From Flavobacteriaceae bacterium (GTDB taxonomy: Bacteria > Bacteroidota > Bacteroidia > Flavobacteriales > Flavobacteriaceae): 64,000 nt of DNA. The notes below the pieces were generated by a model. That model saw only the letters and a list, made by a program, of their open reading frames with translations, was not told the DNA's origin and did not search any database. Below are positions 1 through 64,000 of the stretch, one piece after another (position 1 is the stretch's first letter; each line of letters begins with the position of its first letter). Where the stretch lies: NCBI GenBank assembly GCA_018401115.1, contig JAGYKX010000008.1, positions 124,001-188,000 of the forward strand, read 5' to 3'. The position numbers were made by a program, and so were the translations under genes.

Positions 1-190
1 AACGAGATTTTCTTGAAGGACCATAGTTCATGGTGCGTACTGCATTCACAGAAACACCGTAAGAAGCCTCAACAGCTTCTTTTATCTGTATCTTATTCGC
101 ATTAGGATCAACGATAAAGCCATAGCGATTATACAATTCGCTATCTGCTGTCATTTTTTCCGTAATGATTGGTTTTATCAACACACTCAT
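1..190 (-). CDS. rplW: 50S ribosomal protein L23, 5' part only (cut by window edge)
   Basis: The first 63 codons of L23 can be read from an ATG at 190 down to the window edge. The product begins MSVLIKPIITEKM and continues with a GFIVDPNANKIQIKEAVE stretch, the typical L23 N-terminus. L23 binds 23S rRNA at the peptide exit tunnel and is the docking site for trigger factor and SRP. It starts 7 bp after the rplD stop, in the usual S10-operon order L3-L4-L23. The C-terminal part lies outside the window. Confidence 0.95.
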   Translation of the reverse strand, partial: MSVLIKPIITEKMTADSELYNRYGFIVDPNANKIQIKEAVEASYGVSVNAVRTMNYGPSRKSR

Positions 191-197
191 GGTTCCT

Positions 198-827
198 CTA
201 TTTTGTTAAATTTGTTTCAATTCCTGCAATTGAACCCTCCAACAACACAATGCTTGAAGCATTAAGTATTTTGTAAGTACTTAATTCTGAGTTAATTACA
301 ACGTCAGTTTGGGTCAAATTACGTGACGACAAATATACATTATTATTTGAATCGCCCAACACTACTAAGGATTTTTTATTGTCTAACCCTAATGATTTCA
401 ATACTTGCAAGAAATCTTTGGTCTTTGGCGCTTCTAAATTGAAGTCCTCTACCACAACGATAGATTTCTCTCCAGCTTTAATAGACAAAGCAGATTTACG
501 TGCCAAACGCTTTACGTTTTTGTTCAGCTTCTGGGTGTAATCTTTTGGTCTTGGGCCAAAAATACGTCCACCACCTCTAAATACAGGAGATTTAATACTA
601 CCTGCACGAGCGGTACCCGTACCTTTTTGTTTCTTAATCTTACGCGTACTACCTGCTATTTCAGCACGCTCTTTAGACTTGTGTGTTCCCTGACGTTGGT
701 GAGCCAAGTACTGTTTTACATCTAAATAAATAGCGTGATTGTTTGGGTCTATTGCAAATACAGCATCAGAAAGGTCTGCCTTTCTTCCTGTATCTTTTCC
801 TTTACTATCTAAAACTGCTACTTTCAT
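198..827 (-). CDS. rplD: 50S ribosomal protein L4
   Basis: L4 is a primary 23S rRNA-binding protein whose long loop reaches the exit tunnel. The 209-residue product has the conserved loop rich in basic and Gly residues (about residues 55-95: [25 protein letters not shown]), followed by the RNA-binding C-terminal fold. Its start codon overlaps the rplC stop by one base (827), consistent with translational coupling. In Escherichia coli, L4 represses its own S10 operon through the leader. That makes it a candidate regulator of the structured spacer before rplC here, although no L4-binding site can be proven by eye. Confidence 0.98.
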
Positions 828-1444
828 TACTTCTCAATAGTTACGTAAGCGTTCTTATGACCAGGTACACATCCTTTCACTACTAAAAGGTTTTTCTCTG
901 GAACAACTTTTAAAATTCTAAGGTTTAAGGCAGATACTCTAACACCACCCATTCTTCCAGCCATTTTCATGCCTTTGAATACCCTTGCTGGGTAGGAAGC
1001 CGCACCAATAGATCCTGGCGCTCTTAACCTGTTGTGTTGTCCGTGAGTCGCTTGTCCAACACCGCCAAAACCGTGTCTTTTAACAACCCCTTGAAAACCT
1101 TTACCTTTTGAGTTTGCAGCAATATCTACAAATTCACCTTCTACAAAAAGATCTACACCAATGGTGTCACCTAATTTGTAATCTCCTTCAAAATTTCGGA
1201 ACTCAACAACTTTTCTTTTAGCAGAAACACCCGCTTTTTTAAAGTGGCCAGCAGCCGCTTTATTGACGTGTTTCTCTGCCTTGTCATCGAAACCGAGTTG
1301 AAGGGCATTGTACCCGTCTACCTCTTCGGTTCTGACTTGGGTAACCGTACATGGGCCAGTCTCAATAACGGTACATGGAATATTCTTTCCATTCTCGTCA
1401 AAAATACTGGTCATGCCAATCTTTCTTCCTATTAACCCAGACAT
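827..1444 (-). CDS. rplC: 50S ribosomal protein L3
   Basis: The 205-residue product has the L3 hallmarks: [15 protein letters not shown] at the N-terminus and the central extension (about residues 112-160) with [16 protein letters not shown] and [17 protein letters not shown] that reaches the peptidyl-transferase centre. L3 initiates 50S assembly on 23S rRNA. It is separated from rpsJ by 170 bp, an unusually long gap for this operon, and that gap holds a terminator-like hairpin. Its expression is therefore probably set partly independently of the upstream str genes. The start is the ATG at 1444; no Shine-Dalgarno is visible. Confidence 0.98.
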
Positions 1445-1483
1445 AATTATTAGTATTTAATTAATTTGTATTCAATCTATTTT

Positions 1484-1495
1484 GGGACGCGTCCC
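1484..1495. repeat. Perfect 12-bp palindrome in the rplC leader
   Basis: GGGACGCGTCCC is fully self-complementary and much richer in G+C than its surroundings. It lies 2 bp beyond the T-run of the terminator-like hairpin and 40 bp before the rplC ATG. It could be a protein-binding dyad or a small RNA helix. No regulator is known from the sequence. Confidence 0.6.
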
Positions 1496-1496
1496 T

Positions 1497-1528
1497 AAAA
1501 AAACAGGGTCAAAAATAATTCAACCCTG
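1497..1528 (-). terminator. Intrinsic terminator-like hairpin between rpsJ and rplC
   Basis: On the minus strand CAGGGT (1528-1523) pairs with ACCCTG (1509-1504) across a 13-base AT-rich loop, followed directly by a T-run. The position is 53 bp before rplC, inside a transcription unit. This suggests attenuation (partial termination) between the str-type genes and the S10-type genes rather than a final stop. Confidence 0.6.
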
Positions 1529-1575
1529 ATTATTTTTTTCCGTTTTTCCCTTGCACAAAGCGCAGGACATGTAAT

Positions 1576-1610
1576 GGAGGAATACCTCCGTGCTGATGGC
1601 CGTAAGGCCA
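1576..1610 (-). promoter_or_regulatory. Two short stem-loops after rpsJ (rplC leader, upstream half)
   Basis: Two compact GC stems occur in otherwise AT-rich DNA just after the rpsJ stop: TGGCC/GGCCA with a 4-base loop (1597-1610) and GGAGG/CCTCC with a 4-base loop (1576-1589). Together with the terminator-like hairpin at 1497-1528 and the palindrome at 1484-1495 they make the 170-bp spacer highly structured, as expected for an r-protein leader. No similarity to a named leader could be assigned. Confidence 0.45.
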
Positions 1611-1614
1611 ATTA

Positions 1615-1920
1615 TCACACTTTAATCTCTACTTCTACTCCAGATGGCAACTCTAATTTCATGAGTGCGTCAATGGTCTTAGAAGACGAAGAGTAAATAT
1701 CAAGGAGTCTCTTGTAAGAACTCAATTGAAACTGCTCTCTCGATTTCTTATTCACGTGCGGGCTACGCAATACCGTGAATATTTTCTTATGAGTTGGCAA
1801 AGGTATAGGGCCAGTAACCACTGCACCTGTAGTCTTTACCGTCTTTACGATCTTTTCAGCAGACTTGTCTACCAAGTTAAAGTCGTAGGATTTAAGTTTA
1901 ATTCTAATTTTTTGGCTCAT
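1615..1920 (-). CDS. rpsJ: 30S ribosomal protein S10
   Basis: The 101-residue product matches S10 ([21 protein letters not shown] and [13 protein letters not shown] motifs). S10 is part of the 30S head and, as NusE, takes part in antitermination complexes. It follows fusA by 9 bp, so it is transcribed with the str genes, while a 170-bp structured spacer divides it from rplC. This link between the str and S10 operons is common in Bacteroidota. The full length matches the family. Confidence 0.98.
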
Positions 1921-1929
1921 CGTACTTAA

Positions 1930-4056
1930 TTATGCAGTTATACCTTTAGCTTTTTTGATTACTTCTTCTGAAATATTAGAAGGTGTCTCTTCGTAATGGT
2001 CAAATTCCATGGTAGAAGTAGCTCTACCAGAAGACATAGTTCTAAGTGCAGTCACATAACCAAACATCTCAGAAAGTGGCACCGTAGCTTTGATTACTTT
2101 AGCTCCAGCTCTGTCGTCCATGTTATTTACCTGACCTCTACGTCTGTTAAGATCCCCTACAATATCTCCCATATTTTCTTCAGGAGTCAATACTTCTAAT
2201 TTCATAATTGGCTCAAGAATTACAGCACGGGCGGCTTTCGCTGCTGCTTTATAACCCATTTTAGCGGCCAATTCAAAAGATAGCGCATCTGAATCTACCG
2301 GATGGAAAGATCCATCCTTAATAGTTACTTTCATAGAATCCATTTCGAAACCAGCCAAAGGACCGTTTTTCATAGCTTCTTTAAAACCTTTTTCAATCGC
2401 AGGGACATATTCTTTTGGAATATTACCACCTTTAATAACATTAACAAATTCAAGACCTGCCTTAGTTTCAGGCGCTGGCTCAATAGTAAAGACAATATCT
2501 GCGAATTTACCACGACCACCAGACTGCTTCTTGTACACCTCTCTGTGGTCTGCAGCAGCTGTAAAAGCTTCTTTGTACTCTACCTGAGGTTGTCCTTGAT
2601 TCACATCTACCTTAAATTCTCTTTTTAAACGGTCACAAATAATATCTAAGTGCAACTCACCCATTCCTGAGATGATCGTTTGGCCAGAAGCCTCATCAGT
2701 TTTCACCTGGAAAGTAGGATCTTCTTCAGCCAATTTAGCCAAAGCCATACCCAATTTATCTACATCTGCTTTAGTCTTTGGCTCCACCGCAATACCAATT
2801 ACTGGATCAGGGAAGTCCATGCTCTCCAAAATAATAGGAAATTTTTCAGCAGATAAGGTGTCTCCTGTTTTAATATCCTTAAAACCAACAGCCGCTCCAA
2901 TATCTCCTGCCTCAATATAATCAATAGCATTCTGCTTATTGGCGTGCATTTGGTAAATTCTTGAGATACGCTCTTTATTACCTGAACGGTTGTTCAACAC
3001 ATAAGAACCCGCATCTAGTCTCCCAGAATACGCTCTAAAGAATGCCAAACGCCCTACAAAAGGATCCGTTGCAATTTTAAATGCCAAAGCAGCAAATGGC
3101 TCCTTAACATCTGGTTTTCTAGTAATAGGCTGATCATTGTCTGGATTTGTTCCTACAATAGCTTCCTTATCTAAAGGAGAAGGTAAATACCTACAAACAG
3201 CATCTAATAAAAACTGAACCCCTTTATTTTTAAATGAAGAACCACAGATCATTGGGATAATACTCATATCCATCACAGCTGCTCTAAGCGCTGCATTCAC
3301 TTCTTCAACCGTAATAGAATCTTCGTCTTCGAAGAATTTCTCCATTAAAGTCTCGTCGTACTCCGCAACAGCCTCTATTAATTCTGCTCTGTATTGCTTT
3401 ACTTCAGCAACCATATCCTCAGGAATAGGCACCTCGTCAAAAGTAGCCCCCATATTGTCTTCATGCCAGATAATAGCACGATTGGTTACTAAATCTACCA
3501 CACCTCTAAAGTCTGCTTCATCACCAATAGGCAATACAATTGGTACTGCATTAGACTTTAACATCTCACGAACTTGCTTACAAACCATTAGGAAATTAGA
3601 TCCCTGACGGTCCATTTTATTTACAAATCCAATACGCGGCACTTTGTAGTTGTCTGCTAAACGCCAGTTGGTCTCAGATTGAGGCTCAACACCGTCTACT
3701 GCAGAAAACAAAAACACCAATCCATCCAATACACGTAAAGAACGGTTTACTTCAACCGTAAAATCTACGTGACCCGGAGTATCAATAATATTAAAGTGAT
3801 AAGGAAGGGTTTCTGGTAAAGTAGCGCCGTTTTCAGTAGGGAAGTTCCAAGAACAAGTGGTTGCTGCAGAAGTAATGGTAATACCACGCTCTTGTTCTTG
3901 CTCCATCCAGTCCATAGTAGCTGCACCATCATGCACCTCACCAATTTTATGGCTCACCCCTGTGTAAAATAAGATGCGCTCAGTGGTGGTGGTCTTTCCA
4001 GCGTCAATATGCGCTGCAATTCCAATATTCCTTGTATATTTTAAATCTCTTGCCAT
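1930..4056 (-). CDS. fusA: Translation elongation factor G
   Basis: EF-G is the GTPase that drives ribosomal translocation and, with RRF, ribosome recycling. The 708-residue product has the P-loop AHIDAGKTT (about residues 15-23), switch [10 protein letters not shown] (about 92-99) and NKMD (about 146-149) motifs. These are followed by domains II-V, with GELHLDI in domain III and the [10 protein letters not shown] region of domain IV. It lies 6 bp after rpsG and 9 bp before rpsJ. The residues visible in the G domain are canonical, and no sign of a duplicated or mitochondrial-type EF-G is seen. Confidence 0.99.
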
Positions 4057-4062
4057 GGTTGA

Positions 4063-4539
4063 TTAGAATCTAAAGTGAGAGAATGCTTTATTGGCTTCTG
4101 CCATCTTATGCGTATCTACACGTTTTTTAACGGCAGCACCTTCTTCTTTGGCAGCAGCTAAAATCTCAGACGCCAAACGCTGAGCCATTGATTTTTCGTT
4201 TCTTTTACGCGCATAGCTAATCATCCATTTAATCGCAGTAGATATCTTGCGGTCTGGACGAATTTGCATAGGAATTTGGAAAGTAGCTCCCCCAACTCTT
4301 CTAGACCTTACCTCTACGTGAGGCATGATATTAGAAAGGGCGTCTTTCCACACTTCTAATGCAGATTTCTCTTCATCAGTCTTTTTTTCTTCTACGATCG
4401 CAATAGCGTCATAAAATACTTTAAAGGCAATAGATTTTTTACCATCCCACATCATCATATTGACAAAACGGGTTACCAACTGATCATTAAATTTTGGATC
4501 CGGTAATAAAGGTCTTTTTTTGGCCTGTTTTTTTCTCAT
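4063..4539 (-). CDS. rpsG: 30S ribosomal protein S7
   Basis: The 158-residue product is a complete S7, the 16S rRNA-binding protein that starts assembly of the 30S head and lies near the E site. Visible family features are the basic N-terminus (MRKKQAKKRPLLPDP), FVNMMMWDGKKS, and the conserved VEVRSRRVGGATFQIP segment near residue 80. It sits between rpsL (19 bp) and fusA (6 bp) in standard str-operon order. Confidence 0.98.
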   Translation of the reverse strand: MRKKQAKKRPLLPDPKFNDQLVTRFVNMMMWDGKKSIAFKVFYDAIAIVEEKKTDEEKSALEVWKDALSNIMPHVEVRSRRVGGATFQIPMQIRPDRKISTAIKWMISYARKRNEKSMAQRLASEILAAAKEEGAAVKKRVDTHKMAEANKAFSHFRF

Positions 4540-4558
4540 GATTTCTCTTTAAACTGTC

Positions 4559-4936
4559 TTACGCTTTCTTAGGTCTTTTTGCTCCGTATTTAGATCTACG
4601 TTGTGTTCTTCCTGCAACACCAGCGGTGTCTAAGGCGCCCCTTACAATGTGGTACCTAACTCCTGGCAAATCTTTAACCCTTCCGCCCCTTACTAATACT
4701 ATCGAGTGCTCTTGTAAATTGTGACCTTCTCCAGGGATGTAAGCATTCACTTCCTTACCGTTTGTTAACCTTACCCTTGCTACTTTACGCATTGCAGAGT
4801 TTGGTTTCTTAGGTGTAGTGGTGTAAACACGCGTACATACCCCTCTTCTTTGAGGACACGATTCCAAAGCAGCCGATTTACTCTTCTTAGTAATTGTGGC
4901 TCTTCCTGTTCGTACTAATTGTGAAATTGTTGGCAT
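4559..4936 (-). CDS. rpsL: 30S ribosomal protein S12
   Basis: The 125-residue product is S12, which monitors codon-anticodon pairing in the decoding centre. [18 protein letters not shown] contains the Lys (about residue 43) whose change gives streptomycin resistance in other bacteria, and here it is the wild-type Lys. A second conserved loop, [17 protein letters not shown], lies near residues 91-107. It is the first gene of the ribosomal operon, with a good Bacteroidota-type promoter 44-74 bp upstream. Confidence 0.98.
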
Positions 4937-4979
4937 ATATAATGTATATAAATAACTATTACCCCTTTTTAAGGGCTGG

Positions 4980-5010
4980 CAAATGTAGGAATTAATTATT
5001 GATAATCAAA
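4980..5010 (-). promoter_or_regulatory. Promoter of the rpsL-rpsG-fusA-rpsJ operon
   Basis: On the minus strand TTTG (5010-5007), a 19-bp spacer and TACATTTG (4987-4980) match the Bacteroidota primary-sigma consensus (TTTG, 19-21 bp, TAnnTTTG). Transcription would start near 4974, leaving a leader of about 40 bases before the rpsL ATG. The match is direct; activity is inferred. Confidence 0.65.
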
Positions 5011-5208
5011 TGGCCCTTTAAAAAAATTTGATATTTTTTTCTCAAAATCAAGGTTTTATTCCATTTAAAAATAGCTTGTATTTCTCAATAGTATATATAA
5101 TAAGGTATAAAATACATTTCTGGCCTCCGGCCGATGCCCCTGTGATTATTAAACCAAAAAAGTGCTAATTCAATAAAAAAAAGTAATTTTATAATCCAAT
5201 TTATTAAC

Positions 5209-5943
5209 ATGAAAACATCACTTTTATTCATTACCCTTTTTATAAGCGCAATAGGATACAGTCAGGGAGGATTCAACGTCAGAACAGGCCCTGTCCCTCA
5301 GGGATTGGCTTGGGGGCAAACAGACCAAGCAGCCATAGACTTTTTTACCAACCTCACCAGTAAGCCAAAAAAAATACTAACTGCCGCAGATATTCAAGGC
5401 ACCCCATATTTTACAGAAGAATTTAAATTAGCCAAAGTATTTTATGGCGGTAGATTTGAAGACGGAAAAGAAATATACATTAGACACAATGCGTACTCAG
5501 ATGAGCTGGAAATGGCCACTTCTCCCTACCAATATGCCTCTGAACAAATTCTCTTAAAAACCAAAGAGGTATTTTGCGAATTGGATGGTATCACATTTAA
5601 ACTACTACCCTACATAAGCAAAACAAGTGGCAATCCGGAAATTGGCTACTTACAAACTATTTTTGAAGGAGAACACTACAATGTGTATCTCAACCAAACC
5701 AAGGTGTTCATGAAACAACAAGCTGCCAGAACCTCTTTAGAAAGATCTTTTCCTCCAAGATTTGTAGACAGTCAGATCTATTACTACTCCAAAGATGGAG
5801 AAACACCAAAATACTTAAATACTTCTAAAGGAAGTCTGAAAAAACTATTTAAGGACAAAGCACAAGCTAAAGAACTATTAAAAAGCAAAGGCTCACAAAC
5901 AGAGCTGCTTCAATTAATTTTTAGCACCCTAGATAGGAAATAA
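5209..5943 (+). CDS. Secreted protein of unknown function
   Basis: The 244-residue product starts with a clear signal peptide (MKTSLLFITLFISAIGYSQ, likely cut after YSQ). No catalytic motif was recognised. The mature part has a segment with aromatic and acidic residues (PYFTEEFKLAKVFYGGRFEDGK), an apparently beta-rich middle and a Lys-rich helical C-terminus (SLKKLFKDKAQAKELLKSK). The order resembles the secreted protein at 18482-19159, although identity looks low. It is monocistronic: a terminator follows 18 bp after the stop and a divergent ribosomal operon lies upstream. Function is unknown; it is probably periplasmic or outer-membrane associated. Confidence 0.75.
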   Translation: MKTSLLFITLFISAIGYSQGGFNVRTGPVPQGLAWGQTDQAAIDFFTNLTSKPKKILTAADIQGTPYFTEEFKLAKVFYGGRFEDGKEIYIRHNAYSDELEMATSPYQYASEQILLKTKEVFCELDGITFKLLPYISKTSGNPEIGYLQTIFEGEHYNVYLNQTKVFMKQQAARTSLERSFPPRFVDSQIYYYSKDGETPKYLNTSKGSLKKLFKDKAQAKELLKSKGSQTELLQLIFSTLDRK

Positions 5944-5960
5944 ATACAAAAATTGTCATG

Positions 5961-5994
5961 AAAAAAAGCCCTACTCGTAAGTGGGGCTTTTTTT
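5961..5994 (+). terminator. Intrinsic terminator after the 5209-5943 gene
   Basis: AGCCCTAC (5967-5974) pairs with GTGGGGCT (5981-5988), with one G-T wobble, flanked by an A-run and followed by seven T. It separates the secreted-protein gene from the SusC unit. Confidence 0.85.
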
Positions 5995-6153
5995 GTTAAC
6001 ATTAAATAAACATTAATAGGTTCGCAATTAATGAATATAAATTAAAGATATAATGCAATTACATGAAATTTAATAAGCAGACTCTTAAAAACGTGCGATT
6101 TAATGAAAATTAACCGCAAATAATTTGTTTAGTTAACATTAAATTAAGATTTT

Positions 6154-6161
6154 TACGTTTG
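6154..6161 (+). promoter_or_regulatory. -7 element of the first SusC/SusD operon
   Basis: TACGTTTG matches TAnnTTTG and lies 20 bp before the ATG at 6182. A TTTG at 6124-6127 is 26 bp upstream, longer than the usual spacer, so the -33 part is uncertain. The 238 bp between the preceding gene and this ATG otherwise hold only AT-rich DNA and the terminator. Confidence 0.4.
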
Positions 6162-6181
6162 CTAATTCAAATTAACTAACA

Positions 6182-9100
6182 ATGAAAACAAAACTAAATG
6201 GAATTTTAACACTAGCCTTAGTGTTTGCTGTGCAGCTTCTGTTCGCACAAGAAAAGACAATTTCAGGTACAGTTTCTGACGGGGATGGAATTCCTCTTCC
6301 AGGTGCCACTGTAATTGTTCAAGGTACAACAAATGGTGTTTCCACAGATTTTGATGGAAACTACACTATTTTTGCAAATGAAGGAGAAACACTTTCTTTC
6401 AGCTTTATTGGCTATGTAGCCAAAACGGTTGTGGTTGGTGCTTCAAATACGATTAATGTAACTCTTGAGACTGATTCTCAGCAACTAGATGAAGTTATCG
6501 TTACTTCTTTAGGTATTAAGCGTGAGAAAAAAGCATTAGGATATGCGGTTTCTGAAGTAGATCAATCACAATTAGAGCAGCGTGCAGATGGTGATATTGG
6601 TAGGGTTCTTGCAGGTAAAGCGTCCGGAGTAAACATTACCAACCAGTCAGGTTTATCAGGATCTGGAACTTCTATTGTTATTAGAGGATTCAATTCATTT
6701 TCGCAAGACAATCAGCCTTTGTTTGTTGTAGACGGAATTCCTTTTTCTACAGAAACTAATAGCCAAGGTAGTTTTGTTGACGGTAACAACGGTTCTTCAC
6801 GTTTCTTGGATATTGATCCTAACAACATTGAAAACGTAAGCGTACTTAAAGGTTTAGCGGCTTCAACATTATACGGAACACAAGGTAGAAATGGAGTAAT
6901 CCTGATCACCACCAAAGCAGGTAAAACTGGATCAGCAGGTCCTAGAAAAACAGAAATTACTGTTAATTCCTCTGTCTTTGTGAATGAAATAGCTTCAATG
7001 CCAGAATATCAAAATGATTACGGTAATGGTTTTGACCAAGCATTTGGATGGTTCTTTTCTAACTGGGGTCCAGCTTTCAGACAAGAAGGACCTGATGGAT
7101 GGGCGAACCAAGCTGCCATTAATGGAACACTTTCAGGAACACCGGGGTTTGTGAGACATCCATATACCACAGCCTCATCTTCAACTGGAATTCCTGCGAT
7201 ATTAGACGCTATTGGAATTGCTCCTGACGCTATACAAGAATGGAAGCCTTACAGATCAGTAGAAAACTTTTTTAGAAAAGGTCAAGTAACCAATCACAAT
7301 ATAAATATTAGAGGAGCCAGTTCAGACGGATCAGTTTCTTACAATGTGAATTATGGTAACTTATCTGATGAAGGATTCACTCCAGGAAATAAATTAACTA
7401 GGAACACATTGAGTTTTGGTGGTAACGCTAAGTTAAGTAATAAGTTTTCTGTTAATGGAACACTAAACTACACAGGTACTAATTTTAGAACACCACCTGT
7501 TGCTGCAAACTATGGTTCAAATGTAAGCGGAGACGGTGCTTCAATCTTTGCTAATTTATTTTATACGCCCAGATCTGTAGATTTAATGGGTATGCCTTAT
7601 CAAAATCCAGTTACAGGAGAGTCTATTTACTACAGGCAAAACAACTCTATTCAGAACCCATTGTGGACAGTAGACAATGCGGCAAATATTCAAGATGTTC
7701 ATAGAGTATTTGGAGGAGCTACATTGAATTATAACATTAATGATAATTTAAATGCTTCTTACCGTTATGGTGTAGATGTGTATAACGAAAATAATATAAA
7801 CTACTCTAATAAAGGGGGTAAAACAGGATCTGTAGCAAACCAAACTGGTCAATACGATACCTGGAATAATGTTAAAACAATATTTACACACAACGCTACA
7901 ATTAGTGGTGATTACAAATTAAACGATGATTATGGTCTTACATTTGCTGTAGGTGCTGAATCAAGAAGTGATACCTATGACAGAAATGGTGTAGCTTCTA
8001 CAGGACAGCAAGTATATGGTGTATTGAGACACTTTAACTTTGCTTTACAAGATGAAATTCAGTTTTTCGAAAAAAGAAATATTGTAGGGATTTACGGGCA
8101 AGCAGCATTAGACTATAAGAGTATGGCTTATTTAACAGTTGCAGCCAGAAAAGACTGGGTATCTAACTTAGCAACTGAAAATAACTCAATTACTTATCCA
8201 TCTGTAAGTGTTTCATTTTTACCAACAACAATGTTTGAGGGTTTAAAATCAGACATGGTAAACTACTTAAAAGTAAGAGCAGGTTACGGAACTTCTGCTA
8301 ACTTCCCTGGAGGTTATCCAATTGCATCTGTATTAAGCTTAAATACACAAAGATTTCAAGACCAAAGTGGAAACATGGTGATTGCAAATACTTCAGGATC
8401 ACAACTTGGTAATGCAACCTTAAGACCTGAATTAATTGGTGAATTAGAATTTGGTGTTGAAGGTAGGTTCTTTCAAAACAAATTATCAGCAGATATTTCT
8501 ATTTATAATAAAACAACAAATGACCTGATTATATCTCGACCTTTAGATCCAACTACAGGATACACAAGTACTCAAACAAATATTGGAGAAATAGAGAACA
8601 AAGGGGTAGAGATAGATCTTGGAATGGATTGGTTTAATAATCCAAATGGTCTTTCTTGGAATACTTTTATTAACTGGTCACAAAACGACGCTATAGTAAT
8701 TGACTTAGGACAAGATACAGATGAAATTGTTTACTCTGGATTCTCTTCTCTTGGAAACGTAGCTAAGGTTGGAAAATCATTAGGAACTATAGTTGGATCT
8801 GCAATTACTAGAAACGAAAATGGAGAATTTGTAGTTCAGTCTAATGGTAACTATGACGTTACATTTGGAACTAATGAAATTGGTAATGCTAATCCAGACT
8901 GGTTATTAAATATCAGTAATACCATTTCTTACAAGAACTTATCCATGAGCTTCCTAGTAAACCATGTTCGTGGTGGAGATATATTTACCTACACAGTGGC
9001 AACTTTACTAGGAAGAGGTATGATTGAGGAGACTGCAGATAGGGCAGACTCATACATTCTTCCTGGAGTTCAAGCAGACGGATCACCAAACACTGTAATG

Positions 9101-9421
9101 ATTAACAACTCTCAATATTACTTTGACAACGTTCTTTATGGTCCAGATGAAATGCTCGTTTATGACGCATCTGTTTGGAGATTAGCTGAGATTTCACTAA
9201 CATACAAAGTACCTAAAAATCTATTAGAAAAAACTCCTTTTGGTAGTATAGATTTTACTGCCTCAGGATTTAACCTATGGTATGACGCTTACAATACTCC
9301 AGACGGGGCAAATTGGGATCCTAACATTGCAGGAGTTGGAGTTGGTAACGGTAGAGGTTTTGACTACCTGAATGGACCAAGCGCTAAGAGATATGGTTTG
9401 GGTCTAAAATTGACGTTCTAA
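6182..9421 (+). CDS. SusC/RagA-family TonB-dependent outer-membrane transporter
   Basis: The 1079-residue product imports large nutrients (oligosaccharides or peptides) across the outer membrane using TonB energy, with the SusD protein as its lid. A signal peptide (about residues 1-22, ending LLFAQ) is followed by a carboxypeptidase-regulatory-like domain (ISGTVSDGDGIPLPGATVIVQGT to about residue 100). A plug domain comes next (VTSLGIKREKKALGYAVSEV; NVSVLKGLAASTLYGTQGRNGVILITT), then the 22-stranded barrel ending in a C-terminal Phe. The length is typical. It is the first gene of a three-gene unit with SusD (18 bp) and a lipoprotein. The substrate cannot be read from sequence, and no glycoside hydrolase or peptidase is adjacent. 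Confidence 0.95.
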   Translation: MKTKLNGILTLALVFAVQLLFAQEKTISGTVSDGDGIPLPGATVIVQGTTNGVSTDFDGNYTIFANEGETLSFSFIGYVAKTVVVGASNTINVTLETDSQQLDEVIVTSLGIKREKKALGYAVSEVDQSQLEQRADGDIGRVLAGKASGVNITNQSGLSGSGTSIVIRGFNSFSQDNQPLFVVDGIPFSTETNSQGSFVDGNNGSSRFLDIDPNNIENVSVLKGLAASTLYGTQGRNGVILITTKAGKTGSAGPRKTEITVNSSVFVNEIASMPEYQNDYGNGFDQAFGWFFSNWGPAFRQEGPDGWANQAAINGTLSGTPGFVRHPYTTASSSTGIPAILDAIGIAPDAIQEWKPYRSVENFFRKGQVTNHNINIRGASSDGSVSYNVNYGNLSDEGFTPGNKLTRNTLSFGGNAKLSNKFSVNGTLNYTGTNFRTPPVAANYGSNVSGDGASIFANLFYTPRSVDLMGMPYQNPVTGESIYYRQNNSIQNPLWTVDNAANIQDVHRVFGGATLNYNINDNLNASYRYGVDVYNENNINYSNKGGKTGSVANQTGQYDTWNNVKTIFTHNATISGDYKLNDDYGLTFAVGAESRSDTYDRNGVASTGQQVYGVLRHFNFALQDEIQFFEKRNIVGIYGQAALDYKSMAYLTVAARKDWVSNLATENNSITYPSVSVSFLPTTMFEGLKSDMVNYLKVRAGYGTSANFPGGYPIASVLSLNTQRFQDQSGNMVIANTSGSQLGNATLRPELIGELEFGVEGRFFQNKLSADISIYNKTTNDLIISRPLDPTTGYTSTQTNIGEIENKGVEIDLGMDWFNNPNGLSWNTFINWSQNDAIVIDLGQDTDEIVYSGFSSLGNVAKVGKSLGTIVGSAITRNENGEFVVQSNGNYDVTFGTNEIGNANPDWLLNISNTISYKNLSMSFLVNHVRGGDIFTYTVATLLGRGMIEETADRADSYILPGVQADGSPNTVMINNSQYYFDNVLYGPDEMLVYDASVWRLAEISLTYKVPKNLLEKTPFGSIDFTASGFNLWYDAYNTPDGANWDPNIAGVGVGNGRGFDYLNGPSAKRYGLGLKLTF

Positions 9422-9439
9422 TTAATAAAAAAATATATC

Positions 9440-11023
9440 ATGAAAATAAACAAATTAATAACCGTTATTATGATTGGTTTGGTTTCATTCACGTCTTGCG
9501 AGACTATGGAGCTGGAACTGGTAGATAACCCGAATGCATTAAGTCCTACTCAAGCAGATGCAACGTTCTTTTTGAACTCAATTCAAGTAGAATTTGCTGG
9601 TTGGGTAAATAGTGTAGGAAGTAGAAGTGCTGCTTTAACCAGAATAAATCAAATGTCAGGCAGATCTTATCCTCAAGTATACGCCCCAACAACCTTCAAT
9701 GGAACGTGGTCTAGCGCATACAGAGGCATGATGGAAGACATAAGGTTAATGAATAATTTAGCTGAAGAATCAGGACTTAGATACCATATAGGAATGGGAG
9801 AAGTAATGAAAGCTTATATTCTAATAACCCTAGTTGACCAATTTGGAGATATACCTTTTTCAGAAGCTTTGTTAGGATCTGAAAATTTAGCTCCAAAAGC
9901 AGATTCAGGTGAATCTATTTATGCTGCAGCATTGGATTTATTAGACAGCGCAGTAACTAACTTTAACGCAGGAGGTCCAAAACCTGCTTTAGATATGTAT
10001 TATGGTGGTAATACAGCAAGGTGGATAAAAGCTGCTAATTCTATTAAAAAGAAAATTTATTACACAACAGGTAATACTGCAGGTTTTAATGGAATTACTG
10101 ATTATATTAAAACTGAGGCAGAAGATTTTCAATTCAAATGGGGTACAAATGAAGTTCAACCAGATACTAGACATCCATCATATAGAAGTTCATACACTGC
10201 AACTGGAGGAAATTCTTATATGTCTAACTGGTTAATGGCAACTATGTCGGAAGGCCATGGAGGAACTAAAGATCCAAGAATGGTATACTATTTCTATAGA
10301 CAAGTATCTGCTACTCCAGGTTTTGGAGCAGATCCAAACGAGGAAACTCTAGAGTGTAGTTTACAAACTGCGCCATCTCACTACTTAGCCAGTAATCAAA
10401 CTTTCTGTGGATTAAATGACGGATATTGGGGAAGAGACCATGGTAATAACAATGGAATTCCACCAGATGGTTTTTTAAGAACACTACATGGAGTGTATCC
10501 TGCAGGAGGTAAATTTGACGACAGATCATTTAAAGGGCAAGTAAACGGAGCCGGAGAAGGTGGAAGAGGAATTACACCAATTATGCTTTCTTCATGGATG
10601 GACTTTATGCATGCATTTATGAATCCTTCAGATATGAAGGCATCTACTTTAGCTGGTGTAAAAAAATCTATTGAAAAAGCTGATTCCCTTGGTGGTCCTT
10701 CTATTGAAAGTGCAGATATTACTAGTTACGTATCTTTATTCGAAGCAGATTACGATTCTGCATCTGCTTCAGAAAAGGCGGAGCTATGGGCTACACAATA
10801 CTGGATTTCTATGTGGGGTAATGGTATAGACGCATATAACACTTACAGAAAAACAGGATTACCAAATAATGTTCAAATTAATATTGAACCAAATCCAGGT
10901 GCTTTCCCGTTAATAATGTATTATCCTGACAATTATGCAGCGACTAATTCAAACGTAACCCAAAGAACAGATTTAACAGAGCGTGTTTTCTGGAATGCAA
11001 GTGGACCTTCTAACCTTAAATAA
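9440..11023 (+). CDS. SusD/RagB-like nutrient-binding outer-membrane lipoprotein
   Basis: The 527-residue product starts with a lipoprotein signal (lipobox SFTSC, Cys about residue 20). It has the SusD-like pattern: an N-terminal asparagine-rich segment, helical TPR-like repeats (GEVMKAYILITLVDQFGDIPFSEAL near residue 130) and a Trp- and Gly-rich binding face. The style (NPN near the N-terminus, DQFGDIPFSEAL, WISMWGNGIDAYNTYRKTG near the C-terminus) fits the SusD-like_2 subgroup, which is often annotated only as RagB/SusD. It is the partner and lid of the SusC at 6182-9421. It may bind a peptide or glycan; the substrate is unknown. Confidence 0.92.
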   Translation: MKINKLITVIMIGLVSFTSCETMELELVDNPNALSPTQADATFFLNSIQVEFAGWVNSVGSRSAALTRINQMSGRSYPQVYAPTTFNGTWSSAYRGMMEDIRLMNNLAEESGLRYHIGMGEVMKAYILITLVDQFGDIPFSEALLGSENLAPKADSGESIYAAALDLLDSAVTNFNAGGPKPALDMYYGGNTARWIKAANSIKKKIYYTTGNTAGFNGITDYIKTEAEDFQFKWGTNEVQPDTRHPSYRSSYTATGGNSYMSNWLMATMSEGHGGTKDPRMVYYFYRQVSATPGFGADPNEETLECSLQTAPSHYLASNQTFCGLNDGYWGRDHGNNNGIPPDGFLRTLHGVYPAGGKFDDRSFKGQVNGAGEGGRGITPIMLSSWMDFMHAFMNPSDMKASTLAGVKKSIEKADSLGGPSIESADITSYVSLFEADYDSASASEKAELWATQYWISMWGNGIDAYNTYRKTGLPNNVQINIEPNPGAFPLIMYYPDNYAATNSNVTQRTDLTERVFWNASGPSNLK

Positions 11024-11031
11024 TAGATACA

Positions 11032-11877
11032 ATGAAAAATAATATATTCAAATTAATGACCTTTTCTCTGGCTATTTTTATGGTAGCCTGTCAAGAGTCA
11101 GACAATGCCATTGACGCAATATTCGATGGAACTACAAGAGGGGCTATTATTAGAACCGTGTCTCTTAACAGTGGAGAGTTTAACAGCTATGACCTTAATT
11201 CAGCATTTGATGTAGACATTGAAGTACAAGATGTTGAAAAAGGTGGATTAATGGAAAAAGTCAATGTTTATTTAGGATTTAAAGGTTCTGAAGTATTGGC
11301 AAAAACTCTAACGCCAAATAATTTTACAACAGGACCAGCGGGATTACCAAGAACCAATATTAGAATAACCTTAGCTGAAGCAGTGGCTGCTTTAGGGTTA
11401 AGTTCAAGCCAGTACACAGGTGGTGACGCTTTGCCTGTAAGACTTGAATTGGTATTAATTGATGGAAGGGTATTTTCATCAGATGATGCTGCAGGAACAC
11501 TACAGGGTTCATATTTTGCATCTCCATTTAAATACAACACAGTAATTAAATGTATTCCTACTAGCGCTATTGCTGGAATCTATACTATTAGTATGGTAGA
11601 TTCATATGGTGATGGTTGGAATGGTGCTTCTGTAGACGTTACTATAGACGGAACTACTACATCTTATACCATTGATGATGGTGCAACAGCAACGCATGTG
11701 GTAACAATTCCAGCTGGGGCATCTACCATGTCTTTTGCATACACCAATGGTGCTTGGGATAGTGAAGCATCTTATACCATTACGTATACTAAATTAGATG
11801 GAACATCTCAACAAACTGCTTTATCTGATGGACCTTCTTCAGCAGGAGGAACCAAAGTATTGAGTGTTTGTCAATAA
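11032..11877 (+). CDS. Surface lipoprotein, third gene of the SusC/SusD unit
   Basis: The 281-residue product has a lipoprotein signal (FMVAC, Cys about residue 20). The middle looks like an all-beta domain (about 35-170). The C-terminal domain (about 178-280) begins with the DSYGDGWNGA motif, a Ca-loop-like sequence found in many secreted Bacteroidota proteins, followed by short repeats rich in Thr and Gly. The position 8 bp after SusD suggests a SusE/SusF-like accessory binding protein on the outer face of the outer membrane. This role is inferred from position, not from a recognised family. A strong terminator closes the operon. Confidence 0.8.
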   Translation: MKNNIFKLMTFSLAIFMVACQESDNAIDAIFDGTTRGAIIRTVSLNSGEFNSYDLNSAFDVDIEVQDVEKGGLMEKVNVYLGFKGSEVLAKTLTPNNFTTGPAGLPRTNIRITLAEAVAALGLSSSQYTGGDALPVRLELVLIDGRVFSSDDAAGTLQGSYFASPFKYNTVIKCIPTSAIAGIYTISMVDSYGDGWNGASVDVTIDGTTTSYTIDDGATATHVVTIPAGASTMSFAYTNGAWDSEASYTITYTKLDGTSQQTALSDGPSSAGGTKVLSVCQ

Positions 11878-11896
11878 CATTTAATTATTATCATTT

Positions 11897-11926
11897 AAAA
11901 GGCCCGTAAAACGGGCCTTTTTTTTT
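11897..11926 (+). terminator. Intrinsic terminator of the first SusC/SusD operon
   Basis: AGGCCCG and CGGGCCT pair around a TAAAA loop (11900-11918), followed by a T9 run. The opposite strand has a shorter T-run, so it may also slow transcription arriving from the convergent 11955-13439 gene. Confidence 0.9.
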
Positions 11927-11954
11927 GTGCTTAATATTATGTATTTAACAACCC

Positions 11955-13439
11955 CTATGGTATGTTCAAATTTAATAATCGAGTATCGTTTTTGGTGTAA
12001 AAATAACCCCTCCAAAAACTCTTACCCAACCCGTCATACTTCCAAACAACTTCGCCTTGCGCAGAAACTTCCCAATACCCATAATCACCCTCACAAATTA
12101 AAGTATTGCCGTTAGGAAGCCTCTGAAGACCTGAAATTTTGTCGAAATACATATCTGAATTCGTAAAAGACCATTTAATCTCAGGGGCAATATAATTTTG
12201 CATACTAGTCGTAGAGAAAGTGGGCAACTCCAATTCATAGGCAATAGACTGTTCTAAGTTGCTACCATTATTATAAATTAGAAAATTCCCATTACCAGGA
12301 TAATTGTCAAGTACTATAGAGGGATGGTGGTTGTTAAATAAAAATTGTTCTGCATTAGTGTGCTCAAACAAAGAAGGGTTGCCAAATCTATACACCAAGT
12401 CTCCTCCCCTATTGAATTGTCCTCCTTGATCGCTAGCAGCTTCTGCTGATGTGGTACTGTGATCAATGACCCAAACCTCAGAATAAAAATTAACACTCAT
12501 ATAAATTAGATCAGTTGCTGGATCATAGAAAATACCATTGGCATGCATCCAATCCCCATTCTCTAAATCACTATGATTAAGGTCAATTTTATTGGGAAAA
12601 TCAGAAAGCTGGCCGTATAAATCATTGTCAGCCGCTGTATTTTGGACCATATGATCCCAACTCCTCCACTGCCAAACAATTTCGTTGGTCTGGGGGTTCA
12701 CCTCGATTAATTTCTCCAAGAAAATATCATGTCCTGGGAATTGACCTGCAGCTTCGAGTTGAAGCTCAGTGATTCTTTCCCAAACCATAATCATCATATG
12801 CCCATTGGGCAATTGGGTCGCATCATGGTGGGCAATCTCATTTTCGGTATTCACCTCATAACGCCACATTTCCTTTCCGGTGTAGTCCATCAGAGAAACA
12901 ACACCGCCATAACCACCAAAAGTAATGATCGGGTTTGAAGACTTAAAACAGCCCAATAAATCTCCTGAAGGGGTTATTTCAATATCATTTCCAAAACGTT
13001 CTTCAAAAGCCCACTCTTTAAGCTTTTCACCCTCGTGATTCACCAAATAAGCATTTTTTTGTCCGTTTTCCATCATAAAAATATACCCGCTTTGATCTAT
13101 CCCTTGCTCCTTATAAAGCACAATGTTTTGTTGAGCAAAGCGCTCTAAGGGTATAAAGAAAGCCACCGCCTCAATATTATTACTCAAAATAAGTTGCTTA
13201 GACACTTCTGATCCCGTTAAACCACCCTCCCAATGGGAAAATTTATAATTAGGCGCTGCTACTGCAGTAATCGTAATAGTTTGTCCTGCTTTATATGGAG
13301 GGCTATCGCTAAATAAAATAGTGCCTCCAATATCAGGACTAACAGCTGTTGTCACATTTAACGAGACCAAATCAACATCTTCATTTTTGGCACATGAAAA
13401 CAATAAGAATATCAGTGCGCAAACAATTGGATTTCTCAT
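11955..13439 (-). CDS. Arylsulfotransferase-like (ASST) secreted lipoprotein
   Basis: The ATG at 13439 is chosen (494 residues) because it starts a clean lipoprotein signal, MRNPIVCALIFLLFSC; the reading frame remains open 24 bp further upstream. Residues about 25-95 resemble a bacterial beta-sandwich repeat (GGTILFSDSPPYKAGQTITITAVAAPNYKF...W). The rest is a beta-propeller with the ASST-type signatures HHDATQLPNGH, DWMHANGIFYDPATDLIYMS and VWVIDHSTT, in which the histidines are the expected catalytic and ligand residues. Family members transfer sulfate between phenolic compounds or act as unknown propeller enzymes. It is convergent with the SusC operon, so a functional tie to it is only possible. 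Confidence 0.8.
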   Translation of the reverse strand: MRNPIVCALIFLLFSCAKNEDVDLVSLNVTTAVSPDIGGTILFSDSPPYKAGQTITITAVAAPNYKFSHWEGGLTGSEVSKQLILSNNIEAVAFFIPLERFAQQNIVLYKEQGIDQSGYIFMMENGQKNAYLVNHEGEKLKEWAFEERFGNDIEITPSGDLLGCFKSSNPIITFGGYGGVVSLMDYTGKEMWRYEVNTENEIAHHDATQLPNGHMMIMVWERITELQLEAAGQFPGHDIFLEKLIEVNPQTNEIVWQWRSWDHMVQNTAADNDLYGQLSDFPNKIDLNHSDLENGDWMHANGIFYDPATDLIYMSVNFYSEVWVIDHSTTSAEAASDQGGQFNRGGDLVYRFGNPSLFEHTNAEQFLFNNHHPSIVLDNYPGNGNFLIYNNGSNLEQSIAYELELPTFSTTSMQNYIAPEIKWSFTNSDMYFDKISGLQRLPNGNTLICEGDYGYWEVSAQGEVVWKYDGLGKSFWRGYFYTKNDTRLLNLNIP

Positions 13440-13840
13440 AGGGTAATGAATTTGAAATAACAAATATAAGATGAATTAAAATCGAAACGCAAAAAAATCA
13501 TTTTGTTTAAGGAAAATGAATTAATACGGAAAAAAAATAACTCAAAAAAACACATTATTTAATTGCAACGATTACAAAACAAATAATATGCAAAAAATTA
13601 ACGCAATCAATAAGAATACTTTCAAATAAGAACTAAAAAATAATTATTTAACAACGTGTTAATTTTTCGTCGTGAAAATCTTATAATAAATAAAATTTAT
13701 TTTTAGTATTAATATAAATGATGTATAAAAAATGAATTTTTTGTCAAAAACAATAAAATGTTAAACAATTCTTAATTAAAACTTGTTTTGATTGATAATT
13801 AAATGCATATTTACAGGCTAAATTTTAAATAAACCTAATA
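13440..13840. other. 401-bp gene-free divergent region
   Basis: Very AT-rich intergenic DNA between the divergent ASST-like gene and the second SusC. No ORF with coding character, hairpin terminator or RNA gene was seen. TTTG at 13787-13790 followed 17 bp later by TATTTACA (13808-13815) is the best, but weak, promoter candidate for SusC. The length and composition fit a region holding promoters in both directions and regulator binding sites. Confidence 0.6.
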
Positions 13841-16800
13841 ATGAAAACAACTTTAAATGGTATTTTAACGCTATTATTGGCGTTGGTTGTGCAAGTATCT
13901 TTTGCGCAAGAAAAGACAATTTCAGGTACTGTTTCAGATCAAAACAACATTCCATTGGGAGGTGTAAATATCCTTGTACAGGGTACATCTAATGGAACAC
14001 AATCAGATTTTGATGGAAACTTTACCATTAATGCTAGTGTAGGACAAACATTAGTATTTACATATATTGGAATGAAACAAACTACCGCTATAGTAGGTTC
14101 TAGCAATGTAATGAACATTCAAATGCAAGAAGACGCGCAAGCTTTAGAAGAAGTAGTGGTTTCAGCACTTGGTGTAACAAGAGAGAAAAAAGCGCTTGGT
14201 TACTCTCAACAAACTGTTAAAGGGGAGAACTTAGTTCAAACTAAAGAGGTAGATTTAAACACAGCACTTTCTGGAAAAGTGGCCGGGGTTCAGATGATAG
14301 GTGCCCCATCTTCAACATTTGATCAAGGTCTTCTTAGATTAAGAGGTGAAACAGGTGTTCTATATGTAGTAGACGGTGTAAAAGTTTATTCTCAGTCTGA
14401 TATTAACACAGACAATATAGGGAACATTTCTGTACTTAAAGGTGCCGCGGCAACAGCTCTTTTTGGAGTAGATGCAAGAAATGGGGTTGTATTAATTACT
14501 TCTAAAACAGCTAAAAATGGCGTTGGGTCTCTATCTATTGATCATACAACATCTATGACTTCCATAGCATTATTACCTAAATATCAAAACGAATACGGTG
14601 GAGGTTACTATCAAGAGTGGGATACTTTTGAATATAATCCAGATACAGATCCTGCAGAATGGGCTGCCTTTGAGGGACAAAAAACGCCTTACTATGGTGC
14701 AGATGAATCTTGGGGACCTAGATTAGATGGAACATTAGTAAGACATTGGGATTCTTGGATTCCAGGATCAGACTCATTTGGAGAATTAAGACCATGGTCT
14801 GCGAATCCAGACAATGTGAAAGATTTTTATCAAGATGCCATTACTAATAACACTTCATTAAACTGGTCAAAAGGTGGTGATGATTATAAAATTGCTGCAT
14901 CTGTTAGAAATATAAGCACGGAATTAATTTTACCCAATTCTGCAAGAAATCAAATTGACATAAACTTGAACGCTTCTTATAAGCAATCAGAAAAATTAGA
15001 TTTATACACTTCTGTTAACTACCAAACAAGGGTTACTGAAAACGAACCGCTTCAAGGTTATGGAGGGTTAGGTGCTAACTTTAACCAATGGTGGCAACGC
15101 CAGATTGACATGGATCGTTTAAAAAACAATTATTTCCAGAACGGCGAATACTACTCTTGGAACATTCGTTCTCCAAGAAACTCAAGACCGCAATATTGGG
15201 ACGCGCCTCAATTTTCAGTAGACAATAACAATACTTTACAACGCAAAGATGTATTATTTGGAAACTTTGGTGCTAACTACCAATTAACAAGTAACATTAA
15301 AGCTAATTTAGAAGCGAGAAGAAGGGTAAACTCATATTTCTCAAATTCAAGAGTTGCTTTTGGAGGTTTAGAAGTTCCAAGCTATAATGAAGCTAGTAGT
15401 CATTACGAGCAAAATGAATTATTTGGTTTCTTAAACTTTGCAGATCGATATATTGAAGACGCTTTAGACATTGATGTTAAAGTTGGTTTCCAATTACAAA
15501 AAAACAGATCACAGTCAACGTCAGCTGGAACTGTTGGTGGACTATCAGTACCTGATTTCTACTCAGTAGCTACCTCTGTAGACAGACCTTCATATTCGCA
15601 TAATTTGACACAATCTAGAGTAAATTCTTTATTTTCTTCTGTTTCCGTTGGGTATGATAGTACTTTTTATATTGATGCTTCTTATAGATTAGACTGGAGT
15701 TCTACTGCTAATACGGCGAATAACAGATTAGAAACTTACGGTATTTCTGGTGTGTTTATCTTTGATGACTATTTAAACATTGACGCAATTTCATTTGCTA
15801 AATTAAGAGCAGGTGTAGCTCAAGCACCTATTTTCCCAAATGCTTACCAAACAACTTCAATATACAATGTGGGTAGCCCTTATGGTGGAAACGCTTCTTT
15901 CTCTGTGCCAAATACACAATCAAATCCAAATTTATTAGGGGGAACTAGAAATGAAACGGAAATTGGACTTGAAACCAAGTTCATCAATAACCGAATTGGA
16001 TTAGACCTTACCTATTTCAATCGTGAAGATTCTCAGTTACCAGTAGCTATACCGGTACCAGGATCAACTGGGTATTCAGGACTATCCATCAATTCAGGGG
16101 TAACGTCCTCTAAAGGTTGGGAACTTGCTATTTCAGGTACACCAATTCAAACGGATAACATTACTTGGGATGTAGCGGTTAACTTTGCTACATTAGAAAA
16201 AAGAACTGATTTTATTTATGAAGGTATCCAAAAAAATGTACTACAAACAATGAGCTGGTATTCTTTACAATTACAAGAAATACCTGGTGAAGAATGGGGA
16301 ACATTTGTAGGAAGAAAAAGAAGGGTAGACGACAATGGAAACTTTGTATTGAACTCAAATGGTACTCACATTGTAGACTCTAATCAAGTTTTAGGAACTC
16401 TATTACCAGATTTTACTGGAGGTTTTTCTTCTACATTTAGATATAAAAACTTCTTCTTATTTGCAGGTTTAGACTTCCAAAAAGGTGGATTGTTTAATTC
16501 AACTACTCAGATGTTTACTCACTACTCTGGTTTACACGAGAGCACAGCAGGTACTAACGATATAGGTAACCCGCTTCGTGATCCAATAGCCGATGGTGGT
16601 GGTGTTCATGTTCAAGGAGTTGATGTTGACGGAAATCCAGTAGACACCTATATTGAAGCATCTTCTTATTATGGTAGTTTATTTGGTGTTCATGACAGAT
16701 GGATGTACGACGCAACATACATTAAATTACGTCAGGTAAGATTAGGATATACTTTACCAAATAGCCTTTTAACAAAGACACCTTTCAAAAAAGTAGATCT

Positions 16801-16966
16801 ATCTATTATAGGAAATAACTTATTATTACTCTACACGAAAGTTCCAGGTATTGATCCATCTGAAATTGAAGGAAGAGGTACCTTAACTAGTTCTTATAGA
16901 GCTATTGAGGGAGGTCAGTTACCTCCTGCGAGAACTATCGGATTGAATGTAAAAATTAACTTCTAG
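13841..16966 (+). CDS. SusC/RagA-family TonB-dependent outer-membrane transporter (second copy)
   Basis: The 1041-residue product has the same plan as the SusC at 6182-9421: signal peptide (ending VSFAQ), regulatory-like beta domain (ISGTVSDQNNIPLGGVNILVQGT), plug (VSALGVTREKKALGYSQQTV; NISVLKGAAATALFGVDARNGVVLITS) and barrel ending in Phe. The first 60 residues are nearly parallel to the first copy (MKTxLNGILTL, EKTISGTVSD, DFDGN), but the barrels differ, so the two transporters are diverged paralogues with probably different substrates. It forms a two-gene unit with the SusD 12 bp downstream. The substrate is not predictable. Confidence 0.95.
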   Translation: MKTTLNGILTLLLALVVQVSFAQEKTISGTVSDQNNIPLGGVNILVQGTSNGTQSDFDGNFTINASVGQTLVFTYIGMKQTTAIVGSSNVMNIQMQEDAQALEEVVVSALGVTREKKALGYSQQTVKGENLVQTKEVDLNTALSGKVAGVQMIGAPSSTFDQGLLRLRGETGVLYVVDGVKVYSQSDINTDNIGNISVLKGAAATALFGVDARNGVVLITSKTAKNGVGSLSIDHTTSMTSIALLPKYQNEYGGGYYQEWDTFEYNPDTDPAEWAAFEGQKTPYYGADESWGPRLDGTLVRHWDSWIPGSDSFGELRPWSANPDNVKDFYQDAITNNTSLNWSKGGDDYKIAASVRNISTELILPNSARNQIDINLNASYKQSEKLDLYTSVNYQTRVTENEPLQGYGGLGANFNQWWQRQIDMDRLKNNYFQNGEYYSWNIRSPRNSRPQYWDAPQFSVDNNNTLQRKDVLFGNFGANYQLTSNIKANLEARRRVNSYFSNSRVAFGGLEVPSYNEASSHYEQNELFGFLNFADRYIEDALDIDVKVGFQLQKNRSQSTSAGTVGGLSVPDFYSVATSVDRPSYSHNLTQSRVNSLFSSVSVGYDSTFYIDASYRLDWSSTANTANNRLETYGISGVFIFDDYLNIDAISFAKLRAGVAQAPIFPNAYQTTSIYNVGSPYGGNASFSVPNTQSNPNLLGGTRNETEIGLETKFINNRIGLDLTYFNREDSQLPVAIPVPGSTGYSGLSINSGVTSSKGWELAISGTPIQTDNITWDVAVNFATLEKRTDFIYEGIQKNVLQTMSWYSLQLQEIPGEEWGTFVGRKRRVDDNGNFVLNSNGTHIVDSNQVLGTLLPDFTGGFSSTFRYKNFFLFAGLDFQKGGLFNSTTQMFTHYSGLHESTAGTNDIGNPLRDPIADGGGVHVQGVDVDGNPVDTYIEASSYYGSLFGVHDRWMYDATYIKLRQVRLGYTLPNSLLTKTPFKKVDLSIIGNNLLLLYTKVPGIDPSEIEGRGTLTSSYRAIEGGQLPPARTIGLNVKINF

Positions 16967-16978
16967 AAAATTATTAAA

Positions 16979-18400
16979 ATGAAAAATACAATTAAATATT
17001 TCGGGATTTTAGCACTTTCTATAGGTTTGTTAAATTCTTGTGAAAACGTTGATTTTGGGGATGAAAACACAAACCCTAATCAACCCTCAAAGGCTTCTAC
17101 AGCCGCTTTGTTAACAAATGCTATGAGATCACTTCCAGGTCACGTAAGTGAAGTTGAGGGAAATATGTGGGTGCAATACATTTCACAGATTACCTATACT
17201 GAAGGATCTAGATATGGTACTGAACAATGGTCATACGATGGTTGGTACAATGGTGCATTAAAAGATATCCAAGAGGTAATAGACTTGAATACTGAAGACG
17301 CAGCGTCTTACACAAATGGAGGTTCAACGGCCAATCAAATTGCTGTTGCTAAAATCTTAAAAGCGTATTACATTCAATTCATCACAGATACTTGGGGTAT
17401 GGTTCCTTTTAGTGAGGCTTTACTAGGAGTAGACAATATCACTCCTGCATTTGACTCTCAAGAAGCCATTTACACTGCAGGTTTTGCATTGATAGATGAG
17501 GCGTTAGCTTCAATAAACACTTCTGGGACACTTAATGGTGATATTCTATTTAGTGGAAACATGAATGAATGGAAGAAATTCGCAAACACCCTTAAATTAA
17601 CTATGGCAATGAGAATTGCTGATGTAGATGCTGGAACTGCTCAAGCTAAGTTTAATGAAGCGCGTTCTGGTGCTATTGCTAGTGTGAGTGAAAATATAAA
17701 CTATCCATACCTTACAGAGGACACCAATGACAACCCATGGCAAGATCGTTTTGAAACTCGTGAGGATTATGCGTTAAGCACTATGTTCGTAAATCATTTG
17801 TCTTCTAAAAATGATCCTCGCTTAACTCAATATGGTGAATTACCAGCTGCTGGTGGAGATTATACTGGTATTGATTACGGGGTAGAAAATCCAAATGTTA
17901 ACCAAACAAATGTTTCCTTTATTGATAGCGATATTATCTATGACGGAACACAAAAAGGAGGGGTAATCTTTACTTATGCTCAAGTAGCGTTCTCTTATGC
18001 AGAAGCAGCTCACAGAGGTTGGATTTCTGACAGTGCAGAAGATTGGTATAACAAAGGAATCCAAGCGTCTATGGATCAATGGGGTGTTTCAGCAGAAAAT
18101 ACTGCTGCATATTTAGGGGAAGCTTCTGTTAAATTTGACACTTCAAAAGCTATGGAGCAAATTGCCACTGAAAAGTGGGTGTCTTTATTCTTACAAGGTT
18201 CTGAGGCATGGGCTGAATGGAGAAGATTAGACTATCCACAATTAAGTCCAGCTCCAGATGCTTTAACTGGCACAGGAATTCCTGTTAGATATGGTTACTC
18301 AGCAAATACAGCTGCTTTAAACGAAGCAAACTACAATGCTGCAGTTTCTGCTCAAGGAGCAGACAATCAAGACACCAAATTGTGGTGGGATATAAAATAA
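16979..18400 (+). CDS. SusD/RagB-like nutrient-binding outer-membrane lipoprotein (second copy)
   Basis: The 473-residue product has a lipoprotein signal with lipobox GLLNSC (Cys about 21), then ENVDFGDENTNPNQPSKAS. It has SusD_2-type landmarks: KILKAYYIQFITDTWGMVPFSEALLG near residue 125, NEWKKFANTLKLTMAMRIAD near 200 and WVSLFLQGSEAWAEWRRLDYP near 405. It is the surface-exposed partner of the SusC at 13841-16966. Its third-gene neighbour lies behind a terminator, so the unit is SusC-SusD only. Confidence 0.92.
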   Translation: MKNTIKYFGILALSIGLLNSCENVDFGDENTNPNQPSKASTAALLTNAMRSLPGHVSEVEGNMWVQYISQITYTEGSRYGTEQWSYDGWYNGALKDIQEVIDLNTEDAASYTNGGSTANQIAVAKILKAYYIQFITDTWGMVPFSEALLGVDNITPAFDSQEAIYTAGFALIDEALASINTSGTLNGDILFSGNMNEWKKFANTLKLTMAMRIADVDAGTAQAKFNEARSGAIASVSENINYPYLTEDTNDNPWQDRFETREDYALSTMFVNHLSSKNDPRLTQYGELPAAGGDYTGIDYGVENPNVNQTNVSFIDSDIIYDGTQKGGVIFTYAQVAFSYAEAAHRGWISDSAEDWYNKGIQASMDQWGVSAENTAAYLGEASVKFDTSKAMEQIATEKWVSLFLQGSEAWAEWRRLDYPQLSPAPDALTGTGIPVRYGYSANTAALNEANYNAAVSAQGADNQDTKLWWDIK

Positions 18401-18435
18401 AATTCAATTTATTGTTTTTATATTGTTAGTTAATT

Positions 18436-18466
18436 AAAGCACCTGCAATTGTAGGTGCTTTTTTTT
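18436..18466 (+). terminator. Intrinsic terminator of the second SusC/SusD operon
   Basis: AAGCACCT and AGGTGCTT pair around an 8-base loop that is itself partly complementary (GCAATTGT), followed by a T8 run. It ends 15 bp before the next start codon. Confidence 0.9.
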
Positions 18467-18481
18467 GGTTAAATTTAAGTT

Positions 18482-19159
18482 ATGAAAAAAAATATCGTTT
18501 TAATATTAATGTTACCCTTTTTCAGTTGGGGACAAAATATTTCAATAGATCCTAGAAATTTCAACTCAGGCAATATAGAACTCATTAGGGCTGTTAACGA
18601 AAACAGAAATATCAAAGGTCATCCATTTTTAGAGGAAGATTTTTCCATCTCTACTATTGAATTTAAGGATGGAACAACCTATGAAGGATTGATTAGATTC
18701 AACATTGGTAAAGATGTTTTTGAGATAAAAAGCAATACCTCTGAGGAAATTTATGAATTTAAATTAAAGCCAGGGATTCGCATTACGCTCTCGGGAAAAA
18801 CCTTTGAAGCTAAACTACTCAGCAGCGAGAAAAGCTTAGCTACTTTTGAGATTCTAGTAAATGACACGCCTTATTCGCTCTATAAATACCATAAGAAAAT
18901 TATTAAAGAACCTCGAAAAGATGGCATAGCTATGCCAAGCTCCAACCAAGGAAACAACAGTGATGCATTTTGGAGTGAGCAATCTTCTCTGATACTCATG
19001 GCAAAAAATCAGATTTACGAAATAGAAAAATCTCATAAAAGACTCCTCAAATCAGGAATGGTTGATCCTTCGAAATACAATGAGATTGCAAAGAAAAAGA
19101 AATTCAAATTAGATAGAATGGAAGATGTGATAGCAATGGTTAAAGCACTCAACCAATAA
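18482..19159 (+). CDS. Secreted protein of unknown function
   Basis: The 225-residue product has a signal peptide (MKKNIVLILMLPFFSWGQ). The mature N-terminal half looks beta-rich (FKDGTTYEGLIRFNIGKDVFEIKS; LKPGIRITLSGKTFEAKLL). The C-terminal half is Lys-rich and helical (KSHKRLLKSG...KKKKFKLDRMEDVIAMVKALNQ). This plan is seen in many uncharacterised Flavobacteriaceae exported proteins and resembles that of the protein at 5209-5943. No enzymatic motif was found. It stands alone between two terminators. Confidence 0.75.
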   Translation: MKKNIVLILMLPFFSWGQNISIDPRNFNSGNIELIRAVNENRNIKGHPFLEEDFSISTIEFKDGTTYEGLIRFNIGKDVFEIKSNTSEEIYEFKLKPGIRITLSGKTFEAKLLSSEKSLATFEILVNDTPYSLYKYHKKIIKEPRKDGIAMPSSNQGNNSDAFWSEQSSLILMAKNQIYEIEKSHKRLLKSGMVDPSKYNEIAKKKKFKLDRMEDVIAMVKALNQ

Positions 19160-19189
19160 GATTAACCTAATCTCATAAAAATACACATA

Positions 19190-19227
19190 TTCAAAAACCC
19201 CCATGCCAAAAGCAGGGGGTTTTTTGT
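19190..19227 (+). terminator. Intrinsic terminator before rlmB
   Basis: AACCCCC and GGGGGTT form the outer stem with an imperfect inner TGC/GCA extension, then a T6 run. It ends only about 14 bp before the rlmB ATG. Confidence 0.75.
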
Positions 19228-19228
19228 T

Positions 19229-19236
19229 TACTTTTG
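19229..19236 (+). promoter_or_regulatory. Possible -7 element of rlmB (leaderless transcript)
   Basis: TACTTTTG matches TAnnTTTG and ends 4 bp before the rlmB ATG at 19241. If active, transcription would start at or within a few bases of the start codon. No convincing -33 element is present because the terminator stem occupies that place. Confidence 0.3.
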
Positions 19237-19240
19237 CATC

Positions 19241-19981
19241 ATGGAGAAACAAACGTATATATACGGCATTAGAGCTGTTATTGAGGCTATTGAAGCCAAA
19301 GAGACCTTAGATAAGATATTTATCCAAAAAGGCCTACAGGGAGACTTAATTAAGACCTTAGAAAACCTGATTAGAAAGCAGGGTTTAAACACTTCTTATG
19401 TACCCGTAGAAAAGCTTGATCGTTTGGCAAAGCAACACAACAACCACCAAGGAGTTGTAGCGAGTATTTCTCCCATAGAATTCCATGAACTCGATCCTTT
19501 TGTAGAAAGTGTTTTAGAAACAAAAGAAGCCCCACTTTTCTTACTCTTAGATCAATTATCAGATGTGAGAAATTTTGGTGCCATAATAAGAACTGCCTCT
19601 TGCACGGGAGTAGACGCTATTATCATTCAAAAAAAAGGTGCTGCTCCAGTAACTGCAGACACTATAAAAACTTCTGCAGGTGCAGCTTTTCAAGTCCCTA
19701 TTATTAAAGTAGATCACTTGAAAGACGCTGTTTTTCACTTACAAGCCTGCGGTATTCAAGTAGTCGCAGCTACAGAGAAAGCTAAAAACGACTTATATGA
19801 AGTTTCTTTAACAGGACCCACCGCTATTGTTATGGGGTCTGAAGACATGGGAATTACACCCTCCATTTTAAAAGTGGCCAACGCCCAAGCAAAGTTACCC
19901 ATGGAGGGACCTATTAGTTCATTAAATGTATCTGTTGCTTGTGGTGTATTCTTATACGAAGCAGTGAGACAAAGAAAATAA
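19241..19981 (+). CDS. rlmB: 23S rRNA (guanosine-2'-O-)-methyltransferase, TrmH/SpoU family
   Basis: The 246-residue product has the N-terminal RNA-binding substrate domain (YGIRAVIEAIEA) and the SPOUT knot domain with the three SpoU motifs: LDQLSDVRNFGAIIRTA (motif 1), IVMGSEDMGI (motif 2) and LPMEGPISSLNVSVACGVFLYE (motif 3). Family members use SAM to methylate the ribose of G2251 in the 23S P-loop. Assignment as RlmB rather than a paralogue follows from length and from the NNHQGVVA motif. It is followed after 1 bp by rarA. Confidence 0.88.
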   Translation: MEKQTYIYGIRAVIEAIEAKETLDKIFIQKGLQGDLIKTLENLIRKQGLNTSYVPVEKLDRLAKQHNNHQGVVASISPIEFHELDPFVESVLETKEAPLFLLLDQLSDVRNFGAIIRTASCTGVDAIIIQKKGAAPVTADTIKTSAGAAFQVPIIKVDHLKDAVFHLQACGIQVVAATEKAKNDLYEVSLTGPTAIVMGSEDMGITPSILKVANAQAKLPMEGPISSLNVSVACGVFLYEAVRQRK

Positions 19982-19982
19982 T

Positions 19983-21260
19983 ATGAATGAACCATTAGCA
20001 GAAAGAGTCCGCCCAAAGTCCTTAGAGGGCTATATGAGTCAAACTCATTTGGTGGGGCCTGCTGGTGTATTGACCAAACAAATAAAGGCAGGTGTTATTC
20101 CTTCTATTATTTTATGGGGACCTCCAGGAACTGGAAAAACTACCTTAGCCAATATTATTGCCTCCCAGACACAACGCCCATTTTATGCCCTAAGTGCTAT
20201 AAATTCAGGGGTGAAAGAAGTGAGGGAGGTCATTGAAAAAGCCAAACAATCTGGTGGATTATTTACTACCAAAAACCCGCTATTATTTATAGATGAGATC
20301 CATAGATTTAGTAAGTCTCAACAAGACTCCCTATTAGCAGCAGTAGAAAAAGGATGGGTTACTTTAATTGGAGCTACCACAGAGAATCCGAGTTTTGAGG
20401 TGAATGCTGCTCTACTCTCTCGTTGTCAAGTTTACACGCTCAAAGCTTTTGAAAAATCAGATTTAGAAGCGCTATTGGATAATGCTATAAAGATAGATCC
20501 ATGGCTTCAAGAGAAAGAAATTGTCCTCAAAGAAACCAATGCCCTTTTTAGGGCAAGTGGTGGTGACGCCAGAAAATTGCTCAATATTTTTGAATTTCTT
20601 GTCACCCAAAATCCAGATAAAAAAGTAGTCATCACAGATGAGTTTGTAACAAGCAACACACAAAATAACACTGCTTTTTATGACAAGTCGGGAGAACAAC
20701 ATTACGACATTGTTTCTGCATTTATAAAATCTATTAGAGGTTCTGATCCCAATGCAGCTGTTTACTGGCTAGCCCGAATGATTGTTGGAGGGGAAGACGT
20801 GAAATTCATAGCCAGGAGAATGGTCATATTGGCTTCTGAAGATATTGGAAATGCCAATCCAACCGCCCTTGTACTAGCAAATACTTGTTTCCAATCGGTT
20901 CATACCATTGGGCACCCAGAAGCAAGAATTATCTTGAGTCAGTGTGCGGTGTATTTAGCGACTTCTCCAAAGAGCAATAGCAGCTATTTGGCCATAGACC
21001 AAGCGATTGCTGCTGTTAAAGAAACTGGTGATTTACAAGTACCCCTCGCACTGAGAAATTCGCCTACCAAACTAGTGAAAGAACTGGGCTATGGAGACAG
21101 CTACCAATACTCCCACAACGGTCCAAATGCATTCATAGCACAAGAGTTTCTCCCGGAAGCCATATCAGGAACCGTTTTTTACCAACCCGGAGACAACCCC
21201 AAAGAGAAAGGGAGTCGGGATTTTCTTAAAAACAGATGGAAAGATAGATACGGATACTAA
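19983..21260 (+). CDS. rarA: Replication-associated recombination protein A (AAA+ ATPase)
   Basis: The 425-residue product is a clamp-loader-like AAA+ protein of the RarA/MgsA/WRNIP1 family acting at stalled replication forks. Visible motifs are [19 protein letters not shown] at the N-terminus, Walker [10 protein letters not shown] (about residue 46-54), Walker [11 protein letters not shown] (about 98-107), sensor 1 [12 protein letters not shown], and the arginine-finger region ALLSRCQVY. The C-terminal tetramerisation domain ([17 protein letters not shown] onward) is complete. It forms a unit with rlmB and is convergent with the phosphatase gene 16 bp away. Confidence 0.95.
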
Positions 21261-21276
21261 AACAATTCCTAGCCTG

Positions 21277-21966
21277 CTATAGAAACTTTTTTAATTCTAC
21301 TAAACTTTGCACCATTTCACAATGCTTATGTACAGATTCTCCGTGAGCGTTAAAATGAATGACCTCAAAGCCAACTTCTTTAGCGCCTAGAATATCTGCT
21401 TCTAAACTATCTCCAATCATTAAAGATGTAGCTGCAGTAACATTTGCTTTTTCAAGCGCCAATTCAAAAATTTGAGGGTGCGGCTTCTTAACCCCTGCCA
21501 ACTCCGAGTCCATAACAACGTCAAAATAATGATCAATATGGGCATTTTTCATTTTCTTGCCTTGTACCTCAGAAAATCCATTGGTAATGATGTGCAAATT
21601 GTAATGTGGTTTCAGGTACTCTAATATTTCTATAGTTCCAGGAAACAAATGATTGTAAGTGGTTAACACAGCCATATATTGGTCTGCCAACTCGAGAATG
21701 AGTGTGTCTGTTGCAGGGTATTCAAGCGTGTCAAAGGTAGACTTCAAACGTTCGTAACGCAAGGTTTCTTTGGAAACGGTGCCGTTCCTGTACATACGCC
21801 AATACTGAAGATTAATAGGGATATAGGCTTTTAAAAATGTATCTAATGGAATGTCTACGCCATATTCAATGAGTAAACGTTCAAAAGTAAGGGCTGAATT
21901 TTTTTCAAAATCCCAAAGGGTATGGTCTAAATCAAAAAATATATCTGAAATCTTTCCTTTAAGCAT
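21277..21966 (-). CDS. HAD-superfamily phosphatase, YjjG-type
   Basis: The 229-residue product has HAD motif I DIFFDLDHTLWD (nucleophile Asp about residue 11 and acid/base Asp about 13), motif II ITNG (about residue 127), and motifs III/IV K-K-PHPQIF and MIGDSLEADILGA. The helical cap between motifs I and II is of the C1 type. YjjG-like enzymes hydrolyse nucleoside monophosphates, including non-canonical pyrimidines, but HAD substrate range cannot be fixed by eye. It is monocistronic. Confidence 0.85.
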   Translation of the reverse strand: MLKGKISDIFFDLDHTLWDFEKNSALTFERLLIEYGVDIPLDTFLKAYIPINLQYWRMYRNGTVSKETLRYERLKSTFDTLEYPATDTLILELADQYMAVLTTYNHLFPGTIEILEYLKPHYNLHIITNGFSEVQGKKMKNAHIDHYFDVVMDSELAGVKKPHPQIFELALEKANVTAATSLMIGDSLEADILGAKEVGFEVIHFNAHGESVHKHCEMVQSLVELKKFL

Positions 21967-22093
21967 TCTTTTTTTTTTTGCTAAAGGTACTATTTAATTT
22001 TGCTTTGCCTAACCCCAAAAACTACCCCCTGAATGGTTTACACTACTTTGGATAAACCTATTTTGCAGGCAATCTATTCTCAGAATAAAAAAA

Positions 22094-23389
22094 CTATTTA
22101 CTAAACTGTGCCAGTTGCTTTTGAAAAGTCTCTTTCCATATATGGGCTTTTTCTCCTCCCAACAATTCATTAGAAAAAACTACATTAAAGTGCGCCCCTA
22201 CTTCTTTTGTTGCCTGATACAAGGGTGTCATTATTTTTAAGGCATCTAAAGTACTTTTTTCCTTTAATAAGGCGTAATCATGTACAGCAAAAGGGTGCAC
22301 TTTAATAGGTAATTGAACCTCTAGGTAAATGTCATAAAAGAAAAATGGGCTGGCAGTACCCGCTCTAAATCCAAGCTCATGGGTATAACCCATAGAATAG
22401 TCGTTATGAATTTCAGCGTCTACTAAGTCCCTGTAAGAAACCGGTATGTCTACCCTATTATATCGCATTCTAGAAGCCTTTATAGGTCTATTGACTACAT
22501 TGGCCAAATGCTTCTGCTCGTCCATTAAAATTTTAGGTGCTCCAAAAGATGCGTATGACGCCGCCAAAGCTACTTCAAAGTGGTCTGCTACAGATTTTAT
22601 AAGGGCTTTAAAGGCGTTGTTATAAGGAGATACATTTTTGTCATATGTCCCATATTCTGCAAATTGAAAAAAGAAAATGGCCTTGGTTTTATACTGTCTT
22701 AAAAGAGTCCCTATAAAGTCAAAGTTATCATAGGGGTCTTTTTTAAAGCGCAGCCACACCCCTATCCTATTGAGAAGCCTAGTGAATTTTAAGCCTGACA
22801 AATCCACAAAAAAACCAAAGACTCCTCTGATAAGGCCACGGTATGCAAATGCGTGGGAGCTAGTCACATCTATTAATGAGGTAAAACAATACGTTCTTTT
22901 AGTCCTTATAAGATCCGGAAATTTTTCTTGAAGGGCATTAAAAAAAAGCTCCGCCCATTGGTCCACAACAGGTAGGGTTAAAAAACCGTTCACATAACCT
23001 ACACTTTCTTTTGGGGGAAAGCGCCCATGAATATCCTTCACATGAGGCAAATACTCCTCGTAACGAGATAGCATATAGAAACTGGCTGCAAAAATATCAA
23101 AGGGAATACTACTCTTGTCCCCCACAGAAAAAAAACAGGGTACCCCATTCCAATCACTCACTTTAATAGAATGATCATTGATTCCTTGTTCAAAGAGAAG
23201 TGAGTGAGATCTAATAAAAAACTCATTCTGTAGGGCTTGTTTGGTGTAGGTTAATTTTGGTCCCTCATGTTTTATGAAATCCGACACTTCAGTGGTAAAA
23301 GCAACTTCTATCCCTAACAATCGCTTGCATATATGGTTGGCAATATAAGTAAATCTTGGGGTGATTTTATAGGTGTATATCAGGAGCAT
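22094..23389 (-). CDS. Polysaccharide-deacetylase-like protein
   Basis: The 431-residue product has a family-specific N-terminal region (about 1-160) and a NodB-like barrel. The barrel starts near YCFTSLIDVTSSHAFAYRG (about residue 168-186), the place of the metal-binding Asp motif. Later segments include AIFFFQFAEYG, an IHNDYSMGYTHELGFRAG segment (about 332-350), where HDYSMGY.....FRAG is typical of this Bacteroidota group, and a C-terminal HPFAVHD motif. It probably acts on envelope or exopolysaccharide, but the exact substrate is unknown. The NodB His motif is not clearly conserved, so catalytic activity is uncertain. Confidence 0.75.
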   Translation of the reverse strand: MLLIYTYKITPRFTYIANHICKRLLGIEVAFTTEVSDFIKHEGPKLTYTKQALQNEFFIRSHSLLFEQGINDHSIKVSDWNGVPCFFSVGDKSSIPFDIFAASFYMLSRYEEYLPHVKDIHGRFPPKESVGYVNGFLTLPVVDQWAELFFNALQEKFPDLIRTKRTYCFTSLIDVTSSHAFAYRGLIRGVFGFFVDLSGLKFTRLLNRIGVWLRFKKDPYDNFDFIGTLLRQYKTKAIFFFQFAEYGTYDKNVSPYNNAFKALIKSVADHFEVALAASYASFGAPKILMDEQKHLANVVNRPIKASRMRYNRVDIPVSYRDLVDAEIHNDYSMGYTHELGFRAGTASPFFFYDIYLEVQLPIKVHPFAVHDYALLKEKSTLDALKIMTPLYQATKEVGAHFNVVFSNELLGGEKAHIWKETFQKQLAQFSK

Positions 23390-23458
23390 CTAAAAGATAA
23401 TATGATTCAAAAAATACATAACCAAAGGAGCGGTCAATCTAAGTTTAAAATTAAACAA

Positions 23459-24130
23459 TTATAGCAATTGCTGGTCTGCAAAACTAAAGTATTCATTTTT
23501 ACCTACAATAATATGGTCCAATAACACCATATCTAACAACTTAGCTGCGTCTTTCAATTTAATTGTTAAAGTCTTGTCAGCAACAGAAGGTGTCAGATTT
23601 CCTGTGGGGTGGTTGTGGGCCACTATCATGGCGGTAGCTCCCCATTTTAAGGCTTGTTGCAACACCAATCTAATATCTACAACCGTAGCCGTAAACCCAC
23701 CTTTACCCAGTAAAGACCGTTCTAAAACTACATGGGCATTGTCCAAATACAACACCCAAAATTCCTCATGAGCCAATCCAATGAGCACTGGTTTTAATAC
23801 TAAAAAGGCCGCTGCACTAGAAGAAAGCGACAAAGGTTTTGCAGGGATAAGAGGTAACAATCGGTACCCCAAATCCAAAGAAGCCTTAATTTTTACAGCT
23901 TTCACCTTCCCCACCCCTTTAAAATCCATTAAATTTTCTACCGATAATTCAAAAAGTTTTTGAAGGTCATTACCAGAGCGAATTAAAAGGCTTTTAGCCA
24001 ATGAAAGGGCAGATTGCCCCACAGATCCATTGCCAAGAACAATGGCTAATAGTTCTGCGTCTGTCAATTTTTGCCCACCCAAACGGAGGTATTTTTCTCT
24101 AGGCTGGTCTTCAACAGACCAAGCCTTCAT
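23459..24130 (-). CDS. radC: RadC-family JAB1/MPN metalloprotein
   Basis: The start is set at the ATG at 24130 (MKAWSVEDQPREKYLRLG), since this is where homology to RadC begins; the frame is open 63 bp further upstream. The 223-residue product has an N-terminal helix-hairpin-helix-like part (SVENLMDFKGVGKVKAVKIKAS) and the JAMM zinc motif VAHNHPTGNLTPSVAD (His-x-His then Ser/Asp). The molecular role of RadC is unsettled; the old link to radiation repair was withdrawn. No mobile element adjoins it, so this is the chromosomal form. Confidence 0.9.
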   Translation of the reverse strand: MKAWSVEDQPREKYLRLGGQKLTDAELLAIVLGNGSVGQSALSLAKSLLIRSGNDLQKLFELSVENLMDFKGVGKVKAVKIKASLDLGYRLLPLIPAKPLSLSSSAAAFLVLKPVLIGLAHEEFWVLYLDNAHVVLERSLLGKGGFTATVVDIRLVLQQALKWGATAMIVAHNHPTGNLTPSVADKTLTIKLKDAAKLLDMVLLDHIIVGKNEYFSFADQQLL

Positions 24131-24261
24131 ACTCGTGTTTTTAGCATAAACCATGAATAAAGATAGCCTGTATGGTATAAAAATGAGCGCCAACCAGTTA
24201 AACTACACATAAATTAGATTATCGGTCAAAAAACCTTACTTAAAGACAAAAAAATAAAATC

Positions 24262-25617
24262 TTAGGAGATCCTTTGGGCTAAAGCTTTAAAATCTGTCCC
24301 CCCATAATTTCCTGAACTCATAAACAAAAGCACCGTTCCTTCTAGAGGTAAATCTCTTAAAAAAACTGCCAATCCATCTGTCGTAGTTTCTATTTGAAGT
24401 GTATTAGCATTAAAAGCTTCTTTAATTACCTCAGCAGAGATAGGGTCCCGATCTTTTATGGCTAACACGGCTGGCTCGAAGAAAACCATACCGACATCGG
24501 CCTTGGCCAAAGCATTTTTATACTCCTTGAGAAAAGAAGCGTCTAAACTACTGTAGGTATGCAACTCAAGTACCACAACCAACTTTCTATCTGGATACTG
24601 CTCCTTAACCGCTGCAGTAGTGGCCTTTACCTTACTGGGGGCATGAGCAAAATCTTTGTAAATAGCCGTTTGATTGTTCTTAGCGACCAATTCTAATCTT
24701 TTAGAAGCCCCTTTAAAACTACTAATGGCCTCATAGAAATCTAGGGCGTCTATACCCATATGCTGACAGATCCACTTGGCTCCTGCCAGATTATTAAGGT
24801 TGTGCTTTCCAAAAATTCCTAATGGCAATGGACCTTCTTCCGTTTCTAGATAAGTCACGCCATTGTCTATAGAAGATTCTGGGGTGGTATAAGCAATTTT
24901 ACGAATGGTGTTGGTGGCTTTTTCAACCATTTCGTGAAGCAGCGCGTCTTCTTGATTATAGCTCAGACTACCTCCAGCTACAATACTGTCAATAAAGGAT
25001 TCGAAGGGCGCACAATAAGACTCAAAAGTGGGAAACACATTAATATGGTCCCAGGCAATACCACTCAACAGCGCAATATGCGGCTTGTAATGTAAAAACT
25101 TAGATTGAGGATCTATGGGAGAGGAGAGATATTCGTCCCCTTCTAATAACATAAAATCGTTCTGTTCTGTGAGGTGAACCATCTTGTCAAAGCCGTCTAA
25201 TTGCGCCCCCACCATAAAGTCTATGTCTTTTTCATGGTAGTGCATGACATGAAGAATCATAGAAGTAATGGTTGTTTTTCCATGACTCCCCCCTATCACC
25301 ACACGTGTTTTATGCTTTGAATGCTCGTATAAAAATTCAGGGTAAGAAGACACTTTTAAACCCAATTCCTGAGCTTTTTCAAGCTCAGGATTCCCTGGTT
25401 TTGCGTGCATGCCTAAAACAATTACGTCTATATCCGAGTGAATATTTTCAGGCTGCCAACCCATTTTTAGGGGAAGTAAGCCAACGGCTTCTAAACGGCT
25501 TTTAGAGGGTTCAAAAATGACATCGTCACTGCCGCTAATCTCATGACCCGCTTCGTGTAATGCTAGTGCTAAATTATGCATGGCACTTCCTCCAATGGCT
25601 ATAAAATGTATTCTCAT
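24262..25617 (-). CDS. mpl: Mur-ligase family peptidoglycan-recycling ligase
   Basis: The 451-residue product resembles UDP-N-acetylmuramate:L-alanyl-gamma-D-glutamyl-meso-diaminopimelate ligase, which reuses the cell-wall tripeptide. It has an N-terminal Rossmann-like domain (MRIHFIAIGGSAMHNLALALH), the ATP loop VVIGGSHGKTTITSMIL (about residues 106-122), HINVFPTFESY and the FAHAPSKVKAT motif. MurC-type proteins share these features; the short IHFIAIGGSAMHNLA start favours Mpl. It lies 4 bp after obgE on the same strand. Confidence 0.85.
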   Translation of the reverse strand: MRIHFIAIGGSAMHNLALALHEAGHEISGSDDVIFEPSKSRLEAVGLLPLKMGWQPENIHSDIDVIVLGMHAKPGNPELEKAQELGLKVSSYPEFLYEHSKHKTRVVIGGSHGKTTITSMILHVMHYHEKDIDFMVGAQLDGFDKMVHLTEQNDFMLLEGDEYLSSPIDPQSKFLHYKPHIALLSGIAWDHINVFPTFESYCAPFESFIDSIVAGGSLSYNQEDALLHEMVEKATNTIRKIAYTTPESSIDNGVTYLETEEGPLPLGIFGKHNLNNLAGAKWICQHMGIDALDFYEAISSFKGASKRLELVAKNNQTAIYKDFAHAPSKVKATTAAVKEQYPDRKLVVVLELHTYSSLDASFLKEYKNALAKADVGMVFFEPAVLAIKDRDPISAEVIKEAFNANTLQIETTTDGLAVFLRDLPLEGTVLLFMSSGNYGGTDFKALAQRIS

Positions 25618-25621
25618 AGAG

Positions 25622-26650
25622 TTATTTTCCAGAACCCATAGATTCCTTTTGATCGTGTATCATTTCCCAAAGAGTGTCTTTGAGCGGCATAATGCCCTTT
25701 TGCGCCACTGCAGAGAAGAACAAAAATGGGGTATTTCCCAATACGGGTTTTAGTAAACATGAAATTTCCGCTTCTAATTCCTCATCCAACATATCACTCT
25801 TAGAGATAGCGACCAAACGGTCTTTATCTAGCAATTCGGGATTGTATCTTCTCAGCTCGTCTAATAATACGCCGTACTCTTTTACAATATCTTCACTATC
25901 TGCAGGGATTAAAAATAAAAGGGTCGCATTGCGCTCTATATGCCTTAAAAAGTAATGCCCCAGACCTTTACCTTCCGCTGCTCCTTCAATAATTCCAGGA
26001 ATATCTGCCATGACAAAGCTCTTAAAATCTCTATACTCCACAATTCCTAAATTGGGTTTTAGGGTGGTAAATGCATAGGAGGCTATTTTTGGTTTGGCAG
26101 AGGTAATCACAGAGAGCAGGGTAGATTTTCCTGCATTGGGAAAACCAACCAATCCAACGTCTGCCAACACTTTTAATTCAAGGGTAAAAGACCCTTCTTT
26201 TCCTGGGATTCCAGGCTGGGCATATCTGGGCGTTTGATTGGTAGAAGACCTGAAGTGCCAATTCCCTAGCCCCCCTTTTCCACCTTCTAGAAGCACAATT
26301 TCTTGGTCGTGCTCAGTCACTTCATACAAAGGCTCCTGGGTTTCTCCATCTTTAACAACAGTTCCCAAAGGCACTTCTAAATAAACGTCATTTCCATCCG
26401 TACCAAAACTCCTATTTTTGCTACCATGTCCTCCGTGCTCCGCACTAAAGTGTTTTTTGAATTTATAATGAACCAGTGTCCAAAGGTGCTTATTACCCTT
26501 TAAAATAATGTGTCCCCCTCTTCCTCCATCGCCACCATCGGGTCCTCCCTTGGTGATGAATTTCTCCCTGTGTAAATGTATAGATCCCTTTCCTCCATTT
26601 CCTGAGGTTAAAAAAACCTTTACATAATCTACGAAATTTCCTTCTGTCAT
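25622..26650 (-). CDS. obgE: Obg family ribosome-assembly GTPase
   Basis: The 342-residue product has the glycine-rich Obg domain ([37 protein letters not shown]; about 1-158). The G domain follows, with P-loop [12 protein letters not shown] (about 165-176), switch/G3 [16 protein letters not shown] (about 212-227), G4 SKSD and a G5-like SAVA. Obg is essential in most bacteria and acts in 50S maturation and stress responses. The start ATG at 26650 opens the usual [10 protein letters not shown] sequence. It forms a unit with mpl downstream and adk upstream (72 bp). Confidence 0.97.
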
Positions 26651-26683
26651 GGGGTAATGATTAAATAATTTATGGGGTAATTT

Positions 26684-26704
26684 GGCCTATTCTAGGCCGA
26701 TGCC
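26684..26704. repeat. Short GC hairpin between adk and obgE
   Basis: GGCCTA and TAGGCC pair around a 3-base loop (26684-26698), directly followed by GATGCC. The same GGCCGATGCC string follows a GGCC/GGCC stem at 5122-5137, so this may be a small dispersed hairpin element. There is no T-run, so it is not a terminator. Confidence 0.4.
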
Positions 26705-26722
26705 TTAAACAGTGTTTTTCTG

Positions 26723-27298
26723 TTACAAACCACTAATAATAGCAGCAATTCTCTTTGTTATCTCTGAAATTTCTCCAATGCCGTTCACAGCATAAAACTT
26801 ATTTTGGGCCTTGTAAAAAGCTTCTAAAGGCGCTGTTTTAAGGTTGTATTCCTGAAATCTATTTCTAATTTTTGTTTCGTCCTGATCGTCCGGTCTTCCA
26901 CTTTCTTTACCTCGTTCTAACAGTCTAGCGGTTAAAACATTCTCGTCTGCTTCCAAGGCTATGGTGGCTGAAATTTCCATAGACTTAGACTTTAAAAAAG
27001 CATCCAAGGCTTCTGCTTGGGCGGTTGTTCTTGGAAATCCATCAAATATAAATCCTGCAGCTGCTTGGTTTTCATTCACCTCTGCCTCCAACATTTGTAT
27101 GGTCACAGAATCTGGAACCAAATCTCCTTTATCCATATAAGACTTGGCCAATTGACCTAAAGAAGTATTTTGAGAAATGTTAGCTCTAAAAACATCTCCA
27201 GTAGAAATATGCTTTAATTGGTAGGTTTCTTTTAAAAAGGCCGCTTGGGTTCCTTTTCCTGCGCCTGGTTTCCCAAACAAGACAAGGTTGGTTTTCAT
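26723..27298 (-). CDS. adk: Adenylate kinase
   Basis: The 191-residue product catalyses ATP + AMP = 2 ADP. Motifs are the P-loop LFGKPGAGKGTQA (about residues 7-19), the AMP-binding HISTGDVFRANI (about 30-41) and GFIFDGFPRTTAQAEAL (about 80-96), and the Arg-rich LLERGKESGRPDDQD of a short lid. The length is that of the short-type adenylate kinases lacking the zinc lid, as is usual in Bacteroidota. A fitting -7 box lies about 30 bp upstream. It is divergent from purK. Confidence 0.96.
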   Translation of the reverse strand: MKTNLVLFGKPGAGKGTQAAFLKETYQLKHISTGDVFRANISQNTSLGQLAKSYMDKGDLVPDSVTIQMLEAEVNENQAAAGFIFDGFPRTTAQAEALDAFLKSKSMEISATIALEADENVLTARLLERGKESGRPDDQDETKIRNRFQEYNLKTAPLEAFYKAQNKFYAVNGIGEISEITKRIAAIISGL

Positions 27299-27325
27299 GG
27301 GGTTTTCTTTAGTTAATTAAAGGCA

Positions 27326-27333
27326 CAAATATA
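27326..27333 (-). promoter_or_regulatory. -7 element of adk
   Basis: TATATTTG on the minus strand (27333-27326) matches TAnnTTTG and lies 27 bp before the adk ATG. No clear -33 partner is visible. Confidence 0.4.
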
Positions 27334-27388
27334 GTGTTTTGATTTCGCTTTTTTAAAGGGACAGACCGGCTTTATAATAATTATCTCG

Positions 27389-27396
27389 TATTTTTG
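27389..27396 (+). promoter_or_regulatory. -7 element of purK
   Basis: TATTTTTG matches TAnnTTTG, 36 bp before the purK ATG. No clear -33 partner. Together with the adk box it makes the 134-bp divergent gap a two-way promoter region. Confidence 0.4.
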
Positions 27397-27432
27397 TAGC
27401 ACAAGCACAAAATAACCCTAAGGGCCTTATTA

Positions 27433-28596
27433 ATGAGTTCAAACTATTTTTCTTCTAATTTCACTCTCGGTATTCTCGGTGGCGGACAACTCGGCAAAAT
27501 GCTTTTGCAGGAAACCAGAAAATGGGACATTCAAACAAAAGTATTAGATCCCTCTAAAGACGCTCCGTCTAGATTGGCTTGCAACTATTTTGAGCAAGGA
27601 GATTTAATGGATTATGAGACTGTTTTTAATTTTGGAAAAACCGTAGACCTACTCACCATAGAAATTGAAAATGTAAATATTGACGCACTAGAAGCGCTTG
27701 AAAAAAAGGGAATCACTGTATATCCATCCTCAGATAGTCTTAGAAGTATTGCCAACAAGGGCACCCAAAAACTGTTTTACACAGACCATCAGATACCAAC
27801 GGCACCTTTCAACAGGTTTGCCTATAGCTCAGAAATTGAGGACAGTATTGCTCATGGGGGACTGTCTTTCCCTTTTGTATGGAAGTCTGCTCAATTTGGT
27901 TATGATGGTCAGGGCGTAAAAGTCGTGAGACAAGCTTCGGATTTAAAAGGACTCCCCAACGTAGCTTGCATTACAGAAAATCTCATTGCATTCGAAAAAG
28001 AATTGGCGGTAATTGTCTGTAGAAACCCTGGTGGAGAAAGTGTGCACTATCCTGTTGTTGAGATGGAATTTCACCCTGAGGCCAATCAGGTAGAATACGT
28101 TTTGTGTCCTGCAAGAATCGCAGATCACTTGGCCCAAAAAGCGATAGAGGTGGCCTTAAAAACTTCTGAAGCTTATGGCCATGTTGGGCTCTTAGCGGTG
28201 GAAATGTTTTTGACAAAAGAAGGCGATATTTTGGTGAACGAAGTTGCCCCTAGACCGCACAATTCAGGGCACTACTCTATTGAAGGGAGTTACACAAACC
28301 AATATGAACAACACCTCAGGGCCATACTGGACCTTCCTTTAGGAAACACCGCTAGTAAAGTAGCTGCTGTAATGGTCAATCTCGTAGGCGCAGAGGGACA
28401 CACTGGTGCTGTGGTGTATGAAAATATGAAACACATTTTAAGCCTTGACGGAGTAACACCGCATATTTACGGAAAAAAAGAAACACGGCCTTTCAGAAAA
28501 ATGGGGCATGTAACCATAGTGCACCCAGATATGCAAATCGCAAGGGAGATGGCAGAAACCGTCAAAAAAAGTATTGCCGTAATTAGTGAAAAATAA
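27433..28596 (+). CDS. purK: N5-carboxyaminoimidazole ribonucleotide synthase
   Basis: PurK uses ATP and bicarbonate to carboxylate AIR to N5-CAIR in purine biosynthesis. The 387-residue ATP-grasp product has an N-terminal Rossmann fold (LGILGGGQLGKMLLQ), the central ATP-grasp segment FVWKSAQFGYDGQGVKVV (about residue 148-165) and metal-binding VNEVAPRPHNSGHYSIE (about 269-285). A 94-bp gap divides it from purE, which performs the next step, so the pair works as a two-step carboxylation module. Confidence 0.96.
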   Translation: MSSNYFSSNFTLGILGGGQLGKMLLQETRKWDIQTKVLDPSKDAPSRLACNYFEQGDLMDYETVFNFGKTVDLLTIEIENVNIDALEALEKKGITVYPSSDSLRSIANKGTQKLFYTDHQIPTAPFNRFAYSSEIEDSIAHGGLSFPFVWKSAQFGYDGQGVKVVRQASDLKGLPNVACITENLIAFEKELAVIVCRNPGGESVHYPVVEMEFHPEANQVEYVLCPARIADHLAQKAIEVALKTSEAYGHVGLLAVEMFLTKEGDILVNEVAPRPHNSGHYSIEGSYTNQYEQHLRAILDLPLGNTASKVAAVMVNLVGAEGHTGAVVYENMKHILSLDGVTPHIYGKKETRPFRKMGHVTIVHPDMQIAREMAETVKKSIAVISEK

Positions 28597-28690
28597 TTGA
28601 TACGCAGGGAATAATCATCCAACATTTAAAAATAGTAAAGGGTATTATCCTGAGTCACAACAGTTTAAAAATAGTCTTAAATAAATATAT

Positions 28691-29176
28691 ATGAAAAAAG
28701 TAGCCGTAGTTATGGGAAGTACCAGCGACCTTCCTGTTATGCAAGAAGCCATAGACTTTTTAAAATCCTTTAATATAACCGTGATGGTAGACATAGTTTC
28801 TGCCCACAGGACCCCTGAAAAACTATTTAGTTTTAGTAAAAACGCTCACCTAGAGGGGATTGGCGTCATTATAGCGGGTGCGGGTGGTGCGGCACATTTA
28901 CCAGGAATGGTGGCTTCATTGTCGCCATTACCTGTCATAGGCGTACCCATCAAAAGCAGTAATTCTATAGACGGTTGGGATTCTGTACTGTCTATATTGC
29001 AAATGCCGGGTGGGGTGCCTGTTGGCACCGTGGCACTGAATGGTGCCAAGAATGCGGGCATTCTCGCCGCCCAAATACTCGGAAGCAGTGAGCCTGCAAT
29101 TCTGGACCAAATGATTGCTTATAAGGAAGCTCTTAAAGAAAAAGTGATTGAAGGCGCAAAATCAATTCAGTCATAA
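28691..29176 (+). CDS. purE: N5-carboxyaminoimidazole ribonucleotide mutase
   Basis: The 161-residue product is a class I PurE, converting N5-CAIR to CAIR. Family motifs are MGSTSDLPVMQEA (about 9-21), SAHRTPEKL (about 39-47, active-site His), AGAGGAAHLPGM (about 62-73) and PVIGVP. The presence of purK beside it confirms the bacterial two-step type rather than the one-step animal type. The last codons and stop are duplicated just downstream (29198-29212). Confidence 0.97.
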   Translation: MKKVAVVMGSTSDLPVMQEAIDFLKSFNITVMVDIVSAHRTPEKLFSFSKNAHLEGIGVIIAGAGGAAHLPGMVASLSPLPVIGVPIKSSNSIDGWDSVLSILQMPGGVPVGTVALNGAKNAGILAAQILGSSEPAILDQMIAYKEALKEKVIEGAKSIQS

Positions 29177-29212
29177 AAAGCAGCGTAGACGCTAAGCCAA
29201 TTCAGTCATAAA
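29163..29212. repeat. 15-bp direct repeat duplicating the end of purE
   Basis: CAATTCAGTCATAAA occurs at 29163-29177, covering the last codons and stop of purE, and again at 29198-29212, 35 bp apart. The second copy has no reading-frame role. It looks like a short local duplication. Confidence 0.7.
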
Positions 29213-29267
29213 GAGCAAGCTGCTCCTGCTTAAAACTGAATATTCACACAAAAACACTTGTCAGTCC

Positions 29268-31292
29268 ATGTCTAAAAATCCTTTATTAGTCCCATTTGAA
29301 ACGCCTCCATTTCATTTGATCAAAAACGAGCATTACAAACCAGCTTTTGAGACTGCTATAAACCTCGCTAAAGAAGAGATTGCTGCTGTAAAGGAGCAAT
29401 CAGAAGCACCTACTTTTGAAAACACTGTAGCAGCCCTAGATTATGCAGGACAGACATTGGGACATATTTCAAGTATATTTTTTAATCTCAATTCAGCAGA
29501 AACCTCACTCGAAATGCAACAAATTGCACAAGAAGTGTCACCACTTCTCACTGCTTTTAGCAATGACCTGAGTTTAGATCCTGAATTATTCAAAAGGGTA
29601 AAATCAGTTTACGAACAGAAAGACAGTCTATCCCTAGATACAGAATCTCAAAGATTATTAAACAAATCTTATAAATCTTTTGTGAGGAATGGCGCACTAC
29701 TCAATGAAACCGAACAACAAACACTCAGAGAAATAGACAAAAACCTCTCTAGACTTCAATTGGAATTTGGGGAACACGTTTTGGCAGACACCCAAGTATT
29801 CTCCCTTCACATAACAGATGAATTAGAATTAGATGGGCTACCAGACAGTGTCAAAACTGCAGCAGAAGACTTGGCGAAAAGCAAAGAAAAAGAAGGCTGG
29901 CTGTTTACTTTAGATTACCCAAGTTATGTGCCTTTTATGAAATTCTCCACCCAACGCAGCTTACGTGAAAAAATGTACAAAGCATTTACCAGTAAGGGAT
30001 TTCAAAAGAACGAAAACAACAATGAAGCCATTGTATTAAATATTGTTAGACTCAGACACCAAAGGGCACAATTACTAGGCTATGAAAACCACGCACAATA
30101 TGTCTTAGAAGAAAGAATGGCCAAAAGCCCGGCTACAGTGTTTGATTTTTCACAAAACATCTTGGACAAAGCCTTACCTGCCGCTAAAGCAGAAATGGAG
30201 ACCTTAAAAACTTATGGAAAAGAGCAGCTTGGCTTAGACCGCCTAGAAAAATGGGATGGCTCCTTTGTGGGAGAAAAACTCAGGCAAGCGACTTTTAATT
30301 TTGAAGAAGAAGTACTCAAGCCCTACTTACCACTACAAGCTTGTGTGAAGGGCATGTTTGAAATTGCCCATAAACTGTACGGTTTAAACTTCAACGAAGT
30401 CAATGATATCCCGGTGTACCACAAAGAGGTGTCTACTTATAAGGTTTACGATCAAAAAGGTGCTTTTGTGTCCTATTTTTATACTGACTTTCACCCAAGA
30501 CCCGGAAAAAGAGGGGGCGCATGGATGACCTCCTTTAGGTCCCAGTATAAAAAAGACGGCCAAGATTACAGACCTCAAATAGCCATAGTGTGTAATTTTA
30601 GTTTAGCTACCTCCAAAACACCTGCATTACTCACTTTTCAAGAACTCACTACCCTGTTCCACGAGTTTGGCCACGCCCTACATGGCATGCTGGCCAATAC
30701 CACTTATCCGAGCCTATCAGGTACCTCTGTGTCTTGGGATTTCGTAGAGCTACCCAGCCAAATTATGGAAAATTGGTGCTATGAAAAAGAAGCCTTATCG
30801 CTATTCGCCAAACACTATAAGGATCAATCATTAATCCCCATGGAATTGGTTCAAAAAATTAAAGATCAAGCGACTTTCCTAGAAGGAATGGCTACCTTGA
30901 GACAACTCAGTTTTGGTCTCTTAGATATGGCCTGGCACAGCAGTAATCCAGATGATATAAAAGATGTTGCAGCTTTTGAAAATGAAGCATTTAAGGGAAC
31001 TGACCTATACCCATCCGTAGCAGAAAGCTGTATGAGTACCGCTTTTTCTCATATCTTTCAAGGAGGCTATTCCGCAGGTTACTACAGCTATAAATGGGCA
31101 GAAGTGCTAGATGCAGACGCCTTTGAAAAATTTAAAGCGGCAGGTATTTTTAATTCTAAAGTAGCAGAAGACTTCAAAGAATTCATTCTTTCAAAAGGAG
31201 GCTCAGAAGACCCTATGGTGTTGTACAAAAAATTTAGGGGCAGCGAACCAAAACCGGAAGCATTACTCAAAAGAGCCGGTTTATTAAATTAA
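29268..31292 (+). CDS. M3-family zinc oligopeptidase (peptidyl-dipeptidase / oligopeptidase A type)
   Basis: The 674-residue product matches the Dcp/PrlC group of thimet-like peptidases that degrade short cytoplasmic peptides. The zinc motif HEFGHALHG lies near residue 464, with the conserved ELPSQIMENW segment (providing the Glu ligand) near 493 and the closing HIFQGGYSAGYYSYKWAEV near 592. There is no signal peptide, so a cytoplasmic site is likely. Dcp and PrlC cannot be told apart with certainty from the sequence. It is a single-gene unit after purE. Confidence 0.92.
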   Translation: MSKNPLLVPFETPPFHLIKNEHYKPAFETAINLAKEEIAAVKEQSEAPTFENTVAALDYAGQTLGHISSIFFNLNSAETSLEMQQIAQEVSPLLTAFSNDLSLDPELFKRVKSVYEQKDSLSLDTESQRLLNKSYKSFVRNGALLNETEQQTLREIDKNLSRLQLEFGEHVLADTQVFSLHITDELELDGLPDSVKTAAEDLAKSKEKEGWLFTLDYPSYVPFMKFSTQRSLREKMYKAFTSKGFQKNENNNEAIVLNIVRLRHQRAQLLGYENHAQYVLEERMAKSPATVFDFSQNILDKALPAAKAEMETLKTYGKEQLGLDRLEKWDGSFVGEKLRQATFNFEEEVLKPYLPLQACVKGMFEIAHKLYGLNFNEVNDIPVYHKEVSTYKVYDQKGAFVSYFYTDFHPRPGKRGGAWMTSFRSQYKKDGQDYRPQIAIVCNFSLATSKTPALLTFQELTTLFHEFGHALHGMLANTTYPSLSGTSVSWDFVELPSQIMENWCYEKEALSLFAKHYKDQSLIPMELVQKIKDQATFLEGMATLRQLSFGLLDMAWHSSNPDDIKDVAAFENEAFKGTDLYPSVAESCMSTAFSHIFQGGYSAGYYSYKWAEVLDADAFEKFKAAGIFNSKVAEDFKEFILSKGGSEDPMVLYKKFRGSEPKPEALLKRAGLLN

Positions 31293-31353
31293 ATAAGGTG
31301 TAGATGCATTATTGAAGCAACAATCAAGTGATTGACTGAAGCAAAGCGAAAGC

Positions 31354-31707
31354 CTACTGCATCTTTTCATAGGCCTTATAGCCGCCTTTAAGATTCACAA
31401 CCCTTTTAAAACCTAGACTGTCTAGCCTAGAAGCGGCCATTTCGGAACGCTTACCACTACGACAATACACATAAATCTTCTTGCGTTTGCTTATGCTGTC
31501 AAAAGCCTTATTAAAGTCAGCAGACAACCAATCTATATTAATCGCATGAGGCAGGTGACCTTCCTTAAATTCTGCAGGAGTCCGAACGTCTATTAAAAGA
31601 CTTCTGCTGTGAATTTTGGCCACCGAGGTAGATATTTCCCTATCGATATGTTGTGCAAAAGCAAAAAAACTATTTAAAAATAACAAGCTAAAAAGAACTT
31701 TTTTCAT
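31354..31707 (-). CDS. Exported rhodanese-like protein
   Basis: The 117-residue product has a signal peptide (MKKVLFSLLFLNSFFAFAQ) and one rhodanese domain. LIDVRTPAEFKEGHLPHAINI is the N-terminal motif, and YVYCRSGKRSEMAA holds the active Cys with the CRSGKR loop. It is a single-domain periplasmic sulfurtransferase or sulfur carrier; the substrate is unknown. It is transcribed alone, convergent with the M3 peptidase. Confidence 0.9.
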   Translation of the reverse strand: MKKVLFSLLFLNSFFAFAQHIDREISTSVAKIHSRSLLIDVRTPAEFKEGHLPHAINIDWLSADFNKAFDSISKRKKIYVYCRSGKRSEMAASRLDSLGFKRVVNLKGGYKAYEKMQ

Positions 31708-31781
31708 AGATATAAGACTTTTTTCAATGGGGAAATTTTAAATGAGTTGGCTTTTAGTAAAACATTTATGGTATCTTAAAA

Positions 31782-32651
31782 TTACAAAAACGATTCAAAA
31801 GTCCACCAAAGTATAGCGAACAAAATTGGAATACCCTCCACCCAAAAATTGGTGAAATAGCTACTTGAATGCTTGCCAGAAAAGAAAATCCCTAAGATCA
31901 GCAGCAGCGTAATTATTAGAGAAACCCCCACCATTTGTAAAGGCCATTTCAATATGGCTCCAGCAAATAAATGGCCTCCTAAAAAAAGGAGGGACCACAA
32001 AAGTCCAATGTTTTTAGTCCTTTTAACCCCATAGCGCTGTGGAAGTGTGGCCAATTGAGGGATATCCTTTAAATAATCCCTCAGTTCAAAAGGAACCATT
32101 AAAGCCAGCACCAAGAAAAAATGAGACAGAAACAATGTTAAAACACCTAATAATCCAAAAGGGTTAGATGGGCTTGAAATCTGAAAAATCATTTTAACCC
32201 CTACTGTAGCAAGCGGCAATAACACAGTCGCAAGTGCCCAAACAAAAGCAACAATATAAATTTTCATGCCTCTTACAGCCCTAAGGTTTTTTTGGGCAGG
32301 CAATACAGGCAGTCCATAAAGGGCGGTAAAAGCAACTAACAACAGTAATACCAAATAGGCCAATACGTTTAAGTATAACATCCCGTATAAGCCAAGTGCT
32401 CCACAGAAAAAACTCAATATTTGCATGGGCATAAAAGACTTATGGGTCACTTTCAAATAAAAGGGACCACCCAAGCCATATTTGATAAAATTATAGCCCA
32501 TAACAGTTCCGGAAAACAACACAACCCCCAAAGCATAGGACCATAAAATGTTTAAGCCTTTAGCACCCACATAACTGAGGGACACCACGGCAAAAGCCAC
32601 GTGGACACTGGCCTTTAAATAAAAATCGAAAAACCTTCTCATTCCACGCAT
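31782..32651 (-). CDS. UbiA-like integral membrane protein
   Basis: The 289-residue product has about eight hydrophobic helices and a short charged start (MRGMRRFFDFYLKAS). The layout, GYNFIKYG after the second helix and FELRDYLKD near residue 189 resemble UbiA-superfamily prenyltransferases, but the usual first Asp-rich motif (NDxxD) is reduced. Its role as a prenyltransferase is therefore uncertain, and it may be a non-catalytic relative. The start could be the first ATG or the one 9 bp downstream. It is divergent from gcvP. Confidence 0.65.
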   Translation of the reverse strand: MRGMRRFFDFYLKASVHVAFAVVSLSYVGAKGLNILWSYALGVVLFSGTVMGYNFIKYGLGGPFYLKVTHKSFMPMQILSFFCGALGLYGMLYLNVLAYLVLLLLVAFTALYGLPVLPAQKNLRAVRGMKIYIVAFVWALATVLLPLATVGVKMIFQISSPSNPFGLLGVLTLFLSHFFLVLALMVPFELRDYLKDIPQLATLPQRYGVKRTKNIGLLWSLLFLGGHLFAGAILKWPLQMVGVSLIITLLLILGIFFSGKHSSSYFTNFWVEGIPILFAILWWTFESFL

Positions 32652-32748
32652 TCTACAAAAGTAAACAAACTGTTTATAAGCCTTTAAATTGGTTAAAAAG
32701 TTTAGCGAAGACTTGTAAAAAAGGTGTTATAATTCTTCTTTTTATTAG

Positions 32749-32756
32749 TAATTTTG
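32749..32756 (+). promoter_or_regulatory. -7 element of gcvP
   Basis: TAATTTTG matches TAnnTTTG, 37 bp before the gcvP ATG. No good -33 box and no glycine-riboswitch-like structure were recognised in the 142-bp divergent gap. Confidence 0.4.
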
Positions 32757-32793
32757 TGCATCTTTTTACAGATCTAATATAACGATTTCGCTT

Positions 32794-35640
32794 ATGAAAA
32801 CAGATGTTTTTGCATTACGCCACATTGGTATACAAGGAGAAGAACAATCCCAAATGTTAAAAACAGTTGGGGTAGAAAGTCTAGACCAACTTATTTTGGA
32901 AACTATCCCTGCAGACATTCGTCTGAAAAAGGCATTGGATTTAGCGCCTGCCATGAGCGAACACGACTACTTGTCTCATATTGAGGCTTTATCTCAAAAA
33001 AATCAAGTATTTAAATCATATATAGGTTTAGGATACCACCAGAGTATCACACCTTCTGTGATTAAGAGAAATATATTAGAAAATCCAGGATGGTATACTG
33101 CCTACACCCCTTACCAGGCAGAAATTGCTCAAGGTAGGTTAGAAGCACTAATCAATTTTCAGACCATGGTGTGTGAATTGACCGGAATGGAACTCTCTAA
33201 CGCCTCTCTGTTAGACGAGAGTACCGCAGCAGCAGAGGCCATGACCATGCTCTATGACCTAAGAACGAGAGACCAGAAAAAACAGGAGGCTATGTCCTTT
33301 TTTGTTTCAGAAGATATTTTACCACAAACACTTTCTCTATTAAAAACTAGGGCAACACCATTAGGTATTCAATTAGAGGTTGGCCCTATAGATGCATTTG
33401 TATTTGAGCCCCATTTTTATGGTGCCATATTACAGTATCCTGGTAAAAACGGGGCAATTGGCGCCGTAGACCAGTTTATGGAAAAAGCCAAGACAACAGA
33501 TATTAAAGTGGCTTTTGCAGCAGACATATTGAGTTTAACCATGCTTACAGCGCCCGGAGAATTGGGTGCAGACGTCGTGGTTGGAACCACACAACGCTTT
33601 GGAATTCCTTTAGGCTATGGGGGGCCACACGCCGCATTTTTTGCCACAAGAGAAGATTATAAAAGAAGTATCCCTGGAAGAATCATTGGGCTCACAAAAG
33701 ATATTGACGGATTGCCTGCCTACCGTATGGCGCTGCAAACCAGAGAGCAACACATTAAAAGAGACAAAGCGACTTCTAACATCTGTACTGCACAAGTGCT
33801 TTTAGCTGTAATGGCTGGAATGTACGCGGTGTACCACGGACCTCAAGGCTTGTTATATATTGCTCAGGGAGTGCACCACAAGACAGTTGCAGTGTCTAAG
33901 GCACTAGAAAGTTTAGGCTATACCCAGCAGAACAAAAATTATTTTGACACCCTATTGGTGTCGGCGCCAGCCAAAGAAATAAAAGCATTAGCAGAAGCTC
34001 ATAAAGTCAATTTCCATTACGTTGGAAAGGATCAGGTAGGGATTTCTATTAACGAGGCCACTTCCGTGGCCGATGCACAAGAGATTGTAGCCATTTTTGC
34101 AGCCGCTAAAGGACAGACCCCACCCACTATCTCAATAGATAACGAAACAAAAGTGCCCCAGCACTTGGCAAGAAAAACAGCTTTTTTAAGCCAAAAAGTA
34201 TTTAACACCTACCACTCTGAAACGGCACTAATGCGTTATATAAAACAATTAGAACGCAAGGATTTGGCTTTGAATCACTCCATGATTTCTCTGGGCTCAT
34301 GTACCATGAAACTCAACGCGGCTACAGAAATGTTACCCCTTTCATGGGCACAATGGGGAAGCATACATCCTTTTGTCCCTGTTGAACAAGCAGCTGGTTA
34401 CCATGAAGTATTACAGCAATTAGAATTACAGCTCAACGAAATTACTGGCTTTGCTGGAACCTCGCTACAGCCAAACTCTGGAGCACAGGGAGAATATGCA
34501 GGACTAATGACTATTAGAGCATACCACGCCTCTAGAGGAGAAAGTCACAGGAATATATGCCTCATACCTGCATCTGCCCACGGCACAAATCCAGCCTCTG
34601 CAGTAATGGCCGGGATGAAGGTTGTGGTGACAAAAACAGATGAAAAAGGAAATATAGACGTAGAAGACCTCAAAGAAAAAGCCATTGCCCATAGTAGTGA
34701 ATTGGCGGCACTCATGGTCACTTATCCTTCTACCCACGGAGTATTTGAATCTTCTATTAGAGAAATTACTGGCCTTATTCACGAGCACGGCGGGCAAGTG
34801 TATATGGATGGAGCTAATATGAATGCACAAGTTGGATTGACCAATCCAGCTACTATTGGCGCAGACGTTTGTCACTTAAACTTGCACAAAACTTTTGCTA
34901 TTCCTCACGGAGGAGGAGGGCCTGGTGTAGGACCCATCTGTGTAGCGCCACAATTGGTGGCATTTTTACCTACCAATCCAATTATAGCCACTGGCGGTAA
35001 CCAAGCCATTACTGCTATATCTGCAGCACCATGGGGTTCTGCCTTAGCCTGTCTTATTTCATATGGTTACATTAAAATGCTAGGAGAAGCTGGCTTGACC
35101 CATGCTACTAGAATTGCTATTTTAAATGCTAATTATATTAAAGCCAGATTAAATGGTTTCTTTGAAGTACTTTATACGGGAGAGCAAGGAAGGGCTGCCC
35201 ATGAAATGATCATAGATTGCAGGCCTTTTAAAGACCATGGGATAGAGGTAACAGATATAGCCAAAAGACTCATGGACTTCGGATTCCATGCCCCTACAGT
35301 ATCTTTCCCTGTGGCAGGCACCATGATGATTGAACCTACAGAAAGTGAAGATTTACCAGAATTAGACCGTTTCTGTGACGCCATGATAGCTATTAGAAAA
35401 GAAATAGATGCCGCTCACATAGACATACCTAATAACCCACTCAAAAATGCGCCGCATACACAAGCCATGCTTACTGCTGACCAATGGGATTTCCCTTACA
35501 GTAGGCAGCAAGCTGCCTTCCCTTTACCATATGTGTCTGACAACAAGTTCTGGCCAACAGTGAGAAGGGTAGACGACGCTTACGGAGACAGAAACCTCAT
35601 CTGTACTTGTACGCCCATTGAAGCATATGCAGAAGCATAA
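32794..35640 (+). CDS. gcvP: Glycine dehydrogenase (decarboxylating), glycine cleavage P protein
   Basis: The 948-residue product is the full-length, fused P protein that decarboxylates glycine on PLP and passes the aminomethyl group to GcvH lipoyl-lysine. The N-terminal half (about 1-430) has FRHIG-like and YTPYQAEIAQGRLEALINFQT motifs. The C-terminal half has the PLP lysine in CHLNLHKTFAIPHGGGGPG (about residue 690-708). The other cleavage-system genes are not in the window. It is a single-gene transcription unit. Confidence 0.97.
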   Translation: MKTDVFALRHIGIQGEEQSQMLKTVGVESLDQLILETIPADIRLKKALDLAPAMSEHDYLSHIEALSQKNQVFKSYIGLGYHQSITPSVIKRNILENPGWYTAYTPYQAEIAQGRLEALINFQTMVCELTGMELSNASLLDESTAAAEAMTMLYDLRTRDQKKQEAMSFFVSEDILPQTLSLLKTRATPLGIQLEVGPIDAFVFEPHFYGAILQYPGKNGAIGAVDQFMEKAKTTDIKVAFAADILSLTMLTAPGELGADVVVGTTQRFGIPLGYGGPHAAFFATREDYKRSIPGRIIGLTKDIDGLPAYRMALQTREQHIKRDKATSNICTAQVLLAVMAGMYAVYHGPQGLLYIAQGVHHKTVAVSKALESLGYTQQNKNYFDTLLVSAPAKEIKALAEAHKVNFHYVGKDQVGISINEATSVADAQEIVAIFAAAKGQTPPTISIDNETKVPQHLARKTAFLSQKVFNTYHSETALMRYIKQLERKDLALNHSMISLGSCTMKLNAATEMLPLSWAQWGSIHPFVPVEQAAGYHEVLQQLELQLNEITGFAGTSLQPNSGAQGEYAGLMTIRAYHASRGESHRNICLIPASAHGTNPASAVMAGMKVVVTKTDEKGNIDVEDLKEKAIAHSSELAALMVTYPSTHGVFESSIREITGLIHEHGGQVYMDGANMNAQVGLTNPATIGADVCHLNLHKTFAIPHGGGGPGVGPICVAPQLVAFLPTNPIIATGGNQAITAISAAPWGSALACLISYGYIKMLGEAGLTHATRIAILNANYIKARLNGFFEVLYTGEQGRAAHEMIIDCRPFKDHGIEVTDIAKRLMDFGFHAPTVSFPVAGTMMIEPTESEDLPELDRFCDAMIAIRKEIDAAHIDIPNNPLKNAPHTQAMLTADQWDFPYSRQQAAFPLPYVSDNKFWPTVRRVDDAYGDRNLICTCTPIEAYAEA

Positions 35641-35680
35641 ATAATACTGAACATCGTATATTTTAGATCTTGACGCTTTA

Positions 35681-35726
35681 CATAGGTTACATTTTTTTTA
35701 TCTTGTGATAAATTATGTAACCTATG
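35681..35726 (+). promoter_or_regulatory. Perfect 12-bp inverted repeat enclosing the start codon of the KAS III-like gene
   Basis: CATAGGTTACAT (35681-35692) and ATGTAACCTATG (35715-35726) are exact reverse complements, 22 bp apart. The final ATG of the right arm is the start codon of the next gene (35724). In RNA the hairpin would hide the start codon; in DNA the dyad could be an operator. There is no T-run, so it is not a terminator. Confidence 0.65.
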
Positions 35727-36785
35727 AAAGTGAGTATTAAGGGAAGCGGTAGCTATATTCCGCCTCTAATAACCCCAAATGAAGCTTTTAATTCACATGC
35801 GTTCCTTCAAGAAAATGGCCAGGCATTTGAGCAAGAAAATGGGGTAATCATTGAAAAGTTCAAGGCCATTACTGGTATTGAAAATCGCAGGTATGCCCCA
35901 GATCACTTAAATACCTCTGATTTAGGCTTTTTAGCGGCTCAAGAGGCTATTACAGACGCTAATATTGATCCTGAGACCATTGACTACATTATTTTTGGCC
36001 ATAATTTTGGTGACGTTTCTACTCCAGGTGAACAAGGAGATACTTTGCCTTCATTGGCCTCTAGGGTAAAACAATTGCTGCGTATTAAAAATCCTTCTTG
36101 TGTGGCCTATGACTTACTATTTGGCTGCCCTGGCTGGATAGAAGGGGTTATTCATGCCCAAGCATTTATGAAAGCTGGAATGGCTAAAAGATGCTTAGTG
36201 ATTGGCGGAGAAACCCTCTCAAGGGTTTTGGATCCTCATGACAGAGATTCCATGATCTATGCAGACGGCGCTGGAGCTACAATTCTTGACATAGAAGATC
36301 CTCAGGGGGGAAGCATCCTATCTCATGCCTCAGAAACCCACTCTTTTGAAGAAGCTCATTTCCTATTTTTTGGCTGCTCTTACAAACAAGACGCGCCTAA
36401 AGATGAGAAATACATAAAAATGTACGGCCGCAAAATTTATGAATTTGCGGTGACCCATGTCCCTGTAGCTATGCAGAAATGTTTAGACACTAGTGGACAC
36501 AATATTGAGGATCTCAAGAAGATCTTCATTCACCAAGCCAACGAAAAAATGGACGCTGCTATTGTAAAGCGTTTTTACAGACAGTATAAAACCCCTGTAC
36601 CAGAAGGCATTATGCCCATGAACATTCATGAATTTGGTAATAGCTCTGTAGCGACCGTTCCAACACTTTTTGACATGGTAAAACGCGGTCAATTAGAAGG
36701 ACACGAGATTAAAAAAGGAGATATAGTCATGTTTGCCAGTGTGGGTGCGGGAATGAATATAAACGCATTTGTGTATGAGGTATAA
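35724..36785 (+). CDS. 3-oxoacyl-ACP synthase III-like (KAS III) enzyme
   Basis: The 353-residue thiolase-fold product has the FabH catalytic triad: Cys in YDLLFGCPGWIEG (about residue 133), His in KIFIHQANEKMD (about 270) and Asn in HEFGNSSVATVP (about 308). FabH condenses acetyl-CoA with malonyl-ACP, while related enzymes make alkenes, quinolones or polyketide starters. The sequence around the Cys differs from housekeeping FabH, so it may be a specialised paralogue. It is preceded by an inverted repeat covering the ATG. Confidence 0.85.
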   Translation: MKVSIKGSGSYIPPLITPNEAFNSHAFLQENGQAFEQENGVIIEKFKAITGIENRRYAPDHLNTSDLGFLAAQEAITDANIDPETIDYIIFGHNFGDVSTPGEQGDTLPSLASRVKQLLRIKNPSCVAYDLLFGCPGWIEGVIHAQAFMKAGMAKRCLVIGGETLSRVLDPHDRDSMIYADGAGATILDIEDPQGGSILSHASETHSFEEAHFLFFGCSYKQDAPKDEKYIKMYGRKIYEFAVTHVPVAMQKCLDTSGHNIEDLKKIFIHQANEKMDAAIVKRFYRQYKTPVPEGIMPMNIHEFGNSSVATVPTLFDMVKRGQLEGHEIKKGDIVMFASVGAGMNINAFVYEV

Positions 36786-36930
36786 TAGAGGAATTAAAAA
36801 TTAACTATATTTTAACATCGAAGATTATTTGAGTGCCGATACTTTTTAAACGTCAAACAATTTTTAAATACCGAACATTTTTTATCTCTATTAAAAGCAA
36901 TAGCGCCTACTTATTCCTTTAATTTGTGTT

Positions 36931-37467
36931 ATGTACAAAAAATACTTTCCAGAAAAGAGGTATAAAATAACCCTAGCTTTTTTACAAGAGCATATTTCCA
37001 CACAGGAAACCATTCTGGACTTAGGGGTAGAAAATCCATTGAGTGAACAAATGCGAAAGCTTGGTTACCCTGTAAAAAATACTTCAGGAGAAGATTTAGA
37101 TATTGACCAAAGTGCTATAATTCACTCCGACGCTTCAGTAGTCACCGCTTTTGAAATCTTTGAACACCTCTTAAATCCCTTTCAGGTGCTCCAGCAAATT
37201 AAATCTAAAAAAATAGTGATCAGTGTACCACTAAGGCTTTGGTTTGCCGCTGCATACAGGAGTAAGTCAGACCCTTGGGACAGGCATTACCACGAATTTG
37301 AAAGCTGGCAGCTAGACTGGCTCTTAGAAAAAACAGGCTGGGAGATTAAAGCGGCTAAACGCTGGACCAATCCAACTAAAAAAATAGGGATTAGACCCCT
37401 TTTAAGGTGGTTTACCCCACGGTATTATATGGTGTATGCAGAAAAAAAACTTTTAACACAGACATGA
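36931..37467 (+). CDS. Small SAM-methyltransferase-like protein
   Basis: The 178-residue product has an N-terminal class-I methyltransferase-like Rossmann fold (ETILDLGVENPLSEQMRKLGY, then ASVVTAFEIFEHLLNPFQVLQQI). The usual GxGxG of motif I is reduced to LGVEN, so SAM binding is not certain. It ends in an ATGA overlap with a glycosyltransferase gene, which implies coupled translation and a shared job, probably on a cell-surface glycan or lipid. The substrate is unknown. Confidence 0.7.
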   Translation: MYKKYFPEKRYKITLAFLQEHISTQETILDLGVENPLSEQMRKLGYPVKNTSGEDLDIDQSAIIHSDASVVTAFEIFEHLLNPFQVLQQIKSKKIVISVPLRLWFAAAYRSKSDPWDRHYHEFESWQLDWLLEKTGWEIKAAKRWTNPTKKIGIRPLLRWFTPRYYMVYAEKKLLTQT

Positions 37468-38318
37468 AGGTATGTATTGTCATTCCCGCACATAATGAAG
37501 GGACATTTTTAACGGGCTGTCTCGAGTCTATTTGCCTTCAAACTTTGGCTCCCAAACAGGTAATTGTCGTGAATGATCATTCTTCAGACAATACTTACGA
37601 AATAGCACAGGGATTTGCTGAAAAACATCCATTTATAACCGCAATAAATCACCGAAGTTCAAGCCTACATATGCCAGGAAGCAAAGTGGTAAAGGCATTT
37701 AATTACGGCCTAGAACAGTTGGATCAAGCGTATGATGTTTTGCTCAAATTAGACGCAGACATACTACTCCCTGAAAATTACCTAGAGCGCATTTGTACGC
37801 ATTTCAAAAATAATCCTTTACTTGGCATCTGTGGTGGATTTGCCTATGAACAAGACCACAAAGGACAATGGCTTTTAAATCACCCCATGGACAAAACGCA
37901 CATTCGTGGGGCATTTAAGGCCTATTCAAAAGCTTGCTTTACTGCAATGGGCGGTCTAAGGGTGGCTATGGGATGGGATACCGTAGACGAACTTTTAGCC
38001 CAATACCACGGTTTTGAATTAAAGACAGAGGAACAATTAGCGGTAAAGCACTTAAGACCTATAGGCAGCGCATACAATAAAAAAGCCAAATTACTCCAAG
38101 GAAAAGCCATGTACGGAATGAGATATGGGGTACTAATTACCCTGATAGCCGCATTAAAAATGGCTATAAAGCAAAAACATTTTAGCGCCTTCTTCCACCA
38201 CATGGGTGGCTTTTTTGAGGCCAAAAAAGAAAACGCCCCTTTCATGGTAAACCACGAAGAAGGCGTTTTTATCAGGCGTTTAAGATGGAGAAATATGAGG
38301 TCTAAAATCTTAGGCTAA
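37464..38318 (+). CDS. Family 2 glycosyltransferase
   Basis: The ATG at 37464 is chosen because MKVCIVIPAHNEG starts the GT-A fold there and overlaps the previous stop by 4 bp; the frame is open further upstream only through the methyltransferase gene. The 284-residue product has VVNDHSSDNTY and the metal-binding KLDADILLPENYL (about residue 96-108). The C-terminal part is hydrophobic around GVLITLIAALKMAIK, perhaps one membrane-associated helix. It probably adds a sugar to an envelope glycan or lipid. Confidence 0.85.
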   Translation: MKVCIVIPAHNEGTFLTGCLESICLQTLAPKQVIVVNDHSSDNTYEIAQGFAEKHPFITAINHRSSSLHMPGSKVVKAFNYGLEQLDQAYDVLLKLDADILLPENYLERICTHFKNNPLLGICGGFAYEQDHKGQWLLNHPMDKTHIRGAFKAYSKACFTAMGGLRVAMGWDTVDELLAQYHGFELKTEEQLAVKHLRPIGSAYNKKAKLLQGKAMYGMRYGVLITLIAALKMAIKQKHFSAFFHHMGGFFEAKKENAPFMVNHEEGVFIRRLRWRNMRSKILG

Positions 38319-38390
38319 CCCCAAACCATCCCATCATTTTTTTCTGGCGTCCTTTTCAATAGGCCATTAGATTGAAATAAAAATACACTA

Positions 38391-40046
38391 TTACTCTAAG
38401 ACCTGAGTAAGTGGCTTTCCAGTGGTACCGTTTGGAAATGCAATGCCTAACATGGCAGCTATTGTTGGGGCAATATCTGGAATCTCTGATCTTTCATAAC
38501 TAGCCCCACGTTTAAACCCTTTTCCAAAAAATAATAAGGGGGTGTGGGTGTCGTAAATTTGAGGAGATCCATGGGTAGAGCCTGTCTTAGAATAACTAAT
38601 TACAGCAGGTTTTAAAACAAAAAGAACATCTCCAGATCTTTTGGGGTTATACCCATTTTGCAGGATATAAGGAATGCCTTTAGTATATTCCTCTCCCCAC
38701 ATTTGGTCAGCGGTATAAGTTCTTTCCACAGCAAAATCTTGTAAAATAAATTGGGCTAAATCTTCTTGCATCTCCCTTAAATCAATGTCTAACTGAGTAG
38801 CTAAACCCCTATTCAAAAACACTTGATAATTAGAGATATTCTCTATGAGGTCCTCTGATCCAAAGCGGTCTGTCACATAGGCATTAAGCTTATCCTTAAA
38901 TACTTTTGAATCAAAATATCCTGAAGGGATTTTTAAATCCTTTAAATAGGTAGGCACTTGCACAGCCGCATGATCTGCCGTTAAAAATAGACTATAATTA
39001 CCGGGGCCTACTTGAGCATCTAAAGCTTTGAGTAATCTTTCTAAGTCTAAATCTAATCGGTAGTAAGTGTCTTCTATTTCTCGTGAATTAACCCCAAACT
39101 GGTGTCCTACATAATCAGTACTAGAAAAACTCACAGCCAGAAAATCTGTATCTAAACCCTTACCTAGATTCTCACCTTTAAGCGCGGCTAAAGCAAAATC
39201 AGTAGTAAGGCTATTGCCGTAAGCTGTTGCTTTTAAAATATCATATGCACCATTAGCTTCCCAAAGCGACACAAGATCATGTGGAAAAACTGCTGCAGTT
39301 TCACCTCTGAATGCCCCTTCATAATTGTTTTTATCTAAACCACTCTGGGTATAGGCTTTTTCAGACTTAAGCAGATTCCAAGGCTTTTTGTATTGCTGAG
39401 GTACTTTGCTGTTAAATTGAGTGACCCAAGAGGGCAGGGATTCCATGTAAAAAGTACTGCTTATCCAACTGCCTTCATTTTTGCCATGAAACCAATATGC
39501 AGCGTCTGCTGTGTGACCCCCAGGCAAGACCGCACCCCTGTCTTTCAATGAAATAGCAATCACTTTTGATCTGGACTGGGTATGTAATTTTAGCTGATCT
39601 GAGATGGTTGTGGTTAACAATTGTTTGGGAGACATTTGCCCTGCTGAGGAAGTAGTTCCTACAGAAGCATAAGTATTATCTGCTGCACAATACACAGACG
39701 CTCCAATTTCTTTATCGTACCAATCATTCCCAATAATCCCATGAGACGCTGGAGTGGTTCCCGTGTAAACAGATGCATGACCAGGGCCTGTACTTGTAGG
39801 GGCATAATTATAATGGTTGTTTTTAAAGTTAAAACCTTCTTTTACTAGGCGCTTAATCCCACCCTCTGAATACCCGTTCCAAAAACGAGAAATATAGTCA
39901 TAGCGCATTTGATCAACTACGATTCCTACCACTAATTTTGGTCTTTCGAATTCATTAAATTTTACTGGGTTTTTTTGCGCCTTAACAGTCAGTGAAAAGA
40001 GTACAGAAAAACAAAAAAATAAGTGCTTACTAAAAAGTGATTTCAT
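38391..40046 (-). CDS. PafA-type alkaline phosphatase (secreted)
   Basis: The 551-residue product has a signal peptide (ending TVKAQ) and the alkaline phosphatase superfamily core. VVGIVVDQMRYDY holds a metal-binding Asp, YAPTSTGPGHASVYTG holds the Thr nucleophile typical of PafA, ADHAAVQVPTYL and THGSPQIYDTHTPLLFFG hold later metal ligands. PafA-like enzymes are calcium-activated phosphomonoesterases used in phosphate acquisition. There is no Pho-box-like repeat that can be named. It is a single-gene unit. Confidence 0.9.
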   Translation of the reverse strand: MKSLFSKHLFFCFSVLFSLTVKAQKNPVKFNEFERPKLVVGIVVDQMRYDYISRFWNGYSEGGIKRLVKEGFNFKNNHYNYAPTSTGPGHASVYTGTTPASHGIIGNDWYDKEIGASVYCAADNTYASVGTTSSAGQMSPKQLLTTTISDQLKLHTQSRSKVIAISLKDRGAVLPGGHTADAAYWFHGKNEGSWISSTFYMESLPSWVTQFNSKVPQQYKKPWNLLKSEKAYTQSGLDKNNYEGAFRGETAAVFPHDLVSLWEANGAYDILKATAYGNSLTTDFALAALKGENLGKGLDTDFLAVSFSSTDYVGHQFGVNSREIEDTYYRLDLDLERLLKALDAQVGPGNYSLFLTADHAAVQVPTYLKDLKIPSGYFDSKVFKDKLNAYVTDRFGSEDLIENISNYQVFLNRGLATQLDIDLREMQEDLAQFILQDFAVERTYTADQMWGEEYTKGIPYILQNGYNPKRSGDVLFVLKPAVISYSKTGSTHGSPQIYDTHTPLLFFGKGFKRGASYERSEIPDIAPTIAAMLGIAFPNGTTGKPLTQVLE

Positions 40047-40267
40047 AGTTGATTTGTTTACTCAAAAATAAGACTTTTAGAGGTAATGCATGAACTAATA
40101 AAGTAAAATCATTGTTAAAACAAAACAATCGCTAAATTTTTGTAAAGGGTTTTACCGAAAAAAAATATTTCATCATTATCTTTAAATCCTTTGGGACATA
40201 GATAGACTTAAAAAGAAAAATCACATGGCTAGTTAAAACCTTATTAGTATTTTTACTTGATATTTAA

Positions 40268-40286
40268 GGGCGTAAATATTACGCCC
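40268..40286. repeat. Strong 8-bp stem-loop before mlaE
   Basis: GGGCGTAA and TTACGCCC pair around ATA, 18 bp before the mlaE ATG. The following bases (TAGATTTTAAA) have only four T, so it is a poor terminator. It may be an operator or a leader hairpin. Confidence 0.55.
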
Positions 40287-40304
40287 TAGATTTTAAATAG
40301 CATC

Positions 40305-41042
40305 ATGAAGCACCTTGCAGCGATTGGACAGTATTTTTTAATGATACGAGAGGTTTTTAAAAAGCCTACTAAGTGGAAAGTCATGCGGGGATTAATCCTT
40401 AAAGAAATTGATGAACTTATTTATGGCTCCATGGGGATTGTCATTTTTGTTTCTTTCTTTATTGGGAGTGTAGTAACCATACAAACCGCCCTTAATCTCA
40501 ATAGCCCTCTGATTCCAAAAAACTTAATTGGATTTGCTGCCAGACAATCGGTCATTCTAGAATTTGCTCCAACTTTTACCTCTATCATCATGGCTGGAAA
40601 GGTAGGGTCATTTATTACTTCCAGTATTGGATCCATGCGTGTTACCGAACAAATAGATGCCTTGGAGGTTATGGGAATAAATTCACTTAACTACTTAGTA
40701 TTTCCTAAAATAATTGCACTTCTTATGTACCCATTCGTGATTGCTATTGCTATGTACTTGGGTATTTTTGGGGGATTTTTAGCAGGTGTTTTAGGAGGAT
40801 TTTCTACTGCTGCAGATTTTATAGAAGGGGTGCGCATAGACTTTGTGCCTTTTCATGTCGCTTATGCATTTATAAAAACCATGTTTTTTGCATTTATTAT
40901 AGCTACAGTTCCTTCCTTTCACGGATATTATATGAAAGGCGGTGCCTTGGAAGTCGGTAAAGCAAGTACCACTTCTTTTGTTTGGACGGCAGTGGTTATT
41001 ATTACTACGAATTATATACTCACACAACTTTTACTGGGCTAA
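40305..41042 (+). CDS. mlaE: MlaE-family ABC transporter permease
   Basis: The 245-residue product is an integral inner-membrane permease of the Mla/lipid-transport type: five to six hydrophobic helices with the conserved LEFAPTFTSIIMAGKVGSFITSSIGSMRVTEQIDALEVMG (about residues 84-123) and the C-terminal GVGKAS-like GALEVGKASTTSFVWTAV. With MlaF it moves phospholipids between inner and outer membranes, keeping outer-membrane asymmetry. It overlaps mlaF by one base (TAATG). The MCE-domain MlaD is not adjacent. Confidence 0.93.
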   Translation: MKHLAAIGQYFLMIREVFKKPTKWKVMRGLILKEIDELIYGSMGIVIFVSFFIGSVVTIQTALNLNSPLIPKNLIGFAARQSVILEFAPTFTSIIMAGKVGSFITSSIGSMRVTEQIDALEVMGINSLNYLVFPKIIALLMYPFVIAIAMYLGIFGGFLAGVLGGFSTAADFIEGVRIDFVPFHVAYAFIKTMFFAFIIATVPSFHGYYMKGGALEVGKASTTSFVWTAVVIITTNYILTQLLLG

Positions 41043-41809
41043 TGATACAGGTAGAAAACATACACAAGTCTTTCGGAGACAACAAAGTACTCAAAGGAAT
41101 TTCTACCAGCTTTGAAAAAGGAAAAACTTCTTTAATCATAGGTCAAAGTGGTTCTGGAAAAACAGTTTTTCTAAAATGTCTTTTAGGGCTCTTTGGATTA
41201 GATTCCGGGAATATTTTATACGATAAAGACAACTATGCCAACCTTACTTTAAAAAAGAAAAGAAAACTCCGAGAAAAAATGGGGATGGTCTTTCAGGGTA
41301 GTGCTTTATTTGATTCTATGGACGTTGCAAGTAATGTGCGCTTTCCATTAGATATGTTTACCAAACAGACAGAGGAGGAAAAAAATGAAAGGGTACAAAG
41401 TGTTTTAAAACGGGTGAATATCGATAATGCTGAATCTAAATTCCCCTCAGAAATTTCTGGTGGTATGCAAAAAAGAGTCGCTATTGCTCGGGCTATTGTA
41501 ATGAATCCAAAATATTTATTCTGTGATGAACCCAACTCTGGATTAGATCCAAAAACGGCCATTCTTATAGATAACCTTATTCAAGAAATTACCGATGAAT
41601 ACCAAATGACTACGGTAATAAACACCCATGACATGAATTCTGTCATGGAAATTGGAGAAAAAATAGTTTTCCTAAAAGAAGGCTTAAAAGCTTGGGAAGG
41701 CACTAAGGAAGACGTCTTCAAAACAGATAATGAAGCAGTAACAGATTTTGTTTACTCCTCTGAATTATTTAAAAAAGTAAGGAAAATGTATATTGAAGGC
41801 AAGCACTAG
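41042..41809 (+). CDS. mlaF: MlaF-family ABC transporter ATP-binding protein
   Basis: The ATG at 41042 is chosen since MIQVENIHKSFGDNKVL is the normal ABC start and lies directly at the mlaE stop. The 255-residue product has Walker A IGQSGSGKT (about residue 34-42), Q-loop VFQGSALFDSM, signature SGGMQKR (about 139-145), Walker B LFCDEPNSGLDP and the H-loop INTHDM. It powers lipid transport together with the MlaE permease. Operon of two genes; convergent with the SprT-like gene. Confidence 0.94.
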   Translation: MIQVENIHKSFGDNKVLKGISTSFEKGKTSLIIGQSGSGKTVFLKCLLGLFGLDSGNILYDKDNYANLTLKKKRKLREKMGMVFQGSALFDSMDVASNVRFPLDMFTKQTEEEKNERVQSVLKRVNIDNAESKFPSEISGGMQKRVAIARAIVMNPKYLFCDEPNSGLDPKTAILIDNLIQEITDEYQMTTVINTHDMNSVMEIGEKIVFLKEGLKAWEGTKEDVFKTDNEAVTDFVYSSELFKKVRKMYIEGKH

Positions 41810-41866
41810 ATGTAATTTAAACACTATTTAACCTGATCCTTTAATACCACCTTAATGAATACTTAT

Positions 41867-42484
41867 TTAACGTCCATGATTGTCTGCGATTAAAAATGCT
41901 ACTTTGGCGTTGGGCTGAAACAAATAAGTTTTACCAGAGGACATCTCCATGCACTCATAACGCTTTACCCTCTTAGGCCCTTTCTTAAATATCTTACCAT
42001 TATAAATTTTAAATAAAGTACCTTCTGAGAGTTCAAAGAGGTGATTTTCATGAGGGGGATTGAGGTCATATTTAGAAAAAGCTACAGAAAGTACTGCATC
42101 TGTATCTGTACTTGCCTTTGGATTTTTAAAATGTCTGGCCAGATAGGGCAACAAATCTAAAGGAAATACCTCCGGTCTAATAAAAGGCAACATTAGGTTT
42201 CTAAAAGTCTGCTTCCATTCAATCCCATGTGGTTTAATATGGTACCCAAAATCTTCAAAAGCAACCAGATGGGCTATTTCGTGTATTAATGTCATTAAAA
42301 ACCGGTAAGGATTTAATGACGCATTAATCGTAATGGCGTGTTTACCTTGGGTATTTTTGCGATAATCTCCGTGTCTGGTCACCCTTGTATTAACAATTTT
42401 TAAATGCACTTCATGGGTTTGAATCAAAGACATGCATGGGATTACTGCCTGGAGTGGTAAGTATTTTTCTAAAATCTCATTCAC
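41867..42484 (-). CDS. SprT-like zinc metalloprotease-like protein
   Basis: The 205-residue product has the SprT zinc motif LIHEIAHLVAFEDFGYHIKPHGIEWKQTF (two His and Glu of HEIAH near residue 68, and a third His downstream in PHG). SprT/SPRTN-like proteins cleave DNA-bound proteins in eukaryotes; the bacterial role is not established. The C-terminal beta part (FELSEGTLFKIYNGKIFKKG) resembles a zinc-ribbon position but lacks the four Cys. It is divergent from pirin with a 44-bp gap. Confidence 0.85.
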   Translation of the reverse strand: MNEILEKYLPLQAVIPCMSLIQTHEVHLKIVNTRVTRHGDYRKNTQGKHAITINASLNPYRFLMTLIHEIAHLVAFEDFGYHIKPHGIEWKQTFRNLMLPFIRPEVFPLDLLPYLARHFKNPKASTDTDAVLSVAFSKYDLNPPHENHLFELSEGTLFKIYNGKIFKKGPKRVKRYECMEMSSGKTYLFQPNAKVAFLIADNHGR

Positions 42485-42528
42485 GGTTCTAAATTAAGGC
42501 TTTTAGAATTATCTTTACTTAAAAAAAG

Positions 42529-43410
42529 ATGGCAGTAAAAGAAATAGAATTGATAATTCCTCCAAGAAACCCTCACTTTGTTGGAGACGGTTTTAGGGTT
42601 CAAAACTTTATTCCGTCTGCCTACGGCCTTGACATGCAAAGGATGAGTCCATTTATTATGTTGGATTACAACGCGCCATTTCACTTTCCAGCTACAGACT
42701 CGCCTAGAGGGGTTGGCGTGCACCCACATCGTGGTTTTGAGACAGTGACATTGGCCTATCAGGGCAGTGTGGCACATCATGATTCCGGAGGAAATCAAGG
42801 GATTATTGGTCCTGGAGGTGTCCAGTGGATGACAGCTGCTTCTGGGGTACTACACAAGGAATACCACGAAGCGGAATTTGCTAAAAAAGGTGGCATGTTT
42901 CAGATGGTACAACTTTGGGTAAACCTGCCTGCTGCCTATAAAATGAGTCCTCCTAAATACCAAGGATTCTCTGAAAAAGATATTCCTACAGTTCATTTGG
43001 AGGGTGCAATGGGTCATATAAAAGTAGTGGCCGGCAACTACCAGGGAACTCAGGGAGCTGCAGATACTTTTACAGAAGTACATCTGTATAATGTACATCT
43101 AAATAATCAAGGGAAAGCCAGCTTTTCATTTCCTGCCCAACAGAATACAGCCATTTTAGTATTGTCTGGAAGTATCAATATTGCTTCACATGAAGAAAAT
43201 ATCGCGGAGAATCACGTGGTGCTTTTCCAAAACAAAGGAGAGTCTTTTGAAATTAGTGCTAACCAAGCCACTGACTTACTTGTATTAAGCGGCAGTCCTA
43301 TAAATGAACCTATAGCTGCCCAAGGGCCGTTTGTCATGAATACCCAGGCAGAAATTGCTCAAGCTATTAGGGATTTTCACACGGGTGGTTTTGGGGTGCT
43401 AAAAGACTAG
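42529..43410 (+). CDS. Pirin-family cupin protein
   Basis: The 293-residue product has two cupin domains. The first has the metal residues in VHPHRGFETVTLAYQGSVAHHDS (about residue 64-86) and WMTAASGVLHKEYHE, as in pirin. Pirins bind iron, and some have quercetin 2,3-dioxygenase activity. The C-terminal cupin is degenerate, as is usual. No regulatory partner is adjacent, and the substrate is not predictable. Confidence 0.9.
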   Translation: MAVKEIELIIPPRNPHFVGDGFRVQNFIPSAYGLDMQRMSPFIMLDYNAPFHFPATDSPRGVGVHPHRGFETVTLAYQGSVAHHDSGGNQGIIGPGGVQWMTAASGVLHKEYHEAEFAKKGGMFQMVQLWVNLPAAYKMSPPKYQGFSEKDIPTVHLEGAMGHIKVVAGNYQGTQGAADTFTEVHLYNVHLNNQGKASFSFPAQQNTAILVLSGSINIASHEENIAENHVVLFQNKGESFEISANQATDLLVLSGSPINEPIAAQGPFVMNTQAEIAQAIRDFHTGGFGVLKD

Positions 43411-43425
43411 AAAAACAGACCAATA

Positions 43426-43471
43426 GACGCTGTATTAAAAACAAGCCACTTGACACTATTTTAAAAGCAAG
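43426..43471. repeat. Two imperfect 20-bp direct repeats between pirin and SDR genes
   Basis: The segments 43426-43445 and 43452-43471 agree at 16 of 20 positions (GAC.CT.T.TTAAAA.CAAG) and lie in a convergent gap without terminator. They look like a local duplication with no visible function. Confidence 0.45.
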
Positions 43472-43528
43472 ACTTTAAACATTCTATGCACCAGGAAAAA
43501 TAGTATTTAGAATTAAAAGTTGCTCAAA

Positions 43529-44209
43529 CTAGGGGGTTGAATTACTCACTTGCAACATTTTACCATTGTAAAGCGCGTGCCCATTGAGGCTAAAATCTAC
43601 TATATACGCACCCATTTGCTCAGGTGTTGTTGGTGGCTCGTATCCTGGAAAAGCCGCTGCCAACATTTCTGTCCTAACCGCGCCAATGGCCAATACATTA
43701 AAAGACGGCCCAGTTTCTCTAAATTCTTCTGCCCACAATTCTGTAAGGGTAATGACAGCACCTTTACTGGAACTGTAAGCCGCTAGACCTGGGAATTTTG
43801 AACTTCCTTGAACGCCTCCCATGGAACTCACGGTCACCACATGTCCTTTTTCCATAAAAGGGATGAGCGCTTTGGTTAGGGCAGCTACCCCAAAAACATT
43901 CACTGCATACACCTGTAAAAAATCTTCAGTAGTGGTTTCTAAAAAAGGCTTGTTCACAAGGGCTCCTGCATTGTTTACCAGGACATCTAAATGCCCTCCC
44001 CATTGCTGCACCACAAAAGCAGCTGCTTTTTTAATGTCAGTTTCGTTAGAAATATCAAATGGAAAAGCATACAATCCGTCTAATTTTAACGCATTTATGG
44101 GTGCCGGATTTCTAGAAAGCGCCAACACTTGGTGTCCTTGTTCCATATATATTTTGGCCATTTCAAAACCAATTCCCCTACTCGTTCCAGTGATTACAAT
44201 ATTTGCCAT
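43529..44209 (-). CDS. Short-chain dehydrogenase/reductase
   Basis: The 226-residue product has the classical SDR signs: TGTSRGIGFEMAK (NAD(P)-binding TGxxxGxG, about residue 7-20), LVNNAG (about 82-87), and the YSSSK catalytic Tyr-Lys (about 143-147). The Arg in the second beta strand region (LSRN) suggests NADP use. The substrate is not readable. It follows rlmN by about 8 bp on the same strand, a probable two-gene unit. Confidence 0.9.
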   Translation of the reverse strand: MANIVITGTSRGIGFEMAKIYMEQGHQVLALSRNPAPINALKLDGLYAFPFDISNETDIKKAAAFVVQQWGGHLDVLVNNAGALVNKPFLETTTEDFLQVYAVNVFGVAALTKALIPFMEKGHVVTVSSMGGVQGSSKFPGLAAYSSSKGAVITLTELWAEEFRETGPSFNVLAIGAVRTEMLAAAFPGYEPPTTPEQMGAYIVDFSLNGHALYNGKMLQVSNSTP

Positions 44210-44216
44210 GGGTCTT

Positions 44217-45266
44217 TTAATTTATTTTTACATCTTGCTTATTGGCCAGTTGACCACAAGCCGCGTCAATATCTTTCCCTCTTGAACGTCTTACCGTACA
44301 AGTAATGTTGTGCCGCTCTAAAGTATTCACATAAGCCTCAATTGATGCTTGGGAAGCCTGTGAAAACATGCCGTCGTCTATTGGGTTGTATTCGATTAAA
44401 TTCACTTTAGCAGGTGCGAATTTACAAAATTCAACGAGCGCATCTATTGCAGCTTTGTTGTCATTAATCCCCTTCCAAACCACATATTCGTAAGTGATCC
44501 TGCTCTTGGTCTTTTCATACCAAAACTGCAGGGCCTCTCTGAGTTGCTCCAAAGGGAATGTTTCATTAAAAGGCATGATGCTCGTCCTCACCGAATCTAT
44601 AGCGGAGTGAAGAGAAACGGCTAATTTAAATTTAACCCCGTCTTCTGCCATCTTACGGATCATTTTAGGCACCCCAGAGGTAGACACTATAATACGCTTG
44701 GGAGACATGGCCAAACCTTCTGGATCTGTGATTTTATCAATTGCTTTAAGCACATTGTTGTAATTCATTAAAGGCTCTCCCATACCCATAAAAACAATAT
44801 TACTGAGGGGCCTGTTGAAATACAATCGGCTTTGTTGGTCTATGGCCACCACCTGATCATAAATCTCGTCTGGTTGCAAATTACGCATGCGTTTTAATCT
44901 AGAGGTTGCGCAGAATTTGCAGTCTAAACTACAGCCCACTTGGCTAGACACACAAGCAGTTGTTCTTGTTTTGGTAGGGATTAAGACAGATTCCACCACT
45001 AGATTGTCATGGAGGCGTACTGCATTTTTAATAGTACCGTCATTAGAACGCTGCATTTGATCTACCCTAATATGATTGATCACAAAATGGGTTTCCAAAA
45101 AAGCCCGGGTCTCTTTGGAGATATTGGTCATGGACTCAAAAGAATGAGCCCCTTTTTGCCAAAGCCACTCATACACCTGATTGCCCCTAAAGGCAGATTG
45201 GCCCTGAGATACAAAGAATGCCCTAAGGGCCTCTTTATCTAATGCTCTTATGTCTTTTTTTACCAT
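44217..45266 (-). CDS. rlmN: Dual-specificity 23S rRNA/tRNA adenine-C2 methyltransferase
   Basis: This radical-SAM enzyme makes m2A2503 in 23S rRNA and m2A37 in tRNA. The radical-SAM cluster CSLDCKFCAT lies near residue 114-123, with the family features VGCSLDCKFC, NIVFMGMGEPLMNYNNV (about 158-174) and the C-terminal catalytic Cys in CGQL. The ATG at 45266 (MVKKDIRALDKEALRAFF) is preferred over a GTG 12 bp upstream, giving 349 residues. Confidence 0.95.
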   Translation of the reverse strand: MVKKDIRALDKEALRAFFVSQGQSAFRGNQVYEWLWQKGAHSFESMTNISKETRAFLETHFVINHIRVDQMQRSNDGTIKNAVRLHDNLVVESVLIPTKTRTTACVSSQVGCSLDCKFCATSRLKRMRNLQPDEIYDQVVAIDQQSRLYFNRPLSNIVFMGMGEPLMNYNNVLKAIDKITDPEGLAMSPKRIIVSTSGVPKMIRKMAEDGVKFKLAVSLHSAIDSVRTSIMPFNETFPLEQLREALQFWYEKTKSRITYEYVVWKGINDNKAAIDALVEFCKFAPAKVNLIEYNPIDDGMFSQASQASIEAYVNTLERHNITCTVRRSRGKDIDAACGQLANKQDVKIN

Positions 45267-45300
45267 ATCTTCCACCACCTAAAGGTATTAATAAAATGCA

Positions 45301-45337
45301 AAAAGCCTGACTTTACCTATGGCTGTGTCAGGCTTTT
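45301..45337 (-). terminator. Intrinsic terminator of the aromatic/queA operon
   Basis: AAAAGCCTGAC and GTCAGGCTTTT pair across 15 bases and end in T-runs on both strands. It lies 18 bp after the queA stop (minus strand) and 35 bp before rlmN, so it most likely ends the long upstream operon. Confidence 0.85.
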
Positions 45338-45354
45338 TTGTACAATAAATAAAT

Positions 45355-46404
45355 TTATAAAATAAGCATTGCGTCTCCGTAGGAGTAAAACTTATATTTT
45401 TCTTCAATCGCTACTTTGTAGGCCTCTTTCATTAAATCATGCCCCATAAAAGCAGAGATCATCATTAATAAAGTAGACTTAGGTAAATGAAAATTAGTGA
45501 TCATACAATTCGCAATACTAAATTCATGAGGAGGGAAAATAAATTTATTGGTCCAGCCCTGATAGGTATTTAATGTGTGTTGGGAAGAAACTGCTGTTTC
45601 CAAGCTTCTCATCACGGTAGTTCCTACAGCACAAATACGTCTCTTCTTTGTCTTTGCATGATTGATGGTCAGAGTGGCTTTTTCATCAATAATCAACTCT
45701 TCACTGTCCATTTTATGTTTAGACAAATCTTCTACTTCAACAGGGTTAAATGTACCCAGACCCACATGAAGGGTAACCTCTGCAAAATCTACTCCTTTAA
45801 TTTCTAAACGTTTTAATAAGTGCTTAGAAAAATGCATTCCGGCAGTGGGTGCCGCAACAGCTCCTTCATGTTTGGCGTATATGGTTTGGTAACGATCTTC
45901 ATCTTCTGCCTCAACCTCTCTTTTAATATACTTCGGAAGTGGCGTCTCTCCAAGGTCTCTTAATTTTTTTCTAAAATCTGTATAAGAACCATCGTATAAG
46001 AAACGAAGCGTTCGCCCTCTAGAAGTGGTATTGTCTATGACCTCAGCTACCAAACTCTCGTCTTCACCAAAGTATAATTTATTTCCTATTCTAATTTTTC
46101 TAGCTGGATCTACCAACACATCCCAAAGACGCTGCTCTTCATTGAGTTCTCTAAGTAAGAAAACTTCAATACGAGCACCTGTTTTCTCTTTATTTCCGTA
46201 TAGGCGTGCTGGAAACACTTTCGTGTTATTAAGCACCATTACATCTCCTTCATCAAAATAATCAATAATGTCCTTAAACATCTTGTGCTCAATAGTTCCT
46301 TTTGCCCTATCAATCACCATTAATTTAGACTCATCTCTATTTTCTGCAGGATACTCTGATAAAAGTTCATCAGGTAATTCAAAACCAAAGGCGGATAATT
46401 TCAT
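45355..46404 (-). CDS. queA: S-adenosylmethionine:tRNA ribosyltransferase-isomerase
   Basis: QueA adds the cyclopentene-epoxide precursor to preQ1 in tRNA on the way to queuosine. The 349-residue product has the family motifs [21 protein letters not shown] (N-terminal), [16 protein letters not shown] (about 54-69), [15 protein letters not shown] (about 179-193), [13 protein letters not shown] (about 211-223) and [14 protein letters not shown]. It lies 110 bp downstream of aroA with its own possible promoter, so it may be only partly co-transcribed. Confidence 0.96.
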
Positions 46405-46429
46405 AGTTTTTTTTCTAATTTAAAGATGG

Positions 46430-46461
46430 CAAATATACAACCCAAGGCATAGCCTTGTCAA
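46430..46461 (-). promoter_or_regulatory. Possible queA promoter with a dyad in its spacer
   Basis: On the minus strand TTG (46461-46459), a 21-bp spacer and TATATTTG (46437-46430) fit the Bacteroidota promoter pattern. The spacer holds a perfect inverted repeat, CAAGGC/GCCTTG around ATA (46443-46457), a possible operator. The elements are direct matches; function is inferred. Confidence 0.45.
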
Positions 46462-46514
46462 GCAAAAGCGGGTTTAATTACAAATTATGAGGGTTCATAG
46501 GGCCTCCCAAAGAC

Positions 46515-47768
46515 CTATACTGTAGCTACTTTTATTCCGAGGGTATTCATATCCGTCCAAAAATCCGGATAAGATTTATTTACCACCCCAGCGTCTTCAA
46601 TGGCAATGGGCACTCTTAATGCCAAAGGGGCAAAGGCCATAGCCATTCTGTGATCGTGATAAGTGCCAATGGTTACATGAGGCTTTATACTTCCATCAAA
46701 AGCAGCTAAATGTAAACTCTTTTCTGTAATATGAAGCCCAGCACCCAGCTTACCTAATTCGTTCTCTAATGCCAGTAAACGGTCGGTTTCTTTTATTTTA
46801 AGGGTGTGTAATCCGGTAAGGTCACAAGCCACCCCCAAGCCAAAACAACTCACTGCGATGGTTTGTGCTATATCTGGTGCATTGGCTAAATCCCAAGAGA
46901 GCCCGTTTTCTAAAATAGCGTCACTGGGAGTAGCTACTTTAGCCAATATTAATTGGTCCTTTTTAAAAGTTGTTTGAACCCCTAAGTGGTTGTAAATATC
47001 ACGGAGTACTGCGTCTCCTTGTAAACTATCAGAGGAATATGAACTCAGGGAAACTTCACTCCCAACATCTGACAAGGCGATCAATGAATAATAATAAGAT
47101 GCAGAGCTCCAATCAGACTCCACGACCATGGTTTGTGAAGGGACATTTCCAGCTGGAAATACCTTAATTTCTTGGCCTTCAAATATTGTTTTCACTCCAA
47201 TTTTTTCTAATAACTTCAGGGTCATTTTTATATAAGGTATCGAAGTGATTTTACCTTCCAATTCTAGGGTTAATCCATTTTTTAGACGAGCGCCCACAAG
47301 TAATAAAGCAGAAATAAATTGGCTACTCACTCCAGCATTTAATTGTACCTTTTCTCGGGCTACTTCACTTCCTTTTATCGCTAAAGGCGGATACCCTTCG
47401 TTTTTCAAATAACTAATATTTGCACCCAAATTTCTCAATGCGTCTACTAAAATACCAATGGGTCTTTCTTGCATTCTTTCAGATCCAGTAAGTGTCACAG
47501 AAACACCTGGCTGTGTGGCGTAATATGCCGTTAAAAAACGCATAGCAGTTCCCGCATGGTATATATCTACTGTACCCTGCGTACTAGCCACCCCTCTTTG
47601 CATGGCCTGAGCGTCCTCTGAATTGGATAAATTATCTATGCTAAGTACCGGGAAAAGCGCTTGCAACAATAACAATCTGTTGGTTTCACTTTTAGATCCA
47701 GTAATGGCAATCTGCGCTTTTAATAAGTTTGTGCTAGGGCCTTGTAGGGAAAATGTTGGATACGTCAT
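46515..47768 (-). CDS. aroA: 3-phosphoshikimate 1-carboxyvinyltransferase (EPSP synthase)
   Basis: The 417-residue product condenses shikimate-3-phosphate and PEP in the sixth shikimate step. Residues on the family pattern are GSKSETNRLL (about 23-32), AGTAMRFLTAYYA (about 75-87), GSERMQERPIGILVDALRNLGANI (about 97-120), QFISALLLVGARL and the C-terminal DHRMAMAFAPLAL (about 370-382). The LRNLGA and GTAMRF sites are intact, without the changes that give glyphosate tolerance in known class II enzymes. It is nearly last in the operon that starts with pheA. Confidence 0.95.
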   Translation of the reverse strand: MTYPTFSLQGPSTNLLKAQIAITGSKSETNRLLLLQALFPVLSIDNLSNSEDAQAMQRGVASTQGTVDIYHAGTAMRFLTAYYATQPGVSVTLTGSERMQERPIGILVDALRNLGANISYLKNEGYPPLAIKGSEVAREKVQLNAGVSSQFISALLLVGARLKNGLTLELEGKITSIPYIKMTLKLLEKIGVKTIFEGQEIKVFPAGNVPSQTMVVESDWSSASYYYSLIALSDVGSEVSLSSYSSDSLQGDAVLRDIYNHLGVQTTFKKDQLILAKVATPSDAILENGLSWDLANAPDIAQTIAVSCFGLGVACDLTGLHTLKIKETDRLLALENELGKLGAGLHITEKSLHLAAFDGSIKPHVTIGTYHDHRMAMAFAPLALRVPIAIEDAGVVNKSYPDFWTDMNTLGIKVATV

Positions 47769-47849
47769 AATCGTGTGGTGAAGTGTACAGGGTCATTCAT
47801 ATAAAACCCCTATAGAAAATAGTATATCTTCTAGACTGGCAAAAAGTTA

Positions 47850-48176
47850 TTATTTTAATTTTTGATTGTTATGGTGCCTATCATGATCTCTTGAAGTTTT
47901 AAGATCTAGCTTTTTATCAAAGGCCTCTTGCAGGTTTACACCCGTCTGATTGGCCAAACACAGCACTACAAAAAGTACGTCTGCCAGCTCCTCTCCTAGA
48001 TCTTTATCTTTATCTGAAGGCTTTTCAGATTGCTCTCCATAACGCCTGGCAATAATTCTAGCTACCTCACCAACTTCTTCCGTAAGCTGTGCCATATTGG
48101 TGAGTTCATTAAAATAACGCACCCCATGATTATTAATCCATTTATCTACCACTTCTTGGGCATTTTTAATATCCAT
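47850..48176 (-). CDS. MazG-like nucleotide pyrophosphohydrolase
   Basis: The 108-residue product belongs to the all-alpha NTP pyrophosphatase group: NMAQLTEEVGEVARIIARRYGEQ holds EExxE (about residue 30-34), and GEELADVLFVVLCLANQTG holds ExxD (about 60-64) for Mg binding. Such small forms are single-domain dimers acting on non-canonical or modified (d)NTPs. It follows dtd by 2 bp, so both belong to one operon. The exact nucleotide is unknown. Confidence 0.9.
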   Translation of the reverse strand: MDIKNAQEVVDKWINNHGVRYFNELTNMAQLTEEVGEVARIIARRYGEQSEKPSDKDKDLGEELADVLFVVLCLANQTGVNLQEAFDKKLDLKTSRDHDRHHNNQKLK

Positions 48177-48178
48177 AA

Positions 48179-48631
48179 TTATTCTTTTTGTTGACTATCT
48201 ATTATGATGGTCACAGGACCGTCGTTAATCAATGATACTTTCATATCTGCACCAAATACACCCCTGCCAATTTTTTTACCAAGCGACATTTCCATGGCCT
48301 CTCCAAACGCTTCGTAAAGCGGCTCTGCCACTTCAGGTTTCGCTGCCTTAATATAAGAAGGCCTGTTCCCCTTCTTGGTTCCAGCGAATAAAGTAAACTG
48401 ACTGACCAGTATTAATTCCCCTTGAACATCTTGCAAAGAAGCGTTCATTTGTCCAGAAGCGTCTTCAAAAATCCTGAGTTGGCTTATTTTTTTTACCAAC
48501 CAGTCTATGTCTTCTTCGGTGTCTGTATGCGTAATACCTAAGAGCACCAAAAGTCCTTTTGAAATACTGGCTACTGCTTTTCCCGAAACCACTACACTAG
48601 CTTCAAATACCCTTTGAACAACTACCCTCAT
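48179..48631 (-). CDS. dtd: D-aminoacyl-tRNA deacylase
   Basis: The 150-residue product hydrolyses D-amino acids (and glycine) mischarged on tRNA, e.g. D-Tyr-tRNA. Signs are MRVVVQRVFEASV at the N-terminus, the SQFTLFAGTKKGNRPSY motif (about 78-94) and the Gly-cis-Pro NDGPVTIIID near the C-terminus. Its start overlaps the rsgA stop by 4 bp and the MazG-like gene follows by 2 bp. In an aromatic amino acid operon, a D-tyrosyl-tRNA proofreader makes sense but the link may be accidental. Confidence 0.95.
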   Translation of the reverse strand: MRVVVQRVFEASVVVSGKAVASISKGLLVLLGITHTDTEEDIDWLVKKISQLRIFEDASGQMNASLQDVQGELILVSQFTLFAGTKKGNRPSYIKAAKPEVAEPLYEAFGEAMEMSLGKKIGRGVFGADMKVSLINDGPVTIIIDSQQKE

Positions 48632-49590
48632 GATCCTTGGTGAATATCCTGTCTATAGTTACCCTCCTCATCTTGTAACATTTGCACATAACTCCTATAT
48701 CTAGAAATAGATAAGGTCTCGTCCTCAACACCCTGCTTTATGGCGCATTTAGGTTCTTCTAAATGTAGGCAATTGTGAAACTTACAATCTTGTTTCAAAG
48801 CAAAAAACTCTGGAAAAAAATTACCAATTTCATGGGGTTCTAAATCTACAATACCAAAACCTTTAATTCCTGGAGTATCTATAATATGACCGCCAAAACT
48901 CAAGTCGTACATCTCTGCAAAAGTAGTGGTGTGCTGTCCTTGCATATGCTGCTGTGAAATTGCTGCAGTCTTGAGGTCTAACCTATTTTCAATGGCATTG
49001 ACTAAGGTAGATTTACCCACACCAGAATGTCCTGAAAATAGTGTCACCTTATCTTTCATGAGTGCTTTTAATTCCGCCACATTATGCCCTGTCAAAGCAG
49101 ACACCTCTAGACATTGATAACCAATTTGGGTATACAAATATGTTAGATATTTTATTTCGTAAAGTTCATCTTGGGTATAGCTGTCTATTTTATTAAATAA
49201 TAGCACCGATTCAATCCCATAAGCTTCTGCAGAAACCAAAAAACGGTCCATAAAAGCAGTATGTGTTGGAGGGTTATTTAAAGTAATCATCAAAAATACC
49301 CGATCCAAATTAGCCGCAATAATGTGTGTTTGCTTAGAGAGGTTAACCGATTTCCTTACGATATAATTTTTTCGATCATCAATGGCATGAATAATCCCCT
49401 GAGGGATAGACTCATCCATACTCCCTTGAGGCTCTAACTCAAAAGATACTATGTCTCCTACGGCAATTGGATTGGTGCTTTTAATCCCTTCAATCCTAAA
49501 CTTACCCTTAATCCTACATTCGTAAAACGAACCGTCAGTACCTTTTACGGTATACCAGCTTCCTGTGGATTTATAAACGGTTCCCTTCAT
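48628..49590 (-). CDS. rsgA: Ribosome small-subunit-dependent GTPase A
   Basis: The 320-residue product is the circularly permuted GTPase that checks late 30S maturation. The OB-fold (about 1-80) is followed by a permuted G domain with G4 NKID (about 120), P-loop FSGHSGVGKSTLVN (about 177-190), G3 DTPGIKGFG, and the zinc domain CKFHNCLHLEEPKC (about 277-290, Cys-x5-His-type knuckle). It lies in the middle of the aromatic operon, 12 bp after the GIN-domain gene. Confidence 0.96.
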   Translation of the reverse strand: MKGTVYKSTGSWYTVKGTDGSFYECRIKGKFRIEGIKSTNPIAVGDIVSFELEPQGSMDESIPQGIIHAIDDRKNYIVRKSVNLSKQTHIIAANLDRVFLMITLNNPPTHTAFMDRFLVSAEAYGIESVLLFNKIDSYTQDELYEIKYLTYLYTQIGYQCLEVSALTGHNVAELKALMKDKVTLFSGHSGVGKSTLVNAIENRLDLKTAAISQQHMQGQHTTTFAEMYDLSFGGHIIDTPGIKGFGIVDLEPHEIGNFFPEFFALKQDCKFHNCLHLEEPKCAIKQGVEDETLSISRYRSYVQMLQDEEGNYRQDIHQGS

Positions 49591-49602
49591 AAATGATTCC
49601 TA

Positions 49603-50277
49603 TTAAGATCTAAAACGGATCCTACCTCCTGCAAATTGTTTTTTAGTCACTTCTTTGGGGTATCCATAAACATCTACATCTCCCCCAGCCCTAACATTGA
49701 CGTCTACTCTTTTTGTCACAAAAATGGCCGCGTCTCCCCCAGCAGTTACTTTAATATTGGTAATACTACTCTTGAGCTCTTTTGCCCTTAAAATTGCGCC
49801 AGTATTCATATTAACGTCGTGAACATCTACAGTACCAGAGGCTTCTATAATGCCACCAGTCACAGCTTTAGAGGACAAATAATCTACCTCTAGTCCCAAG
49901 CTAATGACTGCGCCCTCTTGAACTCTTAAGTTTAAGGAGGTTTGAGAAATCAATTCATTAGCTGTAATGCGAGCACCCTCATTCCCATCTATCACGACTA
50001 ATTCTTTGTAATAAACTTCTACAAAAGTTTTCTCTCCTTGGAATTTCTTTTCCAACATCATACGGACCTTTAAAACCCCATCCTTATTAACCAATTGAAT
50101 GTCATTCGCATGGGGCCCCTTAATCAAGACCTTATTATCGTTAGATTTGATGAGGTTTACAGCAATTAAATCGTACACTTTAATTTCGTGAAAATCTCCC
50201 ACATTTCGCTCCAAAAGTCCCTGCCCCATGGCAAAGAATCCACATAGAAATGTCACTAAAACAATGTATTTTTTCAT
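49603..50277 (-). CDS. GIN-domain (DUF2807-type) exported protein
   Basis: The 224-residue product has a signal peptide (MKKYIVLVTFLCGFFAMGQ) and a repetitive right-handed beta structure with short period (IEASGTVDVHDVNMNTGAILRAKEL, VTAGGDAAIFVTKRVDVNVRAGGDVDVYGYP). This is the head-GIN fold common in Bacteroidota, here with the usual FHEIKVYD start. It is thought to be a periplasmic or surface structural domain, and no enzymatic role is known. It is inserted between DAHP synthase and rsgA, so its position in an amino acid operon is unexplained. Confidence 0.85.
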   Translation of the reverse strand: MKKYIVLVTFLCGFFAMGQGLLERNVGDFHEIKVYDLIAVNLIKSNDNKVLIKGPHANDIQLVNKDGVLKVRMMLEKKFQGEKTFVEVYYKELVVIDGNEGARITANELISQTSLNLRVQEGAVISLGLEVDYLSSKAVTGGIIEASGTVDVHDVNMNTGAILRAKELKSSITNIKVTAGGDAAIFVTKRVDVNVRAGGDVDVYGYPKEVTKKQFAGGRIRFRS

Positions 50278-50360
50278 AGGTTTTGTTTTTCACAACCAGA
50301 AGCTGCAAGTTATTAAATCATTACCTAATAAAGACAAGTGTTTTAAGGATATGTTACAGC

Positions 50361-51443
50361 TTAGCCCTTCAAGATTTTCTCTTGGTGGTTAATTGACTCT
50401 TGGTGAATGGCTTTGAACATTTTTAAAACAAACTCTTCACTAAGTCCTTTGGACTCTCCCTCTAAAATCATCTTTCCTAAGATCTCATTCCAACGATTAC
50501 TTTGTAAGACCGCCACATTTTGAGATTTTTTAATTTCTCCAATGGCATCTGCCACTTTCATTCTTTTTGAAAGCGTATCAATAAGTTGGTTGTCAATCAC
50601 ATCTATCTGAGCCCTTAAAGTATTTAACTCCACATTGTAATCTTTTTCAGCAGAAGACTCTTTTCTAATCTTAAGGTCTTTCATGATCTGAACCAAAGTG
50701 GTAGGGGTAACTTGCTGTGCTGCGTCACTCCATGCGTTGTCAGGATCAAAATGTGTCTCAATCATTAGACCGTCAAAATTCAAATCCAAAGCAGTCTGCG
50801 AAACATCAAAAATCATATCGCGCTTCCCTGTAATGTGAGAAGGATCATTAATGATAGGCAAATCTGGAAATTTCTGCTGTAATTCAATAGCAATTTGCCA
50901 TTCTGGAATATTTCTATACTTCGTTTTCTCATAGGTAGAAAATCCTCTATGAATTACGCCTAAATTTTTAATATTGGCGTTGGCTAAACGCTCTACCGCA
51001 CCTAACCATAAGGCTAAATCTGGATTTACTGGGTTTTTCACCAATACAATCTTATCCGTTCCCTCTAGGGCGTCTGCAATTTCTTGGATAATAAATGGGC
51101 TCACTGTGGAACGCGCACCAATCCATAAAAGATCTACATCGTACTCCAAAGCCAATTCTACATGAGCTTTGTTAGCGACCTCTGTGGCCGTTTTTAAACC
51201 CGTTTCTTTTTTTACTTTTTGCAACCACTTTAAACCTAATGCACCAACCCCTTCAAACATTCCTGGCTTAGTACGAGGCTTCCAAATACCTGCTCTAAAA
51301 TAATTTACATCCGTGTCTTTTAACTCATGTGCAATTTTTAATACTTGCTCTTCCGTTTCAGCGCTACAAGGCCCTGCAATCACTAACGGATGGTCTAGCC
51401 CCATGGCATCTAACCAGTTTCTCATTTCTTTTGAATTCTCCAT
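50361..51443 (-). CDS. Bifunctional DAHP synthase / chorismate mutase
   Basis: The 360-residue product joins two steps. The N-terminal domain (about 1-260) is a DAHP synthase of the KDO8P-like type Ibeta group (VIAGPCSAETEEQVL, GIWKPRTKPGMFEGVG, INDPSHITGKRD, MIETHFDPDNAWSDAAQQ). The C-terminal domain (about 275-355) is an AroQ-type all-alpha chorismate mutase (LRAQIDVIDNQLIDTLSKRMKVADAIGEIKK). The mutase may both convert chorismate to prephenate and relay allosteric control to the synthase, as known for other DAHPS-CM fusions. It lies 44 bp after tyrA. Confidence 0.95.
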   Translation of the reverse strand: MENSKEMRNWLDAMGLDHPLVIAGPCSAETEEQVLKIAHELKDTDVNYFRAGIWKPRTKPGMFEGVGALGLKWLQKVKKETGLKTATEVANKAHVELALEYDVDLLWIGARSTVSPFIIQEIADALEGTDKIVLVKNPVNPDLALWLGAVERLANANIKNLGVIHRGFSTYEKTKYRNIPEWQIAIELQQKFPDLPIINDPSHITGKRDMIFDVSQTALDLNFDGLMIETHFDPDNAWSDAAQQVTPTTLVQIMKDLKIRKESSAEKDYNVELNTLRAQIDVIDNQLIDTLSKRMKVADAIGEIKKSQNVAVLQSNRWNEILGKMILEGESKGLSEEFVLKMFKAIHQESINHQEKILKG

Positions 51444-51487
51444 TACTTGTTTATTTAATCTTGTTAGGTTTTTAAAAGGCTTTTACC

Positions 51488-52351
51488 CTATTTATTTTGA
51501 GGGGCAAGCCCATTTAAAATATCTTTAATTCTGTTGGTCTGTTCCATTTGAGCGTACAGCCCATTAAAATCATTGGCTTCTACCAAAGATTTAAAATGTT
51601 CTAAATTTTCAATGTACTCTGAAAGTGCAGCCACCACTGCTGTTTTATTATCTTTAAATATGGGTGCCCACATGTCTGGGGAACTCTTTGCCAGACGTAC
51701 CGTACTTTCAAAACCACTGCCTGCCATGTCAAAGATATCTCTTTCATTTTCTTCTTTCTCCATGACTGTCTTTCCCAACATAAAAGCGCTAATATGTGAC
51801 AGATGAGACACATAAGCAATGTGAACATCATGCGCTGCTGCGTTCATATAACGAATACGCATACCCAAGGCTTGAAATACCTCTAAGGCCTTTTCTTGTA
51901 ATTTAAAAGCCGTATGCTCTACTTCACAGATAATCTGTGTCTTTCCTTTAAATAGGCCCGCTATCGCAGCCGATGGCCCTGAAAACTCTGTCCCAGCAAT
52001 AGGATGTGCCGCCAAGTAATTTCTTCTGTTGGGATGGTCTTTAACCGCCTCACATAAGCTGCCCTTTGTGGAACCGGCATCTACTACTACAGTATGTGCA
52101 GAAACATGATCCAATACGAGAGGCAACACTTTTAAAGTGGCGTCTACCGGAATAGCTATAAACACCATATCTGCCGCTGTCACATCTTCTAAACGTCCTA
52201 TCTCATCTATCACACCCAAAGACAAAGCTTCTTTTAAGTAATCTTCATTTTGGTCAATTCCAATTCGTTTCACCTTAGGGTAATACCCCTTGATGTCTTT
52301 AGAAAAAGAACCTCCTATTAAACCAACTCCTATAAAACAAACTACTTTCAT
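51488..52351 (-). CDS. tyrA: Prephenate dehydrogenase
   Basis: The 287-residue product oxidises prephenate to 4-hydroxyphenylpyruvate with NAD(P). GVGLIGGSFSKDIK is the Rossmann loop (about residue 7-20), VDAGSTKGS and HPIAGTEFSGPSAA (about 116-129) are TyrA landmarks with the catalytic His, and HLSHISAFML carries the second conserved His region. No ACT domain is present after the helical domain. It begins 2 bp after the aminotransferase stop. Confidence 0.95.
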   Translation of the reverse strand: MKVVCFIGVGLIGGSFSKDIKGYYPKVKRIGIDQNEDYLKEALSLGVIDEIGRLEDVTAADMVFIAIPVDATLKVLPLVLDHVSAHTVVVDAGSTKGSLCEAVKDHPNRRNYLAAHPIAGTEFSGPSAAIAGLFKGKTQIICEVEHTAFKLQEKALEVFQALGMRIRYMNAAAHDVHIAYVSHLSHISAFMLGKTVMEKEENERDIFDMAGSGFESTVRLAKSSPDMWAPIFKDNKTAVVAALSEYIENLEHFKSLVEANDFNGLYAQMEQTNRIKDILNGLAPQNK

Positions 52352-52353
52352 AC

Positions 52354-53502
52354 CTAATTCTTCACGCGTTCAATAGCTTCTTTTATAATCGTTTTGTCTA
52401 AACAAAGTGAAAAACGAACATATCCCTTACCCCCTGCACCAAAAATGGTTCCAGGTGTAATAAACAAATCTTTTTCGTGCAACAATGCGTCTATAAAAGC
52501 TTCTGCATTTGTTACGCCCTCTGGCAATTTAGCCCACACAAACAAGCCCACGGCATTTGAATCATATGTACAGCCCAATGCGTCTGCCAATTCATAGGTA
52601 AGTTCCCTTCGCTCCTCATATACTTTATTTAGTACTGTATACCAATTGTCAGCTACATCGAGTGCCGCTATGGCTCCCTTTTGTATCGGATAAAACATCC
52701 CTGAATCCATATTACTCTTCACCTTAAGCACTGCATTAATAATTGCTGCATCTCCCAAAACCATTCCTACGCGCCACCCGGCCATATTAAACGTCTTGCT
52801 CAAAGAATTTAACTCCAGTACATAACCCTTTGCACCTGGAATGGATAAGATACTCTGAGGCGCCTTGTTTAAAATAAAACTATAAGGATTGTCATTGACC
52901 AAAAGAATATCGTGCTTTTTGGCAAAGGCTACCAATTCGGTAAGCGCTGCTACAGAAGCCACTGCTCCAGTGGGCATATGAGGGTAAGACAGCCACATGA
53001 GTTTTACCTGAGTAAGGTCTAACTGCTCCAGAGCGGCTATATCTGGCAACCAATTTTTTTCTTTAGATAGCCTATAAGGAATGACCTTAGCGCCAACCAA
53101 ATCAGAAACTGACTGATACGTAGGGTACCCTGGATCTGGAATAAGCACACCATCTCCTGGGTTTAAAAAAGCCATACTAATGTGCATGATCCCTTCTTTT
53201 GAACCCATCAATGGCAAGATCTCAGATGCAGCATCCATAGGAACACCAAACTGTCTTTTATAAAAAGATGCTATCGCTTCTCTGAGCTCAGGCAGTCCCT
53301 GATACGATTGATACTGGTGTGCATTCTCCGCAGACGTGGCAGCTATTAAAGCCTGTGTAACTTTTGAATCTGGCGCCAAGTCTGGACTCCCAATTCCCAT
53401 ATTAATAATAGGTTTTCCCGCTGCCATTAGGCCCCTTACCTCTCTTAACTTTCTAGAGAAGTAATATTCTTGTACCGTATCTAAACGTGTGGCTGTTTTC
53501 AT
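52354..53502 (-). CDS. Class I/II PLP aminotransferase (aromatic amino acid type)
   Basis: The 382-residue product has the fold-type I signs: NMGIGSPDLAPDSKV near the N-terminus, the NDNPYSFI motif with the PLP-pairing Asn/Tyr (about 200) and the PLP Lys in LNSLSKTFNMAGWRVGM (about residue 233). Its place between pheA and tyrA (4-bp ATGA overlap with pheA) suggests transamination of phenylpyruvate and hydroxyphenylpyruvate, or of prephenate. LL-diaminopimelate aminotransferase-like relatives share the sequence, so specificity is inferred from context. Confidence 0.85.
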   Translation of the reverse strand: MKTATRLDTVQEYYFSRKLREVRGLMAAGKPIINMGIGSPDLAPDSKVTQALIAATSAENAHQYQSYQGLPELREAIASFYKRQFGVPMDAASEILPLMGSKEGIMHISMAFLNPGDGVLIPDPGYPTYQSVSDLVGAKVIPYRLSKEKNWLPDIAALEQLDLTQVKLMWLSYPHMPTGAVASVAALTELVAFAKKHDILLVNDNPYSFILNKAPQSILSIPGAKGYVLELNSLSKTFNMAGWRVGMVLGDAAIINAVLKVKSNMDSGMFYPIQKGAIAALDVADNWYTVLNKVYEERRELTYELADALGCTYDSNAVGLFVWAKLPEGVTNAEAFIDALLHEKDLFITPGTIFGAGGKGYVRFSLCLDKTIIKEAIERVKN

Positions 53503-54335
53503 AATTCTCTAGCATTAGTGTATTCTCCTAAGACCCTGAACTCAGCGGCCATAATTTCCAAAATAGCCCTTGCTTTGGCATAGTCTTCATACTGATCAAA
53601 AGTAACGTCTACAAAAAAAGCATACTTCCATGGAAGGTCTATTACTGGTAGTGATTGTATTTTTGTTAAATTTAAGTGGCAGTCACTCATCACATTGAGT
53701 ACTGCAGCCAAGCTCCCTCTTTTATGGTCAAGCACAAAACGAAGCGATGCTTTATTAATATGCTCTTGAGGAATTTCCTTAGAGGTTGTTTTTACAATAA
53801 TAAAACGGGTGGCATTGTTTTTAATGGTCTGTATATCAGAAGCCAATACATCTAGGCCATACAATCCAGCAGCAACTTTAGGCGCTATAGCCGCAATACC
53901 TTTTAGCTGACCAGATTGAATTCGCTGAGCTGTTTCTGCCGTATCTACATCTTCTACTAATTGTATATGCGGGTGTTTTTTAAAAAACTCATGACACTGT
54001 AATAAGGCCATAGGATGAGAATGCACCGCCTTAATATCTTCTATTCCCTGTTCTGGTAAAGCCATAAGATGGTGGTGAATATTCAAGTAGTATTCCCCAA
54101 TAATATGTAAGTGATGGTCATACACCAAAGCATAATTCGGTATAATAGAGCCCGCAATAGAATTTTCAATAGCCATAATACCCTTATCTGCCCTACCATC
54201 TATAAGTTCCTGAACCAAAGCCGGAAAAGACATACAAGGGATCATCTCCTGATCAGACCCATAACAATGTATAGCCACCTGATGGTGGTTAGATCCCTTT
54301 ATGCCTTGAATGGCTATTGTCATTTTTTCTTTCAT
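53499..54335 (-). CDS. pheA: Prephenate dehydratase with ACT domain
   Basis: The 278-residue product converts prephenate to phenylpyruvate. The catalytic domain (about 1-180) shows IAIQGIKGSNHHQVA, GIMAIENSIAGSI and the TRF motif NNATRFIIV (about residue 169-177). The ACT domain (about 196-270) reads GSLAAVLNVMSDCHLNLTKI, then QSLP instead of the classical ESRP Phe-binding motif. No chorismate mutase domain is attached; that function is in the DAHP synthase fusion. It is the first structural gene of the operon, with the FY-rich leader and attenuator directly upstream. Confidence 0.94.
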   Translation of the reverse strand: MKEKMTIAIQGIKGSNHHQVAIHCYGSDQEMIPCMSFPALVQELIDGRADKGIMAIENSIAGSIIPNYALVYDHHLHIIGEYYLNIHHHLMALPEQGIEDIKAVHSHPMALLQCHEFFKKHPHIQLVEDVDTAETAQRIQSGQLKGIAAIAPKVAAGLYGLDVLASDIQTIKNNATRFIIVKTTSKEIPQEHINKASLRFVLDHKRGSLAAVLNVMSDCHLNLTKIQSLPVIDLPWKYAFFVDVTFDQYEDYAKARAILEIMAAEFRVLGEYTNAREL

Positions 54336-54343
54336 TTTTAATC

Positions 54344-54371
54344 AAAAAAAAAAATCCCGCAACAGCGGGAC
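54344..54371 (-). terminator. Attenuator terminator of the pheA leader
   Basis: On the minus strand TCCCGC (54370-54365), a TGTT loop and GCGGGA (54360-54355) form a perfect 6-bp GC stem followed by T11, ending 9 bp before the pheA ATG. Its position between leader peptide and gene marks it as an attenuator, not an operon end. Confidence 0.92.
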
Positions 54372-54435
54372 TCTTAATAAGGTATATCGTTCACAATATC
54401 CTAGAAAAGTCCCATACTTCTATTAAAATAGAAGT
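54367..54435 (-). promoter_or_regulatory. Pause hairpin and antiterminator of the pheA leader
   Basis: ACTTCTATT and AATAGAAGT (54416-54435) make a perfect 9-bp hairpin that overlaps leader codons 14-20. Just after it, GGGACT (54413-54408) can pair with AGTCCC (54372-54367), which is the start of the terminator stem; the helix extends with T-G and T-A pairs. This gives the classical 1:2, 2:3 and 3:4 choices: if a ribosome stalls on the FY codons, 1:2 is blocked, 2:3 forms, and the terminator is lost. Pairings are seen; the dynamics are inferred. Confidence 0.8.
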
Positions 54436-54475
54436 AAAAGTAAAAAAGGTTCCAGAAATTTGTGCTAAGTGTCAT
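54401..54475 (-). CDS. Phe/Tyr attenuator leader peptide
   Basis: A 24-codon ORF (ATG at 54475, TAG at 54403-54401) encodes a peptide with FYFYFYF at residues 11-17, plus Phe7, Trp8 and Phe24. That is six Phe, three Tyr and one Trp in 24 residues. It ends 65 bp before the pheA ATG and overlaps the first arm of the leader hairpin. The peptide needs no own function: its translation senses charged tRNA-Phe and tRNA-Tyr, matching the operon's products. The alternation of Phe and Tyr suggests that either shortage relieves termination. Confidence 0.9.
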   Translation of the reverse strand: MTLSTNFWNLFYFYFYFNRSMGLF

Positions 54476-54493
54476 ATTTTGTCTTACGAAAAG

Positions 54494-54522
54494 CTAATGT
54501 AATTATTATATTTAAAACACAA
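54494..54522 (-). promoter_or_regulatory. Promoter of the pheA leader
   Basis: On the minus strand TTG (54522-54520), an 18-bp spacer and TACATTAG (54501-54494, one mismatch to TAnnTTTG) fit the Bacteroidota pattern. Transcription would start near 54488, about 13 bases before the leader ATG. This places leader, attenuator and structural genes on one transcript. Confidence 0.5.
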
Positions 54523-54643
54523 TGAATTCAATTGATTTTTTTTGAATTCTACCATTTAAGCCATTTTTATTAAGGAATTGCAGTGAAATCAATTTTAAAA
54601 CTGAGAATAATAGAAGTGATACTGCTCAGCTTTAGATCAAAAT

Positions 54644-55597
54644 TTAAAACACCTCAGCAGCTATGGCTTCTATATTACTGGATTTACCCATGGAATAATA
54701 ATGCAAAACGGGTACGCCGGCAGCCATGAGCTCTTTAGACTGCGCAATGGCCCACTCAATTCCTACCTGTCTTACGGCGGCTTTGTCTTTTGCGTCAGAG
54801 ACTGCGTCTATGAGGTCCTGAGGCAAGTCTAGACTGAATACCTGAGGTAAAAGTTGCAGGTGTTTTTCTACTGCAATGGGTTTAATACCCGGAATAATAG
54901 GTACATGTATACCCATTTCTTTAGCGGCTGCTACAAACTCAAAGTACTTTTGGTTGTCAAAAAACATTTGGGTTACTACGTAGTCTGCGCCTGCGTCTAC
55001 CTTCTCTTTAAGCCTTTTGAGGTCTTGTTGTAAGGAAGGTGCTTCCATGTGTTTCTCTGGATACCCAGCTACACCAATACAAAAGGAGCTCGAATGGGCG
55101 CTTTCAATTTCTTCATGCAGGTACTTTCCAGCACCCAAGTCTTTTATTTGCCCCACTAGGTCCTTTGCATAAGTATGCCCCCCAGGAGTGGCTTCAAAAT
55201 AACGTTGGCCGGCCATGGCATCGCCCCTTAGGGCCATGACATTTTCTATCCCTAAATACTGACAGTCTACTAATAAGTATTCGGTCTCTTCTTTGGTGAA
55301 ACCACCGCAGAGTACATGAGGAACTGTGTCTACCCCATACTTATGCTTTATGGAAGCGCAAATACCAACGGTACCTGGTCTCATTCTGGTAAGCTTTTTC
55401 TCCAACAGACCTTCTTTCTTTAAATAGACAAATTCCTCCCTAGAGGTGGTCACATCTATAAAGGGGGGATTAAAGGCCATCAGTGGGTCTATATTGTTGT
55501 AAAGCTCCTGAATATTCCCGCCTTTAACGGGTGGGACTATTTCAAAGGAAAATAAGGTGTTCCCTTTTGCGGCTGCTATGTGCTGGGTAATCTTCAT
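54644..55597 (-). CDS. metF: Methylenetetrahydrofolate reductase
   Basis: MetF reduces 5,10-methylene-THF to 5-methyl-THF, the methyl donor for MetH. The ATG at 55597 (MKITQHIAAAKGNTLFSFEIVPP) is chosen because it lies 2 bp after metH and matches the family start; an upstream in-frame ATG at 55630 would lie inside metH. The 317-residue barrel shows FSFEIVPP with the catalytic Glu, VTTSREE, the ALRGD motif (about 120-124), and a FAD-binding region (VVTQMFFDN near 205). It is the last gene of the methionine operon. Confidence 0.95.
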   Translation of the reverse strand: MKITQHIAAAKGNTLFSFEIVPPVKGGNIQELYNNIDPLMAFNPPFIDVTTSREEFVYLKKEGLLEKKLTRMRPGTVGICASIKHKYGVDTVPHVLCGGFTKEETEYLLVDCQYLGIENVMALRGDAMAGQRYFEATPGGHTYAKDLVGQIKDLGAGKYLHEEIESAHSSSFCIGVAGYPEKHMEAPSLQQDLKRLKEKVDAGADYVVTQMFFDNQKYFEFVAAAKEMGIHVPIIPGIKPIAVEKHLQLLPQVFSLDLPQDLIDAVSDAKDKAAVRQVGIEWAIAQSKELMAAGVPVLHYYSMGKSSNIEAIAAEVF

Positions 55598-55599
55598 AT

Positions 55600-58500
55600 T
55601 TATATGTCTGCTAAATTTGGGGCCAACCACTTCTTGGCAGTGGCTACAGGAATATCTTTTCTAAAGGCAAAATCTTCCAATTGGTCTTGGGTAATCTTAC
55701 CTACACCAAAGTATTTGGCTTCTGGGTGGGCAAAATAATACCCTGATACAGAGGCTGCTGGCCACATTGCCAAACTCTCCGTTAGACTAACACCTATCTT
55801 TTCTTCTACCTCTAGTAGTTTCCAAAGCGTGATTTTCTCTAAATGATCCGGACAGGCCGGGTATCCTGGGGCTGGTCTGATCCCTTTATACTCCTCTGCT
55901 ATCAATGCCTCTGGATCTAGAGATTCTTGTGCGGCATACCCCCAATGTGACTTTCTAACTTCTCCATGTAAGTATTCTGCAAAGGCCTCTGCTAGTCTAT
56001 CTGCCAAGGCTTTTACCATGATGGAGTTAAAGTCATCTAAAGCAGCCTGATAGGTCAAAGCCATTTCTTCTGATCCAAAACCTGCGGTCACACAAAAGGC
56101 CCCCATATGGTCTTGAACGCCGTCACTAAGAGGGGCTATATAATCTGAAAGGGCTCTGTGTGCCACCCCTTCTTTTTTCTTGATTTGCTGTCTAAGGGTC
56201 CTGAAAATATAAGTAGTATTGGTGTCTTTTTGAACGGAAATGTCGTCTGAGCCAGAACGTTCCGCAAGAAATAATCCAAACACCGCTTTTGCCGTAAATT
56301 TCTCTTCTGAGATAATTTTTTCCAACATGGCTTGGGCTTCTTCAAAAAGACTACTTGCCTGTTCTCCCACCACAGCATCTGTTAGAATGTCTGGGAAACG
56401 TCCGTGTAACTCCCAACTTCTAAAAAATGGAGTCCAATCTATAAAAGGCACTAAGGCCCTTAAATCTTGCTTTTCAATGACTTGAATACCCAATTGATTG
56501 GGCGCTGGAGCAAGGTCCTTTTTAAAATTCAATTTAAGGGCGTTCTCTCTTGCCTGTGCTAGAGACACATATTCTTTGGTTTTAGACCTGTTTAGGAATT
56601 GATCTCTAAACTGATCATAGTCTTGTTTTAGTTTGGCTTTATAAGAAGCTGAAGTATCTGGTTGCAACAAATCTCCCACTACGGTCACCGCCCTTGAGGC
56701 GTCATTGACATGCACTACCGTTTGCCCGTACTGAGGCGCAATTTTCACTGCGGTATGTGCTTTGGAAGTGGTGGCACCACCAATAAGTAATGGCATGGTA
56801 AAGCCTTCACGTTGCATGGCTTCTGCCAAGAAAACCATCTCATCTAAAGAAGGGGTAATGAGCCCGCTGAGTCCTATGGCGTCTACTTGGTGCTCTTTAG
56901 CCGCGGCAATAATTTTATCTGGTGGCACCATTACCCCCAAATCTATGATCTCATAATTATTACAAGCCAATACCACACTCACAATATTTTTTCCAATATC
57001 ATGCACATCTCCTTTCACGGTGGCCATGAGTATTTTTCCAGCAGATTGTGAGGCCGTAGCGTCATAATCTACTTGTAGTTTTTTAGCTTCTTCTATATAA
57101 GGCAGCAAATAAGCGACTGCTTTTTTCATGACCCTGGCAGATTTCACTACCTGTGGCAAGAACATTTTTCCACTACCAAAAAGATCACCTACTACATTCA
57201 TTCCTGTCATTAAATGCCCCTCTATAACTTGAATAGGTGCAGAAACAGTATTTCTAGCTGCTTCTACATCTTCAATAATATAGGTGTCTAAGCCTTTTAC
57301 AAGTGCTCTGGTAATTCTGTTCTGAAGGGGTTCTTCTCTCCAGGAGAGATCTACCTTGCTTTCTTTTTTGGTGCCTACAAATCCTTCTGCAAAATCCAAC
57401 AAGCGTTCGGTAGCGTCTGCTCTTCTATTGAGAATCACATCTTCTACATGCTCTAAAAGCTCTTTTGGAATGTCTGAATACACCTCCAACATTGCAGGAT
57501 TTACAATTCCCATATTCATCCCTGCCTTAACAGCATGGTACAAAAATACAGAGTGCATGGCTTCCCGCACTGGATTGTTTCCTCTAAAGCTAAAAGACAC
57601 ATTACTCACCCCGCCACTTACGGACACCCCGGGAAGGTTTTCTCTAACCCATTGGGTCGCTTTAATAAAATCTATGGCATTTAATTTATGCTCGTCCATC
57701 CCTGTTGCTACAGGAAATATATTTAAATCGAAAATAATATCTTGGGCAGGGAAATCTATGCGTTCTACCAATAAGTCATAAGACCGCTTGGCAATTTCAA
57801 TCCTACGTTCGTAATTGTCTGCCTGCCCTACCTCATCAAAAGCCATAATAATCACGGCAGCCCCATAATTTTTAATTTTGAGAGCCTGCTCTAAAAAGAG
57901 GGCTTCTCCTTCTTTTAAAGAGATAGAGTTTACCACACATTTTCCTTGCACTACGCGGAGTCCTGCTTCTATAATAGGCCACTTAGAACTATCTATCATA
58001 ATAGGCACTCTGGAAATATCTGGCTCAGCAACTACTAAATTTAAGAAATTAACCATGGCTTCCTCTCCGTCTATGAGACCGTCATCCATATTAATATCTA
58101 TGATTTGAGCCCCGTTTTCTACCTGCTCTCTGGCTACTGCCAGGGCCTGGTCGTAAGATTCCTCCTTAATGAGTCTCAGGAACATCTTAGAGCCTGCCAC
58201 ATTGGTGCGCTCCCCTATATTGACAAAATTTAAATCTGGAGTGAGCACCAAAGGCTCTAATCCAGACAACTGCATAGGCCCCATTTGCTTTGGGCTGATT
58301 TTTCTGGGAGACGCTTTGGCGGCTATAGCGGCTATGGCTTCTATATGTGCTGGCCTTGTTCCACAACAACCCCCTACAATATTCACCAATCCTAAATCTA
58401 CATATTCTTGAATTTGAGCAGCCATTTCAGCGGCACTTTCATCATAGCCCCCAAAAGCGTTTGGCAATCCTGCATTCGGGTGTGTAGAAATCCCAAATGG

Positions 58501-59313
58501 GGCTTTTTTAGCCAATACTTCTAAATGAGGCAATAGAGCCTTTGCCCCCAAAGCACAATTAAAACCAACAGACAAAAGATCTGAATGTGATATGGAAATT
58601 AAAAATGCTTCTGCTGTTTGCCCAGAAAGGGTTCTTCCTGAGGCATCTGTTATAGTACCACTCACCATGACTGGGGTGGCTATATTTCTCTCTGCTTTTA
58701 CCTCATCAATAGCGTATAATGCTGCTTTTGCATTCAAGGTGTCAAAAACCGTTTCTACCAATAAAATATCTACCCCTGCATCTAATAAGGCTTCTACTTG
58801 CTGCCTATAGGCAATTCTCAGGTCTTCAAAACTAACGGCTCTGTATCCTGGATTGTTTACATCTGGAGACAGGCTAGCGGTTCTGTTGGTAGGGCCTATA
58901 CTTCCTGCCACATACCTGGGCTTAGAAGGATCCAAAAGGGTGTATTTTTCTGCTGCTTTTAAAGCAATTTTAGTGGCCTCGTAATTGAGCTCATATACTA
59001 AATCTTCCATGTAATAATCTGCCATAGCAATGGTAGTGCATGAGAAGGTATTGGTTTCTATAATATCTGCACCCGCCGCTAAATACTTTTCATGAATGGT
59101 TTGGATGGCCTCTGGCTGGGTAAGGGTGAGTAAGTCGTTATTTCCCTGAAGCGGATGCTGGTATGTGGCAAACCTACTCCCTCTGTAATCTTCTTCAGAA
59201 AATTTATACTCCTGAATCATGGTACCCATAGCACCATCCAGTACCAAAACCTTTTCTTTAACAAGGTCTTTTACTAATGGCTTATCTAGGGTATATTGGG
59301 GTGTGTTACTCAA
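55600..59313 (-). CDS. metH: Cobalamin-dependent methionine synthase
   Basis: The 1237-residue product is a full-length MetH. The homocysteine domain (about 1-330) has zinc-binding Cys in GFNCALG and GGCCGTRP. The pterin domain (about 355-620) shows [13 protein letters not shown]. The cap and B12-binding domain (about 660-900) has the [10 protein letters not shown] motif, where His ligates cobalt. The C-terminal activation domain (about 910-1237) has the SAM-binding [15 protein letters not shown]. It needs vitamin B12, so this organism must import or make it. It lies 12 bp after the sulfhydrylase. Confidence 0.98.
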
Positions 59314-59325
59314 AATAATATATTT

Positions 59326-60507
59326 TTAAAGGGTCGCTTTTTCAATGGCTTGTGATACGTCTTTGATAATGTCTGCTATATTTTCTAATCCTACAGACAC
59401 CCTAATCAGACCATCTGTAATACCGGATTCTAACCTATCTTCTGGAGATAATTTGGCATGTGTGGTGCTAGCTGGATGGGTTACTATACTTCTGGAATCT
59501 CCCAGGTTTGCAGAGAGCGATAGCATTTGAATACTATTAAAGAATTTCTTTCCAGTGTCTAAACCACCTTCTAATTCAAAAGCCACTACAGCGCCACCGG
59601 CCCTCATTTGCTTTTTAGCCACCTCATATTTAGGATGAGACTTCAAGAAAGGATACTTGACCATTTTTACCGAATCGTGGGCTTCTAAAAACTGCGCCAA
59701 ACCTAGGGCATTATCGCAATGACGGTCTACTCTTACCGCCAAAGTTTCCAAACTTTTAGAAAGTATCCAAGCATTAAAAGGAGACATGGCTGGTCCTGAT
59801 ATTCTTGAAAATCTATAAATTTTATCTATTAAAGCTTCTTCCCCTACGGTAATTCCTCCAAGTACCCTTCCTTGGCCATCTATGAGTTTGGTAGCAGAAT
59901 GCACCACCAAATGAGCTCCAAAAGAAATGGGTTGTTGTAAATATGGAGAAGCAAAACAATTGTCTACAATTAAAATAAGGCTGTGTTTCTTGGCTATATC
60001 ACCAATCATTTGAAGGTCTAAAATATCTACGCCTGGATTGGTAGGAGACTCTACATAGATCACTTTTGTATTGGGCTTAATTAAAGCCTCTATGGCTGCA
60101 GCAGAATCATTTATATTGAAGAGATCTGTGCTTATTTGCCATTTTGGAAAGAAATTCTGGTATAAGCTCATTGTAGAACCAAACACACTACTACAAGACA
60201 CAATATGATCTCCACTTTCTAACAACGCTGCAAAAGTACTGTATACTGCGGACATTCCAGACGCAAAAGCAAAACCCGCTTCTGCCCCTTCCATCTGACA
60301 AACTTTGCTTATTAATTCAGAAGTATTCGGATTCGCATATCTGGAGTAAATATTCCGGTCTTTCTCTTCTGCAAAGGAAGCTCGCATGTCTTCTGCGTCT
60401 TCGAAAACAAAGCTAGAGGTTAAATACAAAGGACTAGAATGCTCAAGATTCCCGCTACGGTCCATTTGCATTCTAATAGCATTGGTTTCAAATTCTCTTT
60501 CTTCCAT
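59326..60507 (-). CDS. metZ: O-succinyl/O-acetylhomoserine sulfhydrylase (MetZ-type)
   Basis: The 393-residue product is a Cys/Met metabolism PLP enzyme: YSRYANPNTSELISKVCQMEGAEAGFAFASGMSA (PLP-phosphate and substrate region, about 55-88) and the PLP Lys in LVVHSATKLIDGQGRVLGG (about 197-215). The neighbouring metX and metH make direct sulfhydrylation of an acylated homoserine to homocysteine the likely reaction. Cystathionine gamma-synthase or lyase activity cannot be excluded, since this family is hard to separate. It lies 46 bp downstream of the metX-thrA fusion. Confidence 0.87.
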   Translation of the reverse strand: MEEREFETNAIRMQMDRSGNLEHSSPLYLTSSFVFEDAEDMRASFAEEKDRNIYSRYANPNTSELISKVCQMEGAEAGFAFASGMSAVYSTFAALLESGDHIVSCSSVFGSTMSLYQNFFPKWQISTDLFNINDSAAAIEALIKPNTKVIYVESPTNPGVDILDLQMIGDIAKKHSLILIVDNCFASPYLQQPISFGAHLVVHSATKLIDGQGRVLGGITVGEEALIDKIYRFSRISGPAMSPFNAWILSKSLETLAVRVDRHCDNALGLAQFLEAHDSVKMVKYPFLKSHPKYEVAKKQMRAGGAVVAFELEGGLDTGKKFFNSIQMLSLSANLGDSRSIVTHPASTTHAKLSPEDRLESGITDGLIRVSVGLENIADIIKDVSQAIEKATL

Positions 60508-60553
60508 ATATATCTATTCAACTAATTTCCCTACTTGAGCACCTGCACCACGG

Positions 60554-63500
60554 TTAATTCTTCTCCACAATTCTTAAAATGTCTCCAAAGACTCCTCTTG
60601 CGGTGACTGTGGCACCTGCACCGGCGCCTTGAATAACAATAGGCTGGTCTCCATAAGATTCTGTATATATTTCAATAATAGAATCTGCCCCTTTTACCTG
60701 ACCTAAGGGGCTTTGTTTGGGCACTTTACAAAGTCCCGCACTGAGTTGACCTTTCTCTTTTTGCAAATCGCCCCCTAAAACCCCTACATATCTCAGGACC
60801 TCATCTGGAGCTAAGCCTGCTTTAATCTCTGCAAATATAGGATCTAATTTAGACATTTGTGCTAAGAATTCAGGGGCATCTAGTGCCTGTAATCCTTCTG
60901 GGATTAAATTTTCAATCACCCCCTCTGAAAATTCATTCTTTAAATCTAACTCTCTCGCCAAAATAAGTAGTTTCCTACCCACATCGTTTCCGTTGAGGTC
61001 TTCCCTTGGGTCAGGCTCCGTATAGCCATTATTCAAAGCCTCTTGTACGACTTGTGAAAAAGGGATTACTGCTGTTGAAAAAGTGTTGAATATATAGCTC
61101 AACGAGCCTGAGAATACCCCTCTAATCTGAGTGATGTTTTCTCCAGAAAGATGGAGTAATTTAATGGTGTCTATCAGGGGTAGTCCAGCACCTACATTGG
61201 TCTCATATAAGTATTGCTTTTGATACTCTCCTAGGGTTTCCCTCAGGGATTTGTATTGATTAAACGGTAAGGTATTGGCAATTTTATTAGAAGAAACCAG
61301 GTCAAACCCATGACGGACAAAGCCTTCGTAATGCTTCACAAAAAGGGAGCTTGCCGTATTGTCTACCAGTATTAAATTTTCTAAATGCTGCTCCTGGGCG
61401 TACGAAAAGAGTTTTTCAAAATGTACCGCTTCTCCTAAAGTATTGAGGTCTGAACGCCAATCTTGTGAAGCCGTTCCAATTCCTTTTGCATTCAACAACA
61501 TCTTTTTGGAATTTAAAAGGGCAAAAACCTGAAGTTTTATTCCTTTTCTCGCTTCAATCTGAGGGGCGGTCTTTAAAATTTGGTCAATGAGCGCACCGCC
61601 TACTTGCCCCACACCTACTACGGCGATATTCACTTTTTTAGGCTGTCCAAAAATCTGAGCATGCATGACGTTCAGTGACTTGTTTAGGTCTTTTTTAAGC
61701 AAGACCAAAGAAACATTTTTACCCGTGACCGTATTGTTAAAAAGCAAAGGCACTATCTGGTTTTTAATAAGCGCATTATAAGGTTTGTGAAAAGAGCTCA
61801 AATCTTGGCCAACAATAGAAATAACAGAGACCTGATCTACTGCATATATTCTATTGACATCCTGGGCATAAAAATCTTGCTCAAATTCTCGCTCTAAGGA
61901 AATAATAGCCTCGGTAGCGTCTTTTGCGGCTACCACCAAACCAATCCCTCTTTCAGAAGAACCCTGAGAAATAATACTGACACTAATATGGGCATTCCCC
62001 AGGGTTTTAAAAATACGGGCATCTACTCCTGCTTTTCCCAACAAACCGCGTCCTTCTATGTTAATAAGGGTCACATCTGCTATCACTGAGAGGGATTTAA
62101 TACCCGCCTCAGTGGGTGTGGCACTAATGAGCGTCCCTTCGTTGTCTGCCTTAAAGGTGTTTAAAATTCTAAGGGGAATGTTTTTTTCAATGAGTGGAAT
62201 AATGGTTTTAGCGTGTAGTATGGTAGCCCCAAAATTAGCCAACTCATTGGCCTCGCTATAAGACAAAGCGGCAATTTTTTCTGCTTCTGGCACCAAGTTA
62301 GGGTCTGCGGTGTAAATCCCGTCTACATGGGTGAAGTTCTGAAGCTCTCCAGCGTCTAAAAAACTTGCGATTAGGGCAGCTGAATAATTACTCCCATTAC
62401 GCCCTAGCGTAGTGGTTTCTCCTTTTTCATTAGAACCAATAAAACCTGTAAAAACGGGAATATTCTGAGGGGCTAATGCCTCATAAGCCCCTAAGACGGC
62501 TTTTTTTGACAGGGCTTCTTTTACAGATGCATTTCCAAAGTCACTATTGGTTTTAATCAATGCCCTCGTATCTAAAAGTTGTGCGTCTATTCCTTGCTGT
62601 GAAAGTAAATAAACCAGTGTTTTTGCAGCGAGTAATTCTCCAAAAGACAAGACTTGGTCTTTGGTCTTTTCACTGTAATCTTTAATGAGGGTTACCCCAG
62701 CTAAAATCTGACTCAGTTGTTCAAATTCATGGGCTAAAATAGGCTCCTTTAATGGTGTGGTTTGTTGGGCTTTGAAAAAGTCTAGGGTAGGATGGTAGTC
62801 CTGGCCTTGGGACGCAAGTTCCAACAAACGCTCTAATTGGTCAGTAGCATTGTCTCTGGCAGAAACCACCAAGGCTATGGGTTGCTGGGATGCTATTTTA
62901 GCAGCTACAATCTCAATGACTTTAGAAAGGCCCTCTCCATTGGCCAATGAAGTGCCTCCAAACTTTAATACCTGTACCTTGGCTGCCGCTGCTTGAGGTT
63001 TAAAAATACCTGCCAAAAGGACCTCTAACTGCTCAAATTCTAGCAAAAAGGCATCGTGGCCATGCACAGAAGTAATTTCTCCATAGGTCACATTGGACTG
63101 AGATTGTGCCAGCTGCTTAAACGTTTCTTTATTTTCAGTAGCCGTAAAAAACAAATCTGAGTCTACCCCTATAATGTGAATATGAGTGTCACTCTCTTGT
63201 AATTTTCTAAAAGCCTCCGGGCCATTTTTGGTAATGTCTATGGATCGCAACAGCTGATTCACCAATTTATACGCAGACAACTGAAACCTAGACTGCAATT
63301 TTTCTCCATGGTGGGTAAGCCAACTCTCTACATTGAATACCTGAAGGGCTTCATTGGTGCTTCTATTAAAGCGCTGGTTAAAAGATTCAGGAGTCCTGTA
63401 ACACAACATAGCGTGCATGCGCGCGTCGTGAACTGGTTGCTTGGAATTTAATAAAAATTGTTCCTGTATTTGACAATTGGCAATGAGCCAATCGGTAGAT

Positions 63501-63946
63501 TTCCAATCTGAGGCTACTGGAATTAAGTGCGACGTAATCTCTGGACTTAAAGCCGCCATTTCCCAGGCAATTCCACCCCCGAGAGACCCACCAATAATCG
63601 CGTAAAGCTTTGAAACTCCTAAAGCTTCCAAGCCCAATAAAAATAACTGCGCCATGTCTTTGGCTACAAATTGTTTGTACGCATCTATCACAAAACCGTC
63701 GTATCCATTGCCTGGAATATTAAAAGCCAAGACTGCATACCGATTGGTGTCAATACATTTTTCGGGACCAATCAAGGCAGACCACCAACCGTCCTCTCCC
63801 GCCACATTGGAGTTTCCTGTAAGGGCATGGTTCACTAAAACAACTGGAGCCTGGTTCAAAGGAAGACCAAAGTGCTCATAGCTCAAGGAAATATCTTGTG
63901 TATGATCCGACTGTGTTTTAAAGGCTTTAATAGCGAGCTTTTTCAT
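60554..63946 (-). CDS. Trifunctional fusion: homoserine O-acyltransferase (MetX-like) / aspartokinase / homoserine dehydrogenase
   Basis: The 1130-residue product joins three domains. Residues about 1-320 are an alpha/beta-hydrolase of the MetX family, with the nucleophile elbow IGGSLGGGIAWEMAA (about 117-131), Asp in GVDSDLFF and His in HGHDAFLLEFE. Residues about 325-780 form an aspartokinase (VLKFGGTSLANGEG; FTGFIGSNEKGETTTLGRNGSNYSAAL) with an ACT-like region (SVIADVTLINIEGRGLLGKAG). Residues about 785-1130 form homoserine dehydrogenase (IAVVGVGQVGGALIDQIL; GYTEPDPREDLNGNDVGRKLLILAREL). All active-site patterns look intact. It starts the methionine operon and carries a hairpin 15 bp before its ATG. 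Confidence 0.95.
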   Translation of the reverse strand: MKKLAIKAFKTQSDHTQDISLSYEHFGLPLNQAPVVLVNHALTGNSNVAGEDGWWSALIGPEKCIDTNRYAVLAFNIPGNGYDGFVIDAYKQFVAKDMAQLFLLGLEALGVSKLYAIIGGSLGGGIAWEMAALSPEITSHLIPVASDWKSTDWLIANCQIQEQFLLNSKQPVHDARMHAMLCYRTPESFNQRFNRSTNEALQVFNVESWLTHHGEKLQSRFQLSAYKLVNQLLRSIDITKNGPEAFRKLQESDTHIHIIGVDSDLFFTATENKETFKQLAQSQSNVTYGEITSVHGHDAFLLEFEQLEVLLAGIFKPQAAAAKVQVLKFGGTSLANGEGLSKVIEIVAAKIASQQPIALVVSARDNATDQLERLLELASQGQDYHPTLDFFKAQQTTPLKEPILAHEFEQLSQILAGVTLIKDYSEKTKDQVLSFGELLAAKTLVYLLSQQGIDAQLLDTRALIKTNSDFGNASVKEALSKKAVLGAYEALAPQNIPVFTGFIGSNEKGETTTLGRNGSNYSAALIASFLDAGELQNFTHVDGIYTADPNLVPEAEKIAALSYSEANELANFGATILHAKTIIPLIEKNIPLRILNTFKADNEGTLISATPTEAGIKSLSVIADVTLINIEGRGLLGKAGVDARIFKTLGNAHISVSIISQGSSERGIGLVVAAKDATEAIISLEREFEQDFYAQDVNRIYAVDQVSVISIVGQDLSSFHKPYNALIKNQIVPLLFNNTVTGKNVSLVLLKKDLNKSLNVMHAQIFGQPKKVNIAVVGVGQVGGALIDQILKTAPQIEARKGIKLQVFALLNSKKMLLNAKGIGTASQDWRSDLNTLGEAVHFEKLFSYAQEQHLENLILVDNTASSLFVKHYEGFVRHGFDLVSSNKIANTLPFNQYKSLRETLGEYQKQYLYETNVGAGLPLIDTIKLLHLSGENITQIRGVFSGSLSYIFNTFSTAVIPFSQVVQEALNNGYTEPDPREDLNGNDVGRKLLILARELDLKNEFSEGVIENLIPEGLQALDAPEFLAQMSKLDPIFAEIKAGLAPDEVLRYVGVLGGDLQKEKGQLSAGLCKVPKQSPLGQVKGADSIIEIYTESYGDQPIVIQGAGAGATVTARGVFGDILRIVEKN

Positions 63947-63987
63947 ATAAAATAAAATAAAGTGCCTACTCTTTTAAAAGTAGGCAC
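63947..63987 (-). terminator. Attenuator-like hairpin before the metX-thrA fusion
   Basis: GTGCCTACT (63962-63970) and AGTAGGCAC (63979-63987) form a perfect 9-bp stem with an 8-base loop. On the minus strand it is followed by a T-rich tract (TTTATTTTATTTTAT) that leads straight into the ATG at 63946. The tract is interrupted by A, so strength is uncertain, but its place only 15 bp before the first gene fits an attenuator or riboswitch expression platform. The sensor would lie beyond the window edge. Confidence 0.6.
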
Positions 63988-64000
63988 GTTATGGTTACAC

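Follow-up and report, generated by a model that had tools for sequence, protein, structure and literature searches.

Transcription attenuation by translated leader peptides is a classical mechanism. The leader of E. coli pheA encodes a peptide rich in the end product of its pathway, forms 1:2, 2:3 and 3:4 stems and places a terminator before pheA, with Phe alone being read. Leaders that read more than one amino acid also exist, for example those of ilvGMEDA and thr, and in the mgtCBR leader of Salmonella the two ORFs answer different signals. Within the Bacteroidetes/Chlorobi, a comparative study from 2004 reportedly predicted attenuators in some members. The locus analysed here resembles the E. 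coli pheA attenuator (RF01859) in having a leader peptide, three stems and a terminator before pheA, and is unlike it in that its leader alternates Phe and Tyr codons. It would have the working principle in common with the proteobacterial trp, his, leu, thr and ilv attenuators (RF00512, RF00513 and others), from which it differs in the amino acids concerned, in sequence and in phylum.

The closest reports come from the Bacteroidota themselves. In the transcriptome of Flavobacterium psychrophilum, Guerin et al. (2021; PMC9723704) reported structured 5' elements before pheA and hisG that are found in other Flavobacteriaceae genera and have no Rfam match, along with strong clues that leader-peptide attenuation operates upstream of amino-acid operons. 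That pheA element concerns the same gene and the same family as the attenuator proposed here; a leader sequence, stems, Phe/Tyr reading, covariation, a wider range and tandem copies are all absent from section 19 of that paper. For Bacteroides thetaiotaomicron, the Merino list as given in Table 7 of Song et al. (2005; PMC1173090) includes a putative attenuator ahead of the pheA operon, where the same operon genes appear as a table entry that names no leader peptide, and short ORFs resembling leader peptides are mentioned for the same species, in general terms, in PMC7366714. By term search, the main text of PMC2965389 mentions neither Bacteroidetes, flavobacteria nor pheA; a second terminator in tandem is described in that paper for the rimP leader. 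A literature search covering few subscription journals and the top of long result lists retrieved neither a Phe/Tyr leader peptide in Bacteroidota nor tandem leader-peptide attenuators before an amino-acid operon. As far as these searches show, the Phe/Tyr version, its class-wide range and its serial doubling have not been described in detail.

The window, that is, the whole stretch of 64,000 nucleotides of Flavobacteriaceae DNA that was analysed, carries on its minus strand an operon for both Phe and Tyr, as originally predicted: Pfam matches identify PheA, an aminotransferase, TyrA and a DAHP synthase/chorismate mutase (Table 1). By its gene content, the operon makes the amino acids that its leader would read. 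The leader ORF is flanked on this strand by metF, which ends upstream, and by pheA, and the 180 bp 5' of pheA contain promoter-like boxes, the 24-codon leader, a terminator and three stems, 1:2, 2:3 and 3:4, that are mutually exclusive.

Table 1. Features of the pheA operon and of the leader region preceding it (window coordinates)
Feature	Coordinates	Strand	Basis
TTG, -33-like promoter box	54520..54522	-	letters; family counts
TACATTAG, -7-like promoter box	54494..54501	-	letters; family versus shuffle counts
Leader peptide ORF (predicted) MTLSTNFWNLFYFYFYFNRSMGLF, 24 codons and TAG	54401..54475	-	ORF and letters; family conservation
Outer 1:2 stem, 5' arm TTCTGGAA, parts of Phe-Trp-Asn codons	54450..54457	-	MFE fold; 1:2 duplex covaries across family
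Regulatory codons F11-Y-F-Y-F-Y-F17	54425..54445	-	leader translation, letters
Inner 9-bp hairpin of 1:2 structure, over Phe/Tyr codons	54415..54436	-	MFE fold and letters
Region 2 GGGACTTTT, antiterminator 5' arm, within leader ORF	54405..54413	-	duplex test, folds, letters
Outer 1:2 stem, 3' arm TTCTAGGA, across stop codon	54399..54406	-	MFE fold and letters
Extra hairpin in antiterminator loop	54380..54402	-	folds of ribosome-free stretch
Region 3 AAGAGTCCCGC, antiterminator 3' arm and terminator 5' arm	54365..54375	-	folds and letters
Region 4, terminator 3' arm and T-run	54344..54360	-	folds, letters, 3:4 pair covariation
pheA, prephenate dehydratase with ACT-like domain, first gene	53499..54335	-	Pfam PF00800; PF01842 below cut-off
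Class I/II aminotransferase	52354..53502	-	Pfam PF00155
tyrA, prephenate dehydrogenase	51488..52351	-	Pfam PF02153, PF20463
DAHP synthase fused to chorismate mutase	50361..51443	-	Pfam PF00793, PF01817

The promoter-like boxes, the leader ORF and the alternating Phe and Tyr codons were all located on the minus strand as the original prediction had placed them. The two promoter-like boxes are separated by 18 nt and form a pair which we take to be similar to the Bacteroidetes promoter consensus; RNA polymerase would probably start some 10-15 nt 5' of the leader ORF. Translation start signals in Bacteroidota differ from those of E. coli. The predicted ORF is short and carries a conserved run of product codons, F-Y-F-Y-F-Y-F, at codons 11-17. 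The 1:2 structure is a double stem, of which the inner part, whose arms TACTTCTAT and ATAGAAGTA pair perfectly over 9 bp, lies over the Phe/Tyr codons as predicted, although it spans 54436-54415 and not 54435-54416. The outer stem had been missed in that prediction: here TTCTAGGA, made up of the last codon of the leader, the stop codon and two further bases, pairs with TTCTGGAA 5' of the Phe/Tyr run. The antiterminator core, GGGACT (54413-54408) with AGTCCC (54372-54367), was already recognised; the full pairing covers 9 bp (GGGACTTTT/AAGAGTCCC), and its loop contains a second hairpin; AAGAGTCCC, the partner of region 2 within region 3, is also part of the terminator 5' arm. An intrinsic terminator stands 5' of the first structural gene, with arms at 54375-54365 and 54360-54350 and the predicted run of 11 T at 54354-54344, whose end is 8 nt, and not 9 bp, from pheA (ATG at 54335).

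From this arrangement we infer the following course of events. When Phe and Tyr are plentiful, the ribosome would pass FYFYFYF, reach the stop codon and cover region 2; region 3 would then pair with region 4 and transcription would end before pheA. When Phe or Tyr is short, the ribosome would stall in the run and cover region 1, and region 2, left free, would pair with region 3 ahead of the synthesis of region 4, allowing pheA, the aminotransferase gene, tyrA and the DAHP synthase/chorismate mutase gene to be read. If no ribosome is present, the 1:2 structure and the terminator would form.

The 165-nt RNA has a minimum free energy of -37.8 kcal/mol, better than all of 200 shuffles (z = -3.98). 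In equilibrium rather than kinetic folds, with an assumed ribosome footprint masked, region 2 is free for every A-site position from codon 11 to codon 17. In the transcript as it stands before region 4 has been made, a ribosome at F11-F17 leaves the 2:3 antiterminator as the most stable fold (-19.3 to -21.1 kcal/mol), and a ribosome placed at the stop codon masks region 2, whereupon the terminator forms (-16.1 kcal/mol). Once region 4 is included, the terminator is still the best fold for a ribosome stalled anywhere from F11 to F17 (-21.8 to -23.7 kcal/mol), and in the naked RNA the fold in which 2:3 is enforced reaches -33.3 kcal/mol versus -36.3 kcal/mol for the terminator form, that is, 3 kcal/mol worse. 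Equilibrium folds, with masked ribosome or of naked RNA, do not by themselves yield switching; since the terminator wins even with a stalled ribosome, antitermination would have to rest on 2:3 forming first.

Conservation was followed across the family of the window. Of its 199 genomes, 178 had a PheA, and 148 pheA upstream regions were analysed, two genomes with the match at a contig start and 28 others being left out. A leader was defined as an ATG ORF of 10-50 codons with at least six, or in a relaxed version at least five, Phe/Tyr among nine consecutive residues. At six, 144 of the 148 regions hold a leader, versus 1/148 on the antisense strand and 7/740 in shuffled sequences; at five the count is 147/148. 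A leader at five with a terminator behind it is present in 146 regions (139 under a stricter terminator rule). In one genome (G013) the leader reaches 5/9 and its unit ends 523 nt 5' of the pheA match, outside the region taken, which is why 147 regions have a leader though 146 are counted as backed by a terminator. The sole pheA without a leader (in G023) also lacks the aminotransferase, tyrA and DAHP synthase genes alongside. The alignment of pheA upstream regions proposed as a check of the original prediction therefore yields a Phe/Tyr-rich ORF in nearly every case together with covarying 1:2, 2:3 and 3:4 stems, and a failure of conservation even among close relatives was not encountered.

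The content of the leaders is also constant in kind. Each of the 146 terminator-backed leaders has at least two Phe and at least one Tyr, with means of 5.2 Phe and 3.6 Tyr, and in the 23 aligned leaders of group A codons 10, 12 and 14 are Phe throughout, with silent variation at codons 10 and 12. A Trp codon is present in 92 of the 146; that of the window lies within the outer 1:2 stem (54450-54457), where a stall could also free region 2, and Trp shortage might act as well. A TAnnTT[TA]G box is found within 60 nt 5' of the leader ATG in 139/146 family regions versus 314/2920 shuffles, and TTG lies 15-26 nt 5' of the -7-like box in 98/146. The distance from leader start to pheA match is mostly 120-245 nt; in three loci (L055, L061, L302) it is about 460, 375 and 655 nt. 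A covariance model (R1), which retained the terminator alone as structure, found at least 38 of 60 relatives and at least 48 of 196 genomes of the order, counts that are lower bounds because the model leans on family sequence and the filters were strict. Weak R1 matches beside fumarase-like genes in two genomes (G000, G208), as well as those at L292 and L294-L296, which have no Phe/Tyr ORF, were taken as chance.

All three stems change in a coordinated manner. Region 3 occurs as GTCTCG (81 regions), GTCCCG (36), GTCCTG (16), GTTCCG (4) and other versions, and region 2 changes in step. Pair counting for 2:3 on a MAFFT alignment (A1) was dropped, region 2 being off by one column between leader groups, and a permutation test was used for that reason, which selects the strongest duplex whether the pairing is own or permuted. 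The duplex of a region with its own region 3 is strong in 141 of 146 family regions and weak in five, and shuffled region 2 attains a strong duplex in 105/730. Under permutations that ignore kinship among genomes, the mean 2:3 score is 16.93 for own pairings versus 14.04 with the region 3 of other genomes (sd 0.24; maximum of 300 permutations 14.69). Likewise with kinship ignored, the 1:2 duplex has a mean of -10.22 versus -6.92 kcal/mol when permuted, in the 132 usable regions that remain after 14 with too short a region-2 flank were left out, and it beats all 200 permutations within each of three leader groups. In the 3:4 stem, 99.5% of cells remain paired and 34 cells among 62 sequences show double changes; none of 500 shuffles scores as high. 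The mutual exclusivity of the three pairings is thus borne out by folds and covariation alike. As relatives retain the leader ORF with its Phe/Tyr codons, and with it the terminator and three covarying stems, the attenuator interpretation is supported, and the locus would be a classical ribosome-mediated transcription attenuator sensing the supply of charged Phe-tRNA and Tyr-tRNA, a reading to which, from sequence and folding models, we assign a probability of about 0.88.

Within this reading, it is likely from the codon content that both Phe and Tyr are sensed. It has to be considered that Phe codons alone might count, Tyr being tolerated as TAY suits the RNA stems and the T-rich stretch. In this regard, Phe is invariant at three positions of the run in group A, where Tyr positions are at times Phe, pheA is the first gene and makes Phe, and two genomes (G007, G092) retain Tyr-rich leaders though no TyrA is detectable. 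The presence of Tyr in every one of the 146 family leaders weighs against such a scheme, as does the genome G231, in which protein and PDH_C profile searches of an 83% complete assembly found no TyrA, and whose operon without tyrA is preceded by tandem leaders (L293/L388) with seven Phe and no Tyr in each. In six genomes with no detectable TyrA, the leaders also contain less Tyr than do 142 family leaders accompanied by TyrA (p = 0.03, one-sided, per genome, kinship ignored), a comparison based on TyrA calls for 161 genomes in which absence comes mostly from one query, the profile having been added for G231 only, and which leaves out one locus (L127, on a 3.6 kb contig of the 77% complete G170). 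Tracking of tyrA presence by the Tyr codons is therein suggestive only, and a leader reading Phe alone is, on balance, unlikely. The PheA frame of G231 has about 200 residues and no ACT domain match; the sole other genome of its family has no match to this PheA nor to the PDH_C profile.

A different possibility is that the product acts as an arrest peptide, with free Phe or Tyr, and not starvation, causing the ribosome to stall, as Trp does with TnaC. Peptide conservation does reach past the run, as in the YFWN that precedes it in group A; this conservation is explained at least partly by the 1:2 stem, as the codons before the run pair and covary with the surroundings of the stop codon, and the peptides vary widely between groups while the kind of codon stays constant, which makes peptide arrest very improbable. 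Still harder to sustain is a protein- or metabolite-binding switch, such as a riboswitch or T-box, to which the ORF would be incidental. Such a switch would share the terminator and antiterminator that exist here; no Rfam family, T-box included, reaches its gathering score in the window (the best sub-threshold score is that of Leu_leader, RF00512, 26.6 versus 50, and Phe_leader, RF01859, has 15.6 versus 55), and the Phe/Tyr-rich ORF is nearly universal in the family. Finally, an ordinary metF terminator with a chance ORF, conceivable given that metF ends upstream on the same strand, can be set aside, as leader and terminator accompany pheA in 146 of the 148 family regions and, in the few regions inspected, the upstream gene varies, at times lying on the other strand.

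The Phe/Tyr leader extends beyond the Flavobacteriaceae. In a draw of 198 genomes from the class, 52 had a PheA match and 49 upstream regions were analysed, the genome of the window (a repeat) and two others (G255, G212) being left out; of the 44 regions outside the family, 26 have a leader at 6/9 and 18 have none, and in two of the latter (L169, L170) an EPSP synthase-like frame, recognised by eye, ends close to pheA. A scan of named genomes was led by a Hymenobacter-type PheA alignment, and its best 80 loci, with Hymenobacter and Chitinophaga foremost, were kept. Among these best 80, a leader at 6/9 is present in 79, L350 being the only exception, with none on the antisense strand, and in 69 a terminator by rule stands behind at least one leader. 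The full order pheA, aminotransferase, tyrA, DAHP synthase/chorismate mutase is kept in 64 of the 80 and tyrA is seen in 78, the remaining two being short loci.

Several of these lineages have two Phe/Tyr leaders in series. This is the case for 16 of the 80 named loci, nine of the ten Hymenobacter (H. polaris has a single leader) and all seven Chitinophaga, with 81-99 nt from the first stop codon to the second ATG; both terminators satisfy the rule in three of the 16 and one does in 13. A promoter-like box precedes the first leader in 10/16 and lies between the units in 1/16, which fits a single transcript running through two gates. Among 30 loci of family f64, 12 also have two leader ORFs at 5/9 (10 at 6/9), as do 11 of 20 in family f77 (10 at 6/9), and in 14 of these 50 loci both units are complete, each with its own terminator under the strict rule; the f64 set partly coincides with the Hymenobacter set, L213 and L313 having the same leaders. 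Two leaders each were also found at L212 (family f52) and L293 (f13), whereas no Flavobacteriaceae pheA region has two terminator-backed units. It seems rather probable that the dual Phe/Tyr attenuator is ancestral for the pheA operon in Bacteroidia and was doubled into series in several lineages (Hymenobacter, Chitinophaga and two to three further families), which would confront the polymerase with two Phe/Tyr-sensitive gates. Two short ORFs in one leader region of one operon are a likeness to the tandem attenuators of Salmonella mgtCBR, as described in PMC3641672; unlike mgtCBR, both tandem pheA units are Phe/Tyr-rich.

The genome of the window holds a second Phe/Tyr leader, MNRFTTEYFYFFYFFEKAK, with a terminator, on another contig (C5, about 1158043-1157922, minus strand), where it sits between an ACT-less prephenate dehydratase and a second DAHP synthase/chorismate mutase, the latter followed by a 3-dehydroquinate synthase and an EPSP synthase. 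A model search found no such second copy in the 11 other members of the genus, so that it may derive from transfer or contamination.

Taken together, these observations provide a comparative case for the use of coupled transcription and translation in classical attenuation by Bacteroidota, and predict that one leader would sense two amino acids at once. In most regions looked at here, the leaders also flag a putative small peptide gene 5' of pheA. Where the units are doubled in series, they would constitute a natural test of what is gained from a second attenuator, be it a lower leak or a sharper response.
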